Of a DNA stretch of 64,000 nucleotides, positions 1 to 64,000 are shown piece by piece. The notes under the pieces are model-generated. The model was not told where the DNA came from and did not search any database. It saw only the letters and a program-made list of their open reading frames with translations. Source of the DNA: Rhodobiaceae bacterium (lineage in GTDB: Bacteria > Pseudomonadota > Alphaproteobacteria > Parvibaculales > Parvibaculaceae); the NCBI GenBank assembly GCA_021404525.1, contig JAAWWE010000006.1:167899-231898 (forward strand). The letters run 5' to 3'. The translations under genes and the position numbers were made by a program. Within the stretch, counting starts at the first letter, position 1, and the number at the start of each line of letters is the position of its first letter.

Positions 1-14
1 TCATACTGGGTCAT
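1..14 (-). CDS. 5' end of a divergent gene running off the left edge (possibly ubiK)
   Basis: On the minus strand an ATG at position 14 is preceded by a clear GGAG Shine-Dalgarno seven bases upstream, and the frame reads Met-Thr-Gln-Tyr before leaving the window. Only the first codons are visible, so the product cannot be read. In many alphaproteobacteria the gene divergent from lgt encodes the small ubiquinone accessory factor UbiK, whose proteins often begin Met-Thr-Gln. That identity is inferred from gene order only. Confidence 0.45.
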
Positions 15-206
15 TATCGTTCTCCAATTCTGAGGCGATCTTACGCCCTCCCCCGATTTTTGTCAGCCCGGACAGACCTCTATCAGCGCTTGCGACCACA
101 TGTCTCGATCTTGCCCGCGCCGGTCCGCCCTGCAGGCCTTTGGCTTGACATGCAAGGCCCGAGAGAGACACTGACGAGCCACGTCCTGACCGCAGAAAGA
201 GTGCCT

Positions 207-1040
207 GTGCCCTTCCCCGAAATAGATCCTGTTCTCATCCAAATAGGCCCTTTTGCGATCCGCTGGTACGCCTTGGCCTACATTGCAGGTCTCCTTCTGG
301 GGTGGCGCTATCTCATGCGCCTCGCCGAAACGCCATCCGTCTGGGGTGGTAAGTCGCCCTTCAGCCGCGACCAGGCGGACGACCTTCTGCTTTGGGTCGC
401 TCTCGGTGTGATTCTGGGCGGGCGTTTAGGCTACGTGCTCTTCTATAACCCGGCTTTCTATCTCTACAATCCAGGCGACATTATTGCTGTCTGGAATGGC
501 GGCATGTCTTTCCATGGCGGTTTTCTGGGAGTTGTGCTGGCGATCTACCTGTTTGCCCGCAAACACACTATTCCGCTTTGGTCACTCGCAGACGGTGCAG
601 CCGCCGTCGCCCCCATCGGCATTCTCTTCGGGCGACTGGCGAACTTTATCAATAGTGAACTCTGGGGCAGAACAACGGATGTCCCCTGGGGTGTGGTTTT
701 CCCCACCGGCGGCCCGCTGCCTCGTCATCCGAGCCAGCTCTATGAGGGCCTGCTTGAGGGTGTGGTTCTCTTCATCGTCTTGAGATACCTCACCCATCAC
801 ACCAACGCCCTCTCGCGCCCGGGCATTGTGGCGGGAACCTTCTTCATCGGCTATGGCCTCTCGCGCATCTTTGTGGAGTTCTTCCGCGAACCTGACGCGC
901 ATATCGGCTACCTGTTCGGTCCGGTAACACAAGGCATGGTTCTGACCCTACCCATGATCCTTGTTGGCGCAGGCATCATCTGGTGGGCCCGGACCAACTC
1001 GGCGTCTCCCCAAGCAAAGCCCGCGCGAAAGAAAAAGTAG
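207..1040 (+). CDS. lgt: Prolipoprotein diacylglyceryl transferase
   Basis: Lgt moves the diacylglyceryl group of phosphatidylglycerol onto the lipobox cysteine of prolipoproteins in the inner membrane, the first step of lipoprotein maturation. The product has the family's hydrophobic multi-span layout, the N-terminal FAIRWYALAYIAG segment, the signature region GRLANFINSELWGR, and a C-terminal FVEFFREPD. The ORF track opens at a TTG at 60, but homology starts near PFPEIDP. I chose the GTG at 207, which has a weak AGAAAGAG five bases upstream; an ATG at 150 is the alternative. The next gene starts 10 bp downstream, so the two are probably co-transcribed. Several lipoproteins in this window would be its substrates. 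The family identity is secure; the start is not. Confidence 0.9.
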   Translation: MPFPEIDPVLIQIGPFAIRWYALAYIAGLLLGWRYLMRLAETPSVWGGKSPFSRDQADDLLLWVALGVILGGRLGYVLFYNPAFYLYNPGDIIAVWNGGMSFHGGFLGVVLAIYLFARKHTIPLWSLADGAAAVAPIGILFGRLANFINSELWGRTTDVPWGVVFPTGGPLPRHPSQLYEGLLEGVVLFIVLRYLTHHTNALSRPGIVAGTFFIGYGLSRIFVEFFREPDAHIGYLFGPVTQGMVLTLPMILVGAGIIWWARTNSASPQAKPARKKK

Positions 1041-1050
1041 TCGAACCATC

Positions 1051-2127
1051 GTGACCGCGCTTTCGGACCATATCGCCAGCCTTATCCGACAGGACGGCCC
1101 GATGCCGCTGGACATGTTCATGGACCTGGCGCTCGCACATCCAGAGCATGGCTATTACCGCACACGCGATCCGCTGGGCCGTGAAGGAGATTTCACTACA
1201 GCGCCGGAGATTTCCCAGATGTTCGGGGAGCTTTTAGGTCTCTGGTCAGTCGACATGTGGCAAAAGCTCGGATCACCCCCATCATTTAACCTGATCGAGT
1301 TTGGACCAGGCCGCGGGACGCTTATGGCTGATGCCATACGCGCAGCAAAACTCGTTCCTGCTTTTATCGAGGCCGCCAATCTGGTCTTCCTGGAAACGAG
1401 CCCCGCCTTGCGCACAGAACAAAAGACACGCGTGCCAAGCGCTTCCTGGATAGAGAGTGTCGAAGCATTGCCTGCAGGCCCCTGCATCATCCTCGCAAAC
1501 GAGTTTTTTGACGCGCTTCCGATCAAGCAGTTTCTAAAGACAGGCAAGGGATGGCAGGAACGGTGTGTGGCACTCCAGTCATCTTCCGATGAAGATGCAC
1601 CCTCCTTTAAATTTGGCCTGGCTGAGACATCAGCTGCGGTCTCGTCGTTGGCACCGAATGTTCACGAGGCGCCGGAAGGATCAATCGCGGAGATTTGCCC
1701 CGTCGGGTCGACGATTATGAATAAAATACGCAATCATTTTGATGCGAACACTGGTGCCGCCCTCATCATTGACTATGGATATAAACGCTCAGCGGCAGGT
1801 GACAGCTTCCAGGCATTGAAGAACCACAAATTCGTCGATCCGCTTGCCGATCCCGGAGAGGCAGACCTCACCGCCCATGTGGATTTCGAAGCACTCGCAA
1901 AACCGTTCAACACCGGCACCTGTTACGGCCCCGTGGAGCAAGGTCCCTTTCTCAAAGCCCTCGGCATCCAAGCACGCGCCAATGCGCTCAGCGCAAATGC
2001 CAACGAACATCAACGAGACGATATAGCCTCAGCCCTGAAACGCTTGACGGACCCCGGCGCGATGGGCAGCCTCTTCAAAGTGATGGCCGTGACGTCGCAG
2101 GGCCTTCCCGCGCCAGCGGGGCTCTAA
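1051..2127 (+). CDS. Class I SAM-dependent methyltransferase, MidA/NDUFAF7 family
   Basis: This is a SAM-dependent methyltransferase of the COG1565/MidA family. The eukaryotic member NDUFAF7 methylates an arginine of a complex I subunit, so a role in assembling respiratory complex I is a reasonable inference. Visible motifs are the N-terminal GYYRTRDPLGREGDFTTAPE block, the SAM-binding glycine motif EFGPGRGTL, and ANEFFDALPIKQF. The ORF track starts at a TTG at 961 inside lgt. The GTG at 1051 fits the family start (MTALSDHIASLI) and leaves a 10 bp gap after lgt. The length of 358 residues is normal. The order lgt, this gene, pgeF is a common alphaproteobacterial arrangement. Confidence 0.88.
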   Translation: MTALSDHIASLIRQDGPMPLDMFMDLALAHPEHGYYRTRDPLGREGDFTTAPEISQMFGELLGLWSVDMWQKLGSPPSFNLIEFGPGRGTLMADAIRAAKLVPAFIEAANLVFLETSPALRTEQKTRVPSASWIESVEALPAGPCIILANEFFDALPIKQFLKTGKGWQERCVALQSSSDEDAPSFKFGLAETSAAVSSLAPNVHEAPEGSIAEICPVGSTIMNKIRNHFDANTGAALIIDYGYKRSAAGDSFQALKNHKFVDPLADPGEADLTAHVDFEALAKPFNTGTCYGPVEQGPFLKALGIQARANALSANANEHQRDDIASALKRLTDPGAMGSLFKVMAVTSQGLPAPAGL

Positions 2128-2156
2128 AGGTTGCGACGCAAATTGAATGGAGGCCG

Positions 2157-2930
2157 ATGGTGATACAAAGCGACAGACTGTCAGCGTTCCCCAATATCGC
2201 CCATGGGTTTTTCACACGCGAAGGGGGCACCTCCACCGGCATCTATGAAGGCCGCAATTGTGGCTTGGGGTCTGACGACCTTCGAGCCAACGTCATCGAA
2301 AACAGAGGGCGAACCGCCGATGACCTTGGCGTCCCTCGCGATCACCTGCTGACCGTTTATCAGGTTCATTCGCCGAAGGTTATTGTCGCAGACAGGCCCT
2401 GGGCACACGACACCGCACCTGAAGGAGATGCACTTGTCACGGCCACCAAAGGTCTGGCCCTGGGCATCCTGACGGCAGATTGCACGCCTATCCTTTTCGC
2501 AGATCCGCGCGCAAACGTGATCGGAGCGGCCCACGCAGGCTGGAAAGGCGCCATTGGGGGAGTCCTGGAGGCAACCGTCAATGCCATGACGTCCCTCGGC
2601 GCAGACCGCGACCAGATTGTGTGCGCCATCGGTCCCACAATCTCTCAGGCAAACTATGAGGTTGGTCCGGAATTCCAGGCACAGTTTGTGGCCAAGGCCG
2701 CCGAAAACGGAGTTTATTTCACTCCCAGCGCACGGGAGAATCACCATCAGTTCGACCTGCCAAGGTTTGTCGCCGACAGACTTGGTGCCCTTGGGATCGG
2801 CACCATCCACAACACAAATCTGTGCACCTATGCTGATGCCAAGCGATTCTTTTCCTATCGTCGGACAACTCATGCCGGGGAACCGGACTACGGACGACAA
2901 ATTTCCTCAATCGCGTTGCGAGCCGCATGA
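2157..2930 (+). CDS. pgeF: Peptidoglycan editing factor PgeF (laccase-domain, YfiH family)
   Basis: YfiH/PgeF proteins were once annotated as polyphenol oxidases. The E. coli protein removes wrongly incorporated amino acids from peptidoglycan precursors. The metal-site motifs are present: VHSPKV near residue 65, TADCTPILFADP near 103, and AAHAGWKGAIGG near 123. The C-terminus FFSYRR also fits. The length of 257 residues is typical. The ATG lies just after a GGAGG-like stretch (tggaggccgATG) and 29 bp after the methyltransferase gene, consistent with a three-gene operon with lgt. Substrate specificity cannot be read from the sequence. Confidence 0.88.
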   Translation: MVIQSDRLSAFPNIAHGFFTREGGTSTGIYEGRNCGLGSDDLRANVIENRGRTADDLGVPRDHLLTVYQVHSPKVIVADRPWAHDTAPEGDALVTATKGLALGILTADCTPILFADPRANVIGAAHAGWKGAIGGVLEATVNAMTSLGADRDQIVCAIGPTISQANYEVGPEFQAQFVAKAAENGVYFTPSARENHHQFDLPRFVADRLGALGIGTIHNTNLCTYADAKRFFSYRRTTHAGEPDYGRQISSIALRAA

Positions 2931-2980
2931 CAGACTTTGGTATGAGGCCACCGCCTTGCTACCCTTCACTTGAAACGAAT

Positions 2981-2999
2981 CGCTGATATGCGATCAGTG
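2981..2999. repeat. Inverted repeat upstream of the 3021 lipoprotein gene
   Basis: The sequence CGCTGAT-atgcg-ATCAGTG has 7-base arms with one mismatch (a G·T pair in RNA). It lies 21 bp before the GTG start of the lipoprotein gene. It could be an operator or a small hairpin in the leader. No T-run follows, so it is not a terminator. Confidence 0.3.
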
Positions 3000-3020
3000 A
3001 CGTGAGGGGAAGCCAGCGCC

Positions 3021-4322
3021 GTGAGCGACAAAGAGACCGCGACAGTCCTGCGGCGAATGCGCAGCTTGAAGCGCGGACCACGCGCGACAAGAGCGCTGGG
3101 CATCTGCCTCACAAGCATGCTCATTCTCTCCTCCTGCGGTGAGGAAAAACCGGACGCCAACGCACTTGGGCTAAATGCCGCGTCTGACACATCTCTCATC
3201 ACAGGGTCGGTCAAAGGCCTGCAACGGCGTGGTGTCTTTATTCAACTGCCCGCAGGTCTCCCCGATGAGTTGGCAAGCCAGCTTTTGGCCCGGTTTCAGG
3301 AAGCCAGCATCGCCAACCAACTGACCCTTGCTAGAACAGGCACTGTTCCCGAATACACTGTCAAAGGCGTCGTCCGGGCGGGTGCTGCACGAAACGGCAC
3401 CGCTGTGGTCGTGGTTTGGGAAGTAATCGGTCCAGACGGGAAGCGCGTGAAGCGCATGACCGATGACGTCGTGATCCAAAGGCGCAATTCTGCCGACCCT
3501 GCTTTTTACGATCCTTGGGCCGTCGTCGACGAGGCAACTCTAGAAGAGATTGCAGACACTGCCGCCCTGGAGCTAGCCGGATGGGTCTCCGACCAGACCT
3601 TGGGAGCGAGCCCGGACAGTGACGTCTTACTCACAACCGCCAGCATAGGTGATCAAGAGCCGACAGACACTCAAGGCACCCCAGCGACCGACACATCGCC
3701 AAGTGTCGACCTGTCGACACCCTCGCTCCTGCAGACCCGCCAGCCAGCCGCCACGCCACCAGACATTTCTGGAATTGCCGCACGCAATGCGACTTTGGGA
3801 ATTGCCCCGCCAGTCGCCGCGCCACCTCCGCAAACCGTCGAAAAACCAAGTCCGGAGCCAGCCGACAGAGAAGAAACGGGCACGGCCATAGCCACATTGG
3901 AGCCTCTCAATCCCAATCAGGGATCAGGTGGCGCCCCTCAATCCATCACGAGCAGCACCCGCATTCTGTTTGACGTTGCGGTGGGCACCTCGCCAGGCGA
4001 TGGCCGCCTTTCTCTTGCCGCTGCAGTTCAGGAGGCTCTGGTCAAGGCGGACCATAAGACCAATGAGCCAAGGGCTTTCAGGGTGATTGGCAATGTCGCT
4101 CTCGAGCCCGTTCAGGGGACCTCCCCACCCGGCACGATCAGCGTCAACATTGAATGGACCGTGACCACCAAGGAAGGAACCCCCTTGGGCCTCATTACGC
4201 AATCCAATCAGGTCGACGAAAACGCCCTGGCAGGCGCCTGGGGAGACATTGCGGTCGCTGCTGGGACAGCCGCGGCAGACGGCATATTGCAACTCATCAA
4301 TGAACCGACACCCCCAGCATGA
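3021..4322 (+). CDS. Putative lipoprotein with two related domains and a Pro/Thr-rich linker
   Basis: I do not recognise a named family. The N-terminus carries a basic stretch, a hydrophobic segment and the lipobox LILSSC, so the mature protein is probably an outer-membrane or periplasmic lipoprotein anchored at Cys39 or thereabouts. Residues ~55-195 and ~310-430 look like two copies of one domain: each has a strand pair ending in a V/I-x-W-x-V motif (VVWEVIGPDGK; NIEWTVTTKEG), then an aspartate-rich turn and an alanine-rich helix. The region between (~200-300) is rich in Pro, Thr and Ala and looks disordered. The start is the GTG at 3021 after agccagcgcc, a poor ribosome site. It precedes prs by 159 bp. 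Function is unknown. Confidence 0.75.
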   Translation: MSDKETATVLRRMRSLKRGPRATRALGICLTSMLILSSCGEEKPDANALGLNAASDTSLITGSVKGLQRRGVFIQLPAGLPDELASQLLARFQEASIANQLTLARTGTVPEYTVKGVVRAGAARNGTAVVVVWEVIGPDGKRVKRMTDDVVIQRRNSADPAFYDPWAVVDEATLEEIADTAALELAGWVSDQTLGASPDSDVLLTTASIGDQEPTDTQGTPATDTSPSVDLSTPSLLQTRQPAATPPDISGIAARNATLGIAPPVAAPPPQTVEKPSPEPADREETGTAIATLEPLNPNQGSGGAPQSITSSTRILFDVAVGTSPGDGRLSLAAAVQEALVKADHKTNEPRAFRVIGNVALEPVQGTSPPGTISVNIEWTVTTKEGTPLGLITQSNQVDENALAGAWGDIAVAAGTAAADGILQLINEPTPPA

Positions 4323-4481
4323 GCCGGAACAAGCCAGAATGAGATTGTTGCCACAAGAACACGGATGTGCGGTTTACAGGCGACAACCAGCCTTGATACA
4401 ACCCCGCCAGATGCAGGGTGGATTTCGCAAACATCATTTCGAGCGTGAGCCTGATAAAGAGCTCACAACAGGGGAACACAG

Positions 4482-5417
4482 ATGAAACTGGTCGCAGGCA
4501 ATTCAAACAGGGCACTTGCCGAATCCATTGCCGCCTATCTCAACCTTCCCCTGACCAAATCGGTCGTTCGACGCTTTGCGGACATGGAAGTCTTCGTTGA
4601 AATCCAGGAAAACGTGCGCGGAGAAGATGTTTTCGTCATCCAATCCACCTCTTTTCCGGCCAATGACCATCTGATGGAAACCCTGATCATCATTGATGCG
4701 CTGAAACGGGCGTCTGCCAATCGGATCACCGCCGTCATGCCTTATTTCGGCTATGCCCGCCAAGACCGGAAACCAGGGCCAAGAACGCCAATTTCCGCCA
4801 AATTGGTTGCCAATATGGTGGCAACTGCCGGTGCAGACCGGGTGCTGACTGTTGATCTCCACGCAGGGCAGATCCAGGGCTTTTTCGACATTCCAACCGA
4901 CAATCTTTTTGCGGCGCCGGTCATGACCCGGGACATTCAGGAGAACTACGAAGGTGCGGACAATCTGATGATTATCTCACCTGACGTTGGCGGTGTGGTC
5001 CGCGCGAGAGCCTTGGCCAAACGCCTGAACGCAGATCTCGCAATCGTAGACAAACGGCGCGAACGGGCCGGAGAATCGGAAGTCATGAACATTATCGGGG
5101 ATGTGAACGGACGCCCCTGCATCCTGGTCGATGACATCGTCGATTCTGCCGGAACGCTCTGCAATGCAGCTGAAGCGCTCCTCGCCCAGGGGGCCACCGA
5201 GGTTTCCGCCTATGTGACCCATGGCGTGCTCTCTGGCGGCGCTGTGGCCCGTGTGACGGCCTCCCAGCTGAAGGAGCTGGTCATCACCGACACCATCCAG
5301 GCGACGGAGGCGGTGCGTGTGAGCCATAACATCCGCACCACAACAATCGCCCCGCTTGTGGGCGAGGCCATGCGCCGGACCGCAGAAAGCCGGTCGGTTT
5401 CCAGCCTCTTCGATTAA
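4482..5417 (+). CDS. prs: Ribose-phosphate pyrophosphokinase
   Basis: PRPP synthetase transfers pyrophosphate from ATP to ribose 5-phosphate in the cytoplasm, supplying PRPP for purines, pyrimidines, histidine, tryptophan and NAD. The protein is full length (311 residues). It has the ATP/flexible-loop region [17 protein letters not shown] near residue 93, the Mg-binding [18 protein letters not shown] near 125, and the PRPP loop [12 protein letters not shown] near 208. The ATG follows aacagggg with good spacing. Together with rplY, pth and ychF it forms a conserved block. It supplies the co-substrate of the Apt encoded at about 15 kb. Confidence 0.97.
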
Positions 5418-5529
5418 GGCAAGCCCCTCCCCAAAGCCTCACTAAGGTGTTGTTTTATGGGGGGTTCTGCGCTATCACGCCATCCGATCGCACTTCCACA
5501 CCCCTGGAGGAGACTTGCGACACCTAATT

Positions 5530-5551
5530 AGGGCCCTAGGGCCCTGTTTTT
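5530..5551 (+). terminator. Hairpin with T-run between prs and rplY (terminator or attenuator)
   Basis: The arms AGGGCC and GGCCCT pair perfectly around a CTAG loop and are followed by GTTTTT, as in a rho-independent terminator. It ends about 16 bp before the rplY start codon, which is close for a plain prs terminator. It may instead lie in the rplY leader and act as an attenuator. Confidence 0.5.
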
Positions 5552-5566
5552 ATTGGAGAATTTGCA

Positions 5567-6235
5567 ATGGCCGACAATACACAACTTACGGCCCAAGCAC
5601 GAGACCGGGCCGGCAAGGGGGTCGCCCGGGCACTTCGTCGCGAGGGACGTGTTCCAGCAGTGGTTTATGGTGACAAGAAGTCCCCTGACCTGATTTCCCT
5701 CTCACACAACGAAGTGACCAAGCTTTGGAACAAGGGCTCCTTCATGAGCTCCCTGCTCGACCTGGAAGTCGACGGCAAAACGCAGCGGGTTATCCCGCGT
5801 GACGTGCAGCTCGATCCGGTCAAGGACTTTGTGACACATGTTGATTTCTTGCGTCTTGGCAAAGGGGCGAAAATTGCTGTGGAAGTGCCAGTGAACTTCG
5901 TAAACGACGAAGAATCTCCTGGCATCAAGCGTGGCGGTATTCTGAACGTTGTCCGTTACGATGTTGAGCTGAATTGCCCAGCTGAATCGATTCCAGAATC
6001 AATCGAAGTCGACCTAACCGGCACCGACATTGGCGACTCGATCCACATCTCTGCGATCAAACTGCCAGATGGCGTGACACCTGCCATTACCGACCGTGAC
6101 TTCACGGTTGCAACCATCGCCGCACCAGCCGCTCTTGTCTCTGAAGAACAGGAAGCCGAAGAAGGTGAAGGTGAAGAAGGCGAAGCAACAGCAGCTGAAG
6201 GCGAAGGCGAAGGCGGCGAGAACAGCGAAGGCTGA
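5567..6235 (+). CDS. rplY: 50S ribosomal protein L25 (CTC/general stress type)
   Basis: L25 binds 5S rRNA in the large subunit. The N-terminal ~95 residues form the 5S-binding domain (ARDRAGKGVARALRREGRVPAVVYG). They are followed by the TL5/CTC C-terminal beta domain and a very acidic tail rich in Glu and Gly (about residues 188-222). The length of 222 residues is that of the long CTC form found in alphaproteobacteria. The start ATG follows attggagaatttgca. The gene is 33 bp upstream of pth, its usual partner. The acidic tail is low-complexity and encoded by GAA/GGC repeats. Confidence 0.96.
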   Translation: MADNTQLTAQARDRAGKGVARALRREGRVPAVVYGDKKSPDLISLSHNEVTKLWNKGSFMSSLLDLEVDGKTQRVIPRDVQLDPVKDFVTHVDFLRLGKGAKIAVEVPVNFVNDEESPGIKRGGILNVVRYDVELNCPAESIPESIEVDLTGTDIGDSIHISAIKLPDGVTPAITDRDFTVATIAAPAALVSEEQEAEEGEGEEGEATAAEGEGEGGENSEG

Positions 6236-6267
6236 CGCCCTCTTCTGGCCTTTAAGGAGCATGTCAC

Positions 6268-6909
6268 ATGATCCTCTTGGTAGGCCTTGGCAATCCGGGT
6301 GAAAAATACGCCCGTCAACGCCACAATATCGGCTTTATGGCGGTGGATGAGATCATCCGCCGCCATAACTTTTCGCCAGAACGAAAGCGCTTTCAGGGCC
6401 TTGTCTGTGAAGGCACATTGGACGGCGAGAAGGCCCTCATCCTCAAGCCTCAAACCTACATGAACGAGAGCGGCCGCGCAGTCGGCGAAGCGATGCGCTT
6501 CTACAAGCTGGCGCCCTCTGACGTGGTGGTGATGCATGACGAGCTCGACCTGCCCGCTGCCAAGGTGCGCATCAAGACGGGCGGCGGTGCTGCGGGCAAC
6601 AATGGCATCAAGTCCATCACATCCCATATCGGGCCGGAGTTCAGACGTCTGCGCATTGGCATCGGCCATCCAGGTGACAGGGCACGGGTGAGCGGCCATG
6701 TATTGGGCGACTTTGCCAAGGCCGACAAAGCCTGGTTGGAGCCTCTCCTGGACGCGATCGCCGAAGCAGCGCCGCTTCTGGCGGAGGGCAAAGACTCAAG
6801 CTTTGCTAATAGGGTTCATCTGATTTTGAATCCGTCTCAATCCAAAAAGCCCAAACCTGAAAATCAGGCGGGTCAACCAAAACAGAAGGACACACCCGAT
6901 GGGGTTTAA
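6268..6909 (+). CDS. pth: Aminoacyl-tRNA (peptidyl-tRNA) hydrolase
   Basis: Pth recycles tRNA by cleaving peptidyl-tRNA that drops off the ribosome. Family motifs are clear: [18 protein letters not shown] with the catalytic His near residue 20, [23 protein letters not shown], and [13 protein letters not shown]. The length of 213 residues is slightly more than the ~190 core because of a C-terminal Lys/Pro/Gln-rich tail. The ATG follows aaggagcatgtcac. Its 3' end overlaps the start of ychF by 11 bp in another frame, which implies coupled translation. Confidence 0.96.
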
Positions 6910-7996
6910 ATGCGGCATTGTAGGCCTGCCTAACGTCGGGAAATCGACCCTGTTCAACGCGCTGACACAGACGGCATCCGCCCAGGCAGCGAACTACCCC
7001 TTCTGCACCATCGAACCCAATGTCGGAGAGGTCGCTGTTCCCGATAGCCGCCTCGATAGCCTCGCGGGTATTGCAGAATCGAAAGAGATTATCCCTACAC
7101 GCCTCACCTTTGTGGACATTGCGGGCCTTGTGAAAGGCGCATCCAAGGGCGAAGGGCTAGGCAATCAGTTTCTTGCCAACATCCGTGAGGTAGACGCGAT
7201 CGCCTATGTCCTGCGTTGTTTCGAGGATGGCGATGTGACCCATGTGGAAGGCCGCATTGATCCACTCACCGACGCGGAGATCGTGGAAACCGAACTCATG
7301 CTCGCCGACCTTGAGAGCCTGGAAAAGCGTCTGCCTGCGCTTGAAAAGAAAGCCAAGGGCCAGGACAAAGAAGCCAAAGAGACGATCGATCTCATCGAAC
7401 GCGCCCTTGTTCAGCTTCGTGACGGGAAACCGGCCCGCTTCACAGAACGGACCGACGAAGAAGAGAAGGCTTTCCGCGGCCTCAACCTCCTTACATCAAA
7501 GCCCGTCCTCTATGTCTGCAATGTCGAGGAAGAAGCCGCTGGCACCGGCAATGAATTTTCCAAAACCGTTGAAACTCGTGCAGCAGAAGAAGGCGCGGTC
7601 GCTGTCGTCATCTCCGCAAAGATTGAAGAAGAGCTGGCGCAGCTGGATGCAGAAGAGCGCACAGATTATCTCGAAGAGCTAGGTCTCGCAGAAGCCGGCC
7701 TCGACCGTCTGATCCGCGCAGGCTACGACCTTCTGCACCTCATCACTTACTTTACCTGTGGTCCGAAAGAAACCCGCGCCTGGACGATCACGGAAGGGAC
7801 CTTGGCGCCTGCAGCCGCTGGTGTGATCCACACCGATTTTGAGGCGGGCTTCATTCGGGCAGAAACAATCGCCTATGATGATTTTGTAAGCCTTGGTGGT
7901 GAAACCGCCGCCAAAGATGCTGGCAAGATGCGTCTGGAAGGAAAAGAATATCTGGTGGCAGACGGCGACGTCATGCATTTCCGTTTCAACAATTAA
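6899..7996 (+). CDS. ychF: Redox-regulated ATPase YchF (Obg-family NTPase)
   Basis: YchF is an Obg-type P-loop NTPase that prefers ATP, binds ribosomes and takes part in stress and redox responses. The protein has the P-loop [14 protein letters not shown] near residue 6, the switch/G3 region [19 protein letters not shown] near 70, a central coiled-coil insert (about 130-165), and a C-terminal TGS domain with the conserved end [14 protein letters not shown]. The length of 365 residues is normal. It starts inside pth at ATG 6899 (11 bp overlap), the standard pth-ychF arrangement. Confidence 0.96.
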
Positions 7997-8007
7997 GGGG
8001 ATTGAGG

Positions 8008-8475
8008 ATGATCTATTGGGAGGACGTGCCGGTCGGCCATTCATTCACGACGGCAGAACGCACCATCTCAAAAGAAGAAATCATCGAATTCGCTGGCGAA
8101 TACGACCCTCAACCCTTCCATCTCGATGAAGAAGCAGCAAAAACCTCCCTTCTTGGAGGCCTCTGTGCAAGCGGCTGGCACAGCTGTGCCATCGCCATGC
8201 GTCTTGTCTATGACAGCTTCCATGTGAAGGCCGCAACGCAAGGCTCACCCGGCATTACGGAATGTCGGTGGCGTCGCCCGCTTTATGCGGGCGAGACTGT
8301 CAAAGTCACCGTGACCTGCATCAACGCGCGGACCTCCAAAAGTCGCCCCACCATGGGGCTTACCAATTGGACCTGGGAGATGACCAACCAGGCAGGTGAC
8401 ACCATCATGACCACGGAAAGCTGGTTGATGATGGGACGGCGCCCGACCGAAACAGCCACACCGGAGGCAATCTAA
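8008..8475 (+). CDS. MaoC-family hot-dog dehydratase (copy 1)
   Basis: This 155-residue protein has a single hot-dog fold of the MaoC/R-hydratase type, a family that hydrates trans-2-enoyl-CoA or related thioesters. The catalytic Asp-His motif is visible in AGEYDPQPFHLDEEAA, and GGLCASGWHSCA follows. The ORF track begins at a TTG at 8002. The ATG at 8008 after aggggattgagg fits the family start MIYWEDVPVG. Its stop overlaps the start of the next, related MaoC gene by one base, so the two are translationally coupled and may form a heterodimer. The exact substrate is unknown. Confidence 0.85.
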   Translation: MIYWEDVPVGHSFTTAERTISKEEIIEFAGEYDPQPFHLDEEAAKTSLLGGLCASGWHSCAIAMRLVYDSFHVKAATQGSPGITECRWRRPLYAGETVKVTVTCINARTSKSRPTMGLTNWTWEMTNQAGDTIMTTESWLMMGRRPTETATPEAI

Positions 8476-8981
8476 TGGCGTGGTTTGAAGACATCGAAAT
8501 CGGACGTGAAATTGAGCTGGGAAGCCACACTTTTACCAGCCAAGACATTATTCGCTTCGCCGAAAAATATGACCCGCAGCCGTTCCATACAGATCCAGAG
8601 GCCGCAAAAGACTCACACTTTGGCGGGCTCGTGGCCGCAGGCTGGCACATCGCTGCCGTCTGGATGAAGCTGATGATCGGCGCTCGAGAAACCGCCCCGA
8701 AGGAAGACAGCAAACCAGCGCCAGATGGCCGCCAGGCGCCGCAGGGCGGCCCGTCGCCGGGCTTTTTCGATCTCAAATGGATCAAGCCTGTGCGCGCGGA
8801 AGACACCATCTCCTATCGCACCACGACGATTGAGAAAGTGGACCTGAAGAGCCGTCCCTATCAGGGCATTATTCGAAGTATGAACGAAGGCTTCAATCAG
8901 GACGGCGAGTTGGTCTTCTCTTTCATCGGACAAGGATTGATCGAGCGGCGCGAGCCCTACGCCGCACCATCAGAAGGCTAA
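8475..8981 (+). CDS. MaoC-family hot-dog dehydratase (copy 2)
   Basis: A second MaoC-type hot-dog protein (168 residues) starts within the TAATG junction with the previous gene. It keeps the catalytic motif AEKYDPQPFHTDPEAA and the GGLVAAGWHIAAV segment, so both subunits look potentially active. Residues ~75-95 (KEDSKPAPDGRQAPQGG) form a hydrophilic, proline-rich insert absent from copy 1. The pair probably arose by tandem duplication followed by divergence. A role in fatty acid or aromatic acyl-CoA metabolism is likely; more cannot be said. Confidence 0.85.
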   Translation: MAWFEDIEIGREIELGSHTFTSQDIIRFAEKYDPQPFHTDPEAAKDSHFGGLVAAGWHIAAVWMKLMIGARETAPKEDSKPAPDGRQAPQGGPSPGFFDLKWIKPVRAEDTISYRTTTIEKVDLKSRPYQGIIRSMNEGFNQDGELVFSFIGQGLIERREPYAAPSEG

Positions 8982-8990
8982 CAGGCCAGC

Positions 8991-10205
8991 TCAGGCGAAA
9001 CCAAACAGACGCTCTGCGTTGCCGCGAAGAATAGCGTACCGCACTTCTGTCTTTCCTTCCGTTACCATCAGCACTTTGGCTTGTGTCGCCGCCAGGTGAT
9101 AAAATGGCCAGTCAGTCCCATAAAGAAGCTTGTCCGACCCAACTTCACGGACGAGCTGATCCAACTTGGTCACCCCCTGCCCATGAACACCAAGCCATAG
9201 GTTCGCGTATTTCTGCGCCAATGGAATGGCTTGGTCCACATCCCGCGCACCTGCATGGCCCATCACAAACTGCACTTTTGGAAAGTCCCTGATTGCCCCT
9301 TCATAGTGACGCATCAAGGCATATTTATGTGAGAACTCAGGTTCGATCCCCGCGCGCCCGCCATGAAAGAGGATGGGCAAATTAAGTTCTCCACACGTTT
9401 CATAGATTGGCGACATGACTGGATCGTCAGGATAGAAGCGCTGCATGGTCGGGTGCAGTTTGATCATGCGAATGCCTTGAGCAACAAGGGCTCGTAGTTT
9501 TTCTGGCGCATCTGGATCTCCAGGCACAACAGATCCACCCCTTAGCAACCGAGGCTCTGCCTCCGCACTATGGATGGCCTTCATCCAGTTTTCAGTCAGG
9601 GCATCGCCAAATGGCAGTCCCCAGGCGATGGGCAGAATTTGCGCCTTCTCAACACGACAATCGTCCATTTCAGCCAGCAGGTTGGGTATCGTATGCGTTG
9701 CTGCTGCCCCACTGCCGTGCAGAATTTGCGCAAGCGACATGAGTTGCAACCGCCGCAGAGCGGCCTCGGAAAAGTTCGCGTTGATGTACACATCCAGGTC
9801 CAGCGGACAGCCGGGATCTGTCGCATCACAATCAAGCATGTATTCAACCCGCTCGCTCTCCGCAGAGAGATCAAGGTCAGGAGCAAACAGCATGTTCATG
9901 CCCAGATGCGCATGCACGTCAATGGCGGCCGGTACACTTTCATCAACAAGAACCAAACGCCCTTGGGTATTCAATTCATACCAGGGAAGCGCTGCAAGGC
10001 CACGGTATCCGTCATAAATCTGAGCACCATACGGGCCAGACCCGGACTGCGCCGCCTCACGCGCCTTCTGCGCAACCAAGGCCTCGGCTTCTTCCTCAGT
10101 GTACCGCGCTGAAAAACGGTCGCCACCGAACACAAAATAGCCCCCGATGCCCGCAAGCGACGCCAATCCCGCAAGTCCCAAAAAGTGCCGTCGTTTCACT
10201 CTCAT
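8991..10205 (-). CDS. Tat-exported amidohydrolase-family protein
   Basis: The N-terminus KRRHFLGLAGLASLAG is a twin-arginine-type signal, so the protein is probably exported folded or anchored at the membrane. The rest is an amidohydrolase_2 (TIM-barrel) domain. Visible elements are the first metal motif IDVHAHLGM near residue 93, a His in LPILFHGG near 275, a His in FVMGHAGARDV near 313, and the catalytic Asp in LLYGTDWPFYH near 363. Relatives include decarboxylases and lactonases. It lies convergent with the MaoC pair, 9 bp from its end. A residue block rich in Asp/Cys (DCDATDPGCPLDLD) is unusual. The substrate is unknown. Confidence 0.82.
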   Translation of the reverse strand: MRVKRRHFLGLAGLASLAGIGGYFVFGGDRFSARYTEEEAEALVAQKAREAAQSGSGPYGAQIYDGYRGLAALPWYELNTQGRLVLVDESVPAAIDVHAHLGMNMLFAPDLDLSAESERVEYMLDCDATDPGCPLDLDVYINANFSEAALRRLQLMSLAQILHGSGAAATHTIPNLLAEMDDCRVEKAQILPIAWGLPFGDALTENWMKAIHSAEAEPRLLRGGSVVPGDPDAPEKLRALVAQGIRMIKLHPTMQRFYPDDPVMSPIYETCGELNLPILFHGGRAGIEPEFSHKYALMRHYEGAIRDFPKVQFVMGHAGARDVDQAIPLAQKYANLWLGVHGQGVTKLDQLVREVGSDKLLYGTDWPFYHLAATQAKVLMVTEGKTEVRYAILRGNAERLFGFA

Positions 10206-10389
10206 CTCCCCAAAAAAAAGGCCGCCAGGTTACTACGCACATGGTCGCAGAACGGTGCACCCCGCCTACGCCGGACAATACCCTACACGCCCGTGTGAAC
10301 CTTGCCTAACAACAGAAGACTGTTGCTGCGGCAAATAGAGACAGGCACCATACTGTCCAGAAAAAGGGGTCAGAAAAGGGAGAAGATCG

Positions 10390-11082
10390 ATGGCACGAAG
10401 TGGAAACATGGTCGAGTTGACCGGAGACAAGGACTTCTCCCTCGGCGCCTATCTCGTGACGCCACAGGAAGCAGGCACAACGTCAAATGGGCAGGGACTT
10501 GTGCTCATTCAGGAAATTTTTGGTGTTACCGACCACATTCAGGAACTCTGCGACGGATATGCCGAGCGCGGCTTCACCGTCATCGCCCCTTCCATGTATG
10601 ACCGGGGGGAAAAAGGCTGGCAGTCGGATTATACCGGCGAGGGGTTTCAGCGCTCGATCGAACTGGCGCAGAATTTTGGTGGACCTAACGCCCAAGGTGA
10701 CATTCAAGCCGCCATCGACTTCCTGAGAGACCAAGGCAACGACAGCATTCACATCACGGGCTATTGCTATGGCGGCTCTATGGCATGGCTTGCGGCCTGC
10801 CGTTGTACAGGGCTGACATCAGCCGTTGGCTATTACGGGCGGCTGATCATGGATATGGAAGACGAGACGCCCTCTGTGCCCACCATGCTCCATTTCGGTG
10901 AGAAAGACGCCTCCATCCCCATTGACTGGGTGCGCAAATTCAAAGAAAAGCGGCCGGACATTACCGTCCACATCTACGATGCAGACCACGGCTTCAACTC
11001 AGATCGGCGCGAACATTACTCCAAAGAAGCCGCAGACCTGGCACTCACCCGCACCCTGGACTGGTTCGCCAAAGCGTCTTAA
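10390..11082 (+). CDS. Dienelactone hydrolase family protein
   Basis: An alpha/beta hydrolase of the dienelactone hydrolase type (carboxymethylenebutenolidase-like), 230 residues. The nucleophile is a Cys in GYCYGGSMAW near residue 123, with the acid in HFGEKDASIP and the His in DADHGFN near 200. The Cys rather than Ser is typical of true dienelactone hydrolases, which open the lactone formed in chloroaromatic breakdown. Many family members act on other esters. The ATG follows gggagaagatcg. The upstream 184 bp divergent region separates it from the amidohydrolase gene. Confidence 0.87.
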   Translation: MARSGNMVELTGDKDFSLGAYLVTPQEAGTTSNGQGLVLIQEIFGVTDHIQELCDGYAERGFTVIAPSMYDRGEKGWQSDYTGEGFQRSIELAQNFGGPNAQGDIQAAIDFLRDQGNDSIHITGYCYGGSMAWLAACRCTGLTSAVGYYGRLIMDMEDETPSVPTMLHFGEKDASIPIDWVRKFKEKRPDITVHIYDADHGFNSDRREHYSKEAADLALTRTLDWFAKAS

Positions 11083-11094
11083 CGCGAACAGGTG

Positions 11095-11241
11095 TTAGGT
11101 CTTGGGATAGAGAATCATCTGCGTGCATCGAAAGAGCGCAATGATCTTTCCCGAGGTCTCATTCTTTACCTCAACATCCCAAACATGTGTCGTGCGCCCC
11201 TTATGAGCCGGTCGCGCACAGGAAAACGTGGCCTCACCGCA
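11095..11241 (-). pseudogene. C-terminal remnant of a PaaI-like hot-dog thioesterase
   Basis: In the minus frame of the 11095-11340 ORF the last ~49 codons read like the end of a PaaI/4HBT thioesterase, with GRTTHVWDVEV and IIALFRCTQMIL. E. coli PaaI has a very similar ending (…VALFRG). No start codon with a ribosome site or N-terminal half is present; the upstream sequence is the 3' end of the chemoreceptor gene. The simplest reading is that the 5' two thirds of a thioesterase gene were lost when the receptor gene arrived or by deletion. It may be untranslated. The call rests on remembered family patterns, not a search. Confidence 0.55.
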
Positions 11242-11257
11242 CATCTGTCTAAACTCG

Positions 11258-12778
11258 TTAGACAGCCTGCAGGCTGCGATAGAGCTCTGTTCCTTCAGAA
11301 GCGAACTGGTTTGACTCTTCCACAGCCTCAGCAATGGCACTCAGGCTTTCATTTACGTCGCTCACCGCCGTCGACACCGACTGCATGTTTGAACTCATTT
11401 CCCGAGTTGATGCCGTTTGCTCTTCGACTGCACCTGCGGCCGTCGTCACACTCGCTTCCACTGCATCAACAGCTTCCTTGATGCCAGACAAGCGACCAAC
11501 AACTTCTTCCGCAATGGTCTGCATGCCGTTGATTTCGCCACTAATGTCATCTGTTGCTTTCGCAACCTGATTAGCGAGAGACTTCACTTCAGAGGCAACC
11601 ACAGCAAAACCTTTACCCGCCTCGCCGGCGCGGGCAGATTCGATCGTCGCGTTCAGTGCCAGCAGATTAATCTGACCAGCAATGTCCTGGATCATCTGAA
11701 CAATATTGCCCATCGCTTCCGCGGCATCCGTGAGTTTTTGCGTCGACTCATCAGCCTTAAGCGCCTCGTCGGTTACGCGTTCAACTTCTGTTTTCGATGT
11801 CATCATGCTCTGGGCGATTTCGCGCGCTGACGCTTCGAATTCCTCAGCAGCAGAGGCAACAGTTTGTACCATATGCGCTGTTTCGCCAGACGCTGCTGCG
11901 GCAGTCGACGATTGGTCATTCGCACGACCCACAGCGCTCATAATTTTCTCAAGATTCTCATCGACCAACACACCGACCCGCTTGGCTTCATTTTGGGCAT
12001 AAATCTGCGCCGTTATGTCCGTCGCATATTTCACAACCTTGAAAGGCTTGCCACTGGGATCAAAAATCGGATTGTAGGACGCCTGAATCCAAATCTCTTT
12101 GCCCCCTTTGGCGAGCCGCTTATATTCTGCCGCTTGAAATTGACCCTTCGCTAACTGATCCCAAAAGTTCTTGTATTCAGGGCTCTTTGCGTAGTCAGGA
12201 TAAACAAACATGCGGTGATGCTTGCCTTGAACTTCTTCAAGCGTGTAGCCAACGGTGCCAAGAAAATTGGAGTTGGCAGTGATGATCGTGCCATCCAGTT
12301 CAAACTCAATCACCGCTTGCGACTTGGAAATCGCCTCAAGCTGACCGGAATAGTCAGCGTTTTTCAAAGTCTGCGCTGTGATATCAGTGGCATATTTTAC
12401 GACTTTGACAACCTTACCGGCTGCATTCAAAACAGGATTGTAGGATGCCTGGATCCAAATCTCCCTGCCCCCTTTAGCAATCCGTTTGAATTCCGCTGCC
12501 TGATATTCGCCGGCAGCCAGCTTCTCCCAAAATTGCTTATAAGCTGCACTTTTTCCGTAGCTAGGCTCTACAAACATACTGTGATGCTTGCCTTGAATTT
12601 CATCCAGGGAATAACCGATGGCACCCAGAAAATTCTCATTAGCCGTGATAATGGTGCCATCAGGCTTAAACTGGATGACAGCTTGCGACTTGTCGAGCGC
12701 ATCGAGCAAAGCATTCTGCCCAGCGCCTCCTAAGGCCAATGAACCGACTTTCCCACGCAACAAAGACAAAACAGACAT
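11258..12778 (-). CDS. Methyl-accepting chemotaxis protein with two PAS domains, no membrane segment
   Basis: A chemoreceptor of about 506 residues. Two PAS domains (about 20-125 and 140-250) are close copies, each ending in [11 protein letters not shown]. They are followed by an MCP signalling domain (about 270-500) with the hairpin-tip region [27 protein letters not shown]. No transmembrane segment is visible, so it is a cytoplasmic receptor; such PAS-MCPs often sense redox or oxygen through haem or flavin. I chose the ATG at 12778 (aagggtggatct before it) rather than the GTG at 12802. Its 3' end abuts a thioesterase remnant. No che operon is adjacent. Confidence 0.9.
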
Positions 12779-13055
12779 AGATCCACCCTTACAAACGGTC
12801 ACCGAACATCTGCATCGGAACCATCTTCAATCTTGAGGACAAATCCGGCCAATCAGATCTGCCCAATCCCACTCATGCGGAAACGACAAAAGCCCTTGCG
12901 CTCCGCCGCCGACCACCGCGACGCGCAGGTTAAATAGAAGGGTCTAAAAAAAGACTAATTCTAGGTAGCCCAAAAAACCTTACTGGCAAGTGCTGGGGAA
13001 CCGAGGCTGGCAATTGTCGGACTTCATGGCAAACAAAGTCTGAACGGAAGCGCCG

Positions 13056-13691
13056 TCAAACCTGCTGACCATAGCCACTGAACTTTTCAAGGACACGCTG
13101 CATCTCCGCTTCACTCAACAGAGGTACCTCGCCAAGCTGGCGTGCTCGGCCAAACTGATCTGCGAGCGTCTCTACTTCGACAGCCAGCTCGTAGGCTTGT
13201 CCAAGGCTTGATCCACAGGCTATCACCCCATGATGGGCTAGAAGACACGCTGTGCGCCCTTCCAGAGCCGCAACAGCGAAGGTGGCCAATTCTTCCGTCC
13301 CGAAGGTCGCATAGGGGGCGCACCTGATGTCCATCCCGCCCGCGGCAGCCACCATGTAGTGGAAAGCCGGGATGCCCACCTCAAGACATGCAAGCGCCGT
13401 TGCCGCATTGGAGTGGGTGTGGACGATGGCACTCACATCGTCCCTCGCAGCATAAATCGCCGCATGAAAATGCCATTCTGACGAGGGCTTCCGAGACTCT
13501 GGTGCCACAGACCCGTCTAGTCCCATAGAGACAATGTCGGCGGGTACAAGGTCTTCATAGGCCATGCCGGTCGGCGTGATCAGCACGCGATCCCCATCCC
13601 GGACAGACACATTGCCTGACCGGCCTGCAGAAAGACCGGATTCCGACATGGTCAACGCCGTATCAATGACCGATTGTGCCAGCCCGCTCAT
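13056..13691 (-). CDS. Class II aldolase (methylthioribulose/deoxyribulose 1-phosphate aldolase, DHAP shunt)
   Basis: A class II (zinc) aldolase/adducin-family protein of 211 residues. The catalytic Glu sits in SSEWHFHAAIY, with zinc ligands in HTHS near residue 90 and LLAHHGV near 150. Sequence alone cannot separate fuculose-phosphate aldolase, MtnB dehydratase and the DHAP-shunt aldolase (Ald2). Its ATGA overlap with mtnA and the mtnP-apt-mtnA operon, with no mtnC or mtnD alongside, argue for cleavage of methylthioribulose 1-phosphate or 5-deoxyribulose 1-phosphate to DHAP plus an aldehyde. The ORF-track start at 13742 lies inside mtnA; the ATG at 13691 is better. MtnB is the main alternative. 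Confidence 0.82.
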   Translation of the reverse strand: MSGLAQSVIDTALTMSESGLSAGRSGNVSVRDGDRVLITPTGMAYEDLVPADIVSMGLDGSVAPESRKPSSEWHFHAAIYAARDDVSAIVHTHSNAATALACLEVGIPAFHYMVAAAGGMDIRCAPYATFGTEELATFAVAALEGRTACLLAHHGVIACGSSLGQAYELAVEVETLADQFGRARQLGEVPLLSEAEMQRVLEKFSGYGQQV

Positions 13692-14779
13692 GCTTTCTTC
13701 TCCGGAAAGAGCGACAGCAATCCTTCGCGTGACGCCGCACATAGCCCCCTATCCGTCACAAGCGACGTGACAAGACGCGCCGGCGTCACATCAAAAGCCG
13801 GGTTGGCCGCCTCACTGCCGGCCGCGCTCACCTGAACCTCCTGAACCTGTCCCTCGGCGGTAAGCCCCGAGACATGGATAACCTCTCTCGCATTTCGTTC
13901 TTCAATGGGAATGTCCGCACCCCGGTCCAGCGCCCAATCAATGGTCGTGTGAGGTAATGCCACATAGAAGGGGACATCATTATCAAATGCCGCAAGCGCT
14001 TTCAGATAAGTTCCGATCTTGTTGCAGACATCACCATTGGCTGCCGTGCGATCAGTCCCCACCAGACACAGATCTACCTGCCCCTGCTGCATCAAATGAC
14101 CGCCAGCATTATCGACGATCACTGTGTGCGGAATACCTTCATGGCCCAATTCATACGCTGTCAGCGCCGCACCCTGGTTGCGCGGACGGGTTTCATCAAC
14201 CCAGACATGGATCGGCACTCCTTCATCCCGTGCCAAATAAATCGGTGCCGTCGCCGTTCCCCAATCAATGGTCGCAAGCCATCCTGCGTTGCAGTGGGTC
14301 AGGATATTCACTGGCTTCCCGCCATTTACTTCCGCAATGCCTCTTATCAGGGACGCACCATGCTCGCCTAGCCGTCGGCTGATATCCACATCCGCCTCAA
14401 CAATCTCCTTGGACCTGCTATAGGCCGCATCAGCGCGGTCACTCGCCACGAGATTGTGGACGGCACGATAGATCTCATCCAACGCCCATTTAAGATTGAT
14501 GGCCGTTGGTCGCGTGGCGTGCAACCGAGCATAGGCTTCCTTCAGCCCGGCATCTGACGGATCATCCCGCAATGCCAACGCCAATCCAAAGGCTGCTGTT
14601 GCCCCAATGAGCGGCGCACCGCGCACCGCCATATCTTTGATGGCACGGGCCGCGTCGTTCAGACCCCGCAGAACCACAATCTCGAACACGTGCGGTAGTT
14701 TTTGTTGATTGATGATGGAGACGGTCCATCCATCCTCATTCAGCCAGATGGTGCGCATATGTTTGCCATCTATGCGCAT
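13688..14779 (-). CDS. mtnA: S-methyl-5-thioribose-1-phosphate isomerase
   Basis: MtnA converts methylthioribose 1-phosphate to methylthioribulose 1-phosphate; in the DHAP shunt it also isomerises 5-deoxyribose 1-phosphate. The protein (363 residues, full length) has the family motifs VRGAPLIGATAAFG near residue 50, the catalytic Cys in LTHCNAGWLAT near 161, and the Asp-containing VGTDRTAANGDVCNKIGTY near 238. It overlaps the downstream aldolase gene by 4 bp (ATGA) and follows apt by 6 bp, so it is part of one transcript. Confidence 0.94.
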   Translation of the reverse strand: MRIDGKHMRTIWLNEDGWTVSIINQQKLPHVFEIVVLRGLNDAARAIKDMAVRGAPLIGATAAFGLALALRDDPSDAGLKEAYARLHATRPTAINLKWALDEIYRAVHNLVASDRADAAYSRSKEIVEADVDISRRLGEHGASLIRGIAEVNGGKPVNILTHCNAGWLATIDWGTATAPIYLARDEGVPIHVWVDETRPRNQGAALTAYELGHEGIPHTVIVDNAGGHLMQQGQVDLCLVGTDRTAANGDVCNKIGTYLKALAAFDNDVPFYVALPHTTIDWALDRGADIPIEERNAREVIHVSGLTAEGQVQEVQVSAAGSEAANPAFDVTPARLVTSLVTDRGLCAASREGLLSLFPEKKA

Positions 14780-14785
14780 GAACAG

Positions 14786-15322
14786 TCAGTCCCCTTCGAA
14801 CGTACAAAGTGACAGAACTTCGATATCATACCCTTCAAGGCGGTCGCGCCCACCAAGGGCTGGCAGCTCAACCACAAAACTCGCCCCTAAAACATTGCCG
14901 CCTGCGCGGCCGATAAGTTTCACCGCAGCCTCAGCTGTGCCACCCGTGGCGATCAGATCATCAACGAGCAACACGTTGGCTCCTTTCGTCACCGCATCTG
15001 TATGAATCTCTACGATGTCCGTACCGTACTCCAACTCATACTCCTGCCCCATCGTTTCGGCGGGCAGCTTCCCCTTCTTACGCACCGGGATGAAGCCCTT
15101 GCCCAACTGATGCGCAACAGCGCCTCCTAGAATAAACCCACGGGCCTCAATGCCGGCAACCATATCAATGTCAGCGCCCACATGAAGCTGTACCAGGGCA
15201 TCGACGGATTGCCGGAAGCCTTGGGCGTCTGAAAGAAGTGTCGTGACATCACGAAACTGAATACCAGGCTTGGGGTAATCGGGAATGGTGCGAATATAGT
15301 CTTCGATCTTTTTCAACGTCAT
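14786..15322 (-). CDS. apt: Adenine phosphoribosyltransferase
   Basis: Apt joins adenine to PRPP to give AMP. The length of 178 residues is typical. The PRPP loop VLLVDDLIATGGTAEAA is clear near residue 120, and AGIEARGFILGGAVA near 57 is the usual type I PRT segment. It lies 5 bp downstream of mtnP and 6 bp upstream of mtnA. MtnP releases adenine from methylthioadenosine, and Apt in the same operon would recover it at once. Confidence 0.96.
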   Translation of the reverse strand: MTLKKIEDYIRTIPDYPKPGIQFRDVTTLLSDAQGFRQSVDALVQLHVGADIDMVAGIEARGFILGGAVAHQLGKGFIPVRKKGKLPAETMGQEYELEYGTDIVEIHTDAVTKGANVLLVDDLIATGGTAEAAVKLIGRAGGNVLGASFVVELPALGGRDRLEGYDIEVLSLCTFEGD

Positions 15323-15327
15323 ATTCC

Positions 15328-16200
15328 TTAAAGAACTCGGCCCGCGACTGCGTCCAATTTAGCAAGAAGTGCGGGGTCGCGTGCGTCCGGTCCTGTGATA
15401 ATCGCCATCTCGAGCACCTGATCATGCCCCTGTGGGCAGGGCGCCCTATCTTTGCCGGCAATAGACCCAATCAACCGCCGAAGCATAGCCCGTGAGCGCT
15501 CCGCATTATCCGTCAAAATCTGAATGACCTGCGCGACGTCTACATCGTCCTCATGCGGATGCCAGCAATCATAATCCGTCACCATCGCAACGGTGGCGTA
15601 ACAAATCTCGGCCTCCCGGGCGAGCTTCGCCTCCGGCATATTGGTCATGCCAATGACGGAACAGCCCCACGAGCGATAGAGCTCTGACTCGGCGCGCGAA
15701 GAGAACTGAGGCCCCTCCATGGCGAGATAGACCCCGCCCCGCGTGTGAGGGATCTCCTCGGCTTTACACGCCACCTCCAAAAGGTCGCCCAACCGTTCAT
15801 TGACCGGATCAGCCATAGAGACATGAGCCACACAGCCCTTGCCAAAAAAGCTCTTCTCGCGGGCAAAGGTGCGGTCGATAAACTGATCCACAATCACAAA
15901 GTGACCGGGTGGCAACTCTTCTTTGAGTGACCCAACGGCGGACACCGAGACAATGTCGGTAACCCCAACCCTTTTCAGAACATCAATATTGGCGCGGTAA
16001 TTGATGGAGCTCGGACTGTGTACATGACCCCGCCCGTGACGGGGCAGAAAAACCAGTTGAACGCCATCAAGCTCGCCGAAATGCAGCTCATCAGAAGGTT
16101 CACCCCAGGGACTCTCCACCCGCTCCCATCGTTCGTTTTCCAGGCCCGGAAAGTCATAGACCCCGCTGCCACCCAGTACACCTAGCACGTATTTTGTCAT
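15328..16200 (-). CDS. mtnP: S-methyl-5'-thioadenosine phosphorylase
   Basis: MtnP phosphorolyses methylthioadenosine (and often 5'-deoxyadenosine) to adenine and the ribose 1-phosphate derivative. The protein of 290 residues shows GVLGGSGVYDFPGLE at the N-terminus, the phosphate-site RHGRGH motif near 54, EGPQFSSRAESELYRSWG near 170, and GMTNMPEAKLAREAEICYA near 190. It is the first gene of the four-gene operon, with the acyltransferase gene 29 bp upstream on the same strand. The start follows caggggtggt. Confidence 0.95.
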   Translation of the reverse strand: MTKYVLGVLGGSGVYDFPGLENERWERVESPWGEPSDELHFGELDGVQLVFLPRHGRGHVHSPSSINYRANIDVLKRVGVTDIVSVSAVGSLKEELPPGHFVIVDQFIDRTFAREKSFFGKGCVAHVSMADPVNERLGDLLEVACKAEEIPHTRGGVYLAMEGPQFSSRAESELYRSWGCSVIGMTNMPEAKLAREAEICYATVAMVTDYDCWHPHEDDVDVAQVIQILTDNAERSRAMLRRLIGSIAGKDRAPCPQGHDQVLEMAIITGPDARDPALLAKLDAVAGRVL

Positions 16201-16229
16201 ACCACCCCTGCGGTTTGGAAATGAAAATC

Positions 16230-18236
16230 TTAGGGACGCCCTACAACGCCTTGCTCAAATAGAACCCTGACAATGTGCTCGGCCAGCATTGCCGATCCAA
16301 CAGAGTTTAAGTGATCATCATCGAAATAGAGCGGATCACCGTTCAGTTGCGCCACACAACGATTTTTCACAAAGCTATCACAGAAAACCTTGCCGGGATG
16401 GATCGCCAATAAGCCATACTGGCTCGTAAGATCATCAAGAGCCGCTACAGTTCTCTCATTTCGTTGGTCAAAAACCTCCATGCTTGTTGAAAACGGTCTT
16501 TGCCGGTCAACCCCATAATGCAGCTCACGTGCAAGCTGTATTGGAACGTCTGCGCCTGCCTCCGGAACGGGATAGAGAAGGACAATACGTTTCCCGGCTG
16601 CGGACAACTCGGCCATATACCGATTTACAGCATCCTCGAACACAGCGCTTGACCCAGGCTGAGCAAGCGCCGCATCTACGCCCCAACGCACAGGGCGCCC
16701 CCACTCGATCCCCCCTTCCATATTGTTGAAACGTGTAGACTCGTTGTACAGCGTCCAACGAGCGAGCAAAAAGACCGTATCGATTGAGGCATCAGCTTCG
16801 ACAGCCTCAACGACATCGCGATGGAATTCGCCACATCGCTGGCTGTCACCATCCAAACGCCTAATTCCAAGCGATGGTGCACAGCCTTCAAATGACATCA
16901 GCCGAACTCCCCTGCCAAATCGCGATAGTTCGTCTCCTAATGCCTCTACAAGCGCCGTTGCGTGGCTATCACCAATCAAAACTGAATTGGCGTTGCCAGC
17001 CAAACCAAACCGACATGCATCTACAGGAAGGACATAGTGCCGGTCAGAACTTTCACACGTTGCAAATGCATCTGGCTTGTCATGCGCCCACTGCGCCATT
17101 TCGGAAGCCTTTCCGGTCAGACGCTGAGGGGCACCGCCTGTTTGCCACAAGGCTGCTCCGGCTACCGTAAAAACAACCGCAACGAGAAGAGCACCAGCGA
17201 ACACCCCGCCCCTATTCGCCGGAAAACCGTTACGGAAGGGCCTTTCCACCCATCTCCAGGAAAAATAAGCAAGTGCGAACGCCCCGCCGATCAATACAAG
17301 CACAAGCGGGACCGATGATTCCGCCGCAAACCGAATGCGGGCAAAAGCAAACAGAGGCTGGTGCCACAAATAGGCGCTGTAGCTAATGAGCCCTATGCCA
17401 ACGATTGGTTTCTGGCTAAGGATCCAGCCTACTAAGGTGGCCGGATGTGCAAAGATTATGATCAGACAGGTACCCAAGACGGGCAACAACGCCCAAACGC
17501 CCGGAAATGGAACCGTTCCATCGAGAAAGAAAACCGCCACACCAATCAACACCACGCCAGCGATAGCGGCAGTCTGGTCAAGCGTTCTCCGTTTGCCTGC
17601 CCAATACGAGGCAGTCAATGCGATCAACGCACCTGCCCCCAGTTCCCAGATACGGGCGGGCAAAAGGTAAAATGCTGCACTGGGATTAAACCTGGAGGCA
17701 TACTCAGCTGCGACGAAGCTCAACAGTGAAATGAATGCAATCGTAGCAACTAGATATGATCGCTTAAACCGCCCGAGTAGCAGCACGAGCAGAGGAAAGA
17801 AGAGATAAAACTGCTCTTCAACCGCCAACGACCAGGTATGCAGCAAGGGCTTAAGCTCGGAAGCAGCATCGAAGTATCCGCTCTGCAAAAAGAACAAAAC
17901 ATTGGAGACAAAGAAATTTACCGCAACAAGACTCTGCCCTAAGGCTCTCAATTCAATCGGCATCATCCACGCCCAGCCGGCAATCAGTGTCGCACCGCAC
18001 ACAAGAAAAAGAGCTGGGAGAATGCGCCGCGCCCGCCGTTCGTAGAAATGGGCAACAGTAAAGGTGCCTGCACGGATAGAATCGTCGATGATTGTCGTAA
18101 TCAGGTAGCCGCTGATGACAAAAAAAACATCAACCCCGACAAAACCACCTCCGAAGGCCGAAAAACCTGCGTGAAACAGTATGACAGGTACAACCGCTAC
18201 TGCGCGGAGGCCATCGATCTCAGGTCTGTATTGCAC
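16230..18236 (-). CDS. Acyltransferase of the OafA/YrhL type with C-terminal SGNH domain
   Basis: An inner-membrane acyltransferase_3 domain (about residues 1-340, ten or so hydrophobic helices) is fused to a periplasmic SGNH hydrolase-like domain (about 400-665). The start MQYRPEIDGLRAVAVVPVILFHAG is the classic family N-terminus and uses GTG at 18236. The SGNH Ser lies in LIGDSHATAL near 417, and the Asp/His pair in DDDHLNSVGS near 640. Such proteins O-acetylate lipopolysaccharide, capsule or other surface glycans. The neighbours (mtnP, petC) give no hint of the target. Confidence 0.9.
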   Translation of the reverse strand: MQYRPEIDGLRAVAVVPVILFHAGFSAFGGGFVGVDVFFVISGYLITTIIDDSIRAGTFTVAHFYERRARRILPALFLVCGATLIAGWAWMMPIELRALGQSLVAVNFFVSNVLFFLQSGYFDAASELKPLLHTWSLAVEEQFYLFFPLLVLLLGRFKRSYLVATIAFISLLSFVAAEYASRFNPSAAFYLLPARIWELGAGALIALTASYWAGKRRTLDQTAAIAGVVLIGVAVFFLDGTVPFPGVWALLPVLGTCLIIIFAHPATLVGWILSQKPIVGIGLISYSAYLWHQPLFAFARIRFAAESSVPLVLVLIGGAFALAYFSWRWVERPFRNGFPANRGGVFAGALLVAVVFTVAGAALWQTGGAPQRLTGKASEMAQWAHDKPDAFATCESSDRHYVLPVDACRFGLAGNANSVLIGDSHATALVEALGDELSRFGRGVRLMSFEGCAPSLGIRRLDGDSQRCGEFHRDVVEAVEADASIDTVFLLARWTLYNESTRFNNMEGGIEWGRPVRWGVDAALAQPGSSAVFEDAVNRYMAELSAAGKRIVLLYPVPEAGADVPIQLARELHYGVDRQRPFSTSMEVFDQRNERTVAALDDLTSQYGLLAIHPGKVFCDSFVKNRCVAQLNGDPLYFDDDHLNSVGSAMLAEHIVRVLFEQGVVGRP

Positions 18237-18296
18237 TAGCGTTCCCAGTGAGAGGTTTTGACATCACTTTAACACTGAACAATCAGAGCAATATCC

Positions 18297-18323
18297 AAAA
18301 AAGGGCCCCCGAAACGGGAGCCC
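18297..18323 (-). terminator. Rho-independent terminator after petC
   Basis: Read on the minus strand, GGGCTCCCG and CGGGGGCCC form a 9-bp stem with one mismatch around a three-base loop, followed by TTTTTT. It sits 26 bp past the petC stop and ends the petABC transcript. Confidence 0.85.
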
Positions 18324-18348
18324 TAATCATGTCATGAATGCGCAATGT

Positions 18349-19188
18349 TTAGTGAGCGTCAGCCCAGACCTTGCGCATTGTGAAATACATGAGACCTGCA
18401 AAAACGGTCAGGAAGATCATGACCTGGAAGCCCAGGCGGTGCCGCGCTTCACGGGTTGGCTCAGAGGCCCATGTCAGGAACGTGGTTACGTCCTTGGCAT
18501 ACTGATCCACTGTCATGGGCGCACCGTCTTCATAGTCGACAATTTCGTCTGACAAAGGGTTTGCCATGGCGAGCAGATGGCCCGGGAAGTAGGCGTTGTA
18601 GTTCATGCCCGCAGGAACATCGAAGCCCTCTGGCGCATCTTCATAGCCTGTCAGCAGCGAGTAGATATAGTTCTCTGCACCACCACGTGCCTTGACGACA
18701 AGTGAGAGGTCAACAGGATAGGCACCACCATTAGACGCCCGCGCTGCATTCTCATTCTCGAACGGTGCAGGGAACGGGTCTTTAGGCAAACGGGCACGCT
18801 CAAACATGTCACCGTAATCATCGGGGCCATCTTCGATCGTGTAGTCCGCTGCAATCACCTTCACTTCATCTTCAGTGAATTCAGGTCCACCAGGCTGCGA
18901 CAGGTTCCGGAACTTCATCAGATCCATCGCATGACATGCAGCACAGACTTCTGAGTAAACCTTGTACCCACGACGCAGCGCAGAGCGGTCGAAAGTGCCG
19001 AAAGGCGCATCGAAGGACCAGTCACGTTCCTTCAGCTCAACAGCTGGACCAGCGGCCTTTGCGCCGCCCATTGTCAGGAACATCGCCCCCAGCACAACGA
19101 TTGCAACAGCTCCTAGAAAAGGAACAACGCTGCAGGCGCGGGTGAAGATGCAAGGACGGCTTTCAGTTTCATTCATTTGTGTGGTCAT
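18349..19188 (-). CDS. petC: Cytochrome c1, bc1 complex
   Basis: Cytochrome c1 passes electrons from the Rieske protein to soluble cytochrome c. The haem-binding CAACH motif is in EVCAACHAMDLMKFRNL near residue 88. A hydrophobic N-terminal segment (about 25-47) directs export, and a C-terminal helix (about 255-272, VMIFLTVFAGLMYFTM) anchors the protein. The distal Met ligand is probably in PAGMNYNAYFPG. The protein has 279 residues, a normal length. Unlike Bradyrhizobium-type fbcH, cytochromes b and c1 are separate genes here, 11 bp apart. The ATG follows aggggcggaaca. Confidence 0.95.
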   Translation of the reverse strand: MTTQMNETESRPCIFTRACSVVPFLGAVAIVVLGAMFLTMGGAKAAGPAVELKERDWSFDAPFGTFDRSALRRGYKVYSEVCAACHAMDLMKFRNLSQPGGPEFTEDEVKVIAADYTIEDGPDDYGDMFERARLPKDPFPAPFENENAARASNGGAYPVDLSLVVKARGGAENYIYSLLTGYEDAPEGFDVPAGMNYNAYFPGHLLAMANPLSDEIVDYEDGAPMTVDQYAKDVTTFLTWASEPTREARHRLGFQVMIFLTVFAGLMYFTMRKVWADAH

Positions 19189-19199
19189 TGTTCCGCCCC

Positions 19200-20486
19200 T
19201 TATCCACGAGTCTCTGGCGACGCGGCCGCTTCAGATGAACCGCCCCCGCCACTCAGCACCGATTGCGCAATGCTTTCCGGCAAAGGCTTCGTCTTTTCGA
19301 CAAGTCCCAGAACCGGCAGAACGATGAGGAAATGAGCGAAGTAATATGCCGTCAGGATCTGAGCAGCGATCACAAAGCCACCTTCAGCCGGTTGGCCACC
19401 GAGATAGCCAAGGCCCAGACAACAGGCGACGAAGATCCAGAAGAACTGACGGAACAGAGGACGGAAGCGCGCAGAGCGCACCTTCGACGTATCCAGCCAT
19501 GGCAGCACGAACAGGATCCCAATCGACGCGAACATGGCAATCACACCGCCAAGCTTGGAGTCGATCGGACCAATGTCGAACGTGATGGCGCGCAGGATCG
19601 CGTAGAACGGTAAGAGATACCATTCCGGCACAATGTGCGGCGGCGTCACGAGCGGGTTCGCCTCAATATAGTTGTCAGCATGGCCGAGCGCGTTCGGATT
19701 GAAGAACACGAAATAGCCAAAGAGCAACAGGAAGATCGAAAGACCAAAAACGTCTTTGATCGTTGCGTAAGGTGTGAACCGGACTGTGTCCTGCTCGTCC
19801 TTCACATCAATCCCCGCTGGATTGTTCTGACCCGTCACATGCAGCGCCCAGATATGAAGCGCCACAACCCCGGCAATCAGGAAGGGGATGAGATAGTGAA
19901 GAGAGAAGAAGCGGTTAAGCGTTGGGTTATCAACGGAGAACCCGCCCCAGAGCCATTCCCGCAGCGGATCGCCGATCAGCGGGATCGCACCAAACAGGTT
20001 GGTGATAACCGTTGCACCCCAGAAGCTCATCTGCCCCCAAGGAAGCACATAGCCCATAAAGCCAGCGGCCATCATCAGGAGGTAGATCAGCACACCGAGA
20101 ATCCAAAGCACTTCGCGTGGCGCCTTGTATGAGCCGTAATAAAGGCTCCGGAACATATGGATATAAACGGCCAGGAAGAACATGGAGGCACCGTTCGCGT
20201 GTACATAGCGAATAAGCCAGCCATAGTTCACATCGCGCATGATGTGCTCAACGCTATTAAACGCCATGCTCACATGCGGTGTGTAGTGCATTGCAAGCAC
20301 GATGCCCGTCACGATCTGGATCGCCAGGCAGAATGTCAGGATCGCCCCGAACGTCCACCAATAGTTCAGATTGCGAGGCGTCGGATAGACGATAAAGGAG
20401 TCATACCCCAGACGCATGATCGGCAGGCGATCATCCATCCATTTGGTAAAGCCATTTGAGGGCTCGTAGGTGCTTTCACCGCTCAT
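19200..20486 (-). CDS. petB: Cytochrome b, bc1 complex
   Basis: The membrane core of ubiquinol-cytochrome c reductase (428 residues, eight helices). Haem-ligand histidines appear in [21 protein letters not shown] near residue 95 and in [23 protein letters not shown] near 197. The quinol-oxidation PEWY motif is present ([18 protein letters not shown] near 284). A Gly/Ser-rich tail ends the protein. It lies between petA (11 bp upstream) and petC (11 bp downstream) in one operon. Confidence 0.96.
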
Positions 20487-20497
20487 GATCTATCCCC

Positions 20498-21031
20498 TCA
20501 ACCAATCTTGATTTTGTCGTCAGAAAGGAAGGCATATTCCGGCACTTCCAAGTTGAGTGGCGCAGGCCCAAGGCGGATACGACCAGACGTATCATAGTGC
20601 GAGCCATGGCATGGGCAGAACCAGCCATCATAATCGCCCTTCTCATCAGCAACCTTCTGCCCCTTCGGCACACAGCCAAGGTGCGTACAAATGCCAACCA
20701 TCACCAGCCATTCAGGCTTGATGACACGCTGTTCATCTGTCTGAGGGTCGCGGAGGTCGTCCAGATTGACTGACTCAGCCTCTGCGATCTCTTGCTCAGT
20801 CCGGCGGCGGATGAAGACAGGCTTCCCGCGCCATTTAACTGTGATCGATTGGCCCACTTCGATATTCGAAATGTCCACTTCGATGGAAGCGAGCGCCAAA
20901 GCGGACGCATCCGGATTCATTTGATCGATGAGTGGCCAGGCAATGCCCGCGACGCCTACAGCAGCAAAAGCGCCTGTGGCTACATAGAGGAAATCGCGCC
21001 GTGTCGGCTCATCCGTGTCGGTGGTTGCCAC
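20498..21031 (-). CDS. petA: Rieske iron-sulfur subunit, bc1 complex
   Basis: The Rieske 2Fe-2S protein (177 residues). Cluster-ligand motifs are CTHLGCVP near residue 129 and CPCHGSHYD near 149, with the usual disulfide cysteines. The N-terminal [20 protein letters not shown] is a Tat-dependent signal anchor. The start is a GTG at 21031, nine bases after AAGGAG on the minus strand. It is the first gene of petABC; its promoter should lie in the 244 bp divergent region shared with trmL. Confidence 0.96.
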
Positions 21032-21275
21032 GGTTGAGGTCTCCTTTATTTAAAGTGCAGCGCCAGCCCATGTGACCATCGTCAGGTGGCCAGGACGGAC
21101 GCCCAAAACCGGAATTTGCGGGGCTTTGTCCCCTCGTCCCCGCATTGCCGCGTTTGTGGCATTCCCTTCATAAATTGTCCAGTCCTTGGCACTTTGAAGG
21201 GACAGGATGACGCATGCGGCGATCTGTGCGAGATCAACCAATCAATGCCATGTCCGTTTGAGGAAAGCGTAAACG

Positions 21276-21743
21276 ATGCGAATTGCCCTATTTGAGCCCG
21301 ATATTCCGCAGAATACTGGGAATATTCTGCGTTTGGGCGCCTGCCTGGGCGTGCCTGTGGATATTATCGAGCCTTGCGGCTTTCCCCTCTCGGACAGAGG
21401 TCTGAAGCGCGCCGGATTGGATTATCTGACCATTGCAGCCATGCATCGGTTCGATTCGTGGGAGGTTTACCTGGAGAATCTGGCACCTAAAGCCCGCCTG
21501 GTCCTCATGACGACAGCCTCCGCAGAGCCTTATCAGGACTTTGAGTATGGAGAAGACGATATATTGCTCCTGGGCCGGGAAAGTGCGGGTGTGCCGCCCC
21601 ACGTCCATAACCGCGCAGATGCACGTCTTTTCATCCCGATGGCTGAGGGGGCCAGGTCACTCAATGTCTCTTCGGCCTGCGCCATGGTGACCGGCGAGGC
21701 CCTAAGGCAGCTCAGTGCCTTCCCACCGGTGAGCCCCTCATAA
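21276..21743 (+). CDS. trmL: tRNA (cytidine(34)-2'-O)-methyltransferase
   Basis: A SPOUT-class methyltransferase that modifies the wobble 2'-O of tRNA-Leu. The 155-residue protein has FEPDIPQNTGNILRLGACLG at the start, the Asn-Arg pair typical of the class, and the C-terminal trefoil-knot sequence LLGRESAGVPPHVH…SLNVSSACAMV. The ATG follows gaggaaagcgtaaacg. The gene is divergent from petA and ends only 8 bp from the convergent hemN. Confidence 0.93.
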   Translation: MRIALFEPDIPQNTGNILRLGACLGVPVDIIEPCGFPLSDRGLKRAGLDYLTIAAMHRFDSWEVYLENLAPKARLVLMTTASAEPYQDFEYGEDDILLLGRESAGVPPHVHNRADARLFIPMAEGARSLNVSSACAMVTGEALRQLSAFPPVSPS

Positions 21744-21751
21744 CACCCTTA

Positions 21752-23077
21752 TCAAACCGCTTTGGAATGGCGGCCCGGGCCATTGCTCAGATAGGTATCA
21801 AAAGCTGCCGCAGCGACACGGACCAAGGGACGGCCTTCCTCTGTCACCACCAGACGATCTCCCTGAAGTTCGACCAGACCATCGTCCATGAGCGGTTCGA
21901 GACGCTCCAGCTCCTGTTTGTAGTGATCGCGCCCCCCGGCAAGGTCCGCGCGGAGCGAACACATAAGATCATTGATAATGTCGCGGCGCTCCCGATCCTC
22001 TTCACTCAAAGCCCGCCCCTTCACGATGGGTAGATGCCCTGCCTGGACAGATTGCTTGTAGGAGGTAAGGGACGGTTGGTTTTGCACATAGCCTTGCGGC
22101 AAGGAGCCAATAGAGGAGGCGCCTAGCCCAATCAGGGTCTCTGCATCATCGCTCGTATACCCCTGGAAATTCCGGTGCACGCCCTCACCCGCCAAGGGAT
22201 CCCCCGGCAGAGCGAAATGATCAAACCCAACGGCGACAAACCCAAGCTCGATCAACCGGGCGCGCGCCGCCTCGAACTGCGCGAAGCGCGCTTCCGCATC
22301 CGGTAATGCCGCCTCATCAATCATTTTCTGATGGGTCTTCATCCATGGCACATGGGCATAACCAAAGAGCGCCACCCGCTGCGGCTCCAGGGACACCGCC
22401 AGATCCACCTGATCAATCACACTCTCGACCGTCTGATGCGGCAGCCCATACATCAGATCCATATTAATCGCCGTAATCCCGGCTTCCTGAAGCCAGCCCA
22501 CCACCCGTGCCGTCATGTCATAGGGCTGTATACGATTGATCGCTTCTTGAACGCGGGCATCAAAATCCTGCACACCGATGCTCACCCGGCTAACCCCGGC
22601 TTGCGCCAGGGCTTGCACATAGTCCTCAGTTGCTGTGCGCGGATCGAGCTCCACCGCAAGCTCCACATCCTCGGTGAATTCGAAATGGGCATGCAAAACG
22701 TCCACCATGCGTGCCCAGTCCTCCGGCGCCAGCATGGTGGGGCTACCTCCGCCCCAATGCACATGGGCAACAGGAAATCGTCGCGGCAGCGCATCGGCGA
22801 CCAGCGCAATCTCCTTCAGGACATGATCCACGTAAGAAGCCACCGGATCATACCGCGCCACAATCTTGGTATTGCACCCGCAGAACCAGCACATGGCCGC
22901 GCAAAAAGGCACATGAATGTAAAGGGAGAGAGGTTTTATGGGATCAAGGTCCGAAAGCCAGTCTCGATAGACGCCTTCGCCAACACCGTCCGAAAAATGC
23001 GGTGCCGTGGGATAGCTCGTATAGCGCGGCACGGGGCGGTCATACTTAAGGGCAAGAGAAAGCGAAGAACGGGTCAT
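21752..23077 (-). CDS. hemN: Oxygen-independent coproporphyrinogen III oxidase
   Basis: HemN is a radical-SAM enzyme that decarboxylates coproporphyrinogen III to protoporphyrinogen IX without oxygen. The 4Fe-4S motif CAAMCWFC lies in YIHVPFCAAMCWFCGCN near residue 57, GGGSPTML follows near 105, and the HemN C-terminal domain completes the protein (441 residues). The ORF track extends upstream to 23266 into non-homologous sequence; the ATG at 23077 gives the family start before KYDRPVPRYTSYPTAPHF. It is divergent from hemF, the aerobic isoenzyme, with an FNR-like box between them. Confidence 0.95.
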   Translation of the reverse strand: MTRSSLSLALKYDRPVPRYTSYPTAPHFSDGVGEGVYRDWLSDLDPIKPLSLYIHVPFCAAMCWFCGCNTKIVARYDPVASYVDHVLKEIALVADALPRRFPVAHVHWGGGSPTMLAPEDWARMVDVLHAHFEFTEDVELAVELDPRTATEDYVQALAQAGVSRVSIGVQDFDARVQEAINRIQPYDMTARVVGWLQEAGITAINMDLMYGLPHQTVESVIDQVDLAVSLEPQRVALFGYAHVPWMKTHQKMIDEAALPDAEARFAQFEAARARLIELGFVAVGFDHFALPGDPLAGEGVHRNFQGYTSDDAETLIGLGASSIGSLPQGYVQNQPSLTSYKQSVQAGHLPIVKGRALSEEDRERRDIINDLMCSLRADLAGGRDHYKQELERLEPLMDDGLVELQGDRLVVTEEGRPLVRVAAAAFDTYLSNGPGRHSKAV

Positions 23078-23146
23078 GAGATACTTCAGTTTTGGGTCGC
23101 ACCGACATATTGTGCGCCAGCGTAAACCTCGTCCGCCCAACCTGCC

Positions 23147-23160
23147 TTGACCCAAATCAT
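23147..23160. promoter_or_regulatory. FNR/FnrL-like box between hemN and hemF
   Basis: TTGACCCAAATCAT matches 8 of the 10 defined bases of the FNR consensus TTGAT-N4-ATCAA. It lies 70 bp upstream of the hemN start codon and 44 bp upstream of the hemF start. Oxygen-responsive control of hemN by FnrL is established in related bacteria; binding here is inferred. Confidence 0.5.
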
Positions 23161-23204
23161 GGGGCCAAATCATCAGACGGGCGCACCAAAACCACAGAGT
23201 GAAC

Positions 23205-24077
23205 ATGGATATCGACGCCGCAAAGACCAAAGCCGAAACCTGGTTCCAATCGCTTCGCGATGACATCTGCGCGTCCTATGAGCAGCTCGAAAACGAACTA
23301 ACAGGCACATTGTCAGACCAGCCCGCCGGTCGCTTTGAACGCACACCATGGAACCGGGGCGACGCAAATGAAGACAAGGGCGGCGGTGTCATGTCCGTCA
23401 TGAAAGGCCGCGTCTTCGAAAAAGTGGGCGTCCACACCTCTTCAGTGTTTGGCGAATTCTCAGAAGAGTTTCGCGCACAAATTCCAGGGGCCGACGAAGA
23501 CCCCCGCTTCTGGGCGAGCGGCATCTCCCTCATCGCCCATCCACAGAATCCAAACGTGCCAGCTGTGCATATGAACACACGCATGATCGTCACCACGAAA
23601 TGGTGGTTCGGCGGGGGCGCCGACTTAACGCCCGTGCTCGACCGCAACCGCACCCAGGAACACAAAGACACAATTGATTTTCACGCCGCCATGAAAACGC
23701 CCTGCGACGCACATGGGGATGACTTCTACGCGCGCTTTAAAAAATGGTGTGATGAATATTTCTACCTGCCCCACCGCAACGAGCCGCGCGGCATTGGCGG
23801 CATCTTTTTTGACCGTCACAATACCGGCGACTGGGACAAGGACTTTGCCTTTACGCAAGATGTTGGGCGCGCCTTCCGCGACATTTACCCAACCCTTGTG
23901 CGCCGTCACTTGAATGAGCCCTGGACCGAAGCGGATCGTGAAGAACAACTCATCCGCCGCGGTCGCTATGTGGAATTCAATCTGCTCTACGACCGGGGCA
24001 CAACCTTTGGCCTCAAGACCGGCGGCAATGTGGACTCAATCCTCTCGTCCATGCCCCCCGAAGTGAAATGGCCGTGA
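23205..24077 (+). CDS. hemF: Oxygen-dependent coproporphyrinogen III oxidase
   Basis: HemF uses molecular oxygen for the same haem-synthesis step as HemN. The protein (290 residues) carries [10 protein letters not shown] near 112, [12 protein letters not shown] near 128, GIGGIFFD near 188, and [24 protein letters not shown] near 240, all conserved in the family. The ORF track starts two codons upstream at a GTG (23199); I chose the ATG at 23205. Neither has a strong ribosome site. The 127 bp divergent region with hemN should hold both promoters. Confidence 0.95.
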
Positions 24078-24149
24078 GATAATACTCCATACGCACGGAC
24101 AGTCAGAATTCGCTTTTGGTAAACTTGTTTACATGCGGCGTAATAGCGC

Positions 24150-24851
24150 TCATTTGCAAGCTTCCTTACTTTCTTCAAAATATCGGATGGTGTCGCGGGC
24201 AATATCAGCCATGAACAGAAACTGCTTAGGATCCATCATATAAACGCCGTGCAAAACACGAACGTCTTCACCAAGAGAGAAACGGGTGTTGCATTGTGCG
24301 CTGTATCCTGAAGAGCTAACGGCGTCGAATTTCATGCAACTATACACCATCGGCAAGTTGCTTAGTGGCGTGAAAATCTCTTCATGGACGTGATACCCGC
24401 TAGCCCGCGGCCCGAATGCTCTCTCAAAAAACTCATCTTCGGTTGGCGAGTTGATGATACTGGAAAACGTCATTGCATCTATTCGCCCGAGCGACAGTGC
24501 TTCGGCGGAGTACACAGCTCGACGGCCATACTCGCTCCTCGGAACTTGAATCTGATTCACGACTTTTAGTTCACCCCACCGGTCTCGGTCGCCAAAAAAT
24601 GGATAGGACACGATGGTCGGGCGGTTGCCTTCTCGCTCGGTTACCTTGGCAGCACTTAGAACGATTTCCCTGAACCGCCCATCGTCAAAGCGGATTGATG
24701 ATCTGATTCGGTCAGCATCAACATAGAGACTGATGTCACCAATGTCATAGCAACCAGATGGAAGTGGCTCCTCGCATGAAGTCAGCGACAGACAAATAGA
24801 CACCAGTGCAAATGCCGTCGCTTTTTTTCCGATGATCGCACGAACCTTCAT
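24150..24851 (-). CDS. Putative lipoprotein of unknown function
   Basis: No family is recognised. From the ATG at 24851 (gagggtaaggg upstream) the protein has 233 residues, a signal sequence ending in the lipobox LSLTSC, and a Cys-containing mature domain with mixed beta strands. The ORF track extends this frame into the neighbouring SDR gene, which is unlikely. Codons look less GC-rich than in the flanking genes, which hints at recent acquisition, although I have not computed this. It stands between hemF (convergent) and the SDR gene, with no obvious partner. Confidence 0.7.
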   Translation of the reverse strand: MKVRAIIGKKATAFALVSICLSLTSCEEPLPSGCYDIGDISLYVDADRIRSSIRFDDGRFREIVLSAAKVTEREGNRPTIVSYPFFGDRDRWGELKVVNQIQVPRSEYGRRAVYSAEALSLGRIDAMTFSSIINSPTEDEFFERAFGPRASGYHVHEEIFTPLSNLPMVYSCMKFDAVSSSGYSAQCNTRFSLGEDVRVLHGVYMMDPKQFLFMADIARDTIRYFEESKEACK

Positions 24852-24966
24852 GCCCTTACCCTCATCATTGGGAGATTCTTCAGCAAGCTCAGACACCTTA
24901 AACAGACTTTTACCGAGCATAACCGACAGCAGTCGATGTTGGAGAATCAAGGCCAATTGGCAATTG

Positions 24967-25722
24967 CTAAAAATGCGCGGCGTAGCCACCGTCGACAAGA
25001 AGCACGTGGCCTGTGACATAAGAGGCAGCGTCTGACGCGAGGAACACCGCGGCGCCGCCAATCTCGTCAGGTTTGGCCCAGCGGCCCAGACTCGTGCGTT
25101 GTTGCAGCCAATCATCAATCGACGGGTCAGACGTCAGCTCTTCATTGCGTTCCGTTGCAAAGAAACCAGGCGCAATGGCATTGACGGTGATCTGTCGCTC
25201 GCCGAGCTCCGCCGCCAATGCCCGCGTCAAAGACTCGAGTCCACCTTTAGCAATCGTGTAGGGCGTGTCGCCCTTGTTGGATAGCGGTCCGGCAATCGAC
25301 GTGATGTTGATAATGCGGCCACCTGCACCCATGAGCGCTGCCGCACGACGTGACAGATCAAACGGCGCGACAAGGTTCACGTTCAGCATGGTGCGCACAT
25401 CATCAAGCGAATGCTCCTCGAGCGCCCGACGATCGCGGAGCCCCACATTGTTCACGAGAATATCGAGGCCGTCCTCGCGAAGCACATCAAACGCTGTCGC
25501 GACAGCCACTTCGTCTGCGACGTCAAAAGCGAGAGCACGCACATCCCCCGCAGAGGTCAAGGTCGCTGCTGCCGCCTCTGCCCGTGCCGCATCCCGCCCA
25601 TTGAGCAGAACCTGCGCCCCCGCCTCTGCCAATGCCTTTGCGATTTCAAACCCAAGACCCTGCGTCGCCCCGGTAACCAGTGCTCGCTTGCCTGAAAGAG
25701 AAAAAACAGAATTCTCAACCAC
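24967..25722 (-). CDS. SDR-family oxidoreductase
   Basis: A classical short-chain dehydrogenase/reductase of 251 residues. The Rossmann motif TGATQGLGFE near residue 16, NNVG near 90, the catalytic Ser in INITSIAG near 140, and YTIAKGG near 154 (Tyr and Lys) are all present. The C-terminus (ASYVTGHVLLVDGGYAAHF) is typical. It resembles gluconate 5-dehydrogenase and 3-oxoacyl reductases. It lies 3 bp downstream of cca on the same strand and is probably co-transcribed, though the functions are not obviously related. Confidence 0.87.
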   Translation of the reverse strand: MVENSVFSLSGKRALVTGATQGLGFEIAKALAEAGAQVLLNGRDAARAEAAAATLTSAGDVRALAFDVADEVAVATAFDVLREDGLDILVNNVGLRDRRALEEHSLDDVRTMLNVNLVAPFDLSRRAAALMGAGGRIINITSIAGPLSNKGDTPYTIAKGGLESLTRALAAELGERQITVNAIAPGFFATERNEELTSDPSIDDWLQQRTSLGRWAKPDEIGGAAVFLASDAASYVTGHVLLVDGGYAAHF

Positions 25723-25725
25723 GGT

Positions 25726-26979
25726 TCAATACACCGTCGCCTGCACGACAGCCTTCAACCGTTCGATGATGGAGAACTCATCCTCAATGAAGCCTGCGTC
25801 GACCCACCATTCTTCGACTTCTTTGTAGACCCGGCTCATCTCCGGGCCTTCCGGAACGCCTGCAGCCTTCATCATAGAACCATTGAGCGCGAGCTTTGGT
25901 CGTTCCCAACTGTCCGCAATCGCAAGCAATGCCCGCCACTGCATGGCATTGGCGCCCTTCTTGTCCATCGCCCAGCCAAGCATGACCCGGTCTTTGAAAC
26001 ACTGCACACCCATAAGGTAGAGCGCTTTGTGCACTTCCCGCACCGAGAGATAGCAGACGATTTTGGTCTGATCGGTCTGCATGTCTTTGATGCGATCCCG
26101 GTCTTTGTTCGAAAGTTTCAACCGAGCGGCAAGCGCATCCACGCCTGCCGCGTCGAGCTCCACCGCACTTGAAAGCCGCAGAACAGGGTCGGACGTAAAA
26201 AGCTGGTTGGCTTCGATATCCACCACCGCTTCCAGCCTGTCGAGACGTGTCGCTTCCGGCAGAACCAGCGGCAGGATTGCCGTCGCCGCCATCTGGCGCA
26301 GCGCATCCCCTGCTTCGTCTGCGCCAAGCAGCTTCAGAAGCTCCGCCTGCACGCGCTCTGCCGAGAGCTGGCTCAATCCTTCTGCTTCTTCGGCGCAAGC
26401 CTTGAGACCTGCTGCATCTGGTTCACCTGACCCATAGTGCGCATGAAAGCGGAAGAACCGCAGGATCCGCAGATAGTCTTCGCGGATACGATCATGAGGA
26501 TCGCCTATGAACCGCACCACCCGCGCATCCAGATCAGCGCGTCCCCTCAAAGGGTCATGCACTGTTCCATCCATATCTGCATAGAGCGCATTCATGGTGA
26601 AGTCGCGCCGCTTCGCATCTTCCACCCAGTCTTGTGTGAAGGCAACATCTGCCCGCCGACCATCAGTCGCCACATCGACGCGAAGCGTTGTCACTTCAAA
26701 ATGTTTGCCGTCGAGCACCGCCGTTACTGTGCCGTGATCAAAACCCGTGGGAACAACTTTCACGCCCGCCGCTTCCAGAAGCTGCGTGGCCTCAGCCGGC
26801 GCATGAACAGTCGCGATATCGACATCGCTTACAGGTTCCATTAACAGCGCATTGCGTACGCAGCCGCCAACAAACCGTGCTTGCGCCTCTTTGCCGCCAA
26901 GCGCTTCCATCACCTTTTGCGTGGTCTCGTTCTTCAGCCAGTCATGGACAGCGAGTTCGCCTCGCTTTTGTTCACTCAT
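25726..26979 (-). CDS. cca: CCA tRNA nucleotidyltransferase / poly(A) polymerase family
   Basis: A class II nucleotidyltransferase that adds or repairs the CCA end of tRNA. The catalytic head has FVGGCVRNALL near residue 36 and the metal-binding Asp pair in VSDVDIATV near 53, then RRDFTMNALYADMDG near 127 and a flexible RIREDYLRILRFFRFHA near 163. The length of 417 residues fits alphaproteobacterial members. The ATG at 26979 has GGGAGCAGGTG before it. DUF6111, CoA pyrophosphatase and DUF1285 lie upstream in the same direction, a conserved alphaproteobacterial run. Confidence 0.93.
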   Translation of the reverse strand: MSEQKRGELAVHDWLKNETTQKVMEALGGKEAQARFVGGCVRNALLMEPVSDVDIATVHAPAEATQLLEAAGVKVVPTGFDHGTVTAVLDGKHFEVTTLRVDVATDGRRADVAFTQDWVEDAKRRDFTMNALYADMDGTVHDPLRGRADLDARVVRFIGDPHDRIREDYLRILRFFRFHAHYGSGEPDAAGLKACAEEAEGLSQLSAERVQAELLKLLGADEAGDALRQMAATAILPLVLPEATRLDRLEAVVDIEANQLFTSDPVLRLSSAVELDAAGVDALAARLKLSNKDRDRIKDMQTDQTKIVCYLSVREVHKALYLMGVQCFKDRVMLGWAMDKKGANAMQWRALLAIADSWERPKLALNGSMMKAAGVPEGPEMSRVYKEVEEWWVDAGFIEDEFSIIERLKAVVQATVY

Positions 26980-27008
26980 CACCTGCTCCCAAATCCTGTC
27001 TCAGTCGC

Positions 27009-27272
27009 TCACTCGACCGTGCCGGATTGAATTTCACCGTCAATCAATCGCGCAGGCTCATAGTCCGTGCCTGCAGTATTCGCCGTGTAAATACCAGCGA
27101 CAAGCATGCTTCCAACGCCGAGCGCCAGCCCCGCGACAATGAGCCACCCAAATGGTGCTTCACTCCATTTGAGATCGGGTCGGTCTTCCGCCTTGCGAGA
27201 GATCAGAATAAAAATCCAGTAGGTCGCAAAAGGCAGAAGGAAGAAAAGAAAGTTGATCAGAAAGCGTGCCAT
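27009..27272 (-). CDS. DUF6111-type small membrane protein
   Basis: An 87-residue protein with two hydrophobic segments (about residues 3-22, FLINFLFFLLPFATYWIFI, and about 43-62). A short Lys/Asp-rich loop separates them and the tail is acidic. It fits the small alphaproteobacterial family DUF6111, which sits between the CoA pyrophosphatase and cca genes. Its ATG overlaps the upstream Nudix stop by one base (TGATG), so it is translationally coupled. Function is unknown. Confidence 0.75.
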   Translation of the reverse strand: MARFLINFLFFLLPFATYWIFILISRKAEDRPDLKWSEAPFGWLIVAGLALGVGSMLVAGIYTANTAGTDYEPARLIDGEIQSGTVE

Positions 27273-27919
27273 CAAGCATTGGTCCCATCTTGTAACCGAT
27301 CATGGAGGTTGCGGATCATACCGGCTGTTGCGCCCCATATATAGTGACCCTGATAGGGCATTGCATAATATGCGCGTCGCTTTCCACGCCAGAAAACACT
27401 ATGGCGTTCATGGTTATCGACATTCATGAGGAACCCCAACGGCACTTCGAATATTTCGGCAACCTCGCCGGGTTCTGCCGTCAAGGAAAAGCCGGGGCGC
27501 ACAAAGGAGATCACCGGCAGGATACGAAACCCGGTACCGGTCTCGTAGGGGTTGAGAAAACCCGCAACATCCACAAAGGACCGATCAAGCCCCACTTCTT
27601 CTTCTGCTTCGCGAAGCGCGCCTTCAACCGGCGTCTCATCCGGTTCAACTTTGCCGCCGGGAAAAGCCACCTGGCCAGAATGAGAATTGAGATGGTCGGC
27701 GCGACGCGTAAGCAAAACCGTTGGGCCTGTGTCATGTTCAATAATCGGGACAAGCACCGCCGCAAGCCGAAGGTCGGGCCGGTCCTTTGGATCAACCCAG
27801 TCGTTGGGGTTCAAGTCTTTGTCGCCGCGCACACCGGCACCCGTCGGTTCCAGAATGCGATCCAGCGACGGGGTTTCCAGATCAATGCTGGCAAGAATGC
27901 GTGCTTTGTAGTCTTCCAT
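27272..27919 (-). CDS. Nudix CoA pyrophosphatase (NudL/YeaB type)
   Basis: A 215-residue Nudix hydrolase. The motif LLTRRADHLNSHSGQVAFPG near residue 70 is the NuCoA signature, which identifies enzymes that cleave CoA and its derivatives to phosphopantetheine and 3',5'-ADP. The Nudix box GGKVEPDETPVEGALREAEEEVGL follows at once. It lies 5 bp after the DUF1285 gene and is coupled to DUF6111. A turnover role for CoA or oxidised CoA is inferred from the family. Confidence 0.9.
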   Translation of the reverse strand: MEDYKARILASIDLETPSLDRILEPTGAGVRGDKDLNPNDWVDPKDRPDLRLAAVLVPIIEHDTGPTVLLTRRADHLNSHSGQVAFPGGKVEPDETPVEGALREAEEEVGLDRSFVDVAGFLNPYETGTGFRILPVISFVRPGFSLTAEPGEVAEIFEVPLGFLMNVDNHERHSVFWRGKRRAYYAMPYQGHYIWGATAGMIRNLHDRLQDGTNA

Positions 27920-27924
27920 GACGG

Positions 27925-28557
27925 TCAGGTCACCAGCTCGCCGGCTGGCATGAACTTGTAGAAGTCACCGGAACTCCAGACACCAAACCAGCGTGCGCCG
28001 TCTATCTCTTCTTCGACACCAAGCTCCACAAGATCATAAAAGACCGCGCGGTTGATGAGCGCTTCTAGCCGCGCTCGAACCAGCACGTAAGGAGCAGGCT
28101 CCCCGGTCGTCTTATCCACTTCAAACCGCATCGGGTGCCCTTCATCCACCGTCACCCTGTCGCCAACACTCGTTTCAAACGAAAGCACCTGAGATTGACC
28201 TTCTCCCTCGACCGACATCGCAACCGCCAAAAACGGCACGTCATCAACCGTGATCCCGATCTTCTCGACCGGAGTGACAAGGAAATAATCATCCTCATCT
28301 TTTCGCAAAACCGTCGAAAAGAGCCGGACCAACCGTTCACGACCGATGGGGGACCCCAAATAGTGCCAGGTCCCGTCCCGCTTGATCCGCATATCGAGAT
28401 CGCCGCAAAATTCAGGGTTCCAGAGATGCACCGGCGGCAGGCCCCGCGCCTTCTCCCCGGCAGCCTGGGCTGCACCTAATCCTTTGAGAACTTCGGTCGG
28501 TGCCCGCGCCGACACGCCCGCAGAGCCTTTATTTTCCACTTTTTCGCTCTCAGACAT
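27925..28557 (-). CDS. DUF1285 domain-containing protein
   Basis: A 210-residue soluble protein. The N-terminal ~40 residues look disordered. From about residue 43 ([44 protein letters not shown]) it matches the DUF1285 family pattern, with a second beta-rich half rich in Val and Glu. The function of the family is unknown. The ATG at 28557 is preferred over the ORF-track TTG three bases upstream. It is the first gene of the run down to cca and diverges from the MoxR operon across about 215 bp. Confidence 0.82.
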
Positions 28558-28772
28558 CAAAAAACCTGCTTTCTCACAACCTTGTCATGTCCCCGAAAGT
28601 ATCCTCAAGCCCCAAAGCAGGGCCATAATGGCCGCAGACTGGGCCAAAATGACCGAATGGCGGTCACAAAGGGGACATGAGTCCCGTTACACTGGCCAAA
28701 CGAAGACAAAAAGCCACCGATTCCCCCGTGCCGGGCCTTATTCCCGTCTCACGCAACCATATATGTAGGGCA

Positions 28773-29771
28773 ATGCAGACAGTCAGTGAAGAAGGCGGCA
28801 ACGTCGTCAAAGAAATAGAAGCCGCAGGCGAGAAGATTGCCCAGGCGAAGTCCGCCATTGGCGAGATCATCTATGGGCAGGAACCGGTGGTGGACCAAAC
28901 GCTTATCACCGTGCTGGCGGGTGGCCACGCACTGCTTGTCGGTGTGCCTGGACTCGCCAAGACCCTGTTGGTTCACACCATGGGCACGGTTCTGGGGCTG
29001 GATGACAAACGCGTTCAATTCACGCCGGACCTCATGCCCGCCGACATCGTCGGATCTGAGGTTCTGGAGGAAAGCGACACGGGCAAACGGAGTTTCCGGT
29101 TCATCCCCGGCCCGGTCTTCTGCCAGCTCTTGATGGCAGACGAAATCAACCGGGCGAGCCCGCGAACCCAATCAGCGCTTCTGCAGGCGATGCAGGAACA
29201 TCACGTGACCGTCGCAGGCCAGCGTCACGAACTGCCGCGCCCATTCCATGTGCTGGCAACCCAAAATCCGTTGGAACAGGAAGGCACCTATCCTCTGCCC
29301 GAGGCTCAGCTCGACCGGTTCCTCATGGAGATTGATGTCCACTACCCGGACCTGGACGCAGAGCGCCGTATGCTGCTCGCAACCACAGGGTCCGATGACG
29401 CAACCGCCAAGCAGGTTCTGACTGCTGACGAGCTGCAGGCCATCCAGCGTCTTGTAAGACGCATTCCCGTCGGCGATCAGGTCGTTGATGCCATCCTGGA
29501 GCTTGTGAGAAGTGCGCGACCTCACGAAGGCGATGTGACGGAGGTCGCAGAACATGTCGCCTGGGGCCCTGGGCCTCGCGCAAGCCAGGCGCTCATGCTC
29601 GCCGTTCGGGTTCGCGCCATGATGGATGGCCGCTTCGCCCCCTCCATTGATGACGTGGTGGCTCTGGCAGAACCTGTGCTGCGCCATCGCATGGCGCTCA
29701 CTTTTGCCGCCCGCGCAGAAGGCGTCACGGTTGCTGGAGTGATTGACCGCCTGACGAAACGGCTTGGATAA
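28773..29771 (+). CDS. MoxR-family AAA+ ATPase
   Basis: A chaperone-like AAA+ ATPase of 332 residues. It has the MoxR Walker A variant GVPGLAKTLL near residue 46, Walker B LLMADEINRASPRTQSALLQAMQE near 116, sensor 1 ATQNPLEQEGTYPLPEAQLDRF near 164, and a lid domain. MoxR proteins act with DUF58 and VWA-domain partners on membrane or metalloprotein maturation and envelope stress. All these partners follow here. The ORF track opens at ATG 28677; the ATG at 28773 gives the usual family start, but the upstream one has a good GGGGAC site, so the start is uncertain. Confidence 0.92.
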   Translation: MQTVSEEGGNVVKEIEAAGEKIAQAKSAIGEIIYGQEPVVDQTLITVLAGGHALLVGVPGLAKTLLVHTMGTVLGLDDKRVQFTPDLMPADIVGSEVLEESDTGKRSFRFIPGPVFCQLLMADEINRASPRTQSALLQAMQEHHVTVAGQRHELPRPFHVLATQNPLEQEGTYPLPEAQLDRFLMEIDVHYPDLDAERRMLLATTGSDDATAKQVLTADELQAIQRLVRRIPVGDQVVDAILELVRSARPHEGDVTEVAEHVAWGPGPRASQALMLAVRVRAMMDGRFAPSIDDVVALAEPVLRHRMALTFAARAEGVTVAGVIDRLTKRLG

Positions 29772-29779
29772 CACGCCTG

Positions 29780-30703
29780 ATGGCCAAACTGTCGACCAGC
29801 CCCAGTGGCACGACCACTTTTGCCGAAGCCCAATCTCTGAGCGCGTCCCTACCGCCATTGATGGCTGAAGCAGAGCGCGTGGCGAACACGGTAGAACAAG
29901 GCATCCATGGACGACGGCGGACAGGGCCGGGCGAAAGCTTTTGGCAATACAGACGCTATGACACCGGTGACACCGCCACTGCAATCGACTGGCGCCAATC
30001 CGCTCGGTCGCAAAACCTCTTCGTTCGGGAGAACGAGTGGGACGCTTCTCAAAGCGTGTGGCTCTGGTGCGACCAATCAGCCTCAATGGTCTTTAGGTCA
30101 GACTTCGCCCCCTGCCTGAAGCGAGACCGCGCCCTTGTTCTGGGGTTAGCCTTGGCCAACCTACTCACCCGCGCTGGCGAACGGGTAGCAGCTCTCGGCC
30201 AGGACGGCATGCCCAGCAGTGGCCGCACGGGGCTGAACCGATTGAGCAATCATTGGCTGCAGAGTGGCGCTGAGACCGAAGAGAAATCTGGCTTGCCACC
30301 GCTTCAGGAACTGCCCCGATATGCGACCATGGTGCTGATCGGAGATTTTTTGGACCCGACAGAGGCACTATCACAACGGGTCCGACAGCTGGCCGCCTCC
30401 GGAGTGACAGGCCATCTTGTGCAAGTGCTGGACCCCGCCGAAACCAACCTTCCCTTTGATGGACGCACCGAGTTCGAGGGCGTCGAGGAAGACCTCAAAC
30501 TCCTCGTCAGCCGCGCTGAATCCATTCGCTCAGCTTATCAGGATCGTCTTGCCAGTCATCAGGCAGCTTTGTTGGATATGGCCAGATCAATACACTGGTC
30601 TTTTGCAACACACCGAACGGACCACTCCGCGACCAGCGCCCTCCTCTCACTGTACGGCGTCATTTCAGGCACACCTGATGCAATCCAGATGGCGAGGTCC
30701 TGA
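29780..30703 (+). CDS. DUF58 domain-containing protein
   Basis: A 307-residue protein with the DUF58 signature: GRRRTGPGESFWQYRRYDTGD near residue 44 followed by IDWRQSARSQNLFVREN. This domain is a degenerate von Willebrand A-like fold. DUF58 proteins are standard partners of MoxR ATPases. The gene starts 8 bp after moxR and its stop overlaps the next ATG (TGATG). No membrane segment is obvious, so it is probably cytoplasmic or membrane-associated through partners. Confidence 0.9.
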   Translation: MAKLSTSPSGTTTFAEAQSLSASLPPLMAEAERVANTVEQGIHGRRRTGPGESFWQYRRYDTGDTATAIDWRQSARSQNLFVRENEWDASQSVWLWCDQSASMVFRSDFAPCLKRDRALVLGLALANLLTRAGERVAALGQDGMPSSGRTGLNRLSNHWLQSGAETEEKSGLPPLQELPRYATMVLIGDFLDPTEALSQRVRQLAASGVTGHLVQVLDPAETNLPFDGRTEFEGVEEDLKLLVSRAESIRSAYQDRLASHQAALLDMARSIHWSFATHRTDHSATSALLSLYGVISGTPDAIQMARS

Positions 30704-33468
30704 TGCTCTCACTTGGGCCCCTTGCCTTTGCTACCCCATGGGTCTTGATCGGCCTGCTGAGCCTGCCGGTCATCTGGTGGTTGTTACGCGCGACGCCCCC
30801 GGCGCCGCAGCGGGTGCGCTTTCCGGCAATCAGGCTTCTTCTTGGCCTTGTGCCAGAAACAGAAAGCCCAGCCCACACGCCACTCTGGCTGCTGATATTG
30901 CGACTGACATTGGCAGCTCTTGTCATCATCGCACTTGCAGCACCGCTGTGGAGACCAGCTGATCGCATTGAAGGCGCCGGCCCGCTGCTCCTCATCATCG
31001 ACAATGGCTGGGCTTCTGCCGCAGATTGGTCAAAGCGCCAGGCCCTGGCGACCAGCCTGATCACACAAGCCGCCCGCGATGATCGCCGTGTCGCCGTCAT
31101 CGGCTCTGCCCCTGAAGCCACACCCGCCGCTTTTGTTTTTGAAGGATCCTCAGAGGCAGAGAGCCGCTTAGGTGCCATTCAGCCCCAGCCACTAAATGTG
31201 GACCGTTCAGCTCTGATCGAGAAGCTCAAAACACTGTCAGAAATACCCAGTCAGGCCATTTGGATTTCTGACGGGTTAGCCGGTGGTGAAGCAAACGAGC
31301 TGGCAACCTACCTGTCATCCCTTGGGACTGAAATTGAACTCATTGAGCCCCCCGCAAGCGATCAGGCACTCGCCCTTCTGCCACCGGCGACGGGAACAGG
31401 CACCGTCACAGTGCCGGTCATCCGAGCTGACAAGGCGGCCCTGCACCAGGGAGACATCACCGCCTTCGCCATTGATGGCCGCCCTCTTGGACGTGCACCC
31501 TTCCTGTTTTCAGACAATGAATTGCGCACGGAAGCGGTTTTTAATCTTCCCCTGGAGCTTAGAAACGAGATTGCACGCATCGCCATAAGCAGCAATGCCA
31601 CCGCAGGAAGCACCCTGGTCTTGGATGAACGCTGGCGGCGGCGCACCCTGGGCATGGTGTCGGGCAGAGCGAAAGACCAACCGCTTCTGTCAGACCTCTA
31701 CTATCTCGAACGGGCCCTTGAACCCTTTGTCGACGTTCGTACACCTGCAAGCGAGGAAGGCGATGTCAGCCCAATCGCGCAACTGTTGGCTGAACCGCTT
31801 TCTGTCTTGCTGCTGGCAGATCTTGGGCGCCTGTCGCCACCAGATGTCGAAGTGACATCAGAGTGGATAAAGGACGGCGGCGTGCTGGTGCGCTTTGCGG
31901 GCCCTCGTCTTGCTGCCCAAGCTGACCCACTCATTCCCGTGCCCCTGCGGTCTGGCGGACGAGAGCTCGGTGGCGCGCTTTCCTGGACAGAACCACAAAC
32001 GCTGGCACCGTTCGCTGCTGACAGTCCTTTTACAGGCATCAATGTCCCCGTTGACGTCACTGTAAAAAGGCAGGTTCTGGCGGACCCGCGCGGCAATCTG
32101 GCCGGTCGCGTCTGGGCGCAACTGAAAGACGGCACACCGCTCGTCACGGCACGCGCCGATGGAGACGGATGGATTGTGCTCTTCCACGTGACCGCCAATG
32201 CAGAATGGTCCAACCTGGCTCTGTCGGGGCTCTATGTGGATATGCTCCGCCGCTTGGTCGATCTCGCCCAAGGAACAGCGACCACGCAGGAACCAGGTTC
32301 AAACGCGACGCTTGCGCCCCGCACGACCCTTGACGCCTTTGGCACCTTCACAACGCCACCGCCCTGGACAACACCAATCCCACGGGCTGACCTGACAACG
32401 ATCAGTCCAACTGCTCTGCACCCGCCTGGCCTTTATGGCGATGCAGGGTCTGCCCGGGCCCTTAACCTCACAAATGCCGAGACCATACTTACGCCCCTTC
32501 CCGACCTTGAGGGTGTGACGACCCGCAGAACATTCACAGGTGGCAACGAATTGAACCTCAAGGCCCCCGTCTTCGCGATTGCGTTCCTTTTGCTGCTGGC
32601 AGATAGCATCGCAGCGCTCATCTTGAGTGGCCGGCTTTCACGAAAGCACTTCGCCAGAGCCCAACCTGCGGCCCTGGGCTTGGCAGCCCTGCTGCTCATC
32701 TCCAATCCCGGCGCATCTGAAGCATCAGAAAGCGACGAAGCGGCTCTCGCAGCTGTTCTTGAAACCCACCTCGCCTATGTCTTGACCGGTGATGGCGAAT
32801 TGGACGAGCTAAGCCGCGCAGGCCTCACGGGACTGAGCGACACGCTCCGCCGACGCACCGCGCTGGAGCCCGGCGCTCCCATAGGGGTAAATATCGAGAC
32901 GGACGAGCTTGCCTTCTTCCCGCTCCTCTATTGGCCTGTCAGCGAATTTCAATCGGATGTATCGGCAGCTGGCCTGGCGCGGATCGAGGCCTATATGCGC
33001 CAGGGTGGGACCATCCTTTTCGACACACGAGATCAGGACCGGACCATTCAGGGTCTCACCACCAAATCGAGCCAGGCCTTACGCGACCTATTGGAGCAAC
33101 TCGACATTCCCCCTCTCGAACCGGTGCCCGACACCCACGTCCTGACAAAAGCCTTTTATCTGCTCGCAGATTTTCCCGGGCGCTGGGACGGCGGACATCT
33201 TTGGATCGAACGTGCCCGCAGCGATGATGGAGCGACTTCCACAAGCAATGATGGCGTCTCGGCTATACTAATCGGATCAAATGACTATGCGGGCGCCTGG
33301 GCACGAGAGGCGTCCGGGCGGGCGCTTTATGCGGCAGTACCTGGCGGCGAACGCCAGAGAGAGATCGCCACACGGACCGGCGTGAACATTGTTATGTACG
33401 CGCTTACCGGAAACTACAAAGCCGATCAGGTGCACCTTCCAGCCCTCCTAGAACGGTTGGGCCAATAA
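30703..33468 (+). CDS. BatA-like membrane protein with DUF4159 domain
   Basis: A large (921-residue) membrane protein. The first ~80 residues are an aerotolerance-regulator N-terminal (BatA) region with two helices, PWVLIGLLSLPVIWWLL and LLILRLTLAALVIIALAA. A VWA-like segment follows in which the metal site is degenerate (LIIDNGWAS instead of DxSxS). A further helix lies near 625-645, and the C-terminal DUF4159 domain begins near 690 (THLAYVLTGDGELDELSRAGLTG). The ORF starts within the DUF58 stop and ends 1 bp before the next gene. It is probably a scaffold of the MoxR system in the cytoplasmic membrane. Confidence 0.87.
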   Translation: MLSLGPLAFATPWVLIGLLSLPVIWWLLRATPPAPQRVRFPAIRLLLGLVPETESPAHTPLWLLILRLTLAALVIIALAAPLWRPADRIEGAGPLLLIIDNGWASAADWSKRQALATSLITQAARDDRRVAVIGSAPEATPAAFVFEGSSEAESRLGAIQPQPLNVDRSALIEKLKTLSEIPSQAIWISDGLAGGEANELATYLSSLGTEIELIEPPASDQALALLPPATGTGTVTVPVIRADKAALHQGDITAFAIDGRPLGRAPFLFSDNELRTEAVFNLPLELRNEIARIAISSNATAGSTLVLDERWRRRTLGMVSGRAKDQPLLSDLYYLERALEPFVDVRTPASEEGDVSPIAQLLAEPLSVLLLADLGRLSPPDVEVTSEWIKDGGVLVRFAGPRLAAQADPLIPVPLRSGGRELGGALSWTEPQTLAPFAADSPFTGINVPVDVTVKRQVLADPRGNLAGRVWAQLKDGTPLVTARADGDGWIVLFHVTANAEWSNLALSGLYVDMLRRLVDLAQGTATTQEPGSNATLAPRTTLDAFGTFTTPPPWTTPIPRADLTTISPTALHPPGLYGDAGSARALNLTNAETILTPLPDLEGVTTRRTFTGGNELNLKAPVFAIAFLLLLADSIAALILSGRLSRKHFARAQPAALGLAALLLISNPGASEASESDEAALAAVLETHLAYVLTGDGELDELSRAGLTGLSDTLRRRTALEPGAPIGVNIETDELAFFPLLYWPVSEFQSDVSAAGLARIEAYMRQGGTILFDTRDQDRTIQGLTTKSSQALRDLLEQLDIPPLEPVPDTHVLTKAFYLLADFPGRWDGGHLWIERARSDDGATSTSNDGVSAILIGSNDYAGAWAREASGRALYAAVPGGERQREIATRTGVNIVMYALTGNYKADQVHLPALLERLGQ

Positions 33469-33469
33469 T

Positions 33470-35530
33470 ATGAGCTGGAGCCTTGTGACAGATCCGCTCA
33501 TCGCGCCCATATGGCTTTTGGGCCTTAGCATCATCGCCATAGCCGCCACTCTGGGCGCTGCTTGGCTAAGGGCGCCTGGCACGATCTATCGCGCCGCTGC
33601 CTTCGCCGTGCTGCTGGCACTGTTAGCCAACCCAACCCTTCGGGAGGAAGATCGCGAACCGATTGACGATGTGGCCGTGCTCCTTGTTGATAACAGCGCC
33701 AGCATGAAACTCGGCGAGAGGTCTGAGACCCGCGACGCAGCTGTGAGTAGTTTGCGGAGCCAGTTAGACCTGATCGCAGATCTCGATGTTCGAGTTGTGG
33801 AGAGCGACAAAGCGGCAAAAGACGGCGGTACCGCTCTATTCGGCACCCTGGATAGCGCCATCGCAGATGTCCCTCGGGAGCGGCTAGCAGGCGTTCTTAT
33901 CGTCACCGATGGACAGGTACATGATGCGCCCGCCAGTCTTGCATCCCTGGGGTTAGATGCGCCTTTGCATGGCGTCCTTGTAGGCACCCCCGATGCCAAG
34001 GACCGCAAACTCATTGTCGAGGAAGCAACCCGGTTTGGCATTGTCGGTGAGCCCATCACCATTCGCTTTCGTGTTGATGAAGAGGGTGGCAACCAGACCC
34101 AACCGGTAAGCGTCGAAGTACGACTAAATGGCGAACGCGTACATCAACTCAGTGTCACACCAGGAAATGAAACAACAACGGCGCTGGCGCTGCCGCATGG
34201 CGGCGAGAATGTGGTGGAGATCATCGCAGCGACGCTGCCTGACGAACTGACAGCTCAGAACAATAAGGCCACGCTGGTTTTAACAGGCATCCGAGACAGG
34301 TTGCGCGTCCTGCTCGTCTCAGGCGAACCCCACGCAGGCGAGCGAACCTGGCGCAATCTCTTGAAAGCCGACCCATCCGTAGACCTCGTACATTTCACTA
34401 TTCTTCGGCCACCTGAGAAACAGGACGGCACACCCATCTCGGAACTGTCCCTCATCGCCTTCCCGACCCGAGAACTTTTTTCTGCGAAGCTGGATGAGTT
34501 CGATCTGATTATTTTTGATCGCTACCGCCGCCGCGGCGTATTGCCCATCGTCTATCTCGGAAATGTGGCCCGCTATGTGGAAAATGGGGGGGCTGTACTG
34601 GCCGCAGCCGGCCCCGCATTCGCCTCACCCTTTTCCATCTATCGCACCCCATTGGCTGGAATTCTTCCCGCACAACCAACCGGACAGATTGTCGAAGAAG
34701 GCTTCAGAGCCACGCTAACAGAAGACGGAAGCAGGCATCCCGTGACGGCAGCACTGCCGGGCAGCGAGACAAGTCCACCGGACTGGGGCCGTTGGTTCCG
34801 CCTCATCGAAGCAGCCCAGACCTCCGGGCGTGCCGTCATGGAGGGGCCTCAGGGGCGGCCGCTTATGGTGCTCGACACAGTGGGGGAAGGACGGGTTGCG
34901 CAACTTCTATCCGATCACGCCTGGCTCTGGGCACGCGGTTTTGAAGGAGGAGGACCTCAGGCAGAGATGCTCAGGCGCTTGGCTCATTGGTTGATGAAAG
35001 AACCAGACCTGGAAGAAGAACGCCTCCTGGCCACCGGCAATGAGGGTAGCCTGACCATTGAACGAAGGACCATGTCGTCTGAAGCCGAGCAGGTCACTGT
35101 CACACTGCCATCCGGAGCGACAGAGACACTTACCCTTTCAGAGACAGCACCGGGGCGGTTCACCGGAAACATTGCGACTGATGAGATCGGCCTTCATCAA
35201 GTAGCTGACTCCGCGCTGCAAGCGGTGGCGGCTGTCGGTCCGGCAAACCCGCGAGAATTCAAAGATGTCCGCTCAACCGATGAACCGCTGAAAGATCTGA
35301 TCGCTGAGAGCAGCGGCGGGACTTTCTGGGTAGACGAGTTAGGTGAAGCCCCAACGCTACGCAGCGTACGACCTGGACGTGACTCCGCAGGGGATGCTTG
35401 GGCAGGCCTACGGCGCAACGGTGGCTATGTTCTGCATGCCGTGACCCAGGTCCCTCTCCTCTCACCGCTGATTGCGCTGCCCCTGATGATCGGCCTCCTG
35501 CTTCTCGGCTGGCGACGCGAAAGCAGGTAG
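33470..35530 (+). CDS. VWA-domain membrane protein of the MoxR cluster
   Basis: A 686-residue protein with two N-terminal helices (about 9-27 and 36-54), a VWA-like domain and a C-terminal helix (about 660-680). The VWA metal site looks intact, with VLLVDNSASM (DxSxS) near residue 72 and LIVTDGQVHD near 142. The middle holds Ig-like or beta-sandwich regions and a glutamine-amidotransferase-like stretch (about 280-450). It follows the DUF4159 gene after one base. An intact metal site here and a degenerate one in its neighbour suggest that the pair divides binding and scaffold roles. Confidence 0.85.
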   Translation: MSWSLVTDPLIAPIWLLGLSIIAIAATLGAAWLRAPGTIYRAAAFAVLLALLANPTLREEDREPIDDVAVLLVDNSASMKLGERSETRDAAVSSLRSQLDLIADLDVRVVESDKAAKDGGTALFGTLDSAIADVPRERLAGVLIVTDGQVHDAPASLASLGLDAPLHGVLVGTPDAKDRKLIVEEATRFGIVGEPITIRFRVDEEGGNQTQPVSVEVRLNGERVHQLSVTPGNETTTALALPHGGENVVEIIAATLPDELTAQNNKATLVLTGIRDRLRVLLVSGEPHAGERTWRNLLKADPSVDLVHFTILRPPEKQDGTPISELSLIAFPTRELFSAKLDEFDLIIFDRYRRRGVLPIVYLGNVARYVENGGAVLAAAGPAFASPFSIYRTPLAGILPAQPTGQIVEEGFRATLTEDGSRHPVTAALPGSETSPPDWGRWFRLIEAAQTSGRAVMEGPQGRPLMVLDTVGEGRVAQLLSDHAWLWARGFEGGGPQAEMLRRLAHWLMKEPDLEEERLLATGNEGSLTIERRTMSSEAEQVTVTLPSGATETLTLSETAPGRFTGNIATDEIGLHQVADSALQAVAAVGPANPREFKDVRSTDEPLKDLIAESSGGTFWVDELGEAPTLRSVRPGRDSAGDAWAGLRRNGGYVLHAVTQVPLLSPLIALPLMIGLLLLGWRRESR

Positions 35531-35539
35531 CCAGAAGGC

Positions 35540-36043
35540 TCACAGGCCTTTTTCAACAAGCCCAGAGACAGCATCAAATGCACCAGGCGCCAGATCGCAG
35601 TAAAGGAGGCGGGTCTTATCGACCGGCCCGGGCAAGGTTATCTTGCCCGGTGGCACCTGCTTGAAGCCGACCTTTGCATAATAGGGGGCGTCTCCAACCA
35701 GAATGACAAACCGATGGCCTTCGGCACGAGCGGCATCAAGCGCAGTACGCATAAGATCAAGCCCCCCTCCTTGCCCCCGCACAACAGGGTCCATCGCCAG
35801 CGGGCCAAGCAATAGCCCTTTTTCTCCACCAATCACCAGTGGGGAAAACCGAATGCTACCCACCATTCGCGAAACACCGTCAATCGTCGCAAACGCGACA
35901 AAGCTGAGGGAAGCAATGGGCGCGACGCTTTCGCGCATCCGGTAGGCAGTTTTGGCAAACCGCCCTGGGCCAAAACTCAGGTCGTGCAAAGCTTCGATAT
36001 CGGCTTCGTGTGCCGGGTTTTCCGGAAGGATGTCGAACACCAT
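35540..36043 (-). CDS. GNAT-family N-acetyltransferase
   Basis: A 167-residue acetyltransferase. The acetyl-CoA pyrophosphate loop is VRGQGGGLDLMRTAL near residue 85, and YYAKVGFKQVPPGKI near 122 is the typical GNAT beta-bulge region seen in YhbS-type proteins. The substrate is unknown. It is convergent with the MoxR cluster, 9 bp from its end. Confidence 0.88.
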   Translation of the reverse strand: MVFDILPENPAHEADIEALHDLSFGPGRFAKTAYRMRESVAPIASLSFVAFATIDGVSRMVGSIRFSPLVIGGEKGLLLGPLAMDPVVRGQGGGLDLMRTALDAARAEGHRFVILVGDAPYYAKVGFKQVPPGKITLPGPVDKTRLLYCDLAPGAFDAVSGLVEKGL

Positions 36044-36117
36044 GGAAGTAATCTTTCGAAACGGCTAAAGAACAGCAAGCATTTGAGCGGCGCCTGTCTG
36101 GACTTGTCTCCAGCCGT

Positions 36118-36471
36118 TTAGAGGAAGGCAGACACACGCGCGCGAAGGTCGAGGGATTTGGTCCCCCGCTCGGTACGTCGTCGTCGCAAATGGGCTTTCG
36201 CCAATATCATCTTGCCGTCCTCAAATTCGCAGGCCCAGAGCATTTCCAGTTGAAGCTGAAATACGTCAGCGCCCAGAAATGCGATCAACCAAAAGACATC
36301 AACCGGCTGCGAAGACGGTGGGGTAGCAGGGAAAACTGAGGCCGTCCAGAAAAACCGACTTGGCGCACACCGTTTTCGCGACGGCAACGCCCCCTGCACG
36401 GTCAAAAACGGGGAAAAGACTGGCCCCATTGGGGTGCCATCGGGTAGCTTCAGCGCCAATGAATATGCCAT
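36118..36471 (-). CDS. Uncharacterised 117-residue protein
   Basis: The ORF track shows a longer minus frame that runs into the SDR gene; I take only the part from the ATG at 36471, which has GAGAGG seven bases upstream. The product has a hydrophobic centre (VDVFWLIAFLGADVFQLQLEMLWA) and a basic C-terminal third (LRRRRTERGTKSLDLR). I do not recognise a family. It diverges from the SDR gene by 52 bp. The good ribosome site and the lack of a competing frame support a real gene, but the evidence is modest. Confidence 0.5.
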   Translation of the reverse strand: MAYSLALKLPDGTPMGPVFSPFLTVQGALPSRKRCAPSRFFWTASVFPATPPSSQPVDVFWLIAFLGADVFQLQLEMLWACEFEDGKMILAKAHLRRRRTERGTKSLDLRARVSAFL

Positions 36472-36523
36472 TTCAACACCTCTCACGGAATGGCAGACAG
36501 AAATAGGAACAGGGAGATCGCAG

Positions 36524-37438
36524 ATGGGATTGCTTGAAGGAAAAGTTGTGCTCGTGACCGGGGCTGCAAACGGCATTGGCAAAGAATGCGCACTGATTGC
36601 CGCGCGCCAGGGCGCCAAAGTTGTCGTGAACGACTTGGGAGGTAGCGTCGCTGGTGGAGACGAAGGCAGTGCCGGCCCAGCCCAGCAGGTCGCAGACGAG
36701 ATCAAAGCCGCTGGCGGCGAAGCCGTCGTCAACTCAGACAGCGTCGCGATTAAAAGTGGTGCTGAAAACATGATCCAGCAGGCTATGGATGAGTTCGGCG
36801 CACTCCACACAATCATCAGCCCGGCCGGCATTCTGCGGGACGGCATGTTCCACAAAATGCCAGATGAAGATTGGGACTCTGTGTTGGAGGTTCACCTGAA
36901 GGGCTCCTACAACATGACCCGCGCGTCAGTGGAGCATTTCCGCAAGCAGGAAGAAGGCAACTACGTACTCTTCACCTCCACATCCGGTCTCATCGGTAAC
37001 ATTGGCCAGGCCAACTATGCCGCTGCGAAGATGGGCATCGTTGGCCTGTCGCGCATCATCGCTATGGAAGGTGCCATGAAAAACGTTCGCTCGAACGTCA
37101 TCGCCCCCTTCGCCTGGACACGCATGATCGCAACCATCCCTGTAAAAGACGAAGCATCCGCGCAACGTGTTGACCGCATGAAAAACGCCATGCGTGCTGA
37201 CCAGGTGGCAAACTTCGCCGTCGGTCTCTCCGCACCTGAATGCGACGTGAGCGGCCAGATCTTCTCCGTCCGCGGCAACGAAGTATTCCTCTTCAGCCAA
37301 CCCCGTCCCGTGCGTGGGGTTACCCGGCTTGAGGGCTGGACACCAGAGACACTTCTGTCGCACGGCTTCCCGGCTATGAAGGGCGATATGACTGACCTAG
37401 GGAACACTGCGTCCGTGTTCACATGGGAACCAATCTAA
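36524..37438 (+). CDS. SDR-family 3-hydroxyacyl-CoA dehydrogenase-like protein
   Basis: A 304-residue SDR. The NAD(P) motif is TGAANGIGKE near residue 12, the NAG motif reads SPAG (HTIISPAGILRDGMFHKM near 97), and the catalytic Tyr/Lys lie in QANYAAAKMGIVG near 165. The length and the ILRDGMFHKM segment resemble the hydroxyacyl-CoA dehydrogenase part of 17-beta-HSD4/MFE-2 proteins. The ATG at 36524 (agggagatcgcag before it) is better than the upstream 36434 start. A strong terminator follows the stop. Confidence 0.87.
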   Translation: MGLLEGKVVLVTGAANGIGKECALIAARQGAKVVVNDLGGSVAGGDEGSAGPAQQVADEIKAAGGEAVVNSDSVAIKSGAENMIQQAMDEFGALHTIISPAGILRDGMFHKMPDEDWDSVLEVHLKGSYNMTRASVEHFRKQEEGNYVLFTSTSGLIGNIGQANYAAAKMGIVGLSRIIAMEGAMKNVRSNVIAPFAWTRMIATIPVKDEASAQRVDRMKNAMRADQVANFAVGLSAPECDVSGQIFSVRGNEVFLFSQPRPVRGVTRLEGWTPETLLSHGFPAMKGDMTDLGNTASVFTWEPI

Positions 37439-37462
37439 GCTTCCTAATTCATGCTCAAGAAA

Positions 37463-37494
37463 GCCGCCGACACGAAACTGTCGGCGGCCTTTTT
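37463..37494 (+). terminator. Rho-independent terminator after the SDR gene
   Basis: GCCGCCGACA and TGTCGGCGGC form a perfect 10-bp stem around CGAAAC, followed by a T-run. It lies about 25 bp after the SDR stop and touches the 3' end of the convergent small secreted protein gene. Confidence 0.9.
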
Positions 37495-37828
37495 AGTGAA
37501 AATGGCGCTCGACCTGCCCAAAGCTACGCTGTGAACTATAGCGATACCGCAGGGGAAGCGTTTGGTGGAAGGTCAGCATGTTTGTATTCTCCGCCGACCG
37601 TACGTGACGCTCAACCTCGCCAGTGATACAGCCTTTATTCTGAGCCCGCCTCACGACACCGGTGAATGGCCCAACGGAACAGACACGCTGAGCCTGCCGC
37701 ACAATGCGTGTGTGATCATTGTTAAGAGACCTAAGCTGATCAGGAGTGAATTCCGATGCAGCCTGCACGCTACCCAGCGGCAGCATGAGGGATAGGGCAG
37801 CAAAAAATCCTGCAAGAGTGTGGTTCAT
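37493..37828 (-). CDS. Small secreted protein, possibly UrcA-like
   Basis: A ~111-residue protein with a signal peptide (hydrophobic AGFFAALSLMLPLG, cleavage likely after VQA). The mature part has two cysteines spaced like UrcA-family proteins (AQRVCSVG…NKGCITGEVERHV) and a basic, aromatic C-terminus. UrcA proteins are small periplasmic proteins of unknown role, and the match is weak. Two adjacent ATGs (37831 and 37828) follow GGAG; the second has the better spacing. It diverges from the amidase gene across 150 bp. Confidence 0.65.
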   Translation of the reverse strand: MNHTLAGFFAALSLMLPLGSVQAASEFTPDQLRSLNNDHTRIVRQAQRVCSVGPFTGVVRRAQNKGCITGEVERHVRSAENTNMLTFHQTLPLRYRYSSQRSFGQVERHFH

Positions 37829-37978
37829 CATTTTTCTCCTTCAAGAAACCATAGAAAGACTACGCCTCCTGCGGAAGCTTGATTGTTAAGTCATCGTAAC
37901 CTCTCGCGAATGTGACTTATCGCGATCCACCTCCTACACTCTCCTGAAACAAGAGTGACGAAATATGGGGAGAGAACC

Positions 37979-39406
37979 GTGGGCAATTTCAAGGAATATG
38001 AAGAACATGATGCGCTGGGTTTGGCGCAGCGCGTCGCACAGGGTGACGTGACTGCAACCGAATTGCTGGAGGAAGCTATTGAACGCACCGAAGCAATCAA
38101 CCCCAAGATCAACGCAGTGGTTCTCAAACATTATGACGAAGCCCGCAAGCTCATATCTGACGGTTTGCCGGACGGTCCGTTTAAAGGTGTCCCATTCCTC
38201 CTGAAAGACCTCCATCTTCTATGGGAGGGCACCGTCACCACCTACGGGTCCGGCGCCTTCGAAGGTTATGTGGCCGATCACAACACCACGCTGACTGACC
38301 GCTATCTTGACGCAGGTCTCGTCCTCTTTGGTAAGACAAACTCCCCTGAACTCGGCTTGACCGGGACAACCGAACCCCGCCTCTATGGCCCGACACGCAA
38401 TCCTTGGGGTCTGGAATATTCTCCGGGGGGCTCATCGGGTGGCGCAGCAGCAGCTGTGGCTGCTGGTATTCTACCCTTGGCGAATGCGTCTGACGGCGGC
38501 GGCTCTATCCGCATTCCAGCCTCTGCCTGCGGACTGTTTGGATTAAAACCCACACGAGGACGCACTCCAGCCGGTCCTGACCGGGGAGAAGGCTGGGCAG
38601 GCATGTCCATCAGCCATTGCGTGTCCAAGACGGTCCGCGACAGTGCTGCCCTGCTCGACGCAACAACTGGCATGGCGCCGGGAGATCCCTATCTGCCGCC
38701 CGAACCGGAACGCCCCTTCCTGCAGGAAGTCGGCGCGCCCACAGGCAAGCTGCGCATTGCGTTTAACACCAAACGCAGCGACGGCACCAAGCCCGACCCG
38801 GAAGTTGAGAAATCCATCCTTGAGACAGCAAAACTCTGCGAGTCACTTGGCCATGAAGTTGTCGAAGCGGCGCCCTCAATCGACCCTGAGGCCATGGGCA
38901 ACGCGCAAGCCACGATCATTGGCGCCAATGTCGCCTTAACACTCCAACAGCGCGGGGAAGCCCTCGGTCGGAGCCTTACCGAAAACGATGTGGAACACAT
39001 CACCTGGTTGATGGCCAATGCCGCCAAAGGCAACACAAGCACAGACTATGCTGCCGCCACCCTCTTCATTCATCAGATGGGCCGAATGATGGGCATGTTC
39101 ATGCAAAATCACGACATCTACCTTTGCCCAGTGCTTGGAACACCTCCACCAAAGCTTGGCGTGCTCGACATGATGACGGAGGATGTGGGCACCTACCTCA
39201 CAAACCTGGGAAAGATCATGCCCTACGCAGGCTTGTTCAATATGACAGGCCAACCCTCCATGTCCGTTCCCCTTCATTGTACGCCGGATGGTCTGCCCGT
39301 TGGCGTCATGTTCACAGGACGTTTTGGCGAAGATGCAACCCTGATCAGATTGGCCGCGCAGCTGGAGGAGGCAAAGCCCTGGCGGGATAGAAAACCATCT
39401 GCCTAG
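37979..39406 (+). CDS. Amidase-signature hydrolase
   Basis: A 475-residue amidase-signature enzyme. The Ser-cisSer-Lys triad is visible: Lys in [10 protein letters not shown] near residue 71, and the Gly/Ser-rich signature [33 protein letters not shown] near 145-175 with both serines. It most resembles 6-aminohexanoate cyclic-dimer hydrolases and aryl/acyl amidases. The GTG at 37979 with GGGGAGA six bases upstream is preferred over the ORF-track GTG at 37955. No signal peptide is seen, so it is cytoplasmic. The substrate is unknown. Confidence 0.88.
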
Positions 39407-39433
39407 TCGAGATAGAGTTCAGCGCCCGCCGGT

Positions 39434-39910
39434 TCAGTCAACCGCCCAATGGTCCGGCGGCGCCAACCCTTCCATCACTTCACGGATCCGTACACGCGTT
39501 GCCTTGCTTGTCTCAGCAGGCAAGAGATCGGGAGCAAAAAAACCAAACTCCGCGATTTCCCGGTTCGGCCGCGCCTCAATGTCAAAAGCCCGCAGCACGA
39601 ACAAAGAGACATGGTCTGACTTGAATTCCGCGAAGTTGGCGTAAACGCCAAAGAACTCAAGATCCTCTTTGGGGGTCACGCCGACCTCCTCCCAAAGCTC
39701 CCGCTCTGCAGCAGCCCGCATGGTCTCGCCGCCATCAACGCCCCCACCCGGCAGGTACCAGCCGGGCATATAGGTGTGGCGGACAAGCAAAACCCTATCC
39801 TCTTCGTCTATCACCAAAACGCGGGCACCCGCCGTCAGTGGACGGGAAAAACGCCAGTAAATCCGCAAAAAAAAGCGCGCAAACGGATAGAGACGGGATA
39901 AGAGTCGCAT
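39434..39910 (-). CDS. Nudix hydrolase
   Basis: A 158-residue protein with a complete Nudix box, GGGVDGGETMRAAAERELWEEVGV near residue 55. The N-terminal ~25 residues are hydrophobic and basic (YPFARFFLRIYWRFSRPL), which may be a membrane-association helix. The substrate cannot be inferred; family members act on nucleoside diphosphate derivatives. It is convergent with the amidase gene. Confidence 0.87.
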   Translation of the reverse strand: MRLLSRLYPFARFFLRIYWRFSRPLTAGARVLVIDEEDRVLLVRHTYMPGWYLPGGGVDGGETMRAAAERELWEEVGVTPKEDLEFFGVYANFAEFKSDHVSLFVLRAFDIEARPNREIAEFGFFAPDLLPAETSKATRVRIREVMEGLAPPDHWAVD

Positions 39911-40031
39911 TCAGTTTGGGCCTCGCCGGGATGATTTGTTCATAAACTGTAAACCCTGCTGCATTTACCGTCCATCAAGTGCAATGCGTCACAAGTCGGA
40001 AACCGACTGTGGCGGTAAAGGAACGACGGAT

Positions 40032-40697
40032 ATGGGGCTTATCAGCAAACTTGTCGGCAAGCGGGGCAATCCTGCAGAGGCAACCGTACCTTCGGTCTCT
40101 AGCGGTGAAGCCGTCACCCGTGTGATGAAAAGCATGGCGACAGGTGCTCCGGCAAAGGTCGCGAAGGCAGGTGCAGAAATCGCCACCGCACTCAATACTG
40201 TTGAAACCGCGATCCTCGCGATTGATGTGGTTGCTGACCTGTTGGTGGAAGCTGAGCTCCTCACCGCAACGGCCCGGGAAACAGAAAGTGTTGGCCGCAG
40301 GGCACTTATCGCAAACCGCTATATCACGCTCCTGCAAACCATTTCCAATACGGTTGCGCGGGCGGAACATAACGGCATGAATCTACTAGATGGCGAAAGA
40401 AATACCTACGAGATCAAACTTGACTCAGAGGAACGCGCATCAATCGCCCTCCATGTCGCAAACCTGACGACCGACACCGAAGGTCTGGACCTCACATTGC
40501 CACATGAAGAATTTGCCAGTCAGGTTGAAATCGAACGCACCATCGCTGAAATCGATGCCGCGCGACGCACGGCTTCTCGGATCGCAGACCTTTTCGCAGA
40601 CAGTTCCGCTGTCCTTGCAGAACGTCTCGCCCGCCTTGATCAAGACTTTGGACCAGAGGCAGCGACAGCCACGATACCGACAGGTGCCGGGCACTGA
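40032..40697 (+). CDS. Flagellin-like helical protein
   Basis: A 221-residue, largely helical protein. Residues ~95-125 (RYITLLQTISNTVARAEHNGMNLLDGE) resemble the flagellin D0/D1 region just before the conserved NG-x-NLL motif. The stretch after it (YEIKLDSEERASIALHVANLTT) also follows the flagellin pattern, and a C-terminal helix (IERTIAEIDAARRTASRIADLF) resembles the flagellin C-terminal helix. It is about half to two thirds the size of a flagellin, and no flagellar genes are near. The ATG at 40032 has AAGGA nine bases upstream. It precedes Hpt and receiver genes. It may be a flagellin-derived regulator or a surface protein. Confidence 0.7.
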   Translation: MGLISKLVGKRGNPAEATVPSVSSGEAVTRVMKSMATGAPAKVAKAGAEIATALNTVETAILAIDVVADLLVEAELLTATARETESVGRRALIANRYITLLQTISNTVARAEHNGMNLLDGERNTYEIKLDSEERASIALHVANLTTDTEGLDLTLPHEEFASQVEIERTIAEIDAARRTASRIADLFADSSAVLAERLARLDQDFGPEAATATIPTGAGH

Positions 40698-40819
40698 TCT
40701 GCTCGTTTAACGATTGGTCAACCACGTTTGCCGACAGACTTTTAACCTTGACCGACTAACCTTTTTGTATGCCCAACGGAAGATCAGGGGATGCTTTCGG
40801 TTCAGGGTAAGGGTTTAAC

Positions 40820-41347
40820 ATGCAACACAAGCCGGATGTCGCTATACGGTCTCTTTTGGGTGGACCACCTGAAATCGTTCCTGTCCCGTCAATCGCCGAG
40901 ACCAAAGGCCTCGCCACCGACGATGCGCATTTGCGCATGGACCCCCGGATCCTGACACGGATCAACGATGTTGTGTCGGTGCTGCAGCAGGACTACACGA
41001 AAGTTCTGCTAACGCATGTCGCCGATCTAGAACGCGCGTATATTGATTGGAAATCCGGCACCCAGGACACACGGGCCAAAATCTATGACATCGCCCATGA
41101 CATTCGCGGTGTTGCTGGCACGTTTGGGCGTTCGCTGTCAGGTCAGATAGCGACAAGAATATGCGCGCTGTTCGATCAGACACCTCACGCCATTCCCGCA
41201 ATTGATGACCATATCGATGCCCTCAATCAGGTCGCCAATCTATCGCCGGAGCCCGAAGGCGCTTTCGCACAACTGGTATTGAATAGACTGGACGGCGCCG
41301 CCGATCAGCTGCAAATGCCGGCGCCAGACGAAAAAGCAGGAGGGTAA
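40820..41347 (+). CDS. Hpt-domain histidine phosphotransfer protein
   Basis: A 175-residue helical protein. The segment IAHDIRGVAGTFG near residue 93 has the Hpt pattern (His then xx-Arg/Lys-Gly) with a likely phospho-accepting His. The N-terminal ~45 residues look unstructured. It lies 4 bp upstream of the receiver gene, so the two form a phosphorelay pair by context. No histidine kinase is nearby. Confidence 0.75.
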   Translation: MQHKPDVAIRSLLGGPPEIVPVPSIAETKGLATDDAHLRMDPRILTRINDVVSVLQQDYTKVLLTHVADLERAYIDWKSGTQDTRAKIYDIAHDIRGVAGTFGRSLSGQIATRICALFDQTPHAIPAIDDHIDALNQVANLSPEPEGAFAQLVLNRLDGAADQLQMPAPDEKAGG

Positions 41348-41351
41348 CCAG

Positions 41352-41915
41352 ATGACGGAAACAAGCCTCGCACCCCTAAGAATTCTGATCGTCGAAGACA
41401 GCGAACAAATGCGAACGCTGCTTCAAGCGCTTTTGGAAGCCATGAGCATTACCGACATTCTAATCGCAGGAGACGGTGAGCAGGGTTTGGCGCTCTATAT
41501 GGAATCAGCGCCCGACATTGTCATAACAGACGGCGCCATGGTGCCTATGGATGGCTATGAGCTGACGAACCGCATTCGGACGGCACCAGACAACCCGAAC
41601 CCTTACGTCCCCATCCTCATGCTGTCAGGCCACCAGGAGAAGGAACATGTCGAGAAGGCACGGGCAAGTGGTGTGACGGAATACCTGGCAAAACCCGTTT
41701 CCTGGCAAACGCTCTACGAACGCCTGGTGGCCATTGTCAGCAATCCCAGCTTTTTTGTCCGCACACCAACCTATTTGGGTCCCGACCGGCGCAGGGAAAC
41801 CCACGAACTATATCAGGCACCAAGCCAGCATAATGAGGCACAGCCCCCCAAAACCACCGCAGAAATACTGCCATTGGACGCCATTCGCAGGCCGAGCCTC
41901 ATCCGCACAAAATAG
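41352..41915 (+). CDS. CheY-like response regulator with a C-terminal tail
   Basis: A receiver domain (about residues 8-130) with acidic pocket VEDSE, phospho-acceptor Asp in VITDGAMVPMDGYE near 56, Thr/Ser switch region MLSGH, and Lys in YLAKPVS. The remaining ~55 residues (Pro/Arg/Glu-rich) have no output domain. The ATG follows GGAGGGTAACCAG. The single-domain layout suggests a phosphate sink or a protein-protein output, coupled with the Hpt gene just upstream. Confidence 0.9.
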   Translation: MTETSLAPLRILIVEDSEQMRTLLQALLEAMSITDILIAGDGEQGLALYMESAPDIVITDGAMVPMDGYELTNRIRTAPDNPNPYVPILMLSGHQEKEHVEKARASGVTEYLAKPVSWQTLYERLVAIVSNPSFFVRTPTYLGPDRRRETHELYQAPSQHNEAQPPKTTAEILPLDAIRRPSLIRTK

Positions 41916-42022
41916 ACACTGAAGGCCTAAGGTGACTGGCCCGTCATTTTTTTGCCTTCCACCATGTTTTGCGGCTAGGCTCACTTCCAGGACCGTTCCG
42001 CAGGATGCCTTGGAGGAGTGCC

Positions 42023-43156
42023 ATGTCTACTGAACAGACCAACATCACAGTTGATAGTGCTTATGAAGCCGTCGCGCCGGATGACTTTCCGGCAATGATG
42101 GAGGTGGAGCGGTACGGCAGTCGCTCGACAGCCTTCGACAAAATCATCTCAGCGACACACGATCATTTCTGGGACCCACAGGACCCGAAATTTGTGGACT
42201 TCAGCCAGCCGTTCGATATGGAGAACGAATACCTGGTTGATCCAATCGGCCTTGCTGAATTGCAAACCGCCATCAATGACAAGATCGATGAGAAGCAGCG
42301 CATCAAACTGGTAAACCTGGATGTGCAATGGTCGCTTTCGTCCATTTTGCATGGCGAGCAAGGCGCCCTAGCTCTCTCAGCGAGCCTCTGTCATATCCTG
42401 AAAGACCCTGGCGCACAGGAATATGCAGCGAACCAGACCCGCGAAGAAGCCCGTCATGTCGCTGGGTTCTCAAATTACATTAAAGCCAGGTGGGGCAAGC
42501 CTGTCGCAGTAGGCCCCGCTCTTGGGGACCTTCTAACAGAACTCGTTCTATCCCCGCTCGTTTGGAAGAAGATTGTTGGCATGCAGATGCTCGTTGAAGG
42601 CCTCGCCATGGGCGCCTTTGCAACCTTCTACAAGCAATCCAATGACCCCGTCATGACCAAGCTGATGCAGCTCACCATGACCGACGAAGCTTTCCACCAT
42701 AAGTTCGGAAAAATCTGGGCGGATCGCACCATCCCCAAACTCTCCGAAGATGAGCGAAACCAGATCGAAGATTGGGCCTGGGAGGTCTTTCAGGTGCTTC
42801 TCTACAATCTGGGTAGCCCGGAGCAAAAGAAGCACATCTACGCCGCTGTCGGTCTGGATTGGGAGTGGGTCCAAAGTGCCTTCATGGAGGCGATGACAGA
42901 CGCTGCGGTTCGCGAAGACATGATGGAAGCGACAAACATCTTCCGTGTTCTTATCAAAACCCTTCTGAAAGCAGGGGTCATCACGGACCGGACCTCCGCC
43001 AATTATGCCGCCTTCATCGATATGAAAGAGCTTCACCAGGAAGGCGACCGGATGATTGGCGACGATATTGCTGAAGAAGGCATCAAATATCTTCGTGAAT
43101 TGAACGGAAACACCAACAAATACATGTCGCTGGACAATATGACGGCGGCCGAATAA
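42023..43156 (+). CDS. Ferritin-like diiron protein, AurF/R2-type motif
   Basis: A 377-residue helical protein with two copies of a carboxylate-histidine diiron motif: an E of HGEQGAL then 28 residues then EEARH, and an E of VEGLAMG then 28 residues then DEAFHH. The EX28-37DEXXH repeat is described for AurF-type N-oxygenases; a similar layout occurs in ribonucleotide reductase R2 and bacterial multicomponent monooxygenases. The protein should bind a di-iron site and activate oxygen. The substrate is unknown. No reductase or ferredoxin gene is adjacent. The ATG at 42023 has GGAGGAG upstream, better than the ORF-track start. Confidence 0.82.
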   Translation: MSTEQTNITVDSAYEAVAPDDFPAMMEVERYGSRSTAFDKIISATHDHFWDPQDPKFVDFSQPFDMENEYLVDPIGLAELQTAINDKIDEKQRIKLVNLDVQWSLSSILHGEQGALALSASLCHILKDPGAQEYAANQTREEARHVAGFSNYIKARWGKPVAVGPALGDLLTELVLSPLVWKKIVGMQMLVEGLAMGAFATFYKQSNDPVMTKLMQLTMTDEAFHHKFGKIWADRTIPKLSEDERNQIEDWAWEVFQVLLYNLGSPEQKKHIYAAVGLDWEWVQSAFMEAMTDAAVREDMMEATNIFRVLIKTLLKAGVITDRTSANYAAFIDMKELHQEGDRMIGDDIAEEGIKYLRELNGNTNKYMSLDNMTAAE

Positions 43157-43192
43157 CCGCGCCAAAACAGGCGATCACAATTTCGTAAAATC

Positions 43193-43221
43193 GGGCGGTA
43201 CCGGAGGGTGTCGCCCTTTTT
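43193..43221 (+). terminator. Rho-independent terminator after the diiron gene
   Basis: GGGCGGTACC and GGTGTCGCCC pair over 10 bp with two G·U pairs around a GGAG loop, followed by TTTTTATTT. It ends the diiron gene transcript before the protease gene. Confidence 0.8.
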
Positions 43222-43278
43222 ATTTACCAATCCCGTGTTAGACTCTTACCTTACGTCACCATGGGGCTAGGTCATTCC

Positions 43279-44184
43279 ATGAGTGTGGAACGGTCTTATT
43301 CTGAACGGGCTTTTCAATGGCGCAATCGCCTTGCCATTGGTCTGTTCACTGCGGCCACGCTCCTTCTTCTCCTCAACATTCAGTCACACGCAAATGTCTT
43401 TGAAGTTGACGACCGGCGCCTCATCACGCCGGATGATCAAATGGGATTTGTCGGCATCATCGCCTGCGCCAACACCAAACGCATCCCAACTGCCAGCCTC
43501 ATCACCACGCCGGATGCAAACCCACACCGTCAGCATGAGGTGATCACCACCGTCGCCCACGCCTTCTTCACCAAAGAAGGAGATCGCTGGCAGGACTGTT
43601 CCTTTTTACCCGAAGGTGACCCGACACGCGCCTTGCCCATCACCCATGTGATGGTCGGAACATCTACTCCCGGCAAAGGATGGAACGACGATTGGGCCGT
43701 CGCTGTGGTTGAGGGTCGCGTCTCAACGGATACGCCGCTCCCAATGCCTCTCTCAGTTGATCTCAAAACCCTCGAAGAGCACCGCACGAAAGGGGCACGC
43801 ATCCAGCTCGCAGGCCACAATGGTGAGCGCCTTCCCATGCTCATGTCTGAAAATTGCGGCCCCAGGCACAAGCGAAGCGGAAGTCACAATTTTGGTGATA
43901 CCCGTGTCTTCAATCATGATTGCGACATGATATCTGGATGGTCAGGAGGGCCTCTCCTTCTTCGAACACCATCAGACGTCTTCACTATTGGGGTGAACTC
44001 AACGCGGTTCAATCCGGTAGTCCATCAGACGGGCTTTCCGTTCGATGATCGGTTCAATCCGAATACAGCCATCCGTGTGGACAACGAGTTTCTGGCGACA
44101 ATTGAGCGCTTGAGCGTTGAGGGTGTCCCCATCCAACTGGCCGTTAGCACATCAGTTTGCAGCGGCGAGCAGGCTGACTGCTGA
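43279..44184 (+). CDS. Secreted trypsin-like serine protease
   Basis: A ~301-residue protein with a signal segment (LAIGLFTAATLLLLLNIQSHA, cleavage likely near Ala). The catalytic triad is readable as His in ITTVAHAFF near residue 88, Asp in WNDDWAVAVVEG near 135, and Ser in SGWSGGPLLL near 222. Four or more cysteines could form disulfides, consistent with a periplasmic or secreted enzyme. The ATG at 43279 is chosen over the ORF-track one six codons upstream; neither has a strong ribosome site. The gene ends inside a terminator hairpin and is convergent with the TetR gene, 5 bp away. Confidence 0.85.
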   Translation: MSVERSYSERAFQWRNRLAIGLFTAATLLLLLNIQSHANVFEVDDRRLITPDDQMGFVGIIACANTKRIPTASLITTPDANPHRQHEVITTVAHAFFTKEGDRWQDCSFLPEGDPTRALPITHVMVGTSTPGKGWNDDWAVAVVEGRVSTDTPLPMPLSVDLKTLEEHRTKGARIQLAGHNGERLPMLMSENCGPRHKRSGSHNFGDTRVFNHDCDMISGWSGGPLLLRTPSDVFTIGVNSTRFNPVVHQTGFPFDDRFNPNTAIRVDNEFLATIERLSVEGVPIQLAVSTSVCSGEQADC

Positions 44185-44198
44185 GCAGTCTAGTTTTT
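44176..44198 (+). terminator. Short terminator spanning the protease and TetR stop codons
   Basis: GACTGC and GCAGTC pair around the loop TGA, which is the stop codon of the protease gene; TAGTTTTT follows, whose TAG region overlaps the TetR stop on the other strand. The stem is only 6 bp, so strength is uncertain. Confidence 0.5.
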
Positions 44199-44786
44199 GG
44201 CTGCAGCGATTGGTGCGAGCAGTGCCTCAAGGCTTTTTGCATAAATCTTTCGTGCCGCCTTCGGATCGTCTGCGTTTGCAATCGCAAGCCCCGCCTGCAT
44301 AAGCGACCCCCCGATGAGATCAGCTAAGGGTTCAAGAGGTTGCTTTCGCAATATGCCTTCCTCCACCAGATGTTCCAGTGAATGCGTTACAAGAGCCTTA
44401 TTCAGAGGTTCCTGGAGCTCGCGCCAAGCCTCCCATCCGAGCACGACGGGACCGTCCAGCAAGATGACCTGTTTGATGTCTTCCCGGCTATAGAGATCAA
44501 GCAGGATCCGCGTGCCCACCACCAGGTCCTCCCGGTCATGGGTAATCTCGTCCATCGTTTTCTCGAACAGCTCCAGCGCAACCTCATTCAACATGTCGAG
44601 AAAAAGCGCCCTGAAGAGATCCTTCTTGTCAGAAAACTGATGATAAAGCGCACCGCGCGTGACGCCGGCACGAGCAACAATCTCCTCCGTTCCCGTCTCT
44701 GCATAGCCTTTCTCGACGAAGAGCGCGCGAGCAGCTTTCAACAGCTTGGTGTAATTGCGCGATGGCTTTTTTGCAGGGGCGTTCAT
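44190..44786 (-). CDS. TetR/AcrR-family transcriptional regulator
   Basis: A 198-residue repressor. The N-terminal helix-turn-helix (YTKLLKAARALFVEKGYAETGTEEIVARAGVTRGALYHQFSDKKDLFRALF) is strongly TetR/AcrR. The C-terminal ligand domain carries LLDGPVVLGWEAWRE, a segment common in the AcrR group. It diverges from a small membrane protein gene across 86 bp that contain two palindromes centred on ATACA/TGTAT, which are likely its own operators. The gene has no obvious Shine-Dalgarno. The inducer is unknown. Confidence 0.92.
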   Translation of the reverse strand: MNAPAKKPSRNYTKLLKAARALFVEKGYAETGTEEIVARAGVTRGALYHQFSDKKDLFRALFLDMLNEVALELFEKTMDEITHDREDLVVGTRILLDLYSREDIKQVILLDGPVVLGWEAWRELQEPLNKALVTHSLEHLVEEGILRKQPLEPLADLIGGSLMQAGLAIANADDPKAARKIYAKSLEALLAPIAAAKN

Positions 44787-44790
44787 AAAA

Positions 44791-44803
44791 ATACAGCTTG
44801 TAT
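44791..44803. promoter_or_regulatory. Palindrome ATACA-GCT-TGTAT (putative TetR operator 1)
   Basis: A perfect 5-base inverted repeat around GCT. It shares the core of the longer palindrome 25 bp away and overlaps the -35 element of the divergent promoter. Confidence 0.65.
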
Positions 44804-44826
44804 GAAAATCTCTAGCGGACTATACA
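44798..44826 (+). promoter_or_regulatory. Putative sigma-70 promoter of the membrane-protein gene
   Basis: TTGTAT (-35) and TATACA (-10) are separated by exactly 17 bp. The two operator palindromes overlap the -35 and cover the expected start of transcription, a typical repressor layout. Confidence 0.55.
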
Positions 44827-44827
44827 C

Positions 44828-44860
44828 GATCAAAATCATACAAGCTGTATGATTTTGATC
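44828..44860. promoter_or_regulatory. 33-bp perfect palindrome (putative TetR operator 2)
   Basis: GATCAAAATCATACA, centre AGC, TGTATGATTTTGATC: 15-base arms that match perfectly. It lies 12 bp before the start codon of the membrane protein and 42 bp upstream of the TetR start. The length is consistent with TetR-family operators. Confidence 0.75.
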
Positions 44861-44872
44861 TGGGAGATAGGC

Positions 44873-45496
44873 ATGGCTGCATCAAGAAAAACCCCCACAT
44901 GGCTTTTTGCCGTGACCCTGATCGCGTCGCTGACGACAGTCATTGGGCCTTTGTTGCTGCTCGGCATGAGCGAGCGAGGCCTGCAGCTTGCGGCACGCTA
45001 TACCGTCCGGGTGAGCTTCCCCCTCTTCCTACTGGCATACCTGGCACGACCACTGACGACGCTCTGGCGTTCTGACGTCACGCGCTGGTTACAGAGGAAT
45101 AGACGCTATCTCGGTCTGAACTTCGCCCTCGCCCACACCATTCACCTTGGGGCCCTCACGAGCTATTTCATCTATTTGGGCATATCACCCGACGCGGCGA
45201 CCTTGATCGGCGGCGGCCTGGCCTATGCCCTGATGTTTGTCATGGCGGCGACATCCAACGATCGAGCCGTTAAAACGCTCGGCACTAATTGGCGGCGAAT
45301 ACACTCGATTGGTCTCCACTACCTCTGGTTCATCTTCTTGATCACCTATATGCGGCGCCTTTCGGGCGGTGAGAGTGGAGACATAACGGAAGATTTATTC
45401 GCCGTAGGTGTCGTCGGGTCCGCCTTGGTCTTCGGCGCTCTTCTGGTCCGTCTCATCGCAGCCCTAAAACAGCGCCGACAGAAAGCAGCTGCTTGA
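44873..45496 (+). CDS. Ferric reductase-like small membrane protein
   Basis: A 207-residue protein with about six hydrophobic helices. Paired histidines in AHTIHLGAL near residue 88 and RRIHSIGLHYLW near 140 are arranged as in haem-b-binding ferric-reductase-like or MsrQ-type proteins. A haem-binding redox role is inferred. The ORF track starts eight codons upstream inside the palindrome; the ATG at 44873 with gggagataggc before it is chosen. The TetR-family regulator is divergent and probably controls it. Confidence 0.7.
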   Translation: MAASRKTPTWLFAVTLIASLTTVIGPLLLLGMSERGLQLAARYTVRVSFPLFLLAYLARPLTTLWRSDVTRWLQRNRRYLGLNFALAHTIHLGALTSYFIYLGISPDAATLIGGGLAYALMFVMAATSNDRAVKTLGTNWRRIHSIGLHYLWFIFLITYMRRLSGGESGDITEDLFAVGVVGSALVFGALLVRLIAALKQRRQKAAA

Positions 45497-45587
45497 CCCA
45501 CTGTTTCGCGTGACCTTGTCGTGTGGCGCGGTATATTTGCCCCCAAAGGGCGAATAAGGCCCGCACACATCGAACGGGGAGGACCAT

Positions 45588-47204
45588 ATGGCCTGGAACT
45601 ACGGCGATATACTCGACACGATTGCGCCAATGCTGCCGGCAGATGCGCCAGCAATGATCCATGGGGATCGTATGATCACCTGGGGCGAAACCACCAAACG
45701 CACCAACAACATCGCCCGTGGCCTTATTGAGCGCGGCGCAAAGCCCGGCGACAAGCTAGCCTTCTATATGCGCAATCGCCCGGAATATATGGAGACCCTC
45801 GCGACCAGCTTCAAAGCGAGGATGACCCATGTGAACGTCAACTACCGCTACACAGCTGACGAAGTCTTCTACATTTTTGACAATTCTGACGCCCAAACCG
45901 TCATCTACGGTTCTGAGTTTCGACACATCATTGAAGAGCTGAAGGACCGCCTGACAAAGGTCGCAACCTTTATCGAAGTAACAGAAGACGGAACCACCGC
46001 ATCCTTCGCCGAGGATTTCGAAACCCTTGCCACCACTGGCGACGGCGCGCAGCTCGACATTCAGCGCTCACCAGACGACCAACTGTTTATCTATACCGGT
46101 GGCACAACCGGCATGCCAAAAGGGGTTATGTGGCGCCATGATGATATGCGCGAAGCGCAGCTCAATGCCCTGCGCCGTTTGGGACCGGTGCCGGAGTCAC
46201 TCGACGAGCTGCAGGCGGCAATTAAAGAGGTTGGGCCAGCTGGCAAGATGATCCCAGCCTGCCCACTCATGCACGGCACGGGCTTGCTCACCGCTCTTGG
46301 CAATCAGATGAATGGCGGTTGCGTTGTCACTCTCAGTCATCCCTCTTTCAACCCGGAAGAAATGCTGGAGGCAATCGATAAACACAAAGTGGCAAGTGCT
46401 GCCATCGTTGGCGATGCTTTCGCGAAACCACTGCTGAAAACACTCGATGAAAACCCTGGAAAATACGATCTCTCCAGCATGGAAACACTCATCTCTTCTG
46501 GGGTGATGTGGTCCATGGAAGTAAAGCAGGGCCTTCTGAAACACATGCCGACGGCCATCATGACAGACAGCTTTGGGTCTTCCGAAGGACTGGGCTTTGG
46601 CTCTTCCCTCACCACTGCTGACGGTGTCATCAGCACCGCCAAGTTCCAGATCGGTGATCGCTGCAAAGTATTTGATGAGGAAGACAACCTCGTCGAACCA
46701 GGCTCCGGCAAACCGGGCTTCATCGCCCTGACCGGCCCAATCCCTGTCGGCTATTACAAAGATGAAGAGAAGACAGCCAAGACTTTCAAGACAATTGACG
46801 GCGTGCGCTACTCAATCCCAGGCGACTGGTGCACCGTAGAAGAAGACGGCACGCTCACCCTGTTAGGCCGCGGCTCTGTCTGCATCAACACAGCCGGTGA
46901 AAAGGTCTACCCGGAAGAAATCGAAGAAGTGCTAAAAACCCACCCTGCCATTGACGACGCGCTTGTTGTTGGAGTGCCGGATGAGAAATGGGGGCAGTCT
47001 GTCACCGGCATTGTGAAACTCAGCGGTGAAGGCGATTTCAATGAGGAAGATCTCCGTCAGCATGTGCGCAGTTCCCTCGCTGGATACAAAACGCCAAAGC
47101 GTATTTTGGTCGGCGATGCGATCCCGTTCCGCGCCTCAAACGGCAAGGCAGACTATAAGGGTGTCACCACGTTCGCGCTAAACGAATTGGGAATTCCTGC
47201 GTAA
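45588..47204 (+). CDS. Acyl-CoA synthetase (AMP-dependent)
   Basis: An ANL-superfamily ligase of 538 residues that activates a carboxylic acid to its CoA thioester through an acyl-AMP. The AMP-binding P-loop is IYTGGTTGMPKGVMW near residue 168, the A5 motif lies in DSFGSSEGLGFG near 325, and the C-terminal domain has LGRGSVCINTAGEKVYPEEIE near 425 and the Lys in ASNGKADYKGV near 520. The ATG at 45588 follows gggaggaccat. It precedes the acyl-CoA dehydrogenase genes and has its own terminator. Fatty or ring carboxylic acids are plausible substrates. Confidence 0.9.
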   Translation: MAWNYGDILDTIAPMLPADAPAMIHGDRMITWGETTKRTNNIARGLIERGAKPGDKLAFYMRNRPEYMETLATSFKARMTHVNVNYRYTADEVFYIFDNSDAQTVIYGSEFRHIIEELKDRLTKVATFIEVTEDGTTASFAEDFETLATTGDGAQLDIQRSPDDQLFIYTGGTTGMPKGVMWRHDDMREAQLNALRRLGPVPESLDELQAAIKEVGPAGKMIPACPLMHGTGLLTALGNQMNGGCVVTLSHPSFNPEEMLEAIDKHKVASAAIVGDAFAKPLLKTLDENPGKYDLSSMETLISSGVMWSMEVKQGLLKHMPTAIMTDSFGSSEGLGFGSSLTTADGVISTAKFQIGDRCKVFDEEDNLVEPGSGKPGFIALTGPIPVGYYKDEEKTAKTFKTIDGVRYSIPGDWCTVEEDGTLTLLGRGSVCINTAGEKVYPEEIEEVLKTHPAIDDALVVGVPDEKWGQSVTGIVKLSGEGDFNEEDLRQHVRSSLAGYKTPKRILVGDAIPFRASNGKADYKGVTTFALNELGIPA

Positions 47205-47225
47205 ACAAAAGACATGTCAGAAGGA

Positions 47226-47257
47226 AGCGGCGGTCAATCACTTGGCCGCCGCTTTTT
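47226..47257 (+). terminator. Rho-independent terminator after the acyl-CoA synthetase
   Basis: AGCGGCGGTCAA and TTGGCCGCCGCT form a 12-bp stem (one T·G pair) around TCAC, followed by TTTTTG. It lies 21 bp after the stop. Confidence 0.9.
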
Positions 47258-47264
47258 GTTTGTC

Positions 47265-48167
47265 TCAGTGATCAAGCCAGGACGAAATCCGCAATTCCTC
47301 CACCAGATGGTCAACCACAGCACGCACCCGCGCTGTGGTTTGGCCAGCCTCTTTGTGCACAACATGTACAGGCAAAGGCGGACCCTCAGCTTCCGGCAAG
47401 ATGATCTGCAACCTTCCCTCAGCCACCTCTGCCGCGATCTGATAGGACAGAACGCGAGTCACCCCGCGCCCTGCCACAGCAGCAGCGATTGCTGCATCGG
47501 CTGTGTTCACCAGCAACCGTGTTTCCGGCCGATGCGTGATCAATTTGCCCTCTGCCATGAGGCCCCATCGACTACCAGACCGACTTTGCGAAAAATCGAT
47601 GAGCCGGTGCTGGTCGAGATCAGCGACATTTGTTAGGTCCCCATGCGCCTCCAAATAGGACGGTGCCGCACAGAGAACCCTGCGCACAGACCCGACCCGC
47701 GAGGCAACCAGCGTTGAATCTGGAAGGTCCGCAATCCGAACCGCCACATCAATACCCTCGTCCATCATGTGAACCACCCTGTCGACAAAGAGCGTGGCCA
47801 CAGACAGGGCCGGATAGCGGTCCATAAGGCTAAACAGAATAGGGGTGAGGGCTAGACGTCCAAAGAGCGCGGAGCCGGTCACAGATACCCAGCCTTCTGG
47901 CTGTCCATGCCGACCACCGGCATGAGCATCGGCGTCTTCAAGGTCAGCCAGAATGCGACGGCAGTCTTCTAGATAGCGCACGCCCGCATCTGTCAGCTTT
48001 ACGGAGCGCGTTGTGCGATGAAACAACCTCGCCCCAAGAGCGTCTTCTAGATCGGAAACCAGACGCGTCACAGACGGCGCAGAAAGCCTCAGTGCACGAG
48101 CGCCAGCAGCAAATCCTTCCGTCTCTGCCACGGCTACAAAAGCCCGCATAGAACGCAACTGATCCAT
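47265..48167 (-). CDS. LysR-family transcriptional regulator
   Basis: A 300-residue LysR regulator. The N-terminal winged helix-turn-helix is MDQLRSMRAFVAVAETEGFAAGARALRLSAPSVTRLV, followed by the linker helix and a substrate-binding domain. It is divergent from the VOC-family gene across 117 bp and so is likely to control the VOC/PPOX pair. The effector is unknown. Its 3' end lies 7 bp from the acyl-CoA synthetase terminator. Confidence 0.92.
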   Translation of the reverse strand: MDQLRSMRAFVAVAETEGFAAGARALRLSAPSVTRLVSDLEDALGARLFHRTTRSVKLTDAGVRYLEDCRRILADLEDADAHAGGRHGQPEGWVSVTGSALFGRLALTPILFSLMDRYPALSVATLFVDRVVHMMDEGIDVAVRIADLPDSTLVASRVGSVRRVLCAAPSYLEAHGDLTNVADLDQHRLIDFSQSRSGSRWGLMAEGKLITHRPETRLLVNTADAAIAAAVAGRGVTRVLSYQIAAEVAEGRLQIILPEAEGPPLPVHVVHKEAGQTTARVRAVVDHLVEELRISSWLDH

Positions 48168-48284
48168 CTATTGTTCCGTTTTTCAAAATAATATTGTTCG
48201 AAACTAACATATTAATTCATTTTGAGAAAAGGCCCAGATTTCCCCAAACGCAGTCACATCCCGACCGGCTCAAAGGAGGAAATC
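48168..48284. promoter_or_regulatory. Divergent control region between lysR and the VOC gene
   Basis: This 117 bp region is AT-rich compared with its flanks and contains a direct repeat of ATTGTTC (in ctATTGTTCcg and atATTGTTCga). No perfect LysR T-N11-A box can be assigned with confidence. Confidence 0.35.
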
Positions 48285-48722
48285 ATGTCCCGAAAAACTG
48301 ACACTCAGAACCCCACATCCCATCCCCTGACACAGGGTGCCCATCACATTGGTCTCACCATCCCAAGCGTCGCCGATACAAAGGCCTTCTTTCTGAACAC
48401 GCTTGGCTACACCCAGGTTGGCGAAGTCCCGGACTACCCAGCAGCATTCCTATCTGATGGCACCACCATGATCACCCTGTGGCAGGCAAAAGATCCTGCA
48501 ACCGCGACGGCATTTGATCGGAAAAACGTTGTCGGTCTCCACCATCTGGCATTGAAGGTGTCAGACAGAGCAGCCCTCGCAACCCTCCACGGCAAGATCA
48601 AAGCTGCACCTGGATGCGAAATTGAATTCGCGCCGGAGTCACTGGGCGGCGGCGACATTCATCATCTCATGTGCACCATCCCGGGCGGCATCCGCGTTGA
48701 GTTCATCGCCCCTAAGCCCTGA
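48285..48722 (+). CDS. VOC-family (glyoxalase-like) protein
   Basis: A 145-residue protein with the vicinal-oxygen-chelate fold pattern. GAHHIGLTIPSVADTKAFFLNTLGY near residue 20 is the first beta-alpha-beta unit, and VGLHHLALKVSDRAALATLH near 85 is the second, with metal-type His residues in each. The ATG at 48285 follows AAAGGAGGAAATC, a near-ideal ribosome site. The downstream PPOX-type gene is 23 bp away. The substrate is unknown; glyoxalase or dioxygenase functions are both possible. Confidence 0.85.
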   Translation: MSRKTDTQNPTSHPLTQGAHHIGLTIPSVADTKAFFLNTLGYTQVGEVPDYPAAFLSDGTTMITLWQAKDPATATAFDRKNVVGLHHLALKVSDRAALATLHGKIKAAPGCEIEFAPESLGGGDIHHLMCTIPGGIRVEFIAPKP

Positions 48723-48745
48723 GTCAGATAGCAGGAGGAAGCCAG

Positions 48746-49708
48746 ATGACCCAAGCATGGACACACGAAACCTCGCCCTTTCACGAAGGCGAACGACGCA
48801 TTCAAGAACGGGCCGGTGTCCGCGAACGAACGGAATTGCAGGGGCAACGGGTGATCCGCGACCACCTGCCCAATCAACACCGTGAGTTCTACGAGAACCT
48901 TCCCTTCCTCCTGCTGGGCTCTGTCGATTCTGAAGGCAGACCTTGGGCGTCTTTGGTCGCAGGTTCTCCCGGTTTCATTCAAAGTCCGGATGCAGGTCAC
49001 ATTCACCTGAACACAACCGCGCTCAGTGGCGACCCACTCGACAAAAACTTGCAAGAAGACACCTATCTCGGCGTTCTGGGAATTGAACCAGCCACCAGAC
49101 GGCGCAACCGGTTTAACGGGCGCGCTGCACAAGTGAACAAAGGCGGGTTTGACATCCGCGTGGATCAGTCTTTTGGCAACTGTCCCAAATTCATTCAAAC
49201 CCGCGACGTCGCCTACGTCACTCCGTCAGAGCATGACCTCACACCGGTGGCGCGGGAAGTTGACCTGTCAGACACAGATGTAGTCCGCACGATCACCACA
49301 GCGGACACCTTCTTTATTGCCACGGCGTACTCAGACGGCAGCGGATCAGCAACCATGGGAGCAGATGTCTCCCATAGGGGCGGCAAGCCAGGCTTTCTAA
49401 GAATTGCCGACGAGAGCTCAATTCTGTTCCCCGACTTTATCGGCAACAATCACTTCAACACACTCGGCAATATTGAAATGAACCCGCAGGCGGGGATCCT
49501 CTTTATCGACTTTGAAAAGAACGGGCTTGTCTACATGACTGGAAAGGCCGAGACCATCTGGGACGGCCCCGAGGTTGTTGGGTTCGACGGTGCCAAACGC
49601 CTGACAAAGATCACGCCCAGCAAAATCATTGCGACACAGAACACACTGCCCTTGCGTTTTGAATTTGGCGACTACTCCCCCTTCCTCTCCAAGACAGGGA
49701 GTTGGTAA
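48746..49708 (+). CDS. Pyridoxamine 5'-phosphate oxidase-family flavoprotein (COG3576-like)
   Basis: A 320-residue protein with a split-barrel flavin-binding fold of the pyridoxamine-phosphate-oxidase superfamily. FLLLGSVDSEGRPWASLVAGSPGF near residue 54 is the first barrel unit, and a second (FFIATAYSDGSGSATMGADVSHRGGKPGFL) lies near 190. Such doubled proteins are often annotated as flavin-dependent pyridoxamine oxidase-related or FMN-binding. The ATG has AGGAGGAAGCCAG upstream. It probably shares a transcript with the VOC gene under LysR control. Confidence 0.82.
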   Translation: MTQAWTHETSPFHEGERRIQERAGVRERTELQGQRVIRDHLPNQHREFYENLPFLLLGSVDSEGRPWASLVAGSPGFIQSPDAGHIHLNTTALSGDPLDKNLQEDTYLGVLGIEPATRRRNRFNGRAAQVNKGGFDIRVDQSFGNCPKFIQTRDVAYVTPSEHDLTPVAREVDLSDTDVVRTITTADTFFIATAYSDGSGSATMGADVSHRGGKPGFLRIADESSILFPDFIGNNHFNTLGNIEMNPQAGILFIDFEKNGLVYMTGKAETIWDGPEVVGFDGAKRLTKITPSKIIATQNTLPLRFEFGDYSPFLSKTGSW

Positions 49709-49872
49709 GGGCCCGCCAAGGCATCAGCGGTACTTTCCTGCGCTTGACAACCAGCGCCCCTACGGAATTCGCGCAAAATAGAACCGCGTACACCTAATGT
49801 CCGCTTGCCTGGCGGCCCATCAGCGCTATTCTTCTTGCAACGTAACTGACGAAAAATCAGGAAGAGACGCAA

Positions 49873-51057
49873 ATGGACGCTCTAGAGCAATTCCGGGCCG
49901 ATACCCGCGCCTGGCTGGAAGAAAACTGCCCCCCTTCAATGCGCACGCCCATGCCGGAGGACGAAAGTCCCTGGGGCGGGAAACGCGCTGTGTGGAAGAA
50001 CCCAGAGTCAAAACAATGGCTCGACGCTATGGCGAGCCGCGGCTGGACCGCTCCACAATGGCCATCGGAATATGGTGGCGGCGGCCTTTCCAAAGAAGAA
50101 AACAAAGTGCTTCAGCAGGAACTGCGTCGCATCAAAGCCCGCCCGGCTCTCATGAGCTTCGGCATCTGGATGCTTGGCCCTGCACTTCTTGAATTCGCCA
50201 ATGAAGAACAGAAGAAAGAGCACCTTCCGAAAATCATCCGCGGCGAAATCCGCTGGTGCCAGGGATATTCCGAACCAGGTGCTGGATCTGACCTTGCGGG
50301 CCTGCAGACCAAGTGTGAAGACAAAGGCGATCACTACCTCGTCAATGGTCAGAAAATCTGGACGTCCTACGCGGACAAAGCAGATTGGATCTTCGCCCTT
50401 GTGCGCACAGACACCACTGTCAAACATGACGGCATCAGCTTCCTGCTGATCGACATGGAACAGGATGGCGTCGAAGCCCGTCCCATCACCATGATCTCAG
50501 GCGCGTCTCCCTTCTGTGAAACTTTCTTCACCGATGCGACAGCACCAAAAGGCAATCTGGTTGGTGAACTCAACAAAGGCTGGACCATTGCCAAACGTCT
50601 GCTTCAGCATGAGCGGGAAATGATTTCCGGCATGGGCATGGGCAGCGGCGGCGGCGGCACGGGCCTTGCTGATCTCGCAAAGGACTATGTCGGCCAGGCA
50701 GACGGCAAAATTTCTGACGCAACCGTTCGCGATTCTGTTGCACGCCAAAAAATGGACTCCCATGCATTTGGCCTGACACTTCAGCGCACAACGGAGGAAG
50801 CGAAAGCGGGCCAGGGAACCGGCGCTGCATCGTCGATCTTCAAATATTATGGAACGGAACTGAACAAACGCCGCAACGAACTCATCATCGAACTGATGGG
50901 AACACAGGGCCTTGGCTGGGAAGGCGACAGCTTCTCAGATGAAGAACTGTCAGCTCCCCGAAGCTGGCTGCGCTCGAAGGGGAACTCCATCGAAGGTGGC
51001 ACAACCGAAGTTCAGCTTAACGTGATCTCCAAGCGTGTTCTCGGCCTGCCGAGCTAA
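49873..51057 (+). CDS. Acyl-CoA dehydrogenase (first of pair)
   Basis: A 394-residue FAD-dependent acyl-CoA dehydrogenase. The FAD/substrate region WCQGYSEPGAGSDLAGLQTK near residue 125 and the C-terminal IEGGTTEVQLNVISKRVLGLPS are typical, as is the GQKIWTSYADKADWIFALVRT segment. The first ~50 residues include ENCPPSMRTPMPEDESPWGG, common in the family that acts with a second subunit. The next gene encodes a related protein, as in alpha/beta heteromeric enzymes that oxidise steroid or aromatic side chains. The catalytic Glu is not assigned with confidence. Confidence 0.88.
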   Translation: MDALEQFRADTRAWLEENCPPSMRTPMPEDESPWGGKRAVWKNPESKQWLDAMASRGWTAPQWPSEYGGGGLSKEENKVLQQELRRIKARPALMSFGIWMLGPALLEFANEEQKKEHLPKIIRGEIRWCQGYSEPGAGSDLAGLQTKCEDKGDHYLVNGQKIWTSYADKADWIFALVRTDTTVKHDGISFLLIDMEQDGVEARPITMISGASPFCETFFTDATAPKGNLVGELNKGWTIAKRLLQHEREMISGMGMGSGGGGTGLADLAKDYVGQADGKISDATVRDSVARQKMDSHAFGLTLQRTTEEAKAGQGTGAASSIFKYYGTELNKRRNELIIELMGTQGLGWEGDSFSDEELSAPRSWLRSKGNSIEGGTTEVQLNVISKRVLGLPS

Positions 51058-51112
51058 CACGCGACAATCACGGCATAAAAATAGAAACGACTAGATAAAG
51101 ACAGGGATACCC

Positions 51113-52255
51113 ATGGGGTTGGTACTGACCGAGGAGCAAACACTCCTCAAAGAAACAGCATCGCAGTTTTTCCAGGAAAAGCTGCCGGTGGCAAACCTGC
51201 GAAAATTGCGGGACGAGAAAAACGCTGACGGATTTGACCGCAGCACATGGAAAGAAATGGCAGACCTGGGCTTTGCAGGTGTGCTCGTGCCGGAAAGCTA
51301 TGGCGGCACAGAGTTCGGTCCAGTTGGCCTCGGAGTCATTCTAGAGCAGGCCGGAAGAACCATTGCATCCACACCGCTTCTTTCGACGGTTCTGCTTGGC
51401 ACGACCGCCATTCAGCTGGGCGGGTCACAGACCCAGCGCCAGGAGATCCTGCCTGCCATCGCCGCAGGCGAAACCATTATGGCATTGGCGGTCGAAGAAG
51501 GCCCACATCACAACCCAACTCAGATCGCCACAACGGCGACAGCAGATGGTGATAACTTTAAGCTTTCTGGCTCTAAGACCTTTGTGATCGATGGCCACGT
51601 GGCCGACACCCTTATTGTCGTCGCGCGCACCTCTGGCGAGGTGAATGATTCGAACGGCTTGACCCTGTTCCTCGTCGATACAAACGGCACAGACGGCCTG
51701 GAGATCACACGGACCATCATGGCTGACAGCCGCAACGCAGCGAACGTGACACTTACGGACGTAAGTGTCCCCGCATCAGCTGTTCTCGGCGGCGTCGATG
51801 GCGGCTGGGACGTGCTCGAACCCGTCCTTGATGCTGGTCGTATCGGTGTATCCGCCGAATTGATGGGCCTGATTCAGGAAGCGTTTGATCAGACACTGGC
51901 CTACCTGAAAGAACGCACCCAGTTTGGAGAGCCCATCGGCTCGTTCCAGGCATTGCAGCACCGCGCAGCAGAAATGTTCGCGGAGCTGGAAGTCTGCCGG
52001 TCTGTTGTCCTAGATGCGCTCAGCGCCCTGGAAGATCGCCGGAATGACGTCCCGAGTCTTGCAAGCCTGGCGAAAGCGCGTCTGTCCGAGTCATCTAAGC
52101 ACATCACGAATGAATGCCTTCAGATGCACGGTGGGGTCGGCATGACTGACGAATATGATGTTGGCCTCTTTATGAAACGGGCCCGCGTTGCCGCCGCGAC
52201 CTTTGGCAATGCTGGCTTCCACCGGGATCGCTATGCCGGTTTGGATGGTTTCTAA
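51113..52255 (+). CDS. Acyl-CoA dehydrogenase (second of pair)
   Basis: A 380-residue acyl-CoA dehydrogenase-family protein. The end has CLQMHGGVGMTDEYDVGLFMKRARVAAATFG, a standard C-terminal motif. The N-terminal half contains ALAVEEGPHHNPTQIATTA where the usual FAD-contact region lies, a somewhat divergent form. It starts 55 bp after the first gene and ends before a terminator. Such split pairs are commonly obligate heteromers in which only one partner is catalytically complete. Heteromer formation is inferred. Confidence 0.88.
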   Translation: MGLVLTEEQTLLKETASQFFQEKLPVANLRKLRDEKNADGFDRSTWKEMADLGFAGVLVPESYGGTEFGPVGLGVILEQAGRTIASTPLLSTVLLGTTAIQLGGSQTQRQEILPAIAAGETIMALAVEEGPHHNPTQIATTATADGDNFKLSGSKTFVIDGHVADTLIVVARTSGEVNDSNGLTLFLVDTNGTDGLEITRTIMADSRNAANVTLTDVSVPASAVLGGVDGGWDVLEPVLDAGRIGVSAELMGLIQEAFDQTLAYLKERTQFGEPIGSFQALQHRAAEMFAELEVCRSVVLDALSALEDRRNDVPSLASLAKARLSESSKHITNECLQMHGGVGMTDEYDVGLFMKRARVAAATFGNAGFHRDRYAGLDGF

Positions 52256-52281
52256 AAACATCTGATTCGCGCTGAATTTGG

Positions 52282-52312
52282 AGGGCTTCGGGGCAATCTC
52301 GAGGCCCTTTTT
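52282..52312 (+). terminator. Terminator after the acyl-CoA dehydrogenase pair
   Basis: AGGGCTTCG and CGAGGCCCT pair over 9 bp (one T·G) around GGGCAATCT, followed by TTTTT. It lies about 27 bp after the stop. Confidence 0.75.
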
Positions 52313-52458
52313 CTATGTCAGGCCTTTCTTGCATTTGAGGCCTGAACCTTCTATCGACAGAGACAGCGGCGCACATCATACTAGCGCCAGTAACTGAGGC
52401 GGGCCTGGCTCACTGCCAGCCGCTCGATGACCCCAAATGACAGGATTTCAGTAAAGCT

Positions 52459-52695
52459 ATGGCCGACGAAAACGATGACACCCAGCCGGAGCGCATCACT
52501 GTTTTGGCAAAGGATTTCACGCCCGCAGCGATGGAATTTCATCGCCGCAATATGAGCGCGAAAGGGTATCGCATGGAAGGCCAGATTGTGCCCCGGAAGT
52601 TCCAGATGATTGAGGGCATGGGTGAGCCATCCGACCTGTTTGAAGGCGAACGCTTTTACGCTGTGACCTTTGTCCGGAAATCCGACCAGGAATAG
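52459..52695 (+). CDS. Conserved small protein of unknown function
   Basis: A 78-residue acidic, soluble protein with a basic middle (AAMEFHRRNMSAKGYRMEGQIVPRKF) and no signal or membrane segment. I do not recognise a domain. It is 20 bp upstream of the next unknown gene and transcribed with it. The ribosome site before the ATG is weak. Confidence 0.65.
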   Translation: MADENDDTQPERITVLAKDFTPAAMEFHRRNMSAKGYRMEGQIVPRKFQMIEGMGEPSDLFEGERFYAVTFVRKSDQE

Positions 52696-52715
52696 ATCAC
52701 GGCACGCGAGGTCAT

Positions 52716-53207
52716 ATGGTCGAACAAAACGAGCCAGGTGGGCAGCAAGCTCCTCATGACACCCATGAGGACACTCGCAACACAGATTTAGCAGGGGTAG
52801 TCCCGCCGGATGGTGTGGATCGCTGGACACTGATGCGCGATGTCACCGTGTTTCAGGGAAAGCTCATTCTGGACGGCCTTCGGGATCTTCTCTTAAGTCC
52901 CATCTCCATCGCTGCGGCGCTGATCGGCATTATTGGTGGTGGAGATAGACCCGGCCGACAATTCTACGACCTCCTCTATTTGGGCAAACGCTCCGAAAAA
53001 TGGATCAACCTTTTCGGCGCAGCCTCCCATGTCTCCCCACCAAGCTTCGATAAGGAAGACGCCGAAAGCGTCGACGCTCTGGTCGATCGCCTGGAGACTG
53101 TCGCTCGACGGCAGTACGAAAAAGGTGGTCTGACACAGAATGCCAAAGATGCTGTTGATCGGGCCCTCGACGCGGTCAACAAAGGCCTGACCAGCAAAAA
53201 CCCCTAG
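52716..53207 (+). CDS. Conserved protein with one possible membrane-associated segment
   Basis: A 163-residue protein. The pattern FQGKLILDGLRDLLLSPISIAAALIGIIGGGDRPG near residue 50 recurs in uncharacterised proteobacterial proteins and includes a hydrophobic stretch that may sit on the membrane. The C-terminal half (LVDRLETVARRQYEKGGLTQNAKDAVDRALDAVNKGL) is helical. The N-terminal 35 residues are polar and acidic. The function is unknown. The neighbouring 78-residue gene is probably its partner. Confidence 0.75.
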   Translation: MVEQNEPGGQQAPHDTHEDTRNTDLAGVVPPDGVDRWTLMRDVTVFQGKLILDGLRDLLLSPISIAAALIGIIGGGDRPGRQFYDLLYLGKRSEKWINLFGAASHVSPPSFDKEDAESVDALVDRLETVARRQYEKGGLTQNAKDAVDRALDAVNKGLTSKNP

Positions 53208-53312
53208 AATCCAGGCCCATGCGCGCGCATGGGTGAAAAGTGCGGCTTTTTACTGGTCCCGCTCAGCCTCCCGTGCATCATGAAACCAACAAACAGATCT
53301 GGGGAGGTCATA

Positions 53313-54275
53313 ATGAGCGCACAGGAAAATTTTGGACACAGCACGCAAGCAGGTGAAGTGGTTAAAGGCATCAGCCTTGCGGGGAAAACAGCCATCGTGA
53401 CCGGCGGGGCTTCCGGCCTCGGTGTGGAAACCACCCGAGCGCTTCTACAAGCTGGCGCCGCCGTCACTCTTCCTGTGCGGTCCATCGAAAGAGGGAATGA
53501 GGTCGCAAAAAGCCTCGCGGATGATACGGGAAACCCCAACGTTTCCGTGGCCCAAATGGACCTCATCGACTATGCAAGTGTGCGGGCTTTTGCAGAAGAG
53601 TTTCTCGCAAGCCATGACCGGTTGGATATCCTCATCAACAATGCCGGAATCATGGCCTGTCCCCTCACCCGTTCACCAGAAGGCTATGAAAGCCAGTTCG
53701 CCACCAACCATCTGGGCCACATGCTGCTCACATGTAAGCTGGCCCCTGCCTTGGTCAATGCCGCACCTGCCCGCGTCGTATGCTTGAGCTCCATCGGGCA
53801 CCGCCTGTCACCGATCCGTTTCGACGATATCAATTTCGAGACCACCGACTATGACAAGTGGATCGCATACGGGCAGGCGAAAACAGCCAACGCGCTTTTC
53901 GCCGTTGAGTTGAACCGCCGCCTGTCAGGCAAAGGTGTGAATGCCTTCTCCGTTCACCCCGGTGGCATCATGACAAACCTGCAACGAGACATGTCCGACA
54001 CCGAAATCAAAGGAATGGGATGGGTCGATGATGATGGCAATGTGCGCGAAGGCTTTAAAACGCCAGCTGGCGGCGCCGCGACAGCGGTCTGGGCTGCGAC
54101 AAGCCCAAGCCTGAATGGCAAAGGTGGCGAATATTGCGAGGATTGCCATATTGCCGAACCCGCCAGAGACGATGTGCCCTTTGCAGGCGTTCATGAATAT
54201 GCGCAGGATGCTGAAGCAGCACAAAAACTATGGGAGGTGTCAGAGAAGATGTTAGGGGAAAGCTTCAGCCTCTAG
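53313..54275 (+). CDS. SDR-family oxidoreductase (retinol dehydrogenase-like)
   Basis: A 320-residue SDR. The NAD(P) motif is TGGASGLGVE near residue 31, NNAGIMA lies near 105, and the catalytic Tyr/Lys are in YGQAKTANALFAVELNRR near 190. The pattern resembles retinol dehydrogenase/WW-domain oxidoreductase-like SDRs. The ATG at 53313 has GGGGAGGTCATA before it, better than the ORF-track start. The substrate is unknown; the acyl-CoA neighbours suggest lipid catabolism. Confidence 0.87.
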   Translation: MSAQENFGHSTQAGEVVKGISLAGKTAIVTGGASGLGVETTRALLQAGAAVTLPVRSIERGNEVAKSLADDTGNPNVSVAQMDLIDYASVRAFAEEFLASHDRLDILINNAGIMACPLTRSPEGYESQFATNHLGHMLLTCKLAPALVNAAPARVVCLSSIGHRLSPIRFDDINFETTDYDKWIAYGQAKTANALFAVELNRRLSGKGVNAFSVHPGGIMTNLQRDMSDTEIKGMGWVDDDGNVREGFKTPAGGAATAVWAATSPSLNGKGGEYCEDCHIAEPARDDVPFAGVHEYAQDAEAAQKLWEVSEKMLGESFSL

Positions 54276-54303
54276 AGTGGCCACAGATAGGCGACACGCA
54301 AGG

Positions 54304-54906
54304 CTATGCCGCGAAATACCCAACGCCGAAATAGAATGCGATAATAATCGCGATTGATATCAGGATTGAGATCGTCGCGAGCGTTGCCCCTAAAGCGACG
54401 ATGGCTCCATCATGTTCGATCAACCCTATGCCCAGCACGGCAAATGAAATGGCGGGCAACCAGGCACTGAGAGGGATCGGCAAACAGAGGTTGATCGCAG
54501 AGGCGAGCAGCAAGCCGCCTAGAAGACGCTCGGCGCGTCCTTCGAAAAGAAAAGACAGGCGGGCTTTTGTAAGCCGCGCCACCGGTCGCGCCACCGGAAG
54601 CGCCTTTAACGCTGCATTACGCCATTTTTCCCGCTTGAGGTGGCGGTTCAAAAGAAATCTCGGCAACCAAAGATCAGGGCGCCCCATCACCATCTGGACC
54701 GAAATGAACAGAGCTGGAACACCAAAAATCAGGTTGGAGCCGTAGGGCAGCGGCAACATGTTGAGAAGCCCGACAAGCAGCAGCGCCCAACCGAAACTCC
54801 GGTCGCCCAAGCCGTCAAGAACGTCTCCCAATGTGCTGCCATCCGGACCATTTCGGGCCCCAAGGCCCGCCAACCCGCGGATCGCATCGCTTCTTTTCTT
54901 AGCCAT
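54304..54906 (-). CDS. ExoD-family membrane protein
   Basis: A 200-residue protein with several hydrophobic helices. The pattern FGWALLLVGLLNMLPLPYGSN near residue 37, then INLCLPIPLSAWLPAISFAVLGIGLIEHDGAIVALG near 135, is typical of the ExoD family, named for a rhizobial exopolysaccharide/alkaline-tolerance locus. Its molecular role is unknown. It is convergent with the SDR gene. Confidence 0.87.
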   Translation of the reverse strand: MAKKRSDAIRGLAGLGARNGPDGSTLGDVLDGLGDRSFGWALLLVGLLNMLPLPYGSNLIFGVPALFISVQMVMGRPDLWLPRFLLNRHLKREKWRNAALKALPVARPVARLTKARLSFLFEGRAERLLGGLLLASAINLCLPIPLSAWLPAISFAVLGIGLIEHDGAIVALGATLATISILISIAIIIAFYFGVGYFAA

Positions 54907-54970
54907 TCACTGTCCGAAACACTGTTCCGGAAGGAAATACCATATTGCGCTAATCGAGGGTAGCGCTCTA

Positions 54971-55993
54971 TTAGGTCACCATGCGTTTGAAGGCATCATC
55001 ATGCTTATCGACAAACTGATGCTTCAAGGCACCGGCTACATGCGCGGCAAATACGACATAGAACAAGACCGGTAGCGCAAGCTTGTGCAGAAGCGCCCAA
55101 GGCACAATAAGGTCGGCATCCGGGGCCCAGAAAAGCGGCGTATCCCAAAAGAAGAAATGAGAATATTTTCCGCCAAAGGTCGACATCACAAATCCCGTGA
55201 TGGGGAACCCGATCATCAAGACATAGAGCAACACATGGGCAGAATGGGCCGACCTGCGTTCCCAGGGCTTGTGGCCGCTATCCAACACCGGTGTCGGACT
55301 TATCCAATGCCAGATGAGTCGATAGGCAACCAGCACCAGGACCGTCAAACCAAGAGATTTATGAACAACATAATATCCCTGCCGATACCACACATCCTCT
55401 GGGATCATTGAAGTGAAGATCCCCATCGGGATGAGCGCTACAAAAAGTACGGCCGTTGTCCAATGAATGACCCGGGTTGTGCGCCCATAACGCTCCCGCT
55501 CATTTGCCGATTGCAGAGCCAACACGTCACTGCGTTTGGTTTGCCAATAGGTTACGAGCAATAAAAACAAACCGCCAAGTGTGAACGCGACACCCATCAG
55601 CCTCATCAGATTGGGTTTGAAGTCATCGGTCGGAAGAAAGGGCGGGCGAACATGATCAAGCGCACCAAGCAAATGCAGCCAACCGATCATCAAGCCAATG
55701 CCCAATGTCATCGCCGCAGTCAGAAACGTTCCCACAACCCGCCGACTGGGAGAAGCATGATTGAGCCAGGCTGCTGCGAGCAGCGCGGCAACAAGCACCA
55801 CGACACCCGCAACGCTATCTGCCTGATAGGCCATGCGATGGTCATTGTCGGCTGCGTTTTCAATCAGCTTGGCCGTCATTTCATTGCCCGCCTCTGTAGG
55901 CGCGAGAGCGCCCTCCGCCAAAGCCAAGGAAGGCGTGAGCCCAACCACGCTCAGCACAATCAAAAGCACCACATTCCGAAATAGTCTGGTCAC
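54971..55993 (-). CDS. Cytochrome b561-type membrane protein with an extra N-terminal region
   Basis: The C-terminal ~170 residues form a four-helix cytochrome b561/Ni-Fe hydrogenase-type b domain with haem-ligand histidines in VIHWTTAVLF, VVHKSLGLTV, LLHKLALPVLFYVVFAAHVAGALKHQF. The N-terminal half has a signal segment (…SLALAEG) and three further helices. The ATG at 55999 touches GGGGAGG directly, so the GTG at 55993, six bases from it, is the better start (340 residues). It probably passes electrons from the quinone pool to a periplasmic acceptor or removes superoxide, as in YceJ/CybB-type proteins. Confidence 0.83.
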   Translation of the reverse strand: MTRLFRNVVLLIVLSVVGLTPSLALAEGALAPTEAGNEMTAKLIENAADNDHRMAYQADSVAGVVVLVAALLAAAWLNHASPSRRVVGTFLTAAMTLGIGLMIGWLHLLGALDHVRPPFLPTDDFKPNLMRLMGVAFTLGGLFLLLVTYWQTKRSDVLALQSANERERYGRTTRVIHWTTAVLFVALIPMGIFTSMIPEDVWYRQGYYVVHKSLGLTVLVLVAYRLIWHWISPTPVLDSGHKPWERRSAHSAHVLLYVLMIGFPITGFVMSTFGGKYSHFFFWDTPLFWAPDADLIVPWALLHKLALPVLFYVVFAAHVAGALKHQFVDKHDDAFKRMVT

Positions 55994-56137
55994 AACCATC
56001 CTCCCCTATCAGTTCGCCAACCAAGTAGGAAAGGAGGATACCAGCGGTAGCATCAGTCATTTTTGAATGGCGTGAGATATGGTAATTTGTGATCAGAAGC
56101 ATGAACCCATCGGCCATCACCATCAGGCACACCTAGA

Positions 56138-56395
56138 ATGCAAGAAAAGCCGTGGTTTCTCTACATTCTGGAATGCGCCGGGGATCGGCTATATACCGGC
56201 ATCACGGTCGACGTTGATGCCCGGTATGCCGCACATGCCAGTGGCAAAGGCGCCAAATTCACCAAGGGGTTTCCGCCAGAACGCATCCTTTTCCAGGCAG
56301 AGTTTCCAGACCGAGCAGCAGCAAGCCGCGCGGAGTCCGACTTCAAGAAACTGTCCGCTTCGGAAAAAAGACGCTTTGTAAAAACCCACACTTAA
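56138..56395 (+). CDS. GIY-YIG nuclease-family protein (UPF0213)
   Basis: An 85-residue single-domain protein. The GIY-YIG motif appears as FLYILECAGDRLYTGITVD, with the Arg in DVDARYAAHASGKGAKFTKG and the Glu in RAESDFKKLSASEKRRFV. Single-domain family members (YhbQ/URI type) have unknown or DNA-repair-related roles. It starts at ATG 56138 after acacctaga, a poor ribosome site, and lies 17 bp before slyX. Confidence 0.88.
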   Translation: MQEKPWFLYILECAGDRLYTGITVDVDARYAAHASGKGAKFTKGFPPERILFQAEFPDRAAASRAESDFKKLSASEKRRFVKTHT

Positions 56396-56412
56396 TCTGG
56401 AACAGACAAATT

Positions 56413-56634
56413 ATGACCCCATCCGATGAGAGCAACAGGATCGGCGATCTCGAAGTGCAGGTAGCACACCAAACCAGGCTTCTCGACGAGCTCAACGAAA
56501 TCGTGCGAGCGCAGTGGACAGAAATCGACAAGCTCACGAGATCTGTAACCTTGCTGGCAGACCGCCTAGTCAGTATCGAAGCCAACAACAAAAAGGGGAC
56601 AGCTGGCGAAGAGCCCCCACCGCCTCACTACTGA
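56413..56634 (+). CDS. SlyX-family protein
   Basis: A 73-residue coiled-coil protein. The pattern RIGDLEVQVAHQTRLLDELNEIVRAQWTEIDKL fits SlyX, and the acidic/proline C-terminus ends GEEPPPPHY as is usual for the family. The function is unknown. It follows the GIY-YIG gene and is convergent with the DUF3833 gene. Confidence 0.88.
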   Translation: MTPSDESNRIGDLEVQVAHQTRLLDELNEIVRAQWTEIDKLTRSVTLLADRLVSIEANNKKGTAGEEPPPPHY

Positions 56635-56640
56635 GCGGGC

Positions 56641-57174
56641 CTACTTCTTCAAGAACACAAGCGTTAAGGTTCCGATCTCCACACCAAATCGCGTGACACT
56701 CGCGCGGTTGAGCAACACGCCATCAGGCTGCAAGTAAAACCAATCGGTAAATCGAACGCGCCAGGTTGTCTCGGGGTCAATGACCAGATCAATATCGTAA
56801 GCCCAGGTCAGAGCGTTCCCGTAAGACTTACCGACAGCGACACCGTCAATGTCGGGGGACGACCCTTCATAGGTGTGGTCATCCAACTTGCGAATGGTCC
56901 AGATGCGTTGATCTTCTTCGCCGTCTTTGTAGACAAACCGTTCGTCCAGTGTCAGCACATCACCGTCGACAGTGCCCGTCACATCAACCACAAACTCCCG
57001 CCTCAGCTTGCCGAACCGGTCTTCAAAAATGCCATATCCCCTACTCTCTCCAGCGAAATACTCAGCTAAGACAAGACGCGGCTCAGTCCCGTCAAATTCT
57101 TCCACCTGCCCGCCGACACAACCGACAAGGAAGAGAGACACAGACATGACAGAAACAGCTAGAATTCGGCGCAT
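56641..57174 (-). CDS. DUF3833-family lipoprotein
   Basis: A 177-residue protein. The lipobox is FLVGC, so the mature protein begins near Cys19. The mature part is beta-rich (GYGIFEDRFGKLRREFVVDVTGTVDGDVLTLDERFVYKDGE) and ends RFGVEIGTLTLVFLKK, the DUF3833 pattern. The family is of unknown function, often linked to lipid or envelope genes. It is a substrate for the Lgt encoded at the left of the window. Confidence 0.88.
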   Translation of the reverse strand: MRRILAVSVMSVSLFLVGCVGGQVEEFDGTEPRLVLAEYFAGESRGYGIFEDRFGKLRREFVVDVTGTVDGDVLTLDERFVYKDGEEDQRIWTIRKLDDHTYEGSSPDIDGVAVGKSYGNALTWAYDIDLVIDPETTWRVRFTDWFYLQPDGVLLNRASVTRFGVEIGTLTLVFLKK

Positions 57175-57276
57175 AACATCTATCCTTAAAAGATACTGAC
57201 AGTTTTTCTACGTCGACCGGTCCCACTCAGATCATAGGACCAACTCGAACTTTGCGATCAGGCAAAGGAAGCGTAT

Positions 57277-57954
57277 ATGTCGACCATGAGCCCAGATACG
57301 CCACGTCCGATTACATACAACCCACCGCTGGAAGCATTGAGGGTGATACATCAGGACGCGCAAATTCTTGTCCTTTCAAAACCCTCAGGACTGCTGACCG
57401 TACCTGGCAAGCCCGCCGCTCATGCCGATTGTCTGGAAAGCAGAGCACGCACGGAATTCCCAACAGCGACGATCGTTCACAGGCTGGATATGGACACGTC
57501 GGGGATTCTGGTCATGGCCATGACCCCAGAGGCACACCGGCACTTGGGGCTGCAGTTTGAAAAACGAAAAACTGCAAAATGCTACACAGCGCGCGTGTGG
57601 GGTGAGATGTCAGACAATGAAGGTACCGTCAGCGCGCCCATCATCACAGACTGGCCCAATAGGCCAAAACAGATGATTGATTTTGAAAAAGGTCGATCAG
57701 CTGAAACCCATTGGAAAGTGCTTGATCGGGAAGCCGGCAAGACGCGCGTAGCACTATATCCTCACACCGGCCGCTCGCATCAATTGCGGGTTCACATGGT
57801 AAGCCTCGGGCACCCGATCCTTGGGGACAATATTTACGCACCAGACGAAGCGTTCAACGCTGCTGAAAGATTGCAACTCCACAGCACCTCGCTCACGTTA
57901 CACCACCCCGATGGTGGAAAACGCCTGACCTTTTCCGACCCCTGCCCGTTCTAG
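57277..57954 (+). CDS. RluA-family pseudouridine synthase
   Basis: A 225-residue RNA pseudouridine synthase without an S4 domain. The catalytic Asp is in IVHRLDMDTSGILVMAM near residue 70, the HTGRSHQLRVHMVSLGHPILGDNIY motif lies near 165, and KPSGLLTVPGK near 38 is typical. Lack of the S4 domain and the size suggest an RluA-like enzyme for rRNA/tRNA rather than RluC or RluD. The ATG follows caaaggaagcgtat. It is convergent with the MFS gene. Confidence 0.93.
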   Translation: MSTMSPDTPRPITYNPPLEALRVIHQDAQILVLSKPSGLLTVPGKPAAHADCLESRARTEFPTATIVHRLDMDTSGILVMAMTPEAHRHLGLQFEKRKTAKCYTARVWGEMSDNEGTVSAPIITDWPNRPKQMIDFEKGRSAETHWKVLDREAGKTRVALYPHTGRSHQLRVHMVSLGHPILGDNIYAPDEAFNAAERLQLHSTSLTLHHPDGGKRLTFSDPCPF

Positions 57955-57971
57955 ACGGAACACAACCGACC

Positions 57972-59105
57972 TTATTCCGCTATCTCTGGACCATGGACCC
58001 TGATCATGAGCGCGGCCAACCCTGCACCAAAAAACGCGACCCCACCTAAGAATAGAAATGCGCTTTGCTCGCCCCCAAAGGAAATCGCAATTCCGGCGAT
58101 CGCGGGAATCGCTATGCCGCCGCACATGCCCATGCCAACGAGCAGGCTGGAGAGCCTCGGCGAGGCGACCATTGGCCTGGCGAGCCAGGCAAACATGTTC
58201 GGAAAAATCAACGATATCGCCGCGCCGGAAAGGATAAAGGCGTAGGGTGCAGCTGCCACATTAAGGGTCAGAAATAGGGATGCACCCCCGACAAGCAACC
58301 CAGCGGTTACCAACCACCCCGGCCGCACAAAAAGACTGATCCCGACTGCCGCCAAACGCATCACTGTAAAAGCAACATAAAAAAGGGAGGTATAGACGGC
58401 GGCCTCTGCTTCACTCACCCCCTGTGCAACCAAAACTGTCGCGCCCCAGCCAACGGCGGAGATCTCAATGCCCACGCCGAGCGCCATAAGAAACAATATC
58501 CATCGATAGCGCCTGAACAGCGTGGAGAGGTCTTCCCCGCGATCGCTAACTTCTGGCCCGCGATCATCGCTCATCAACGCAAACGGCAAGATCACTAAAG
58601 CCACAAGAAAGATCGCAAAAAATGCCGCGTCCGGGCGTCCGCCCAACCAAACCAGGAGCAAAGGTGCACCAATAGCGCCTACTCCGAACACCGCGTTCAA
58701 CAAGTTCAGAACAACCGGCGATCTTTCGCCAAAGGAGGCCGCTGCGAAGCCATTAAAACCAACTGTCAGCAGCCCATACCCGCACCCATTGAAAGCAGCA
58801 CCTAGAAGGGCAATCTCCCAGGAGGTCGTTGAGGAAATAGCGACCGTTCCGATCAGAATACTTCCAATACCCGCAGCCGGTCGCCACCGCAAAACATAAG
58901 CCGGCAAACGAAACGCCAAGCCAGAAACACCCACAAACGCGCCAACCCAATGTGCACTTAAAATAAGCCCCGCAGCACCGGGACCTAGCTCAAAAGCCCG
59001 TTCAAAGGCCGGCAAAGAGGGACCAAACAGGGCTTGGGCGATACCGATCAGTGAAAAGGCAAAAAAGCCGGTACCTAGCGTCAGTGCTTTCCAGGGAGCA
59101 GACAC
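57972..59105 (-). CDS. MFS transporter
   Basis: A 377-residue protein with about 12 hydrophobic helices in the MFS pattern. GIAQALFGPSLPAFERAFELGPGAAGLIL opens the first half, and a linker after helix 6 is charged (DDRGPEVSDRGEDLSTLFRRYR). The start is a GTG at 59105 with only a weak upstream site. The substrate cannot be read; there is no adjacent regulator. Confidence 0.87.
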   Translation of the reverse strand: MSAPWKALTLGTGFFAFSLIGIAQALFGPSLPAFERAFELGPGAAGLILSAHWVGAFVGVSGLAFRLPAYVLRWRPAAGIGSILIGTVAISSTTSWEIALLGAAFNGCGYGLLTVGFNGFAAASFGERSPVVLNLLNAVFGVGAIGAPLLLVWLGGRPDAAFFAIFLVALVILPFALMSDDRGPEVSDRGEDLSTLFRRYRWILFLMALGVGIEISAVGWGATVLVAQGVSEAEAAVYTSLFYVAFTVMRLAAVGISLFVRPGWLVTAGLLVGGASLFLTLNVAAAPYAFILSGAAISLIFPNMFAWLARPMVASPRLSSLLVGMGMCGGIAIPAIAGIAISFGGEQSAFLFLGGVAFFGAGLAALMIRVHGPEIAE

Positions 59106-59288
59106 GTCAGTTTTTCTCGCTTTTCTTGAGACTGGGTAAGAACTTTAGCTGGCTCAACACTCTCCGGCTTAACGTCTTGTTTTACATAATCATTCCGATA
59201 GCGCCAGCGACAGGGTCATTAAACTTTCTGAAATCCGAAAACTTTAGAGTTCACCTAAGGTTGCAGATAGAGAGTCTAGGAGCCGGTC

Positions 59289-59897
59289 ATGGATAGAGAT
59301 CAACAGATCGCATTGGGCGCCCAATTGATGGCTCATTGGAAATCTCTTCTCACCTGTGAGTGCATTCCAGCAGCTGGAAAATTCAAACCAGAAGCGAGCC
59401 TGAAATCTGTCCTGCCACACCTCCTCATTCTGGAAATTGTGGATGGCGACGTGAAACTCGGTCTTATCGGGCCAGGGCACAACGGACGGTTGGAGGTCAA
59501 TCCCATGGGACATTCCTATCTCGATACGATCCCTCCCGAGCGCCGATACGCAACCATGATGCGGGTTCAGGCAATGCTGCAGCACAAGTGCGGCGCCAGC
59601 ATAGAAATCGAAGAAGAGATGGAGAACGGGGAGCTAGGCACCACCTATCTGACAGTCGTGCCCTACGCCGCCGACGACACACACGGTGCCTATCTCGTCA
59701 CGGTCGTGCCCCCAAACACACTGGCCGAGGACGATAAATCTGCAACCTCTTCTTCTTTTCTCAGCAGGCCTTTCAAATCCTTTGAATATCTGGATCTGGG
59801 ATTTGGCACGCCGCCCGCCTTAGCTGAGAAGATAATGGGGGTTGATGCGCCATCCCCATCATTGCAATGGCCCGACCTTAAATCTCTGGTTGAGTGA
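59289..59897 (+). CDS. PAS_5-family protein
   Basis: A 202-residue protein. The first ~155 residues match the PAS_5 (pfam07310) pattern of alphaproteobacteria (LEIVDGDVKLGLIGPGHNGRLEVNPMGHSYLDTIPPERR). No output domain follows; the tail is acidic and probably disordered. The ATG has TAGGAG six bases upstream. The role is unknown, perhaps a stand-alone sensor module. Confidence 0.85.
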   Translation: MDRDQQIALGAQLMAHWKSLLTCECIPAAGKFKPEASLKSVLPHLLILEIVDGDVKLGLIGPGHNGRLEVNPMGHSYLDTIPPERRYATMMRVQAMLQHKCGASIEIEEEMENGELGTTYLTVVPYAADDTHGAYLVTVVPPNTLAEDDKSATSSSFLSRPFKSFEYLDLGFGTPPALAEKIMGVDAPSPSLQWPDLKSLVE

Positions 59898-60013
59898 GGC
59901 GCCGTGGGACATGCTCACCAGGGCTGGTCGCGAAAAAATGAAAAGGTTTGCTGGCAAGCCCTCTCCACTTAGGATGAAGCATTGAATCGCATCAAATAAG
60001 AGGCTGGCCCAGC

Positions 60014-60421
60014 ATGGATTTCACCTACCCGCTCTCAGGCATTGTTACCGTTGTCACCCTCCTCATCTATATGTGGATGGCGATGCAGGTCGGCAAATCC
60101 CGCGGAAAGCATGGCGTTCCAGCACCCCAGAACACCGGACCTGATGAATTTCTCCGCGCCCTCCGGGTTCACGAGAACACTGTTGAGGGGCTCCTCCTAT
60201 TCCTGCCAGCACTCTGGATGTTTGCGCTGACATTCGGCGATCTGTGGGCTGCACTGGTCGGCCTTTTCTACCCGCTTGGCCGTATCGTCTACGCTTTGGG
60301 ATACTACCAGGCGGCGGACAAGAGAAGCCGCGGTTTTATGATTGGGCTCATCTCGACGATAATTCTCCTTATCGGCAGCCTAGTCGGGTTTGCCCTCTCG
60401 GCAGCGACGCTGTACCTATAG
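60014..60421 (+). CDS. MAPEG-family membrane protein
   Basis: A 135-residue protein with four hydrophobic helices. The segment RALRVHENTVEGLLLFLPALWMFAL near residue 45 with the conserved Arg/His/Asn/Glu is the MAPEG (microsomal glutathione S-transferase-like) signature. Bacterial members are poorly characterised. It lies between the PAS_5 and desaturase genes with spacings above 100 bp. Confidence 0.9.
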   Translation: MDFTYPLSGIVTVVTLLIYMWMAMQVGKSRGKHGVPAPQNTGPDEFLRALRVHENTVEGLLLFLPALWMFALTFGDLWAALVGLFYPLGRIVYALGYYQAADKRSRGFMIGLISTIILLIGSLVGFALSAATLYL

Positions 60422-60585
60422 CAAACATAAAAGCCCACTAATTGGCCCAAAGAACCGGTTCCAAGAGTAGCAAATTGAGACATCTGGTTTGACAGATTTG
60501 TTCAGACATTTTTGCTACAAACCACGAATAGGCTTGTCGTGACCGTCTATTTGACCTCCCCCCTTCAGAAGAGTTAGGGCCCCTG

Positions 60586-61605
60586 TTGCAGAATCCAGAT
60601 CCTGAGGCGAGCGAACTCATCAAAAGAGACTGGCTCAAAACCCTCGCCAAATATCGCGTGCCCAGCCACAGACGTAGCCTTTTTGAACTTGGCATCACCG
60701 GCCTTCCTTTCATCGCTCTTTGGGCCGCTGCTTGGTGGGCGCTCTCCATAAGTTATTGGTTGGCATTTGGCATCAGCGTCGCTGCTGGCCTATTCCTCCT
60801 CCGGCTTTTTTTGATCCAACATGATTGCGGCCATGGCGCATTTTTCCGCACGAAATGGGCAAACGATTGGGTTGGACGTGCGCTTGGTGTCTTCACACTT
60901 ACGCCTTATGACGTATGGGCACGAAGCCACACCATTCATCATGGTACATCCGGCAATCTCTCCAAGCGCGGTACAGGCGACATCGATACACTGACGGTTC
61001 GCGAATATCTGGCGCTTCCGAAATGGCGTCAGGTCTTGTATCGCCTCTATAGGCACCCTCTTGTGATGTTCGGTCTGGGACCTGCCTACATCTATTTTGT
61101 TCGCAACCGATTGCCGCTTGGTTTTATGCGATCAGGGTCCAGATATTGGATCAGCGCAATGGGGACCAACATAGTTACGGCCTTGTTGGTCGCACTCGCG
61201 ATCTATGCCGTGGGCGCCGGACCATTTCTGCTTGTCTATCTGCCCACAACCCTTTTGGCAGCATCCGTCGGCATCTGGCTCTTCTATGTGCAGCATCAAT
61301 TCGAAGACACTTTTTGGGCGGAGACAGATGGATGGTCACTCAATGACGCTGCGCTAACAGGCAGTTCACATTTCGATCTGCCACCTGGCTTCCGTTGGAT
61401 TACAGCCAATATTGGCATGCATCATGTGCATCATTTCAGCAGTCGCATTCCTTACTACCGCCTGCCAGCGGTACTGCGCGACTATCCAGAACTCGCCAAT
61501 GTTAGACGACTTACATTTCTGCAGAGCTTCGCCTGCCTGAAACTTCGCCTCTGGGATGAGCACGAAAAGCGGCTGGTTCCATTTTCTGCCCTGCGAACAG
61601 CCTAG
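60586..61605 (+). CDS. Fatty acid desaturase
   Basis: A 339-residue integral-membrane diiron desaturase. Three histidine boxes are visible: HDCGHGAF near residue 83, HTIHHGTSG near 117, and HHVHHF near 283. At least four hydrophobic helices surround them. It introduces a double bond into fatty acyl chains of membrane lipids. No in-frame ATG lies near the N-terminus; the only reasonable start is the TTG at 60586, without a strong ribosome site, so the beginning is uncertain. Confidence 0.88.
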   Translation: MQNPDPEASELIKRDWLKTLAKYRVPSHRRSLFELGITGLPFIALWAAAWWALSISYWLAFGISVAAGLFLLRLFLIQHDCGHGAFFRTKWANDWVGRALGVFTLTPYDVWARSHTIHHGTSGNLSKRGTGDIDTLTVREYLALPKWRQVLYRLYRHPLVMFGLGPAYIYFVRNRLPLGFMRSGSRYWISAMGTNIVTALLVALAIYAVGAGPFLLVYLPTTLLAASVGIWLFYVQHQFEDTFWAETDGWSLNDAALTGSSHFDLPPGFRWITANIGMHHVHHFSSRIPYYRLPAVLRDYPELANVRRLTFLQSFACLKLRLWDEHEKRLVPFSALRTA

Positions 61606-61692
61606 ACCTGTCACTGGTTAAACCTGACGGGCCTTACGCTCGCGGTCCCTCCGCTCTATCCTGATAACGACCGAAATCGTATTGGGAAAATA

Positions 61693-62373
61693 ATGGACAA
61701 GAGTCGCATACCAACAGTTCTAATTTCGCTCTTGGCTCTGTTGTTCTTTGAAGCACCCGCACAGGCAGGTGACTTGTATGCCTACAACGCATCAACCCCC
61801 GTTTACGAAAAGCCGGACTCCGAGTTACCTCCCCTTCACATGCTTTCCTACGGCGCCAAAGTGACGGTTGCAGATGAGGCAATGGAGTCGGGATCCGAAT
61901 GGATTAAGGGGAAAATTGAAGCAGAAGCCCTGTGCGTGGTGGCATATGCCCGCTCAGACGCTTTGCTGCCTCTCCCGGCACCCGATCTTTCGGTAAGCGG
62001 CTTTCAGTCCCTGATAAACCAGCTAGAGCAGGTGGGCGCCGCGACATCCGAACGGAAAGACAACGTCACCACACAGACGCAGATTTTCGATCATGGGGTC
62101 ACACTCAGCACCCGGACATTTCATACCTCCTATGGCGACTTTGAGGAACAGAGCCTCCTTGTTTCAGACATCACCATTGCACAGGGTTTTCTGCTTGCAC
62201 GCGCAATCGTCAATCAGGATGGAATAAGCTCTGAGCAGATGAGACGCGTTCCAATCATTGAGAAAGATGAGCAGGGACATCCCTTTATTTTTGACGAGAC
62301 TCATTGGCAGATTATCTCCGTCACACAAACGCAAGAGGGTATTCTCATCTCGTTCCCAGAAAGGGCGGACTAA
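61693..62373 (+). CDS. Secreted protein with an SH3-like N-terminus, unknown function
   Basis: A 226-residue protein. The signal peptide (VLISLLALLFFEAPAQA) is clear, with cleavage after AQA. Residues ~25-85 (DLYAYNASTPVYEKPDSELPPLHMLSYGAKVTV) look like a bacterial SH3-type beta barrel. The rest is beta-rich with no recognised domain. It lies between the desaturase and alkaline phosphatase genes, each 90-120 bp away. No partner is obvious. Confidence 0.7.
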   Translation: MDKSRIPTVLISLLALLFFEAPAQAGDLYAYNASTPVYEKPDSELPPLHMLSYGAKVTVADEAMESGSEWIKGKIEAEALCVVAYARSDALLPLPAPDLSVSGFQSLINQLEQVGAATSERKDNVTTQTQIFDHGVTLSTRTFHTSYGDFEEQSLLVSDITIAQGFLLARAIVNQDGISSEQMRRVPIIEKDEQGHPFIFDETHWQIISVTQTQEGILISFPERAD

Positions 62374-62492
62374 CCAGGCCGAGTGGGGGCTTGGGGCGAA
62401 CAATAAGCCTAGAAAAGGCACTCCGTCCCCAGTACCTTTAGGATCAGGGTCATAGTGGCTCTGCCTACAAACAGATCGGTCATCTCGTCATC

Positions 62493-63947
62493 ATGCGTAT
62501 CCAGTTTTTTAAACGCTGCATCCTGTCCGGCGCCGTCTTTTTTGGCGCTATCAGCCTGTCACTACAGGGCACACAAGCTGATATCCCGGAAAACATCCCA
62601 TCAGAGGCGGCCTTTGCTGATGCGCAAATTTCCCCGCCCAAAAATGTCATTCTGATTATTGGCGATGGCATGGATGATCATCAGATCACCATTGCCCGAA
62701 ACTATCTCACCGGCGTAACTGGTCAACTGACCCTCGATAGGATGGCGCGCAGAAGCATTGCCCAGGTTCTGACCGTGTCCAACATGCAGCCTGACCTGCC
62801 GGTCTATGTTGCAGATTCAGCCAACAGCGCGACCTCTATTGCAACGGGAACCGTGACCAGCCGTGGACGCATTGCAACAACTGCGGGTACCGACGAAGAC
62901 CTGACCACCATCGTAGAACTGGCGAGCGCGGCTGGAATGAAAACCGGCTTGGTAAGTACCGCCAGCGTCACCGACGCGACCGTTGCCGCTTTCTATGCGC
63001 ATATCAGCCTGCGTGTGTGCGAAAACCCTTCAATGATGCGCGATGCCTTGCTCTTTGATCGCATCCCCATCGATTGCTCTCCGGATATGAAAGAGAATGG
63101 CGGCCTTGGCTCTATCTCTGAGCAGCTTGTGGCATCAAAGCTTGACCTTGCCCTGGGCGGTGGCGCGAAACACTTTGTCCCTCTGATGGAAGGCGCCGCG
63201 CTAACCGTAACGGAGGCCGCTGAGGCAGCAGGCTTCCAAGTACTGCGCACAATTGATGACCTCAACTCCGCTGCTGCAGACACCAGATGGTTGGGCCTGT
63301 TTGCACCGAGCACTTTGCCGATCAGGCTACAGGGCGAAGGCGGACGCGCCGCTGAGAGCCCCCTGCCTTCTTTCATGAACCGGGTTCACTGGAGTCAGGG
63401 CGACGTCACCTTGCCTGAGCCAACGACCTGCGAAAAGAACCCGGAGTTTGCTGGCACGCCAAGCCTGAAACTGATGACAGATCGGGCCCTTGAACATCTC
63501 AGTCAGGACAATGACAATGGCTTTTTCCTGATGATCGAGTCTGCCTCGATCGACAAGCAATCCCATCTTCGAAATGCCTGTGGCAGCATTGGTGAAGTTG
63601 CGCAGTTGGAAGAGGCGCTGCAGAGCGCGCTGAGCTTTGCAGAGCAAAACCCGGAAACACTCATCCTTGTAACAGCAGATCATGGTCAGGCCGCACAACT
63701 GGTGCCGACTGAAAGCCTGTTTGATGCTTTTGGCCTGCCCATTTACACGCCCGGCCAGGTCATGCGCATTCGCACGCCTGAAGGCGCGCTCATGACCGTC
63801 AATTACGCGACCAACAGTTTCTTGTCAGAGGAACATACCGGTGTGAGCGTACCCGTCTTGACCAATGCTACAGGGCCATTCCCGACCATGCTCACGCAGC
63901 CGGGTTTGTTCGACGTGATGACGCAGCATTTGGGCCTGGCCAACTAG
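62493..63947 (+). CDS. Alkaline phosphatase (PhoA-type)
   Basis: A 484-residue exported alkaline phosphatase. A signal peptide (SGAVFFGAISLSLQGTQA) precedes the mature enzyme. Active-site features are present: metal ligand in ILIIGDGMDD, nucleophile Ser in VADSANSATSIATG near 110, ligands in MIESASIDKQSHLRN near 346, LVTADHGQAAQ near 390, and EEHTGVSVPVL near 447. It releases phosphate from periplasmic organic phosphate esters. The start ATG lacks a strong ribosome site. No Pho box was identified. Confidence 0.92.
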   Translation: MRIQFFKRCILSGAVFFGAISLSLQGTQADIPENIPSEAAFADAQISPPKNVILIIGDGMDDHQITIARNYLTGVTGQLTLDRMARRSIAQVLTVSNMQPDLPVYVADSANSATSIATGTVTSRGRIATTAGTDEDLTTIVELASAAGMKTGLVSTASVTDATVAAFYAHISLRVCENPSMMRDALLFDRIPIDCSPDMKENGGLGSISEQLVASKLDLALGGGAKHFVPLMEGAALTVTEAAEAAGFQVLRTIDDLNSAAADTRWLGLFAPSTLPIRLQGEGGRAAESPLPSFMNRVHWSQGDVTLPEPTTCEKNPEFAGTPSLKLMTDRALEHLSQDNDNGFFLMIESASIDKQSHLRNACGSIGEVAQLEEALQSALSFAEQNPETLILVTADHGQAAQLVPTESLFDAFGLPIYTPGQVMRIRTPEGALMTVNYATNSFLSEEHTGVSVPVLTNATGPFPTMLTQPGLFDVMTQHLGLAN

Positions 63948-64000
63948 GCCAGCCAGACTGTTACAGGGACAGCATCCCTAGAACTGATACCTGACAGCCG

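Follow-up and report, generated by a model that had tools for sequence, protein, structure and literature searches.

The window, by which we mean the whole 64,000-nucleotide stretch that was analysed, holds at the locus under study three successive open reading frames, encoding a flagellin-like protein (P0001), a stand-alone Hpt protein (P0002) and a CheY-like receiver (P0003), whose coordinates and internal features are collected in Table 1. A gap of 122 bp separates the P0001 gene from the Hpt gene, and 4 bp lie between the Hpt and receiver genes. The initial annotation had described the three frames, the 4-bp spacing and the NG-x-NLL motif of the first protein, and had remarked that no kinase is present; we agree on each of these points, finding no kinase gene within or adjoining the cluster. 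It missed the Cle c-di-GMP motif of the receiver and the likeness of the Hpt protein to CheA P1. Promoter and terminator scans of the locus were uninformative. A CtrA-box-like sequence upstream of the Hpt gene, which we treat as a lead only, may mark a separate promoter for the Hpt and receiver genes; it is only partly conserved, being present in four of the seven compared loci and missing from the three more distant ones. In the divergent intergenic region between the Nudix and flagellin-like genes (window 39911-40031), a block TTCATAAACTGTAAAC ... TTACCGTCTATC is conserved across the genus and is a possible regulator site. The gene at window 42023-43156, for an AurF-like protein (Pfam AurF under cut-off), is among the best conserved of the flanking genes. 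The only other chemotaxis-like gene that we saw in the window lies on the minus strand at 11258-12802 and, judged from its translation, encodes a PAS-PAS-methyl-accepting chemoreceptor.

Table 1. Genes and features of the locus (window coordinates).
Feature	Position	Strand	Basis
P0001, flagellin-derived D1-only protein, 221 aa	40032..40697	+	ORF; profile homology; AlphaFold/Foldseek; dN/dS 0.04
Helix, residues 40-83, ND1a-like	40149..40280	+	AlphaFold secondary structure, mostly pLDDT >90
Helix, residues 87-110, ND1b-like	40290..40361	+	AlphaFold
NGMNLLDG, residues 114-121, flagellin NG-x-NLL signature	40371..40394	+	Sequence; HHalign onto NG-x-NLL of the genome's own flagellin
Beta-hairpin region, residues 125-141	40404..40454	+	AlphaFold
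Helix, residues 164-206, CD1-like; expected C-terminal D0 absent after it	40521..40649	+	AlphaFold, profile alignments
CtrA-box-like TTAA-N7-TCAA, possible Hpt-receiver promoter (lead only)	40707..40722	+	One mismatch to TTAA-N7-TTAA
P0002, stand-alone Hpt, CheA-P1-like helical bundle, 175 aa	40820..41347	+	Pfam Hpt just under cut-off; model, Foldseek
H93, predicted phospho-accepting histidine, in HDIRGVAGTFG	41096..41098	+	Invariant in 12 homologues
P0003, CheY-like receiver with C-terminal arginine-rich extension, 187 aa	41352..41915	+	Pfam Response_reg 4e-23; alignment
D60, predicted phospho-accepting aspartate	41529..41531	+	Invariant in 12-sequence alignment
R104 in alpha4, apparent counterpart of activation-required Cle arginine	41661..41663	+	Near-invariant in alignment
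YLGPDRR, intact copy of the Cle ARR c-di-GMP motif	41772..41792	+	Sequence; motif definition of PMC5677366

Taken singly, P0001 gives weak scores: 11.7 bits (E = 0.28) against Pfam Flagellin_N, under the cut-off of 26.6, and 19 bits against the NCBIfam flagellin model, while single-sequence searches returned weak flagellin matches together with chance matches to the diphtheria toxin repressor. The flagellin question therefore needed family profiles, and we built one from 28 sequences of the P0001 family, nine of which match the Pfam flagellin model at E < 0.01 (best 7e-4). This profile detects flagellins throughout the class. All three that the window's own genome encodes are among them (best 1.4e-12), and an HHalign alignment of the family profile with a profile of the genome's own flagellins had an E-value of 5.8e-17 and a probability of 99%. 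Against the PDB, the family profile retrieves Caulobacter FljM, FljN and FljK at 1e-6 to 1e-5. The AlphaFold model of P0001, with 126 residues at pLDDT ≥90, has flagellin D1 topology, and Foldseek matches it best to flagellar filaments, those of Caulobacter and Leptospira among them (probability 1.00). A profile search and a structure prediction had been proposed as checks of the initial annotation's suggestion of flagellin ancestry; the single sequence stays under the Pfam cut-off, the family profile is unambiguous for flagellin, and the model is a flagellin D1 core. We conclude that P0001 is a true relative of the flagellins, reduced to the D1 core. Since the family scores under the Pfam cut-off, annotation pipelines likely miss it, and we found no description of the family, or of a Cle-Hpt-flagellin locus, in the open-access literature.

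The match of the family to flagellins stops at about residue 198 of 273 in FljK and at residue 334 of 375 in one of the genome's own flagellins, and neither the profile alignments nor the AlphaFold model contains a counterpart of the flagellin C-terminal D0. The N-terminal 23 residues of P0001 appear disordered (pLDDT <50) and are unlike flagellin D0, and we saw no secretion signal by eye. Flagellin requires D0 to polymerise and its N-terminus to be exported. Because P0001 is without the C-terminal D0 and has a non-flagellin N-terminus, its export and its polymerisation into a filament are unlikely, as far as sequence and model allow one to judge. The D1 fold by itself would suit two proposals of the initial annotation, a minor component of the filament and a surface sensor; both are very improbable in the light of these missing parts and of the occurrence of the gene in two genomes without detectable flagellar markers, the export gate protein FlhA included. 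The N-terminus of P0001 is conserved and basic, of the form MG(L/I)xS(K/R)L; its hydrophobic moment is variable and is no proof of membrane binding. We also considered a phosphorylated histidine in P0001 and rejected it, H113 not being conserved.

Matches to P0001 at E ≤0.001 occur in 36 of the 40 genomes of the order, one of them (G010) weak, and the full-length relatives in the order show mostly 38-91% identity, with one at 23%. The most divergent member (G010, L040:7741-8391) has lost the NG-x-NLL motif and lies in a locus in which the order receiver, Hpt, receiver is intact. Members are found in at least five alphaproteobacterial families, namely Parvibaculaceae (f1), f103, f3, f76 and f4. 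In a phylogenetic tree, the P0001 family forms one group opposite the flagellins and FlgL (support 100/100, to be read with a warning about long branches). We rejected an origin from FlgL (HAP3): the family profile misses alphaproteobacterial FlgL in the fetched loci, and FlgL groups with the flagellins in the tree, whose root is unsure owing to long branches. P0001 is shorter than a flagellin, as a decaying pseudogene might be; however, the family forms one old clade, the reading frame is open in every genome inspected and dN/dS within the genus is 0.04-0.05 (0.039-0.045 between P0001 and three congeners), so that decay is hardly credible. The P0001 family is under strong purifying selection, with dN/dS of about 0.04.

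P0002 reaches 23.0 bits (E = 9e-5) against Pfam Hpt, short of the cut-off of 24.6, and nine of 12 Hpt homologues match the same model at E < 0.01 (best 1e-7). The best Foldseek match of the P0002 model is CheA P1 (probability 1.00, E = 8e-3). We consider that the predicted fold and the invariant histidine outweigh the shortfall of 1.6 bits, and that P0002 is an ordinary orphan Hpt. The Pfam score of P0003 makes its assignment as a receiver certain; the phosphorylation residues are retained and the C-terminal end reads RTPTYLGPDRRR. The sequence [YF]xGP[DE][RK]R is central to the arginine-rich region through which the Cle proteins bind c-di-GMP, and occurs there as a tandem pair (Nesper et al., PMC5677366), and these proteins need an arginine in alpha4 for activation (PMC5677366). 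P0003 contains one intact copy of the motif and a degenerate second one (LYQAPSQ); receivers at the same position in several relatives carry two tandem copies. The correspondence of R104 with CleD R113 is judged by the spacing of the residues and not by aligning the two proteins. Judged by its sequence, P0003 is likely a c-di-GMP effector.

We laid out the synteny of the locus in 35 Parvibaculaceae and three f103 genomes. In Parvibaculaceae an Hpt gene adjoins the flagellin-like gene in all 35 genomes and a receiver gene in 34, and in the three f103 genomes both adjoin it, always on the same strand. The receiver and Hpt genes of relatives frequently overlap by a few bases. In the Parvibaculum-type order the genes follow one another on one strand as flagellin-like, methyltransferase, receiver, Hpt and receiver; in the window's genus the order is flagellin-like, Hpt, receiver, with no methyltransferase. 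The first receiver, which precedes Hpt, seems to have been lost in the window's genus, because P0003 is closer in sequence to the Parvibaculum receiver that follows Hpt (49% identity) than to the one that precedes it (40%). The methyltransferase (L043:10639-11520, with counterparts at that position and on that strand in other Parvibaculum-type loci) is of the class I SAM type (Methyltransf_25, E = 1e-19), and in the genus g5 it is found upstream of the flagellin-like gene. At L039:8258-9595 (G005) the receiver is missing, and the retained flagellin-like and Hpt genes are followed by a minus-strand hydrolase gene; in G007 the end of the contig cuts the receiver.

Outside these two families the genes scatter independently: in the f3, f4 and f76 genomes neither an Hpt nor a receiver gene adjoins the flagellin-like gene, and pairs of a Cle-motif receiver and an Hpt are common in other Alphaproteobacteria where there is no flagellin-like gene. 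The initial annotation had named independent scattering as an outcome that would refute it, and this outcome holds outside Parvibaculaceae and f103; the core role of the P0001 family cannot rest on Hpt and receiver alone, since f3, f4 and f76 keep the gene without them. Most loci are flanked by Nudix, amidase and AurF-like genes, the last with 71-98% identity across f1, f103 and f3. As these neighbours also stay in place, co-location alone is no proof of joint function.

The three flagellins and FlbT of the window's genome are encoded on another contig (C67), and its main FlhA and FliG on a further one (C58), in accord with the earlier remark that P0001 is far from any flagellar gene; the remark does not extend to the relative G012, in which FlhA lies about 32 kb from the flagellin-like gene. 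The window's genome (G000) also has a second, more distant FlhA-family protein (C30:2370-4352) and a second FliG-like match (C19:20095-20433), and a genome without flagellin or FliG has a lone FlhA-family protein (G002:C3:1500919-1502898). These extra matches may belong to a second export apparatus of flagellar or injectisome type, or to contamination, which amounts to 5.39% in G000. In two f3 genomes, G041 and G157, nothing matched Flagellin_N, FlhA or FlbT, no FliG match passed the cut-off, and searches for a close Cle receiver found none; in both, the flagellin-like gene has the Nudix and AurF-like genes on either side, and Hpt and receiver are missing from the locus. Both are drafts, 97% and 91% complete respectively, in which absence is weaker than in closed genomes. 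The third f3 genome, G238 (8% contamination), is flagellate by its flagellin, FlhA, FlbT and FliG markers. In this small sample of three genomes from one genus, the Cle receivers track the flagellum and the D1 protein does not. Relatives without a detectable flagellum keep the P0001-family gene, which appears to have another job.

These observations bear on two alternatives. The main rival holds that P0001 is a domesticated D1 bundle with a role of its own, apart from the flagellum and from the Hpt and receiver, with which it would merely share a slowly changing neighbourhood. G041 and G157 agree with this, as does the equal conservation of the Nudix, amidase and AurF-like neighbours; yet the same-strand array with receiver and Hpt is kept across Parvibaculaceae genera and f103, and the two drafts could hold a gene left over from a flagellum that was lost recently, and we regard such an independent role as possible and somewhat doubtful. 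The other alternative is by analogy: P0001 would act as a flagellin mimic, tuning the supply of flagellin by binding to flagellin-handling factors (FlaF, FlbT or a chaperone), as HP1076 of H. pylori competes with flagellin for FliS. HP1076 shows a comparable reduction of the fold, being D1-like, non-polymerising and membrane-associated (PMC7248283), and the window's genome does have flagellins and FlbT. The persistence of the gene in G041 and G157, where neither FlbT nor flagellin was detected, argues against such a mimic, and we think it improbable.

We favour, at a probability of roughly 40%, the reading in which P0001, as a D1 bundle that does not polymerise, serves to dock partners in signalling at a c-di-GMP and phosphorelay locus. 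The Hpt would carry phosphoryl groups supplied by a kinase whose gene lies elsewhere. The receiver would integrate phosphorylation and c-di-GMP binding, and in this way adjust the behaviour of the motor or a switch between swimming and sticking. As the least certain step, the flagellin-derived D1 protein, cytoplasmic and unable to polymerise, would have become an adaptor that docks the Hpt or the receiver, perhaps at the membrane by way of its basic N-terminus. What we computed in favour of this reading comprises the flagellin homology, the D1 fold lacking a C-terminal D0, the single-strand synteny with Hpt and receiver, the invariant histidine and aspartate, the Cle motif and the likeness to CheA P1, to which we add the wide recurrence of Cle-motif receiver and Hpt pairs in Alphaproteobacteria; phosphotransfer, c-di-GMP binding and any docking we infer. 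Against it we count the f3, f4 and f76 loci without Hpt or receiver, the conserved Nudix, amidase and AurF-like neighbours, the 122-bp gap before Hpt and the single intact motif copy in P0003. The initial annotation's idea of a flagellin-derived regulator gains partial support from the ancestry of P0001 and from its lasting association with Hpt and receiver; that it works in a phosphorelay is a possibility. We advance only tentatively, and with doubt, the history in which, early in the evolution of the Alphaproteobacteria, the domain for polymerisation was lost from a flagellin, which became a cytoplasmic signalling adaptor, working with Hpt and Cle-type receivers where these are present and outlasting the flagellum. 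Filament proteins are usually viewed as the final output of the flagellar pathway; if our reading is true, one of them has been recruited into signalling, and the D1 bundle is reusable inside the cell, as a non-polymerising core that persists where the flagellum has apparently been lost. The locus also offers specific genes with which to study the wiring of Cle-type receivers and of orphan Hpt proteins.

Each of the three proteins can be set beside known ones. P0003 resembles CleA-E of Caulobacter in its CheY-like receiver, its C-terminal [YF]xGP[DE][RK]R region and its alpha4 arginine (PMC5677366); it differs in that a single copy of the tandem motif is intact, its c-di-GMP binding being a prediction, and in keeping its phosphorylation residues beside an adjoining Hpt gene, whereas activation of the Cle proteins is reported to be phosphorylation-independent (PMC5677366). 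P0002 is, like HmrX of Caulobacter, an orphan Hpt of CheA-P1 type, a likeness that does not come from sequence comparison; HmrX is linked to the switch between motile and sessile states (PMC11481889), and the P0002 gene differs in adjoining a Cle-type receiver gene and a flagellin-like gene. We considered FssA and FssB of Caulobacter as counterparts and rejected them, both being secreted and devoid of the domains of this locus. With bacterial flagellins (FliC/FljK type; PF00669/PF00700) P0001 has in common the D1 helices, the beta-hairpin and NG-x-NLL, and its closest PDB structures are the Caulobacter FljK, FljM, FljL and FljN filaments. It differs from them in being without the C-terminal D0 and the flagellin N-terminus, in lying outside a flagellar operon and in scoring under the Pfam cut-off, and its family occurs in two genomes with no detectable flagella; by the parts that define flagellin function, P0001 is not a flagellin. 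HP1076 entries are found neither among the PDB hits of the family profile at E ≤10 nor among the 50 Foldseek matches listed. HP1076 binds FliS and, in the passages of PMC7248283 consulted, is not described in association with a receiver or Hpt; like P0001, it is a small, non-filament protein of D1 fold with an unsettled role, and it is the nearest precedent for P0001.
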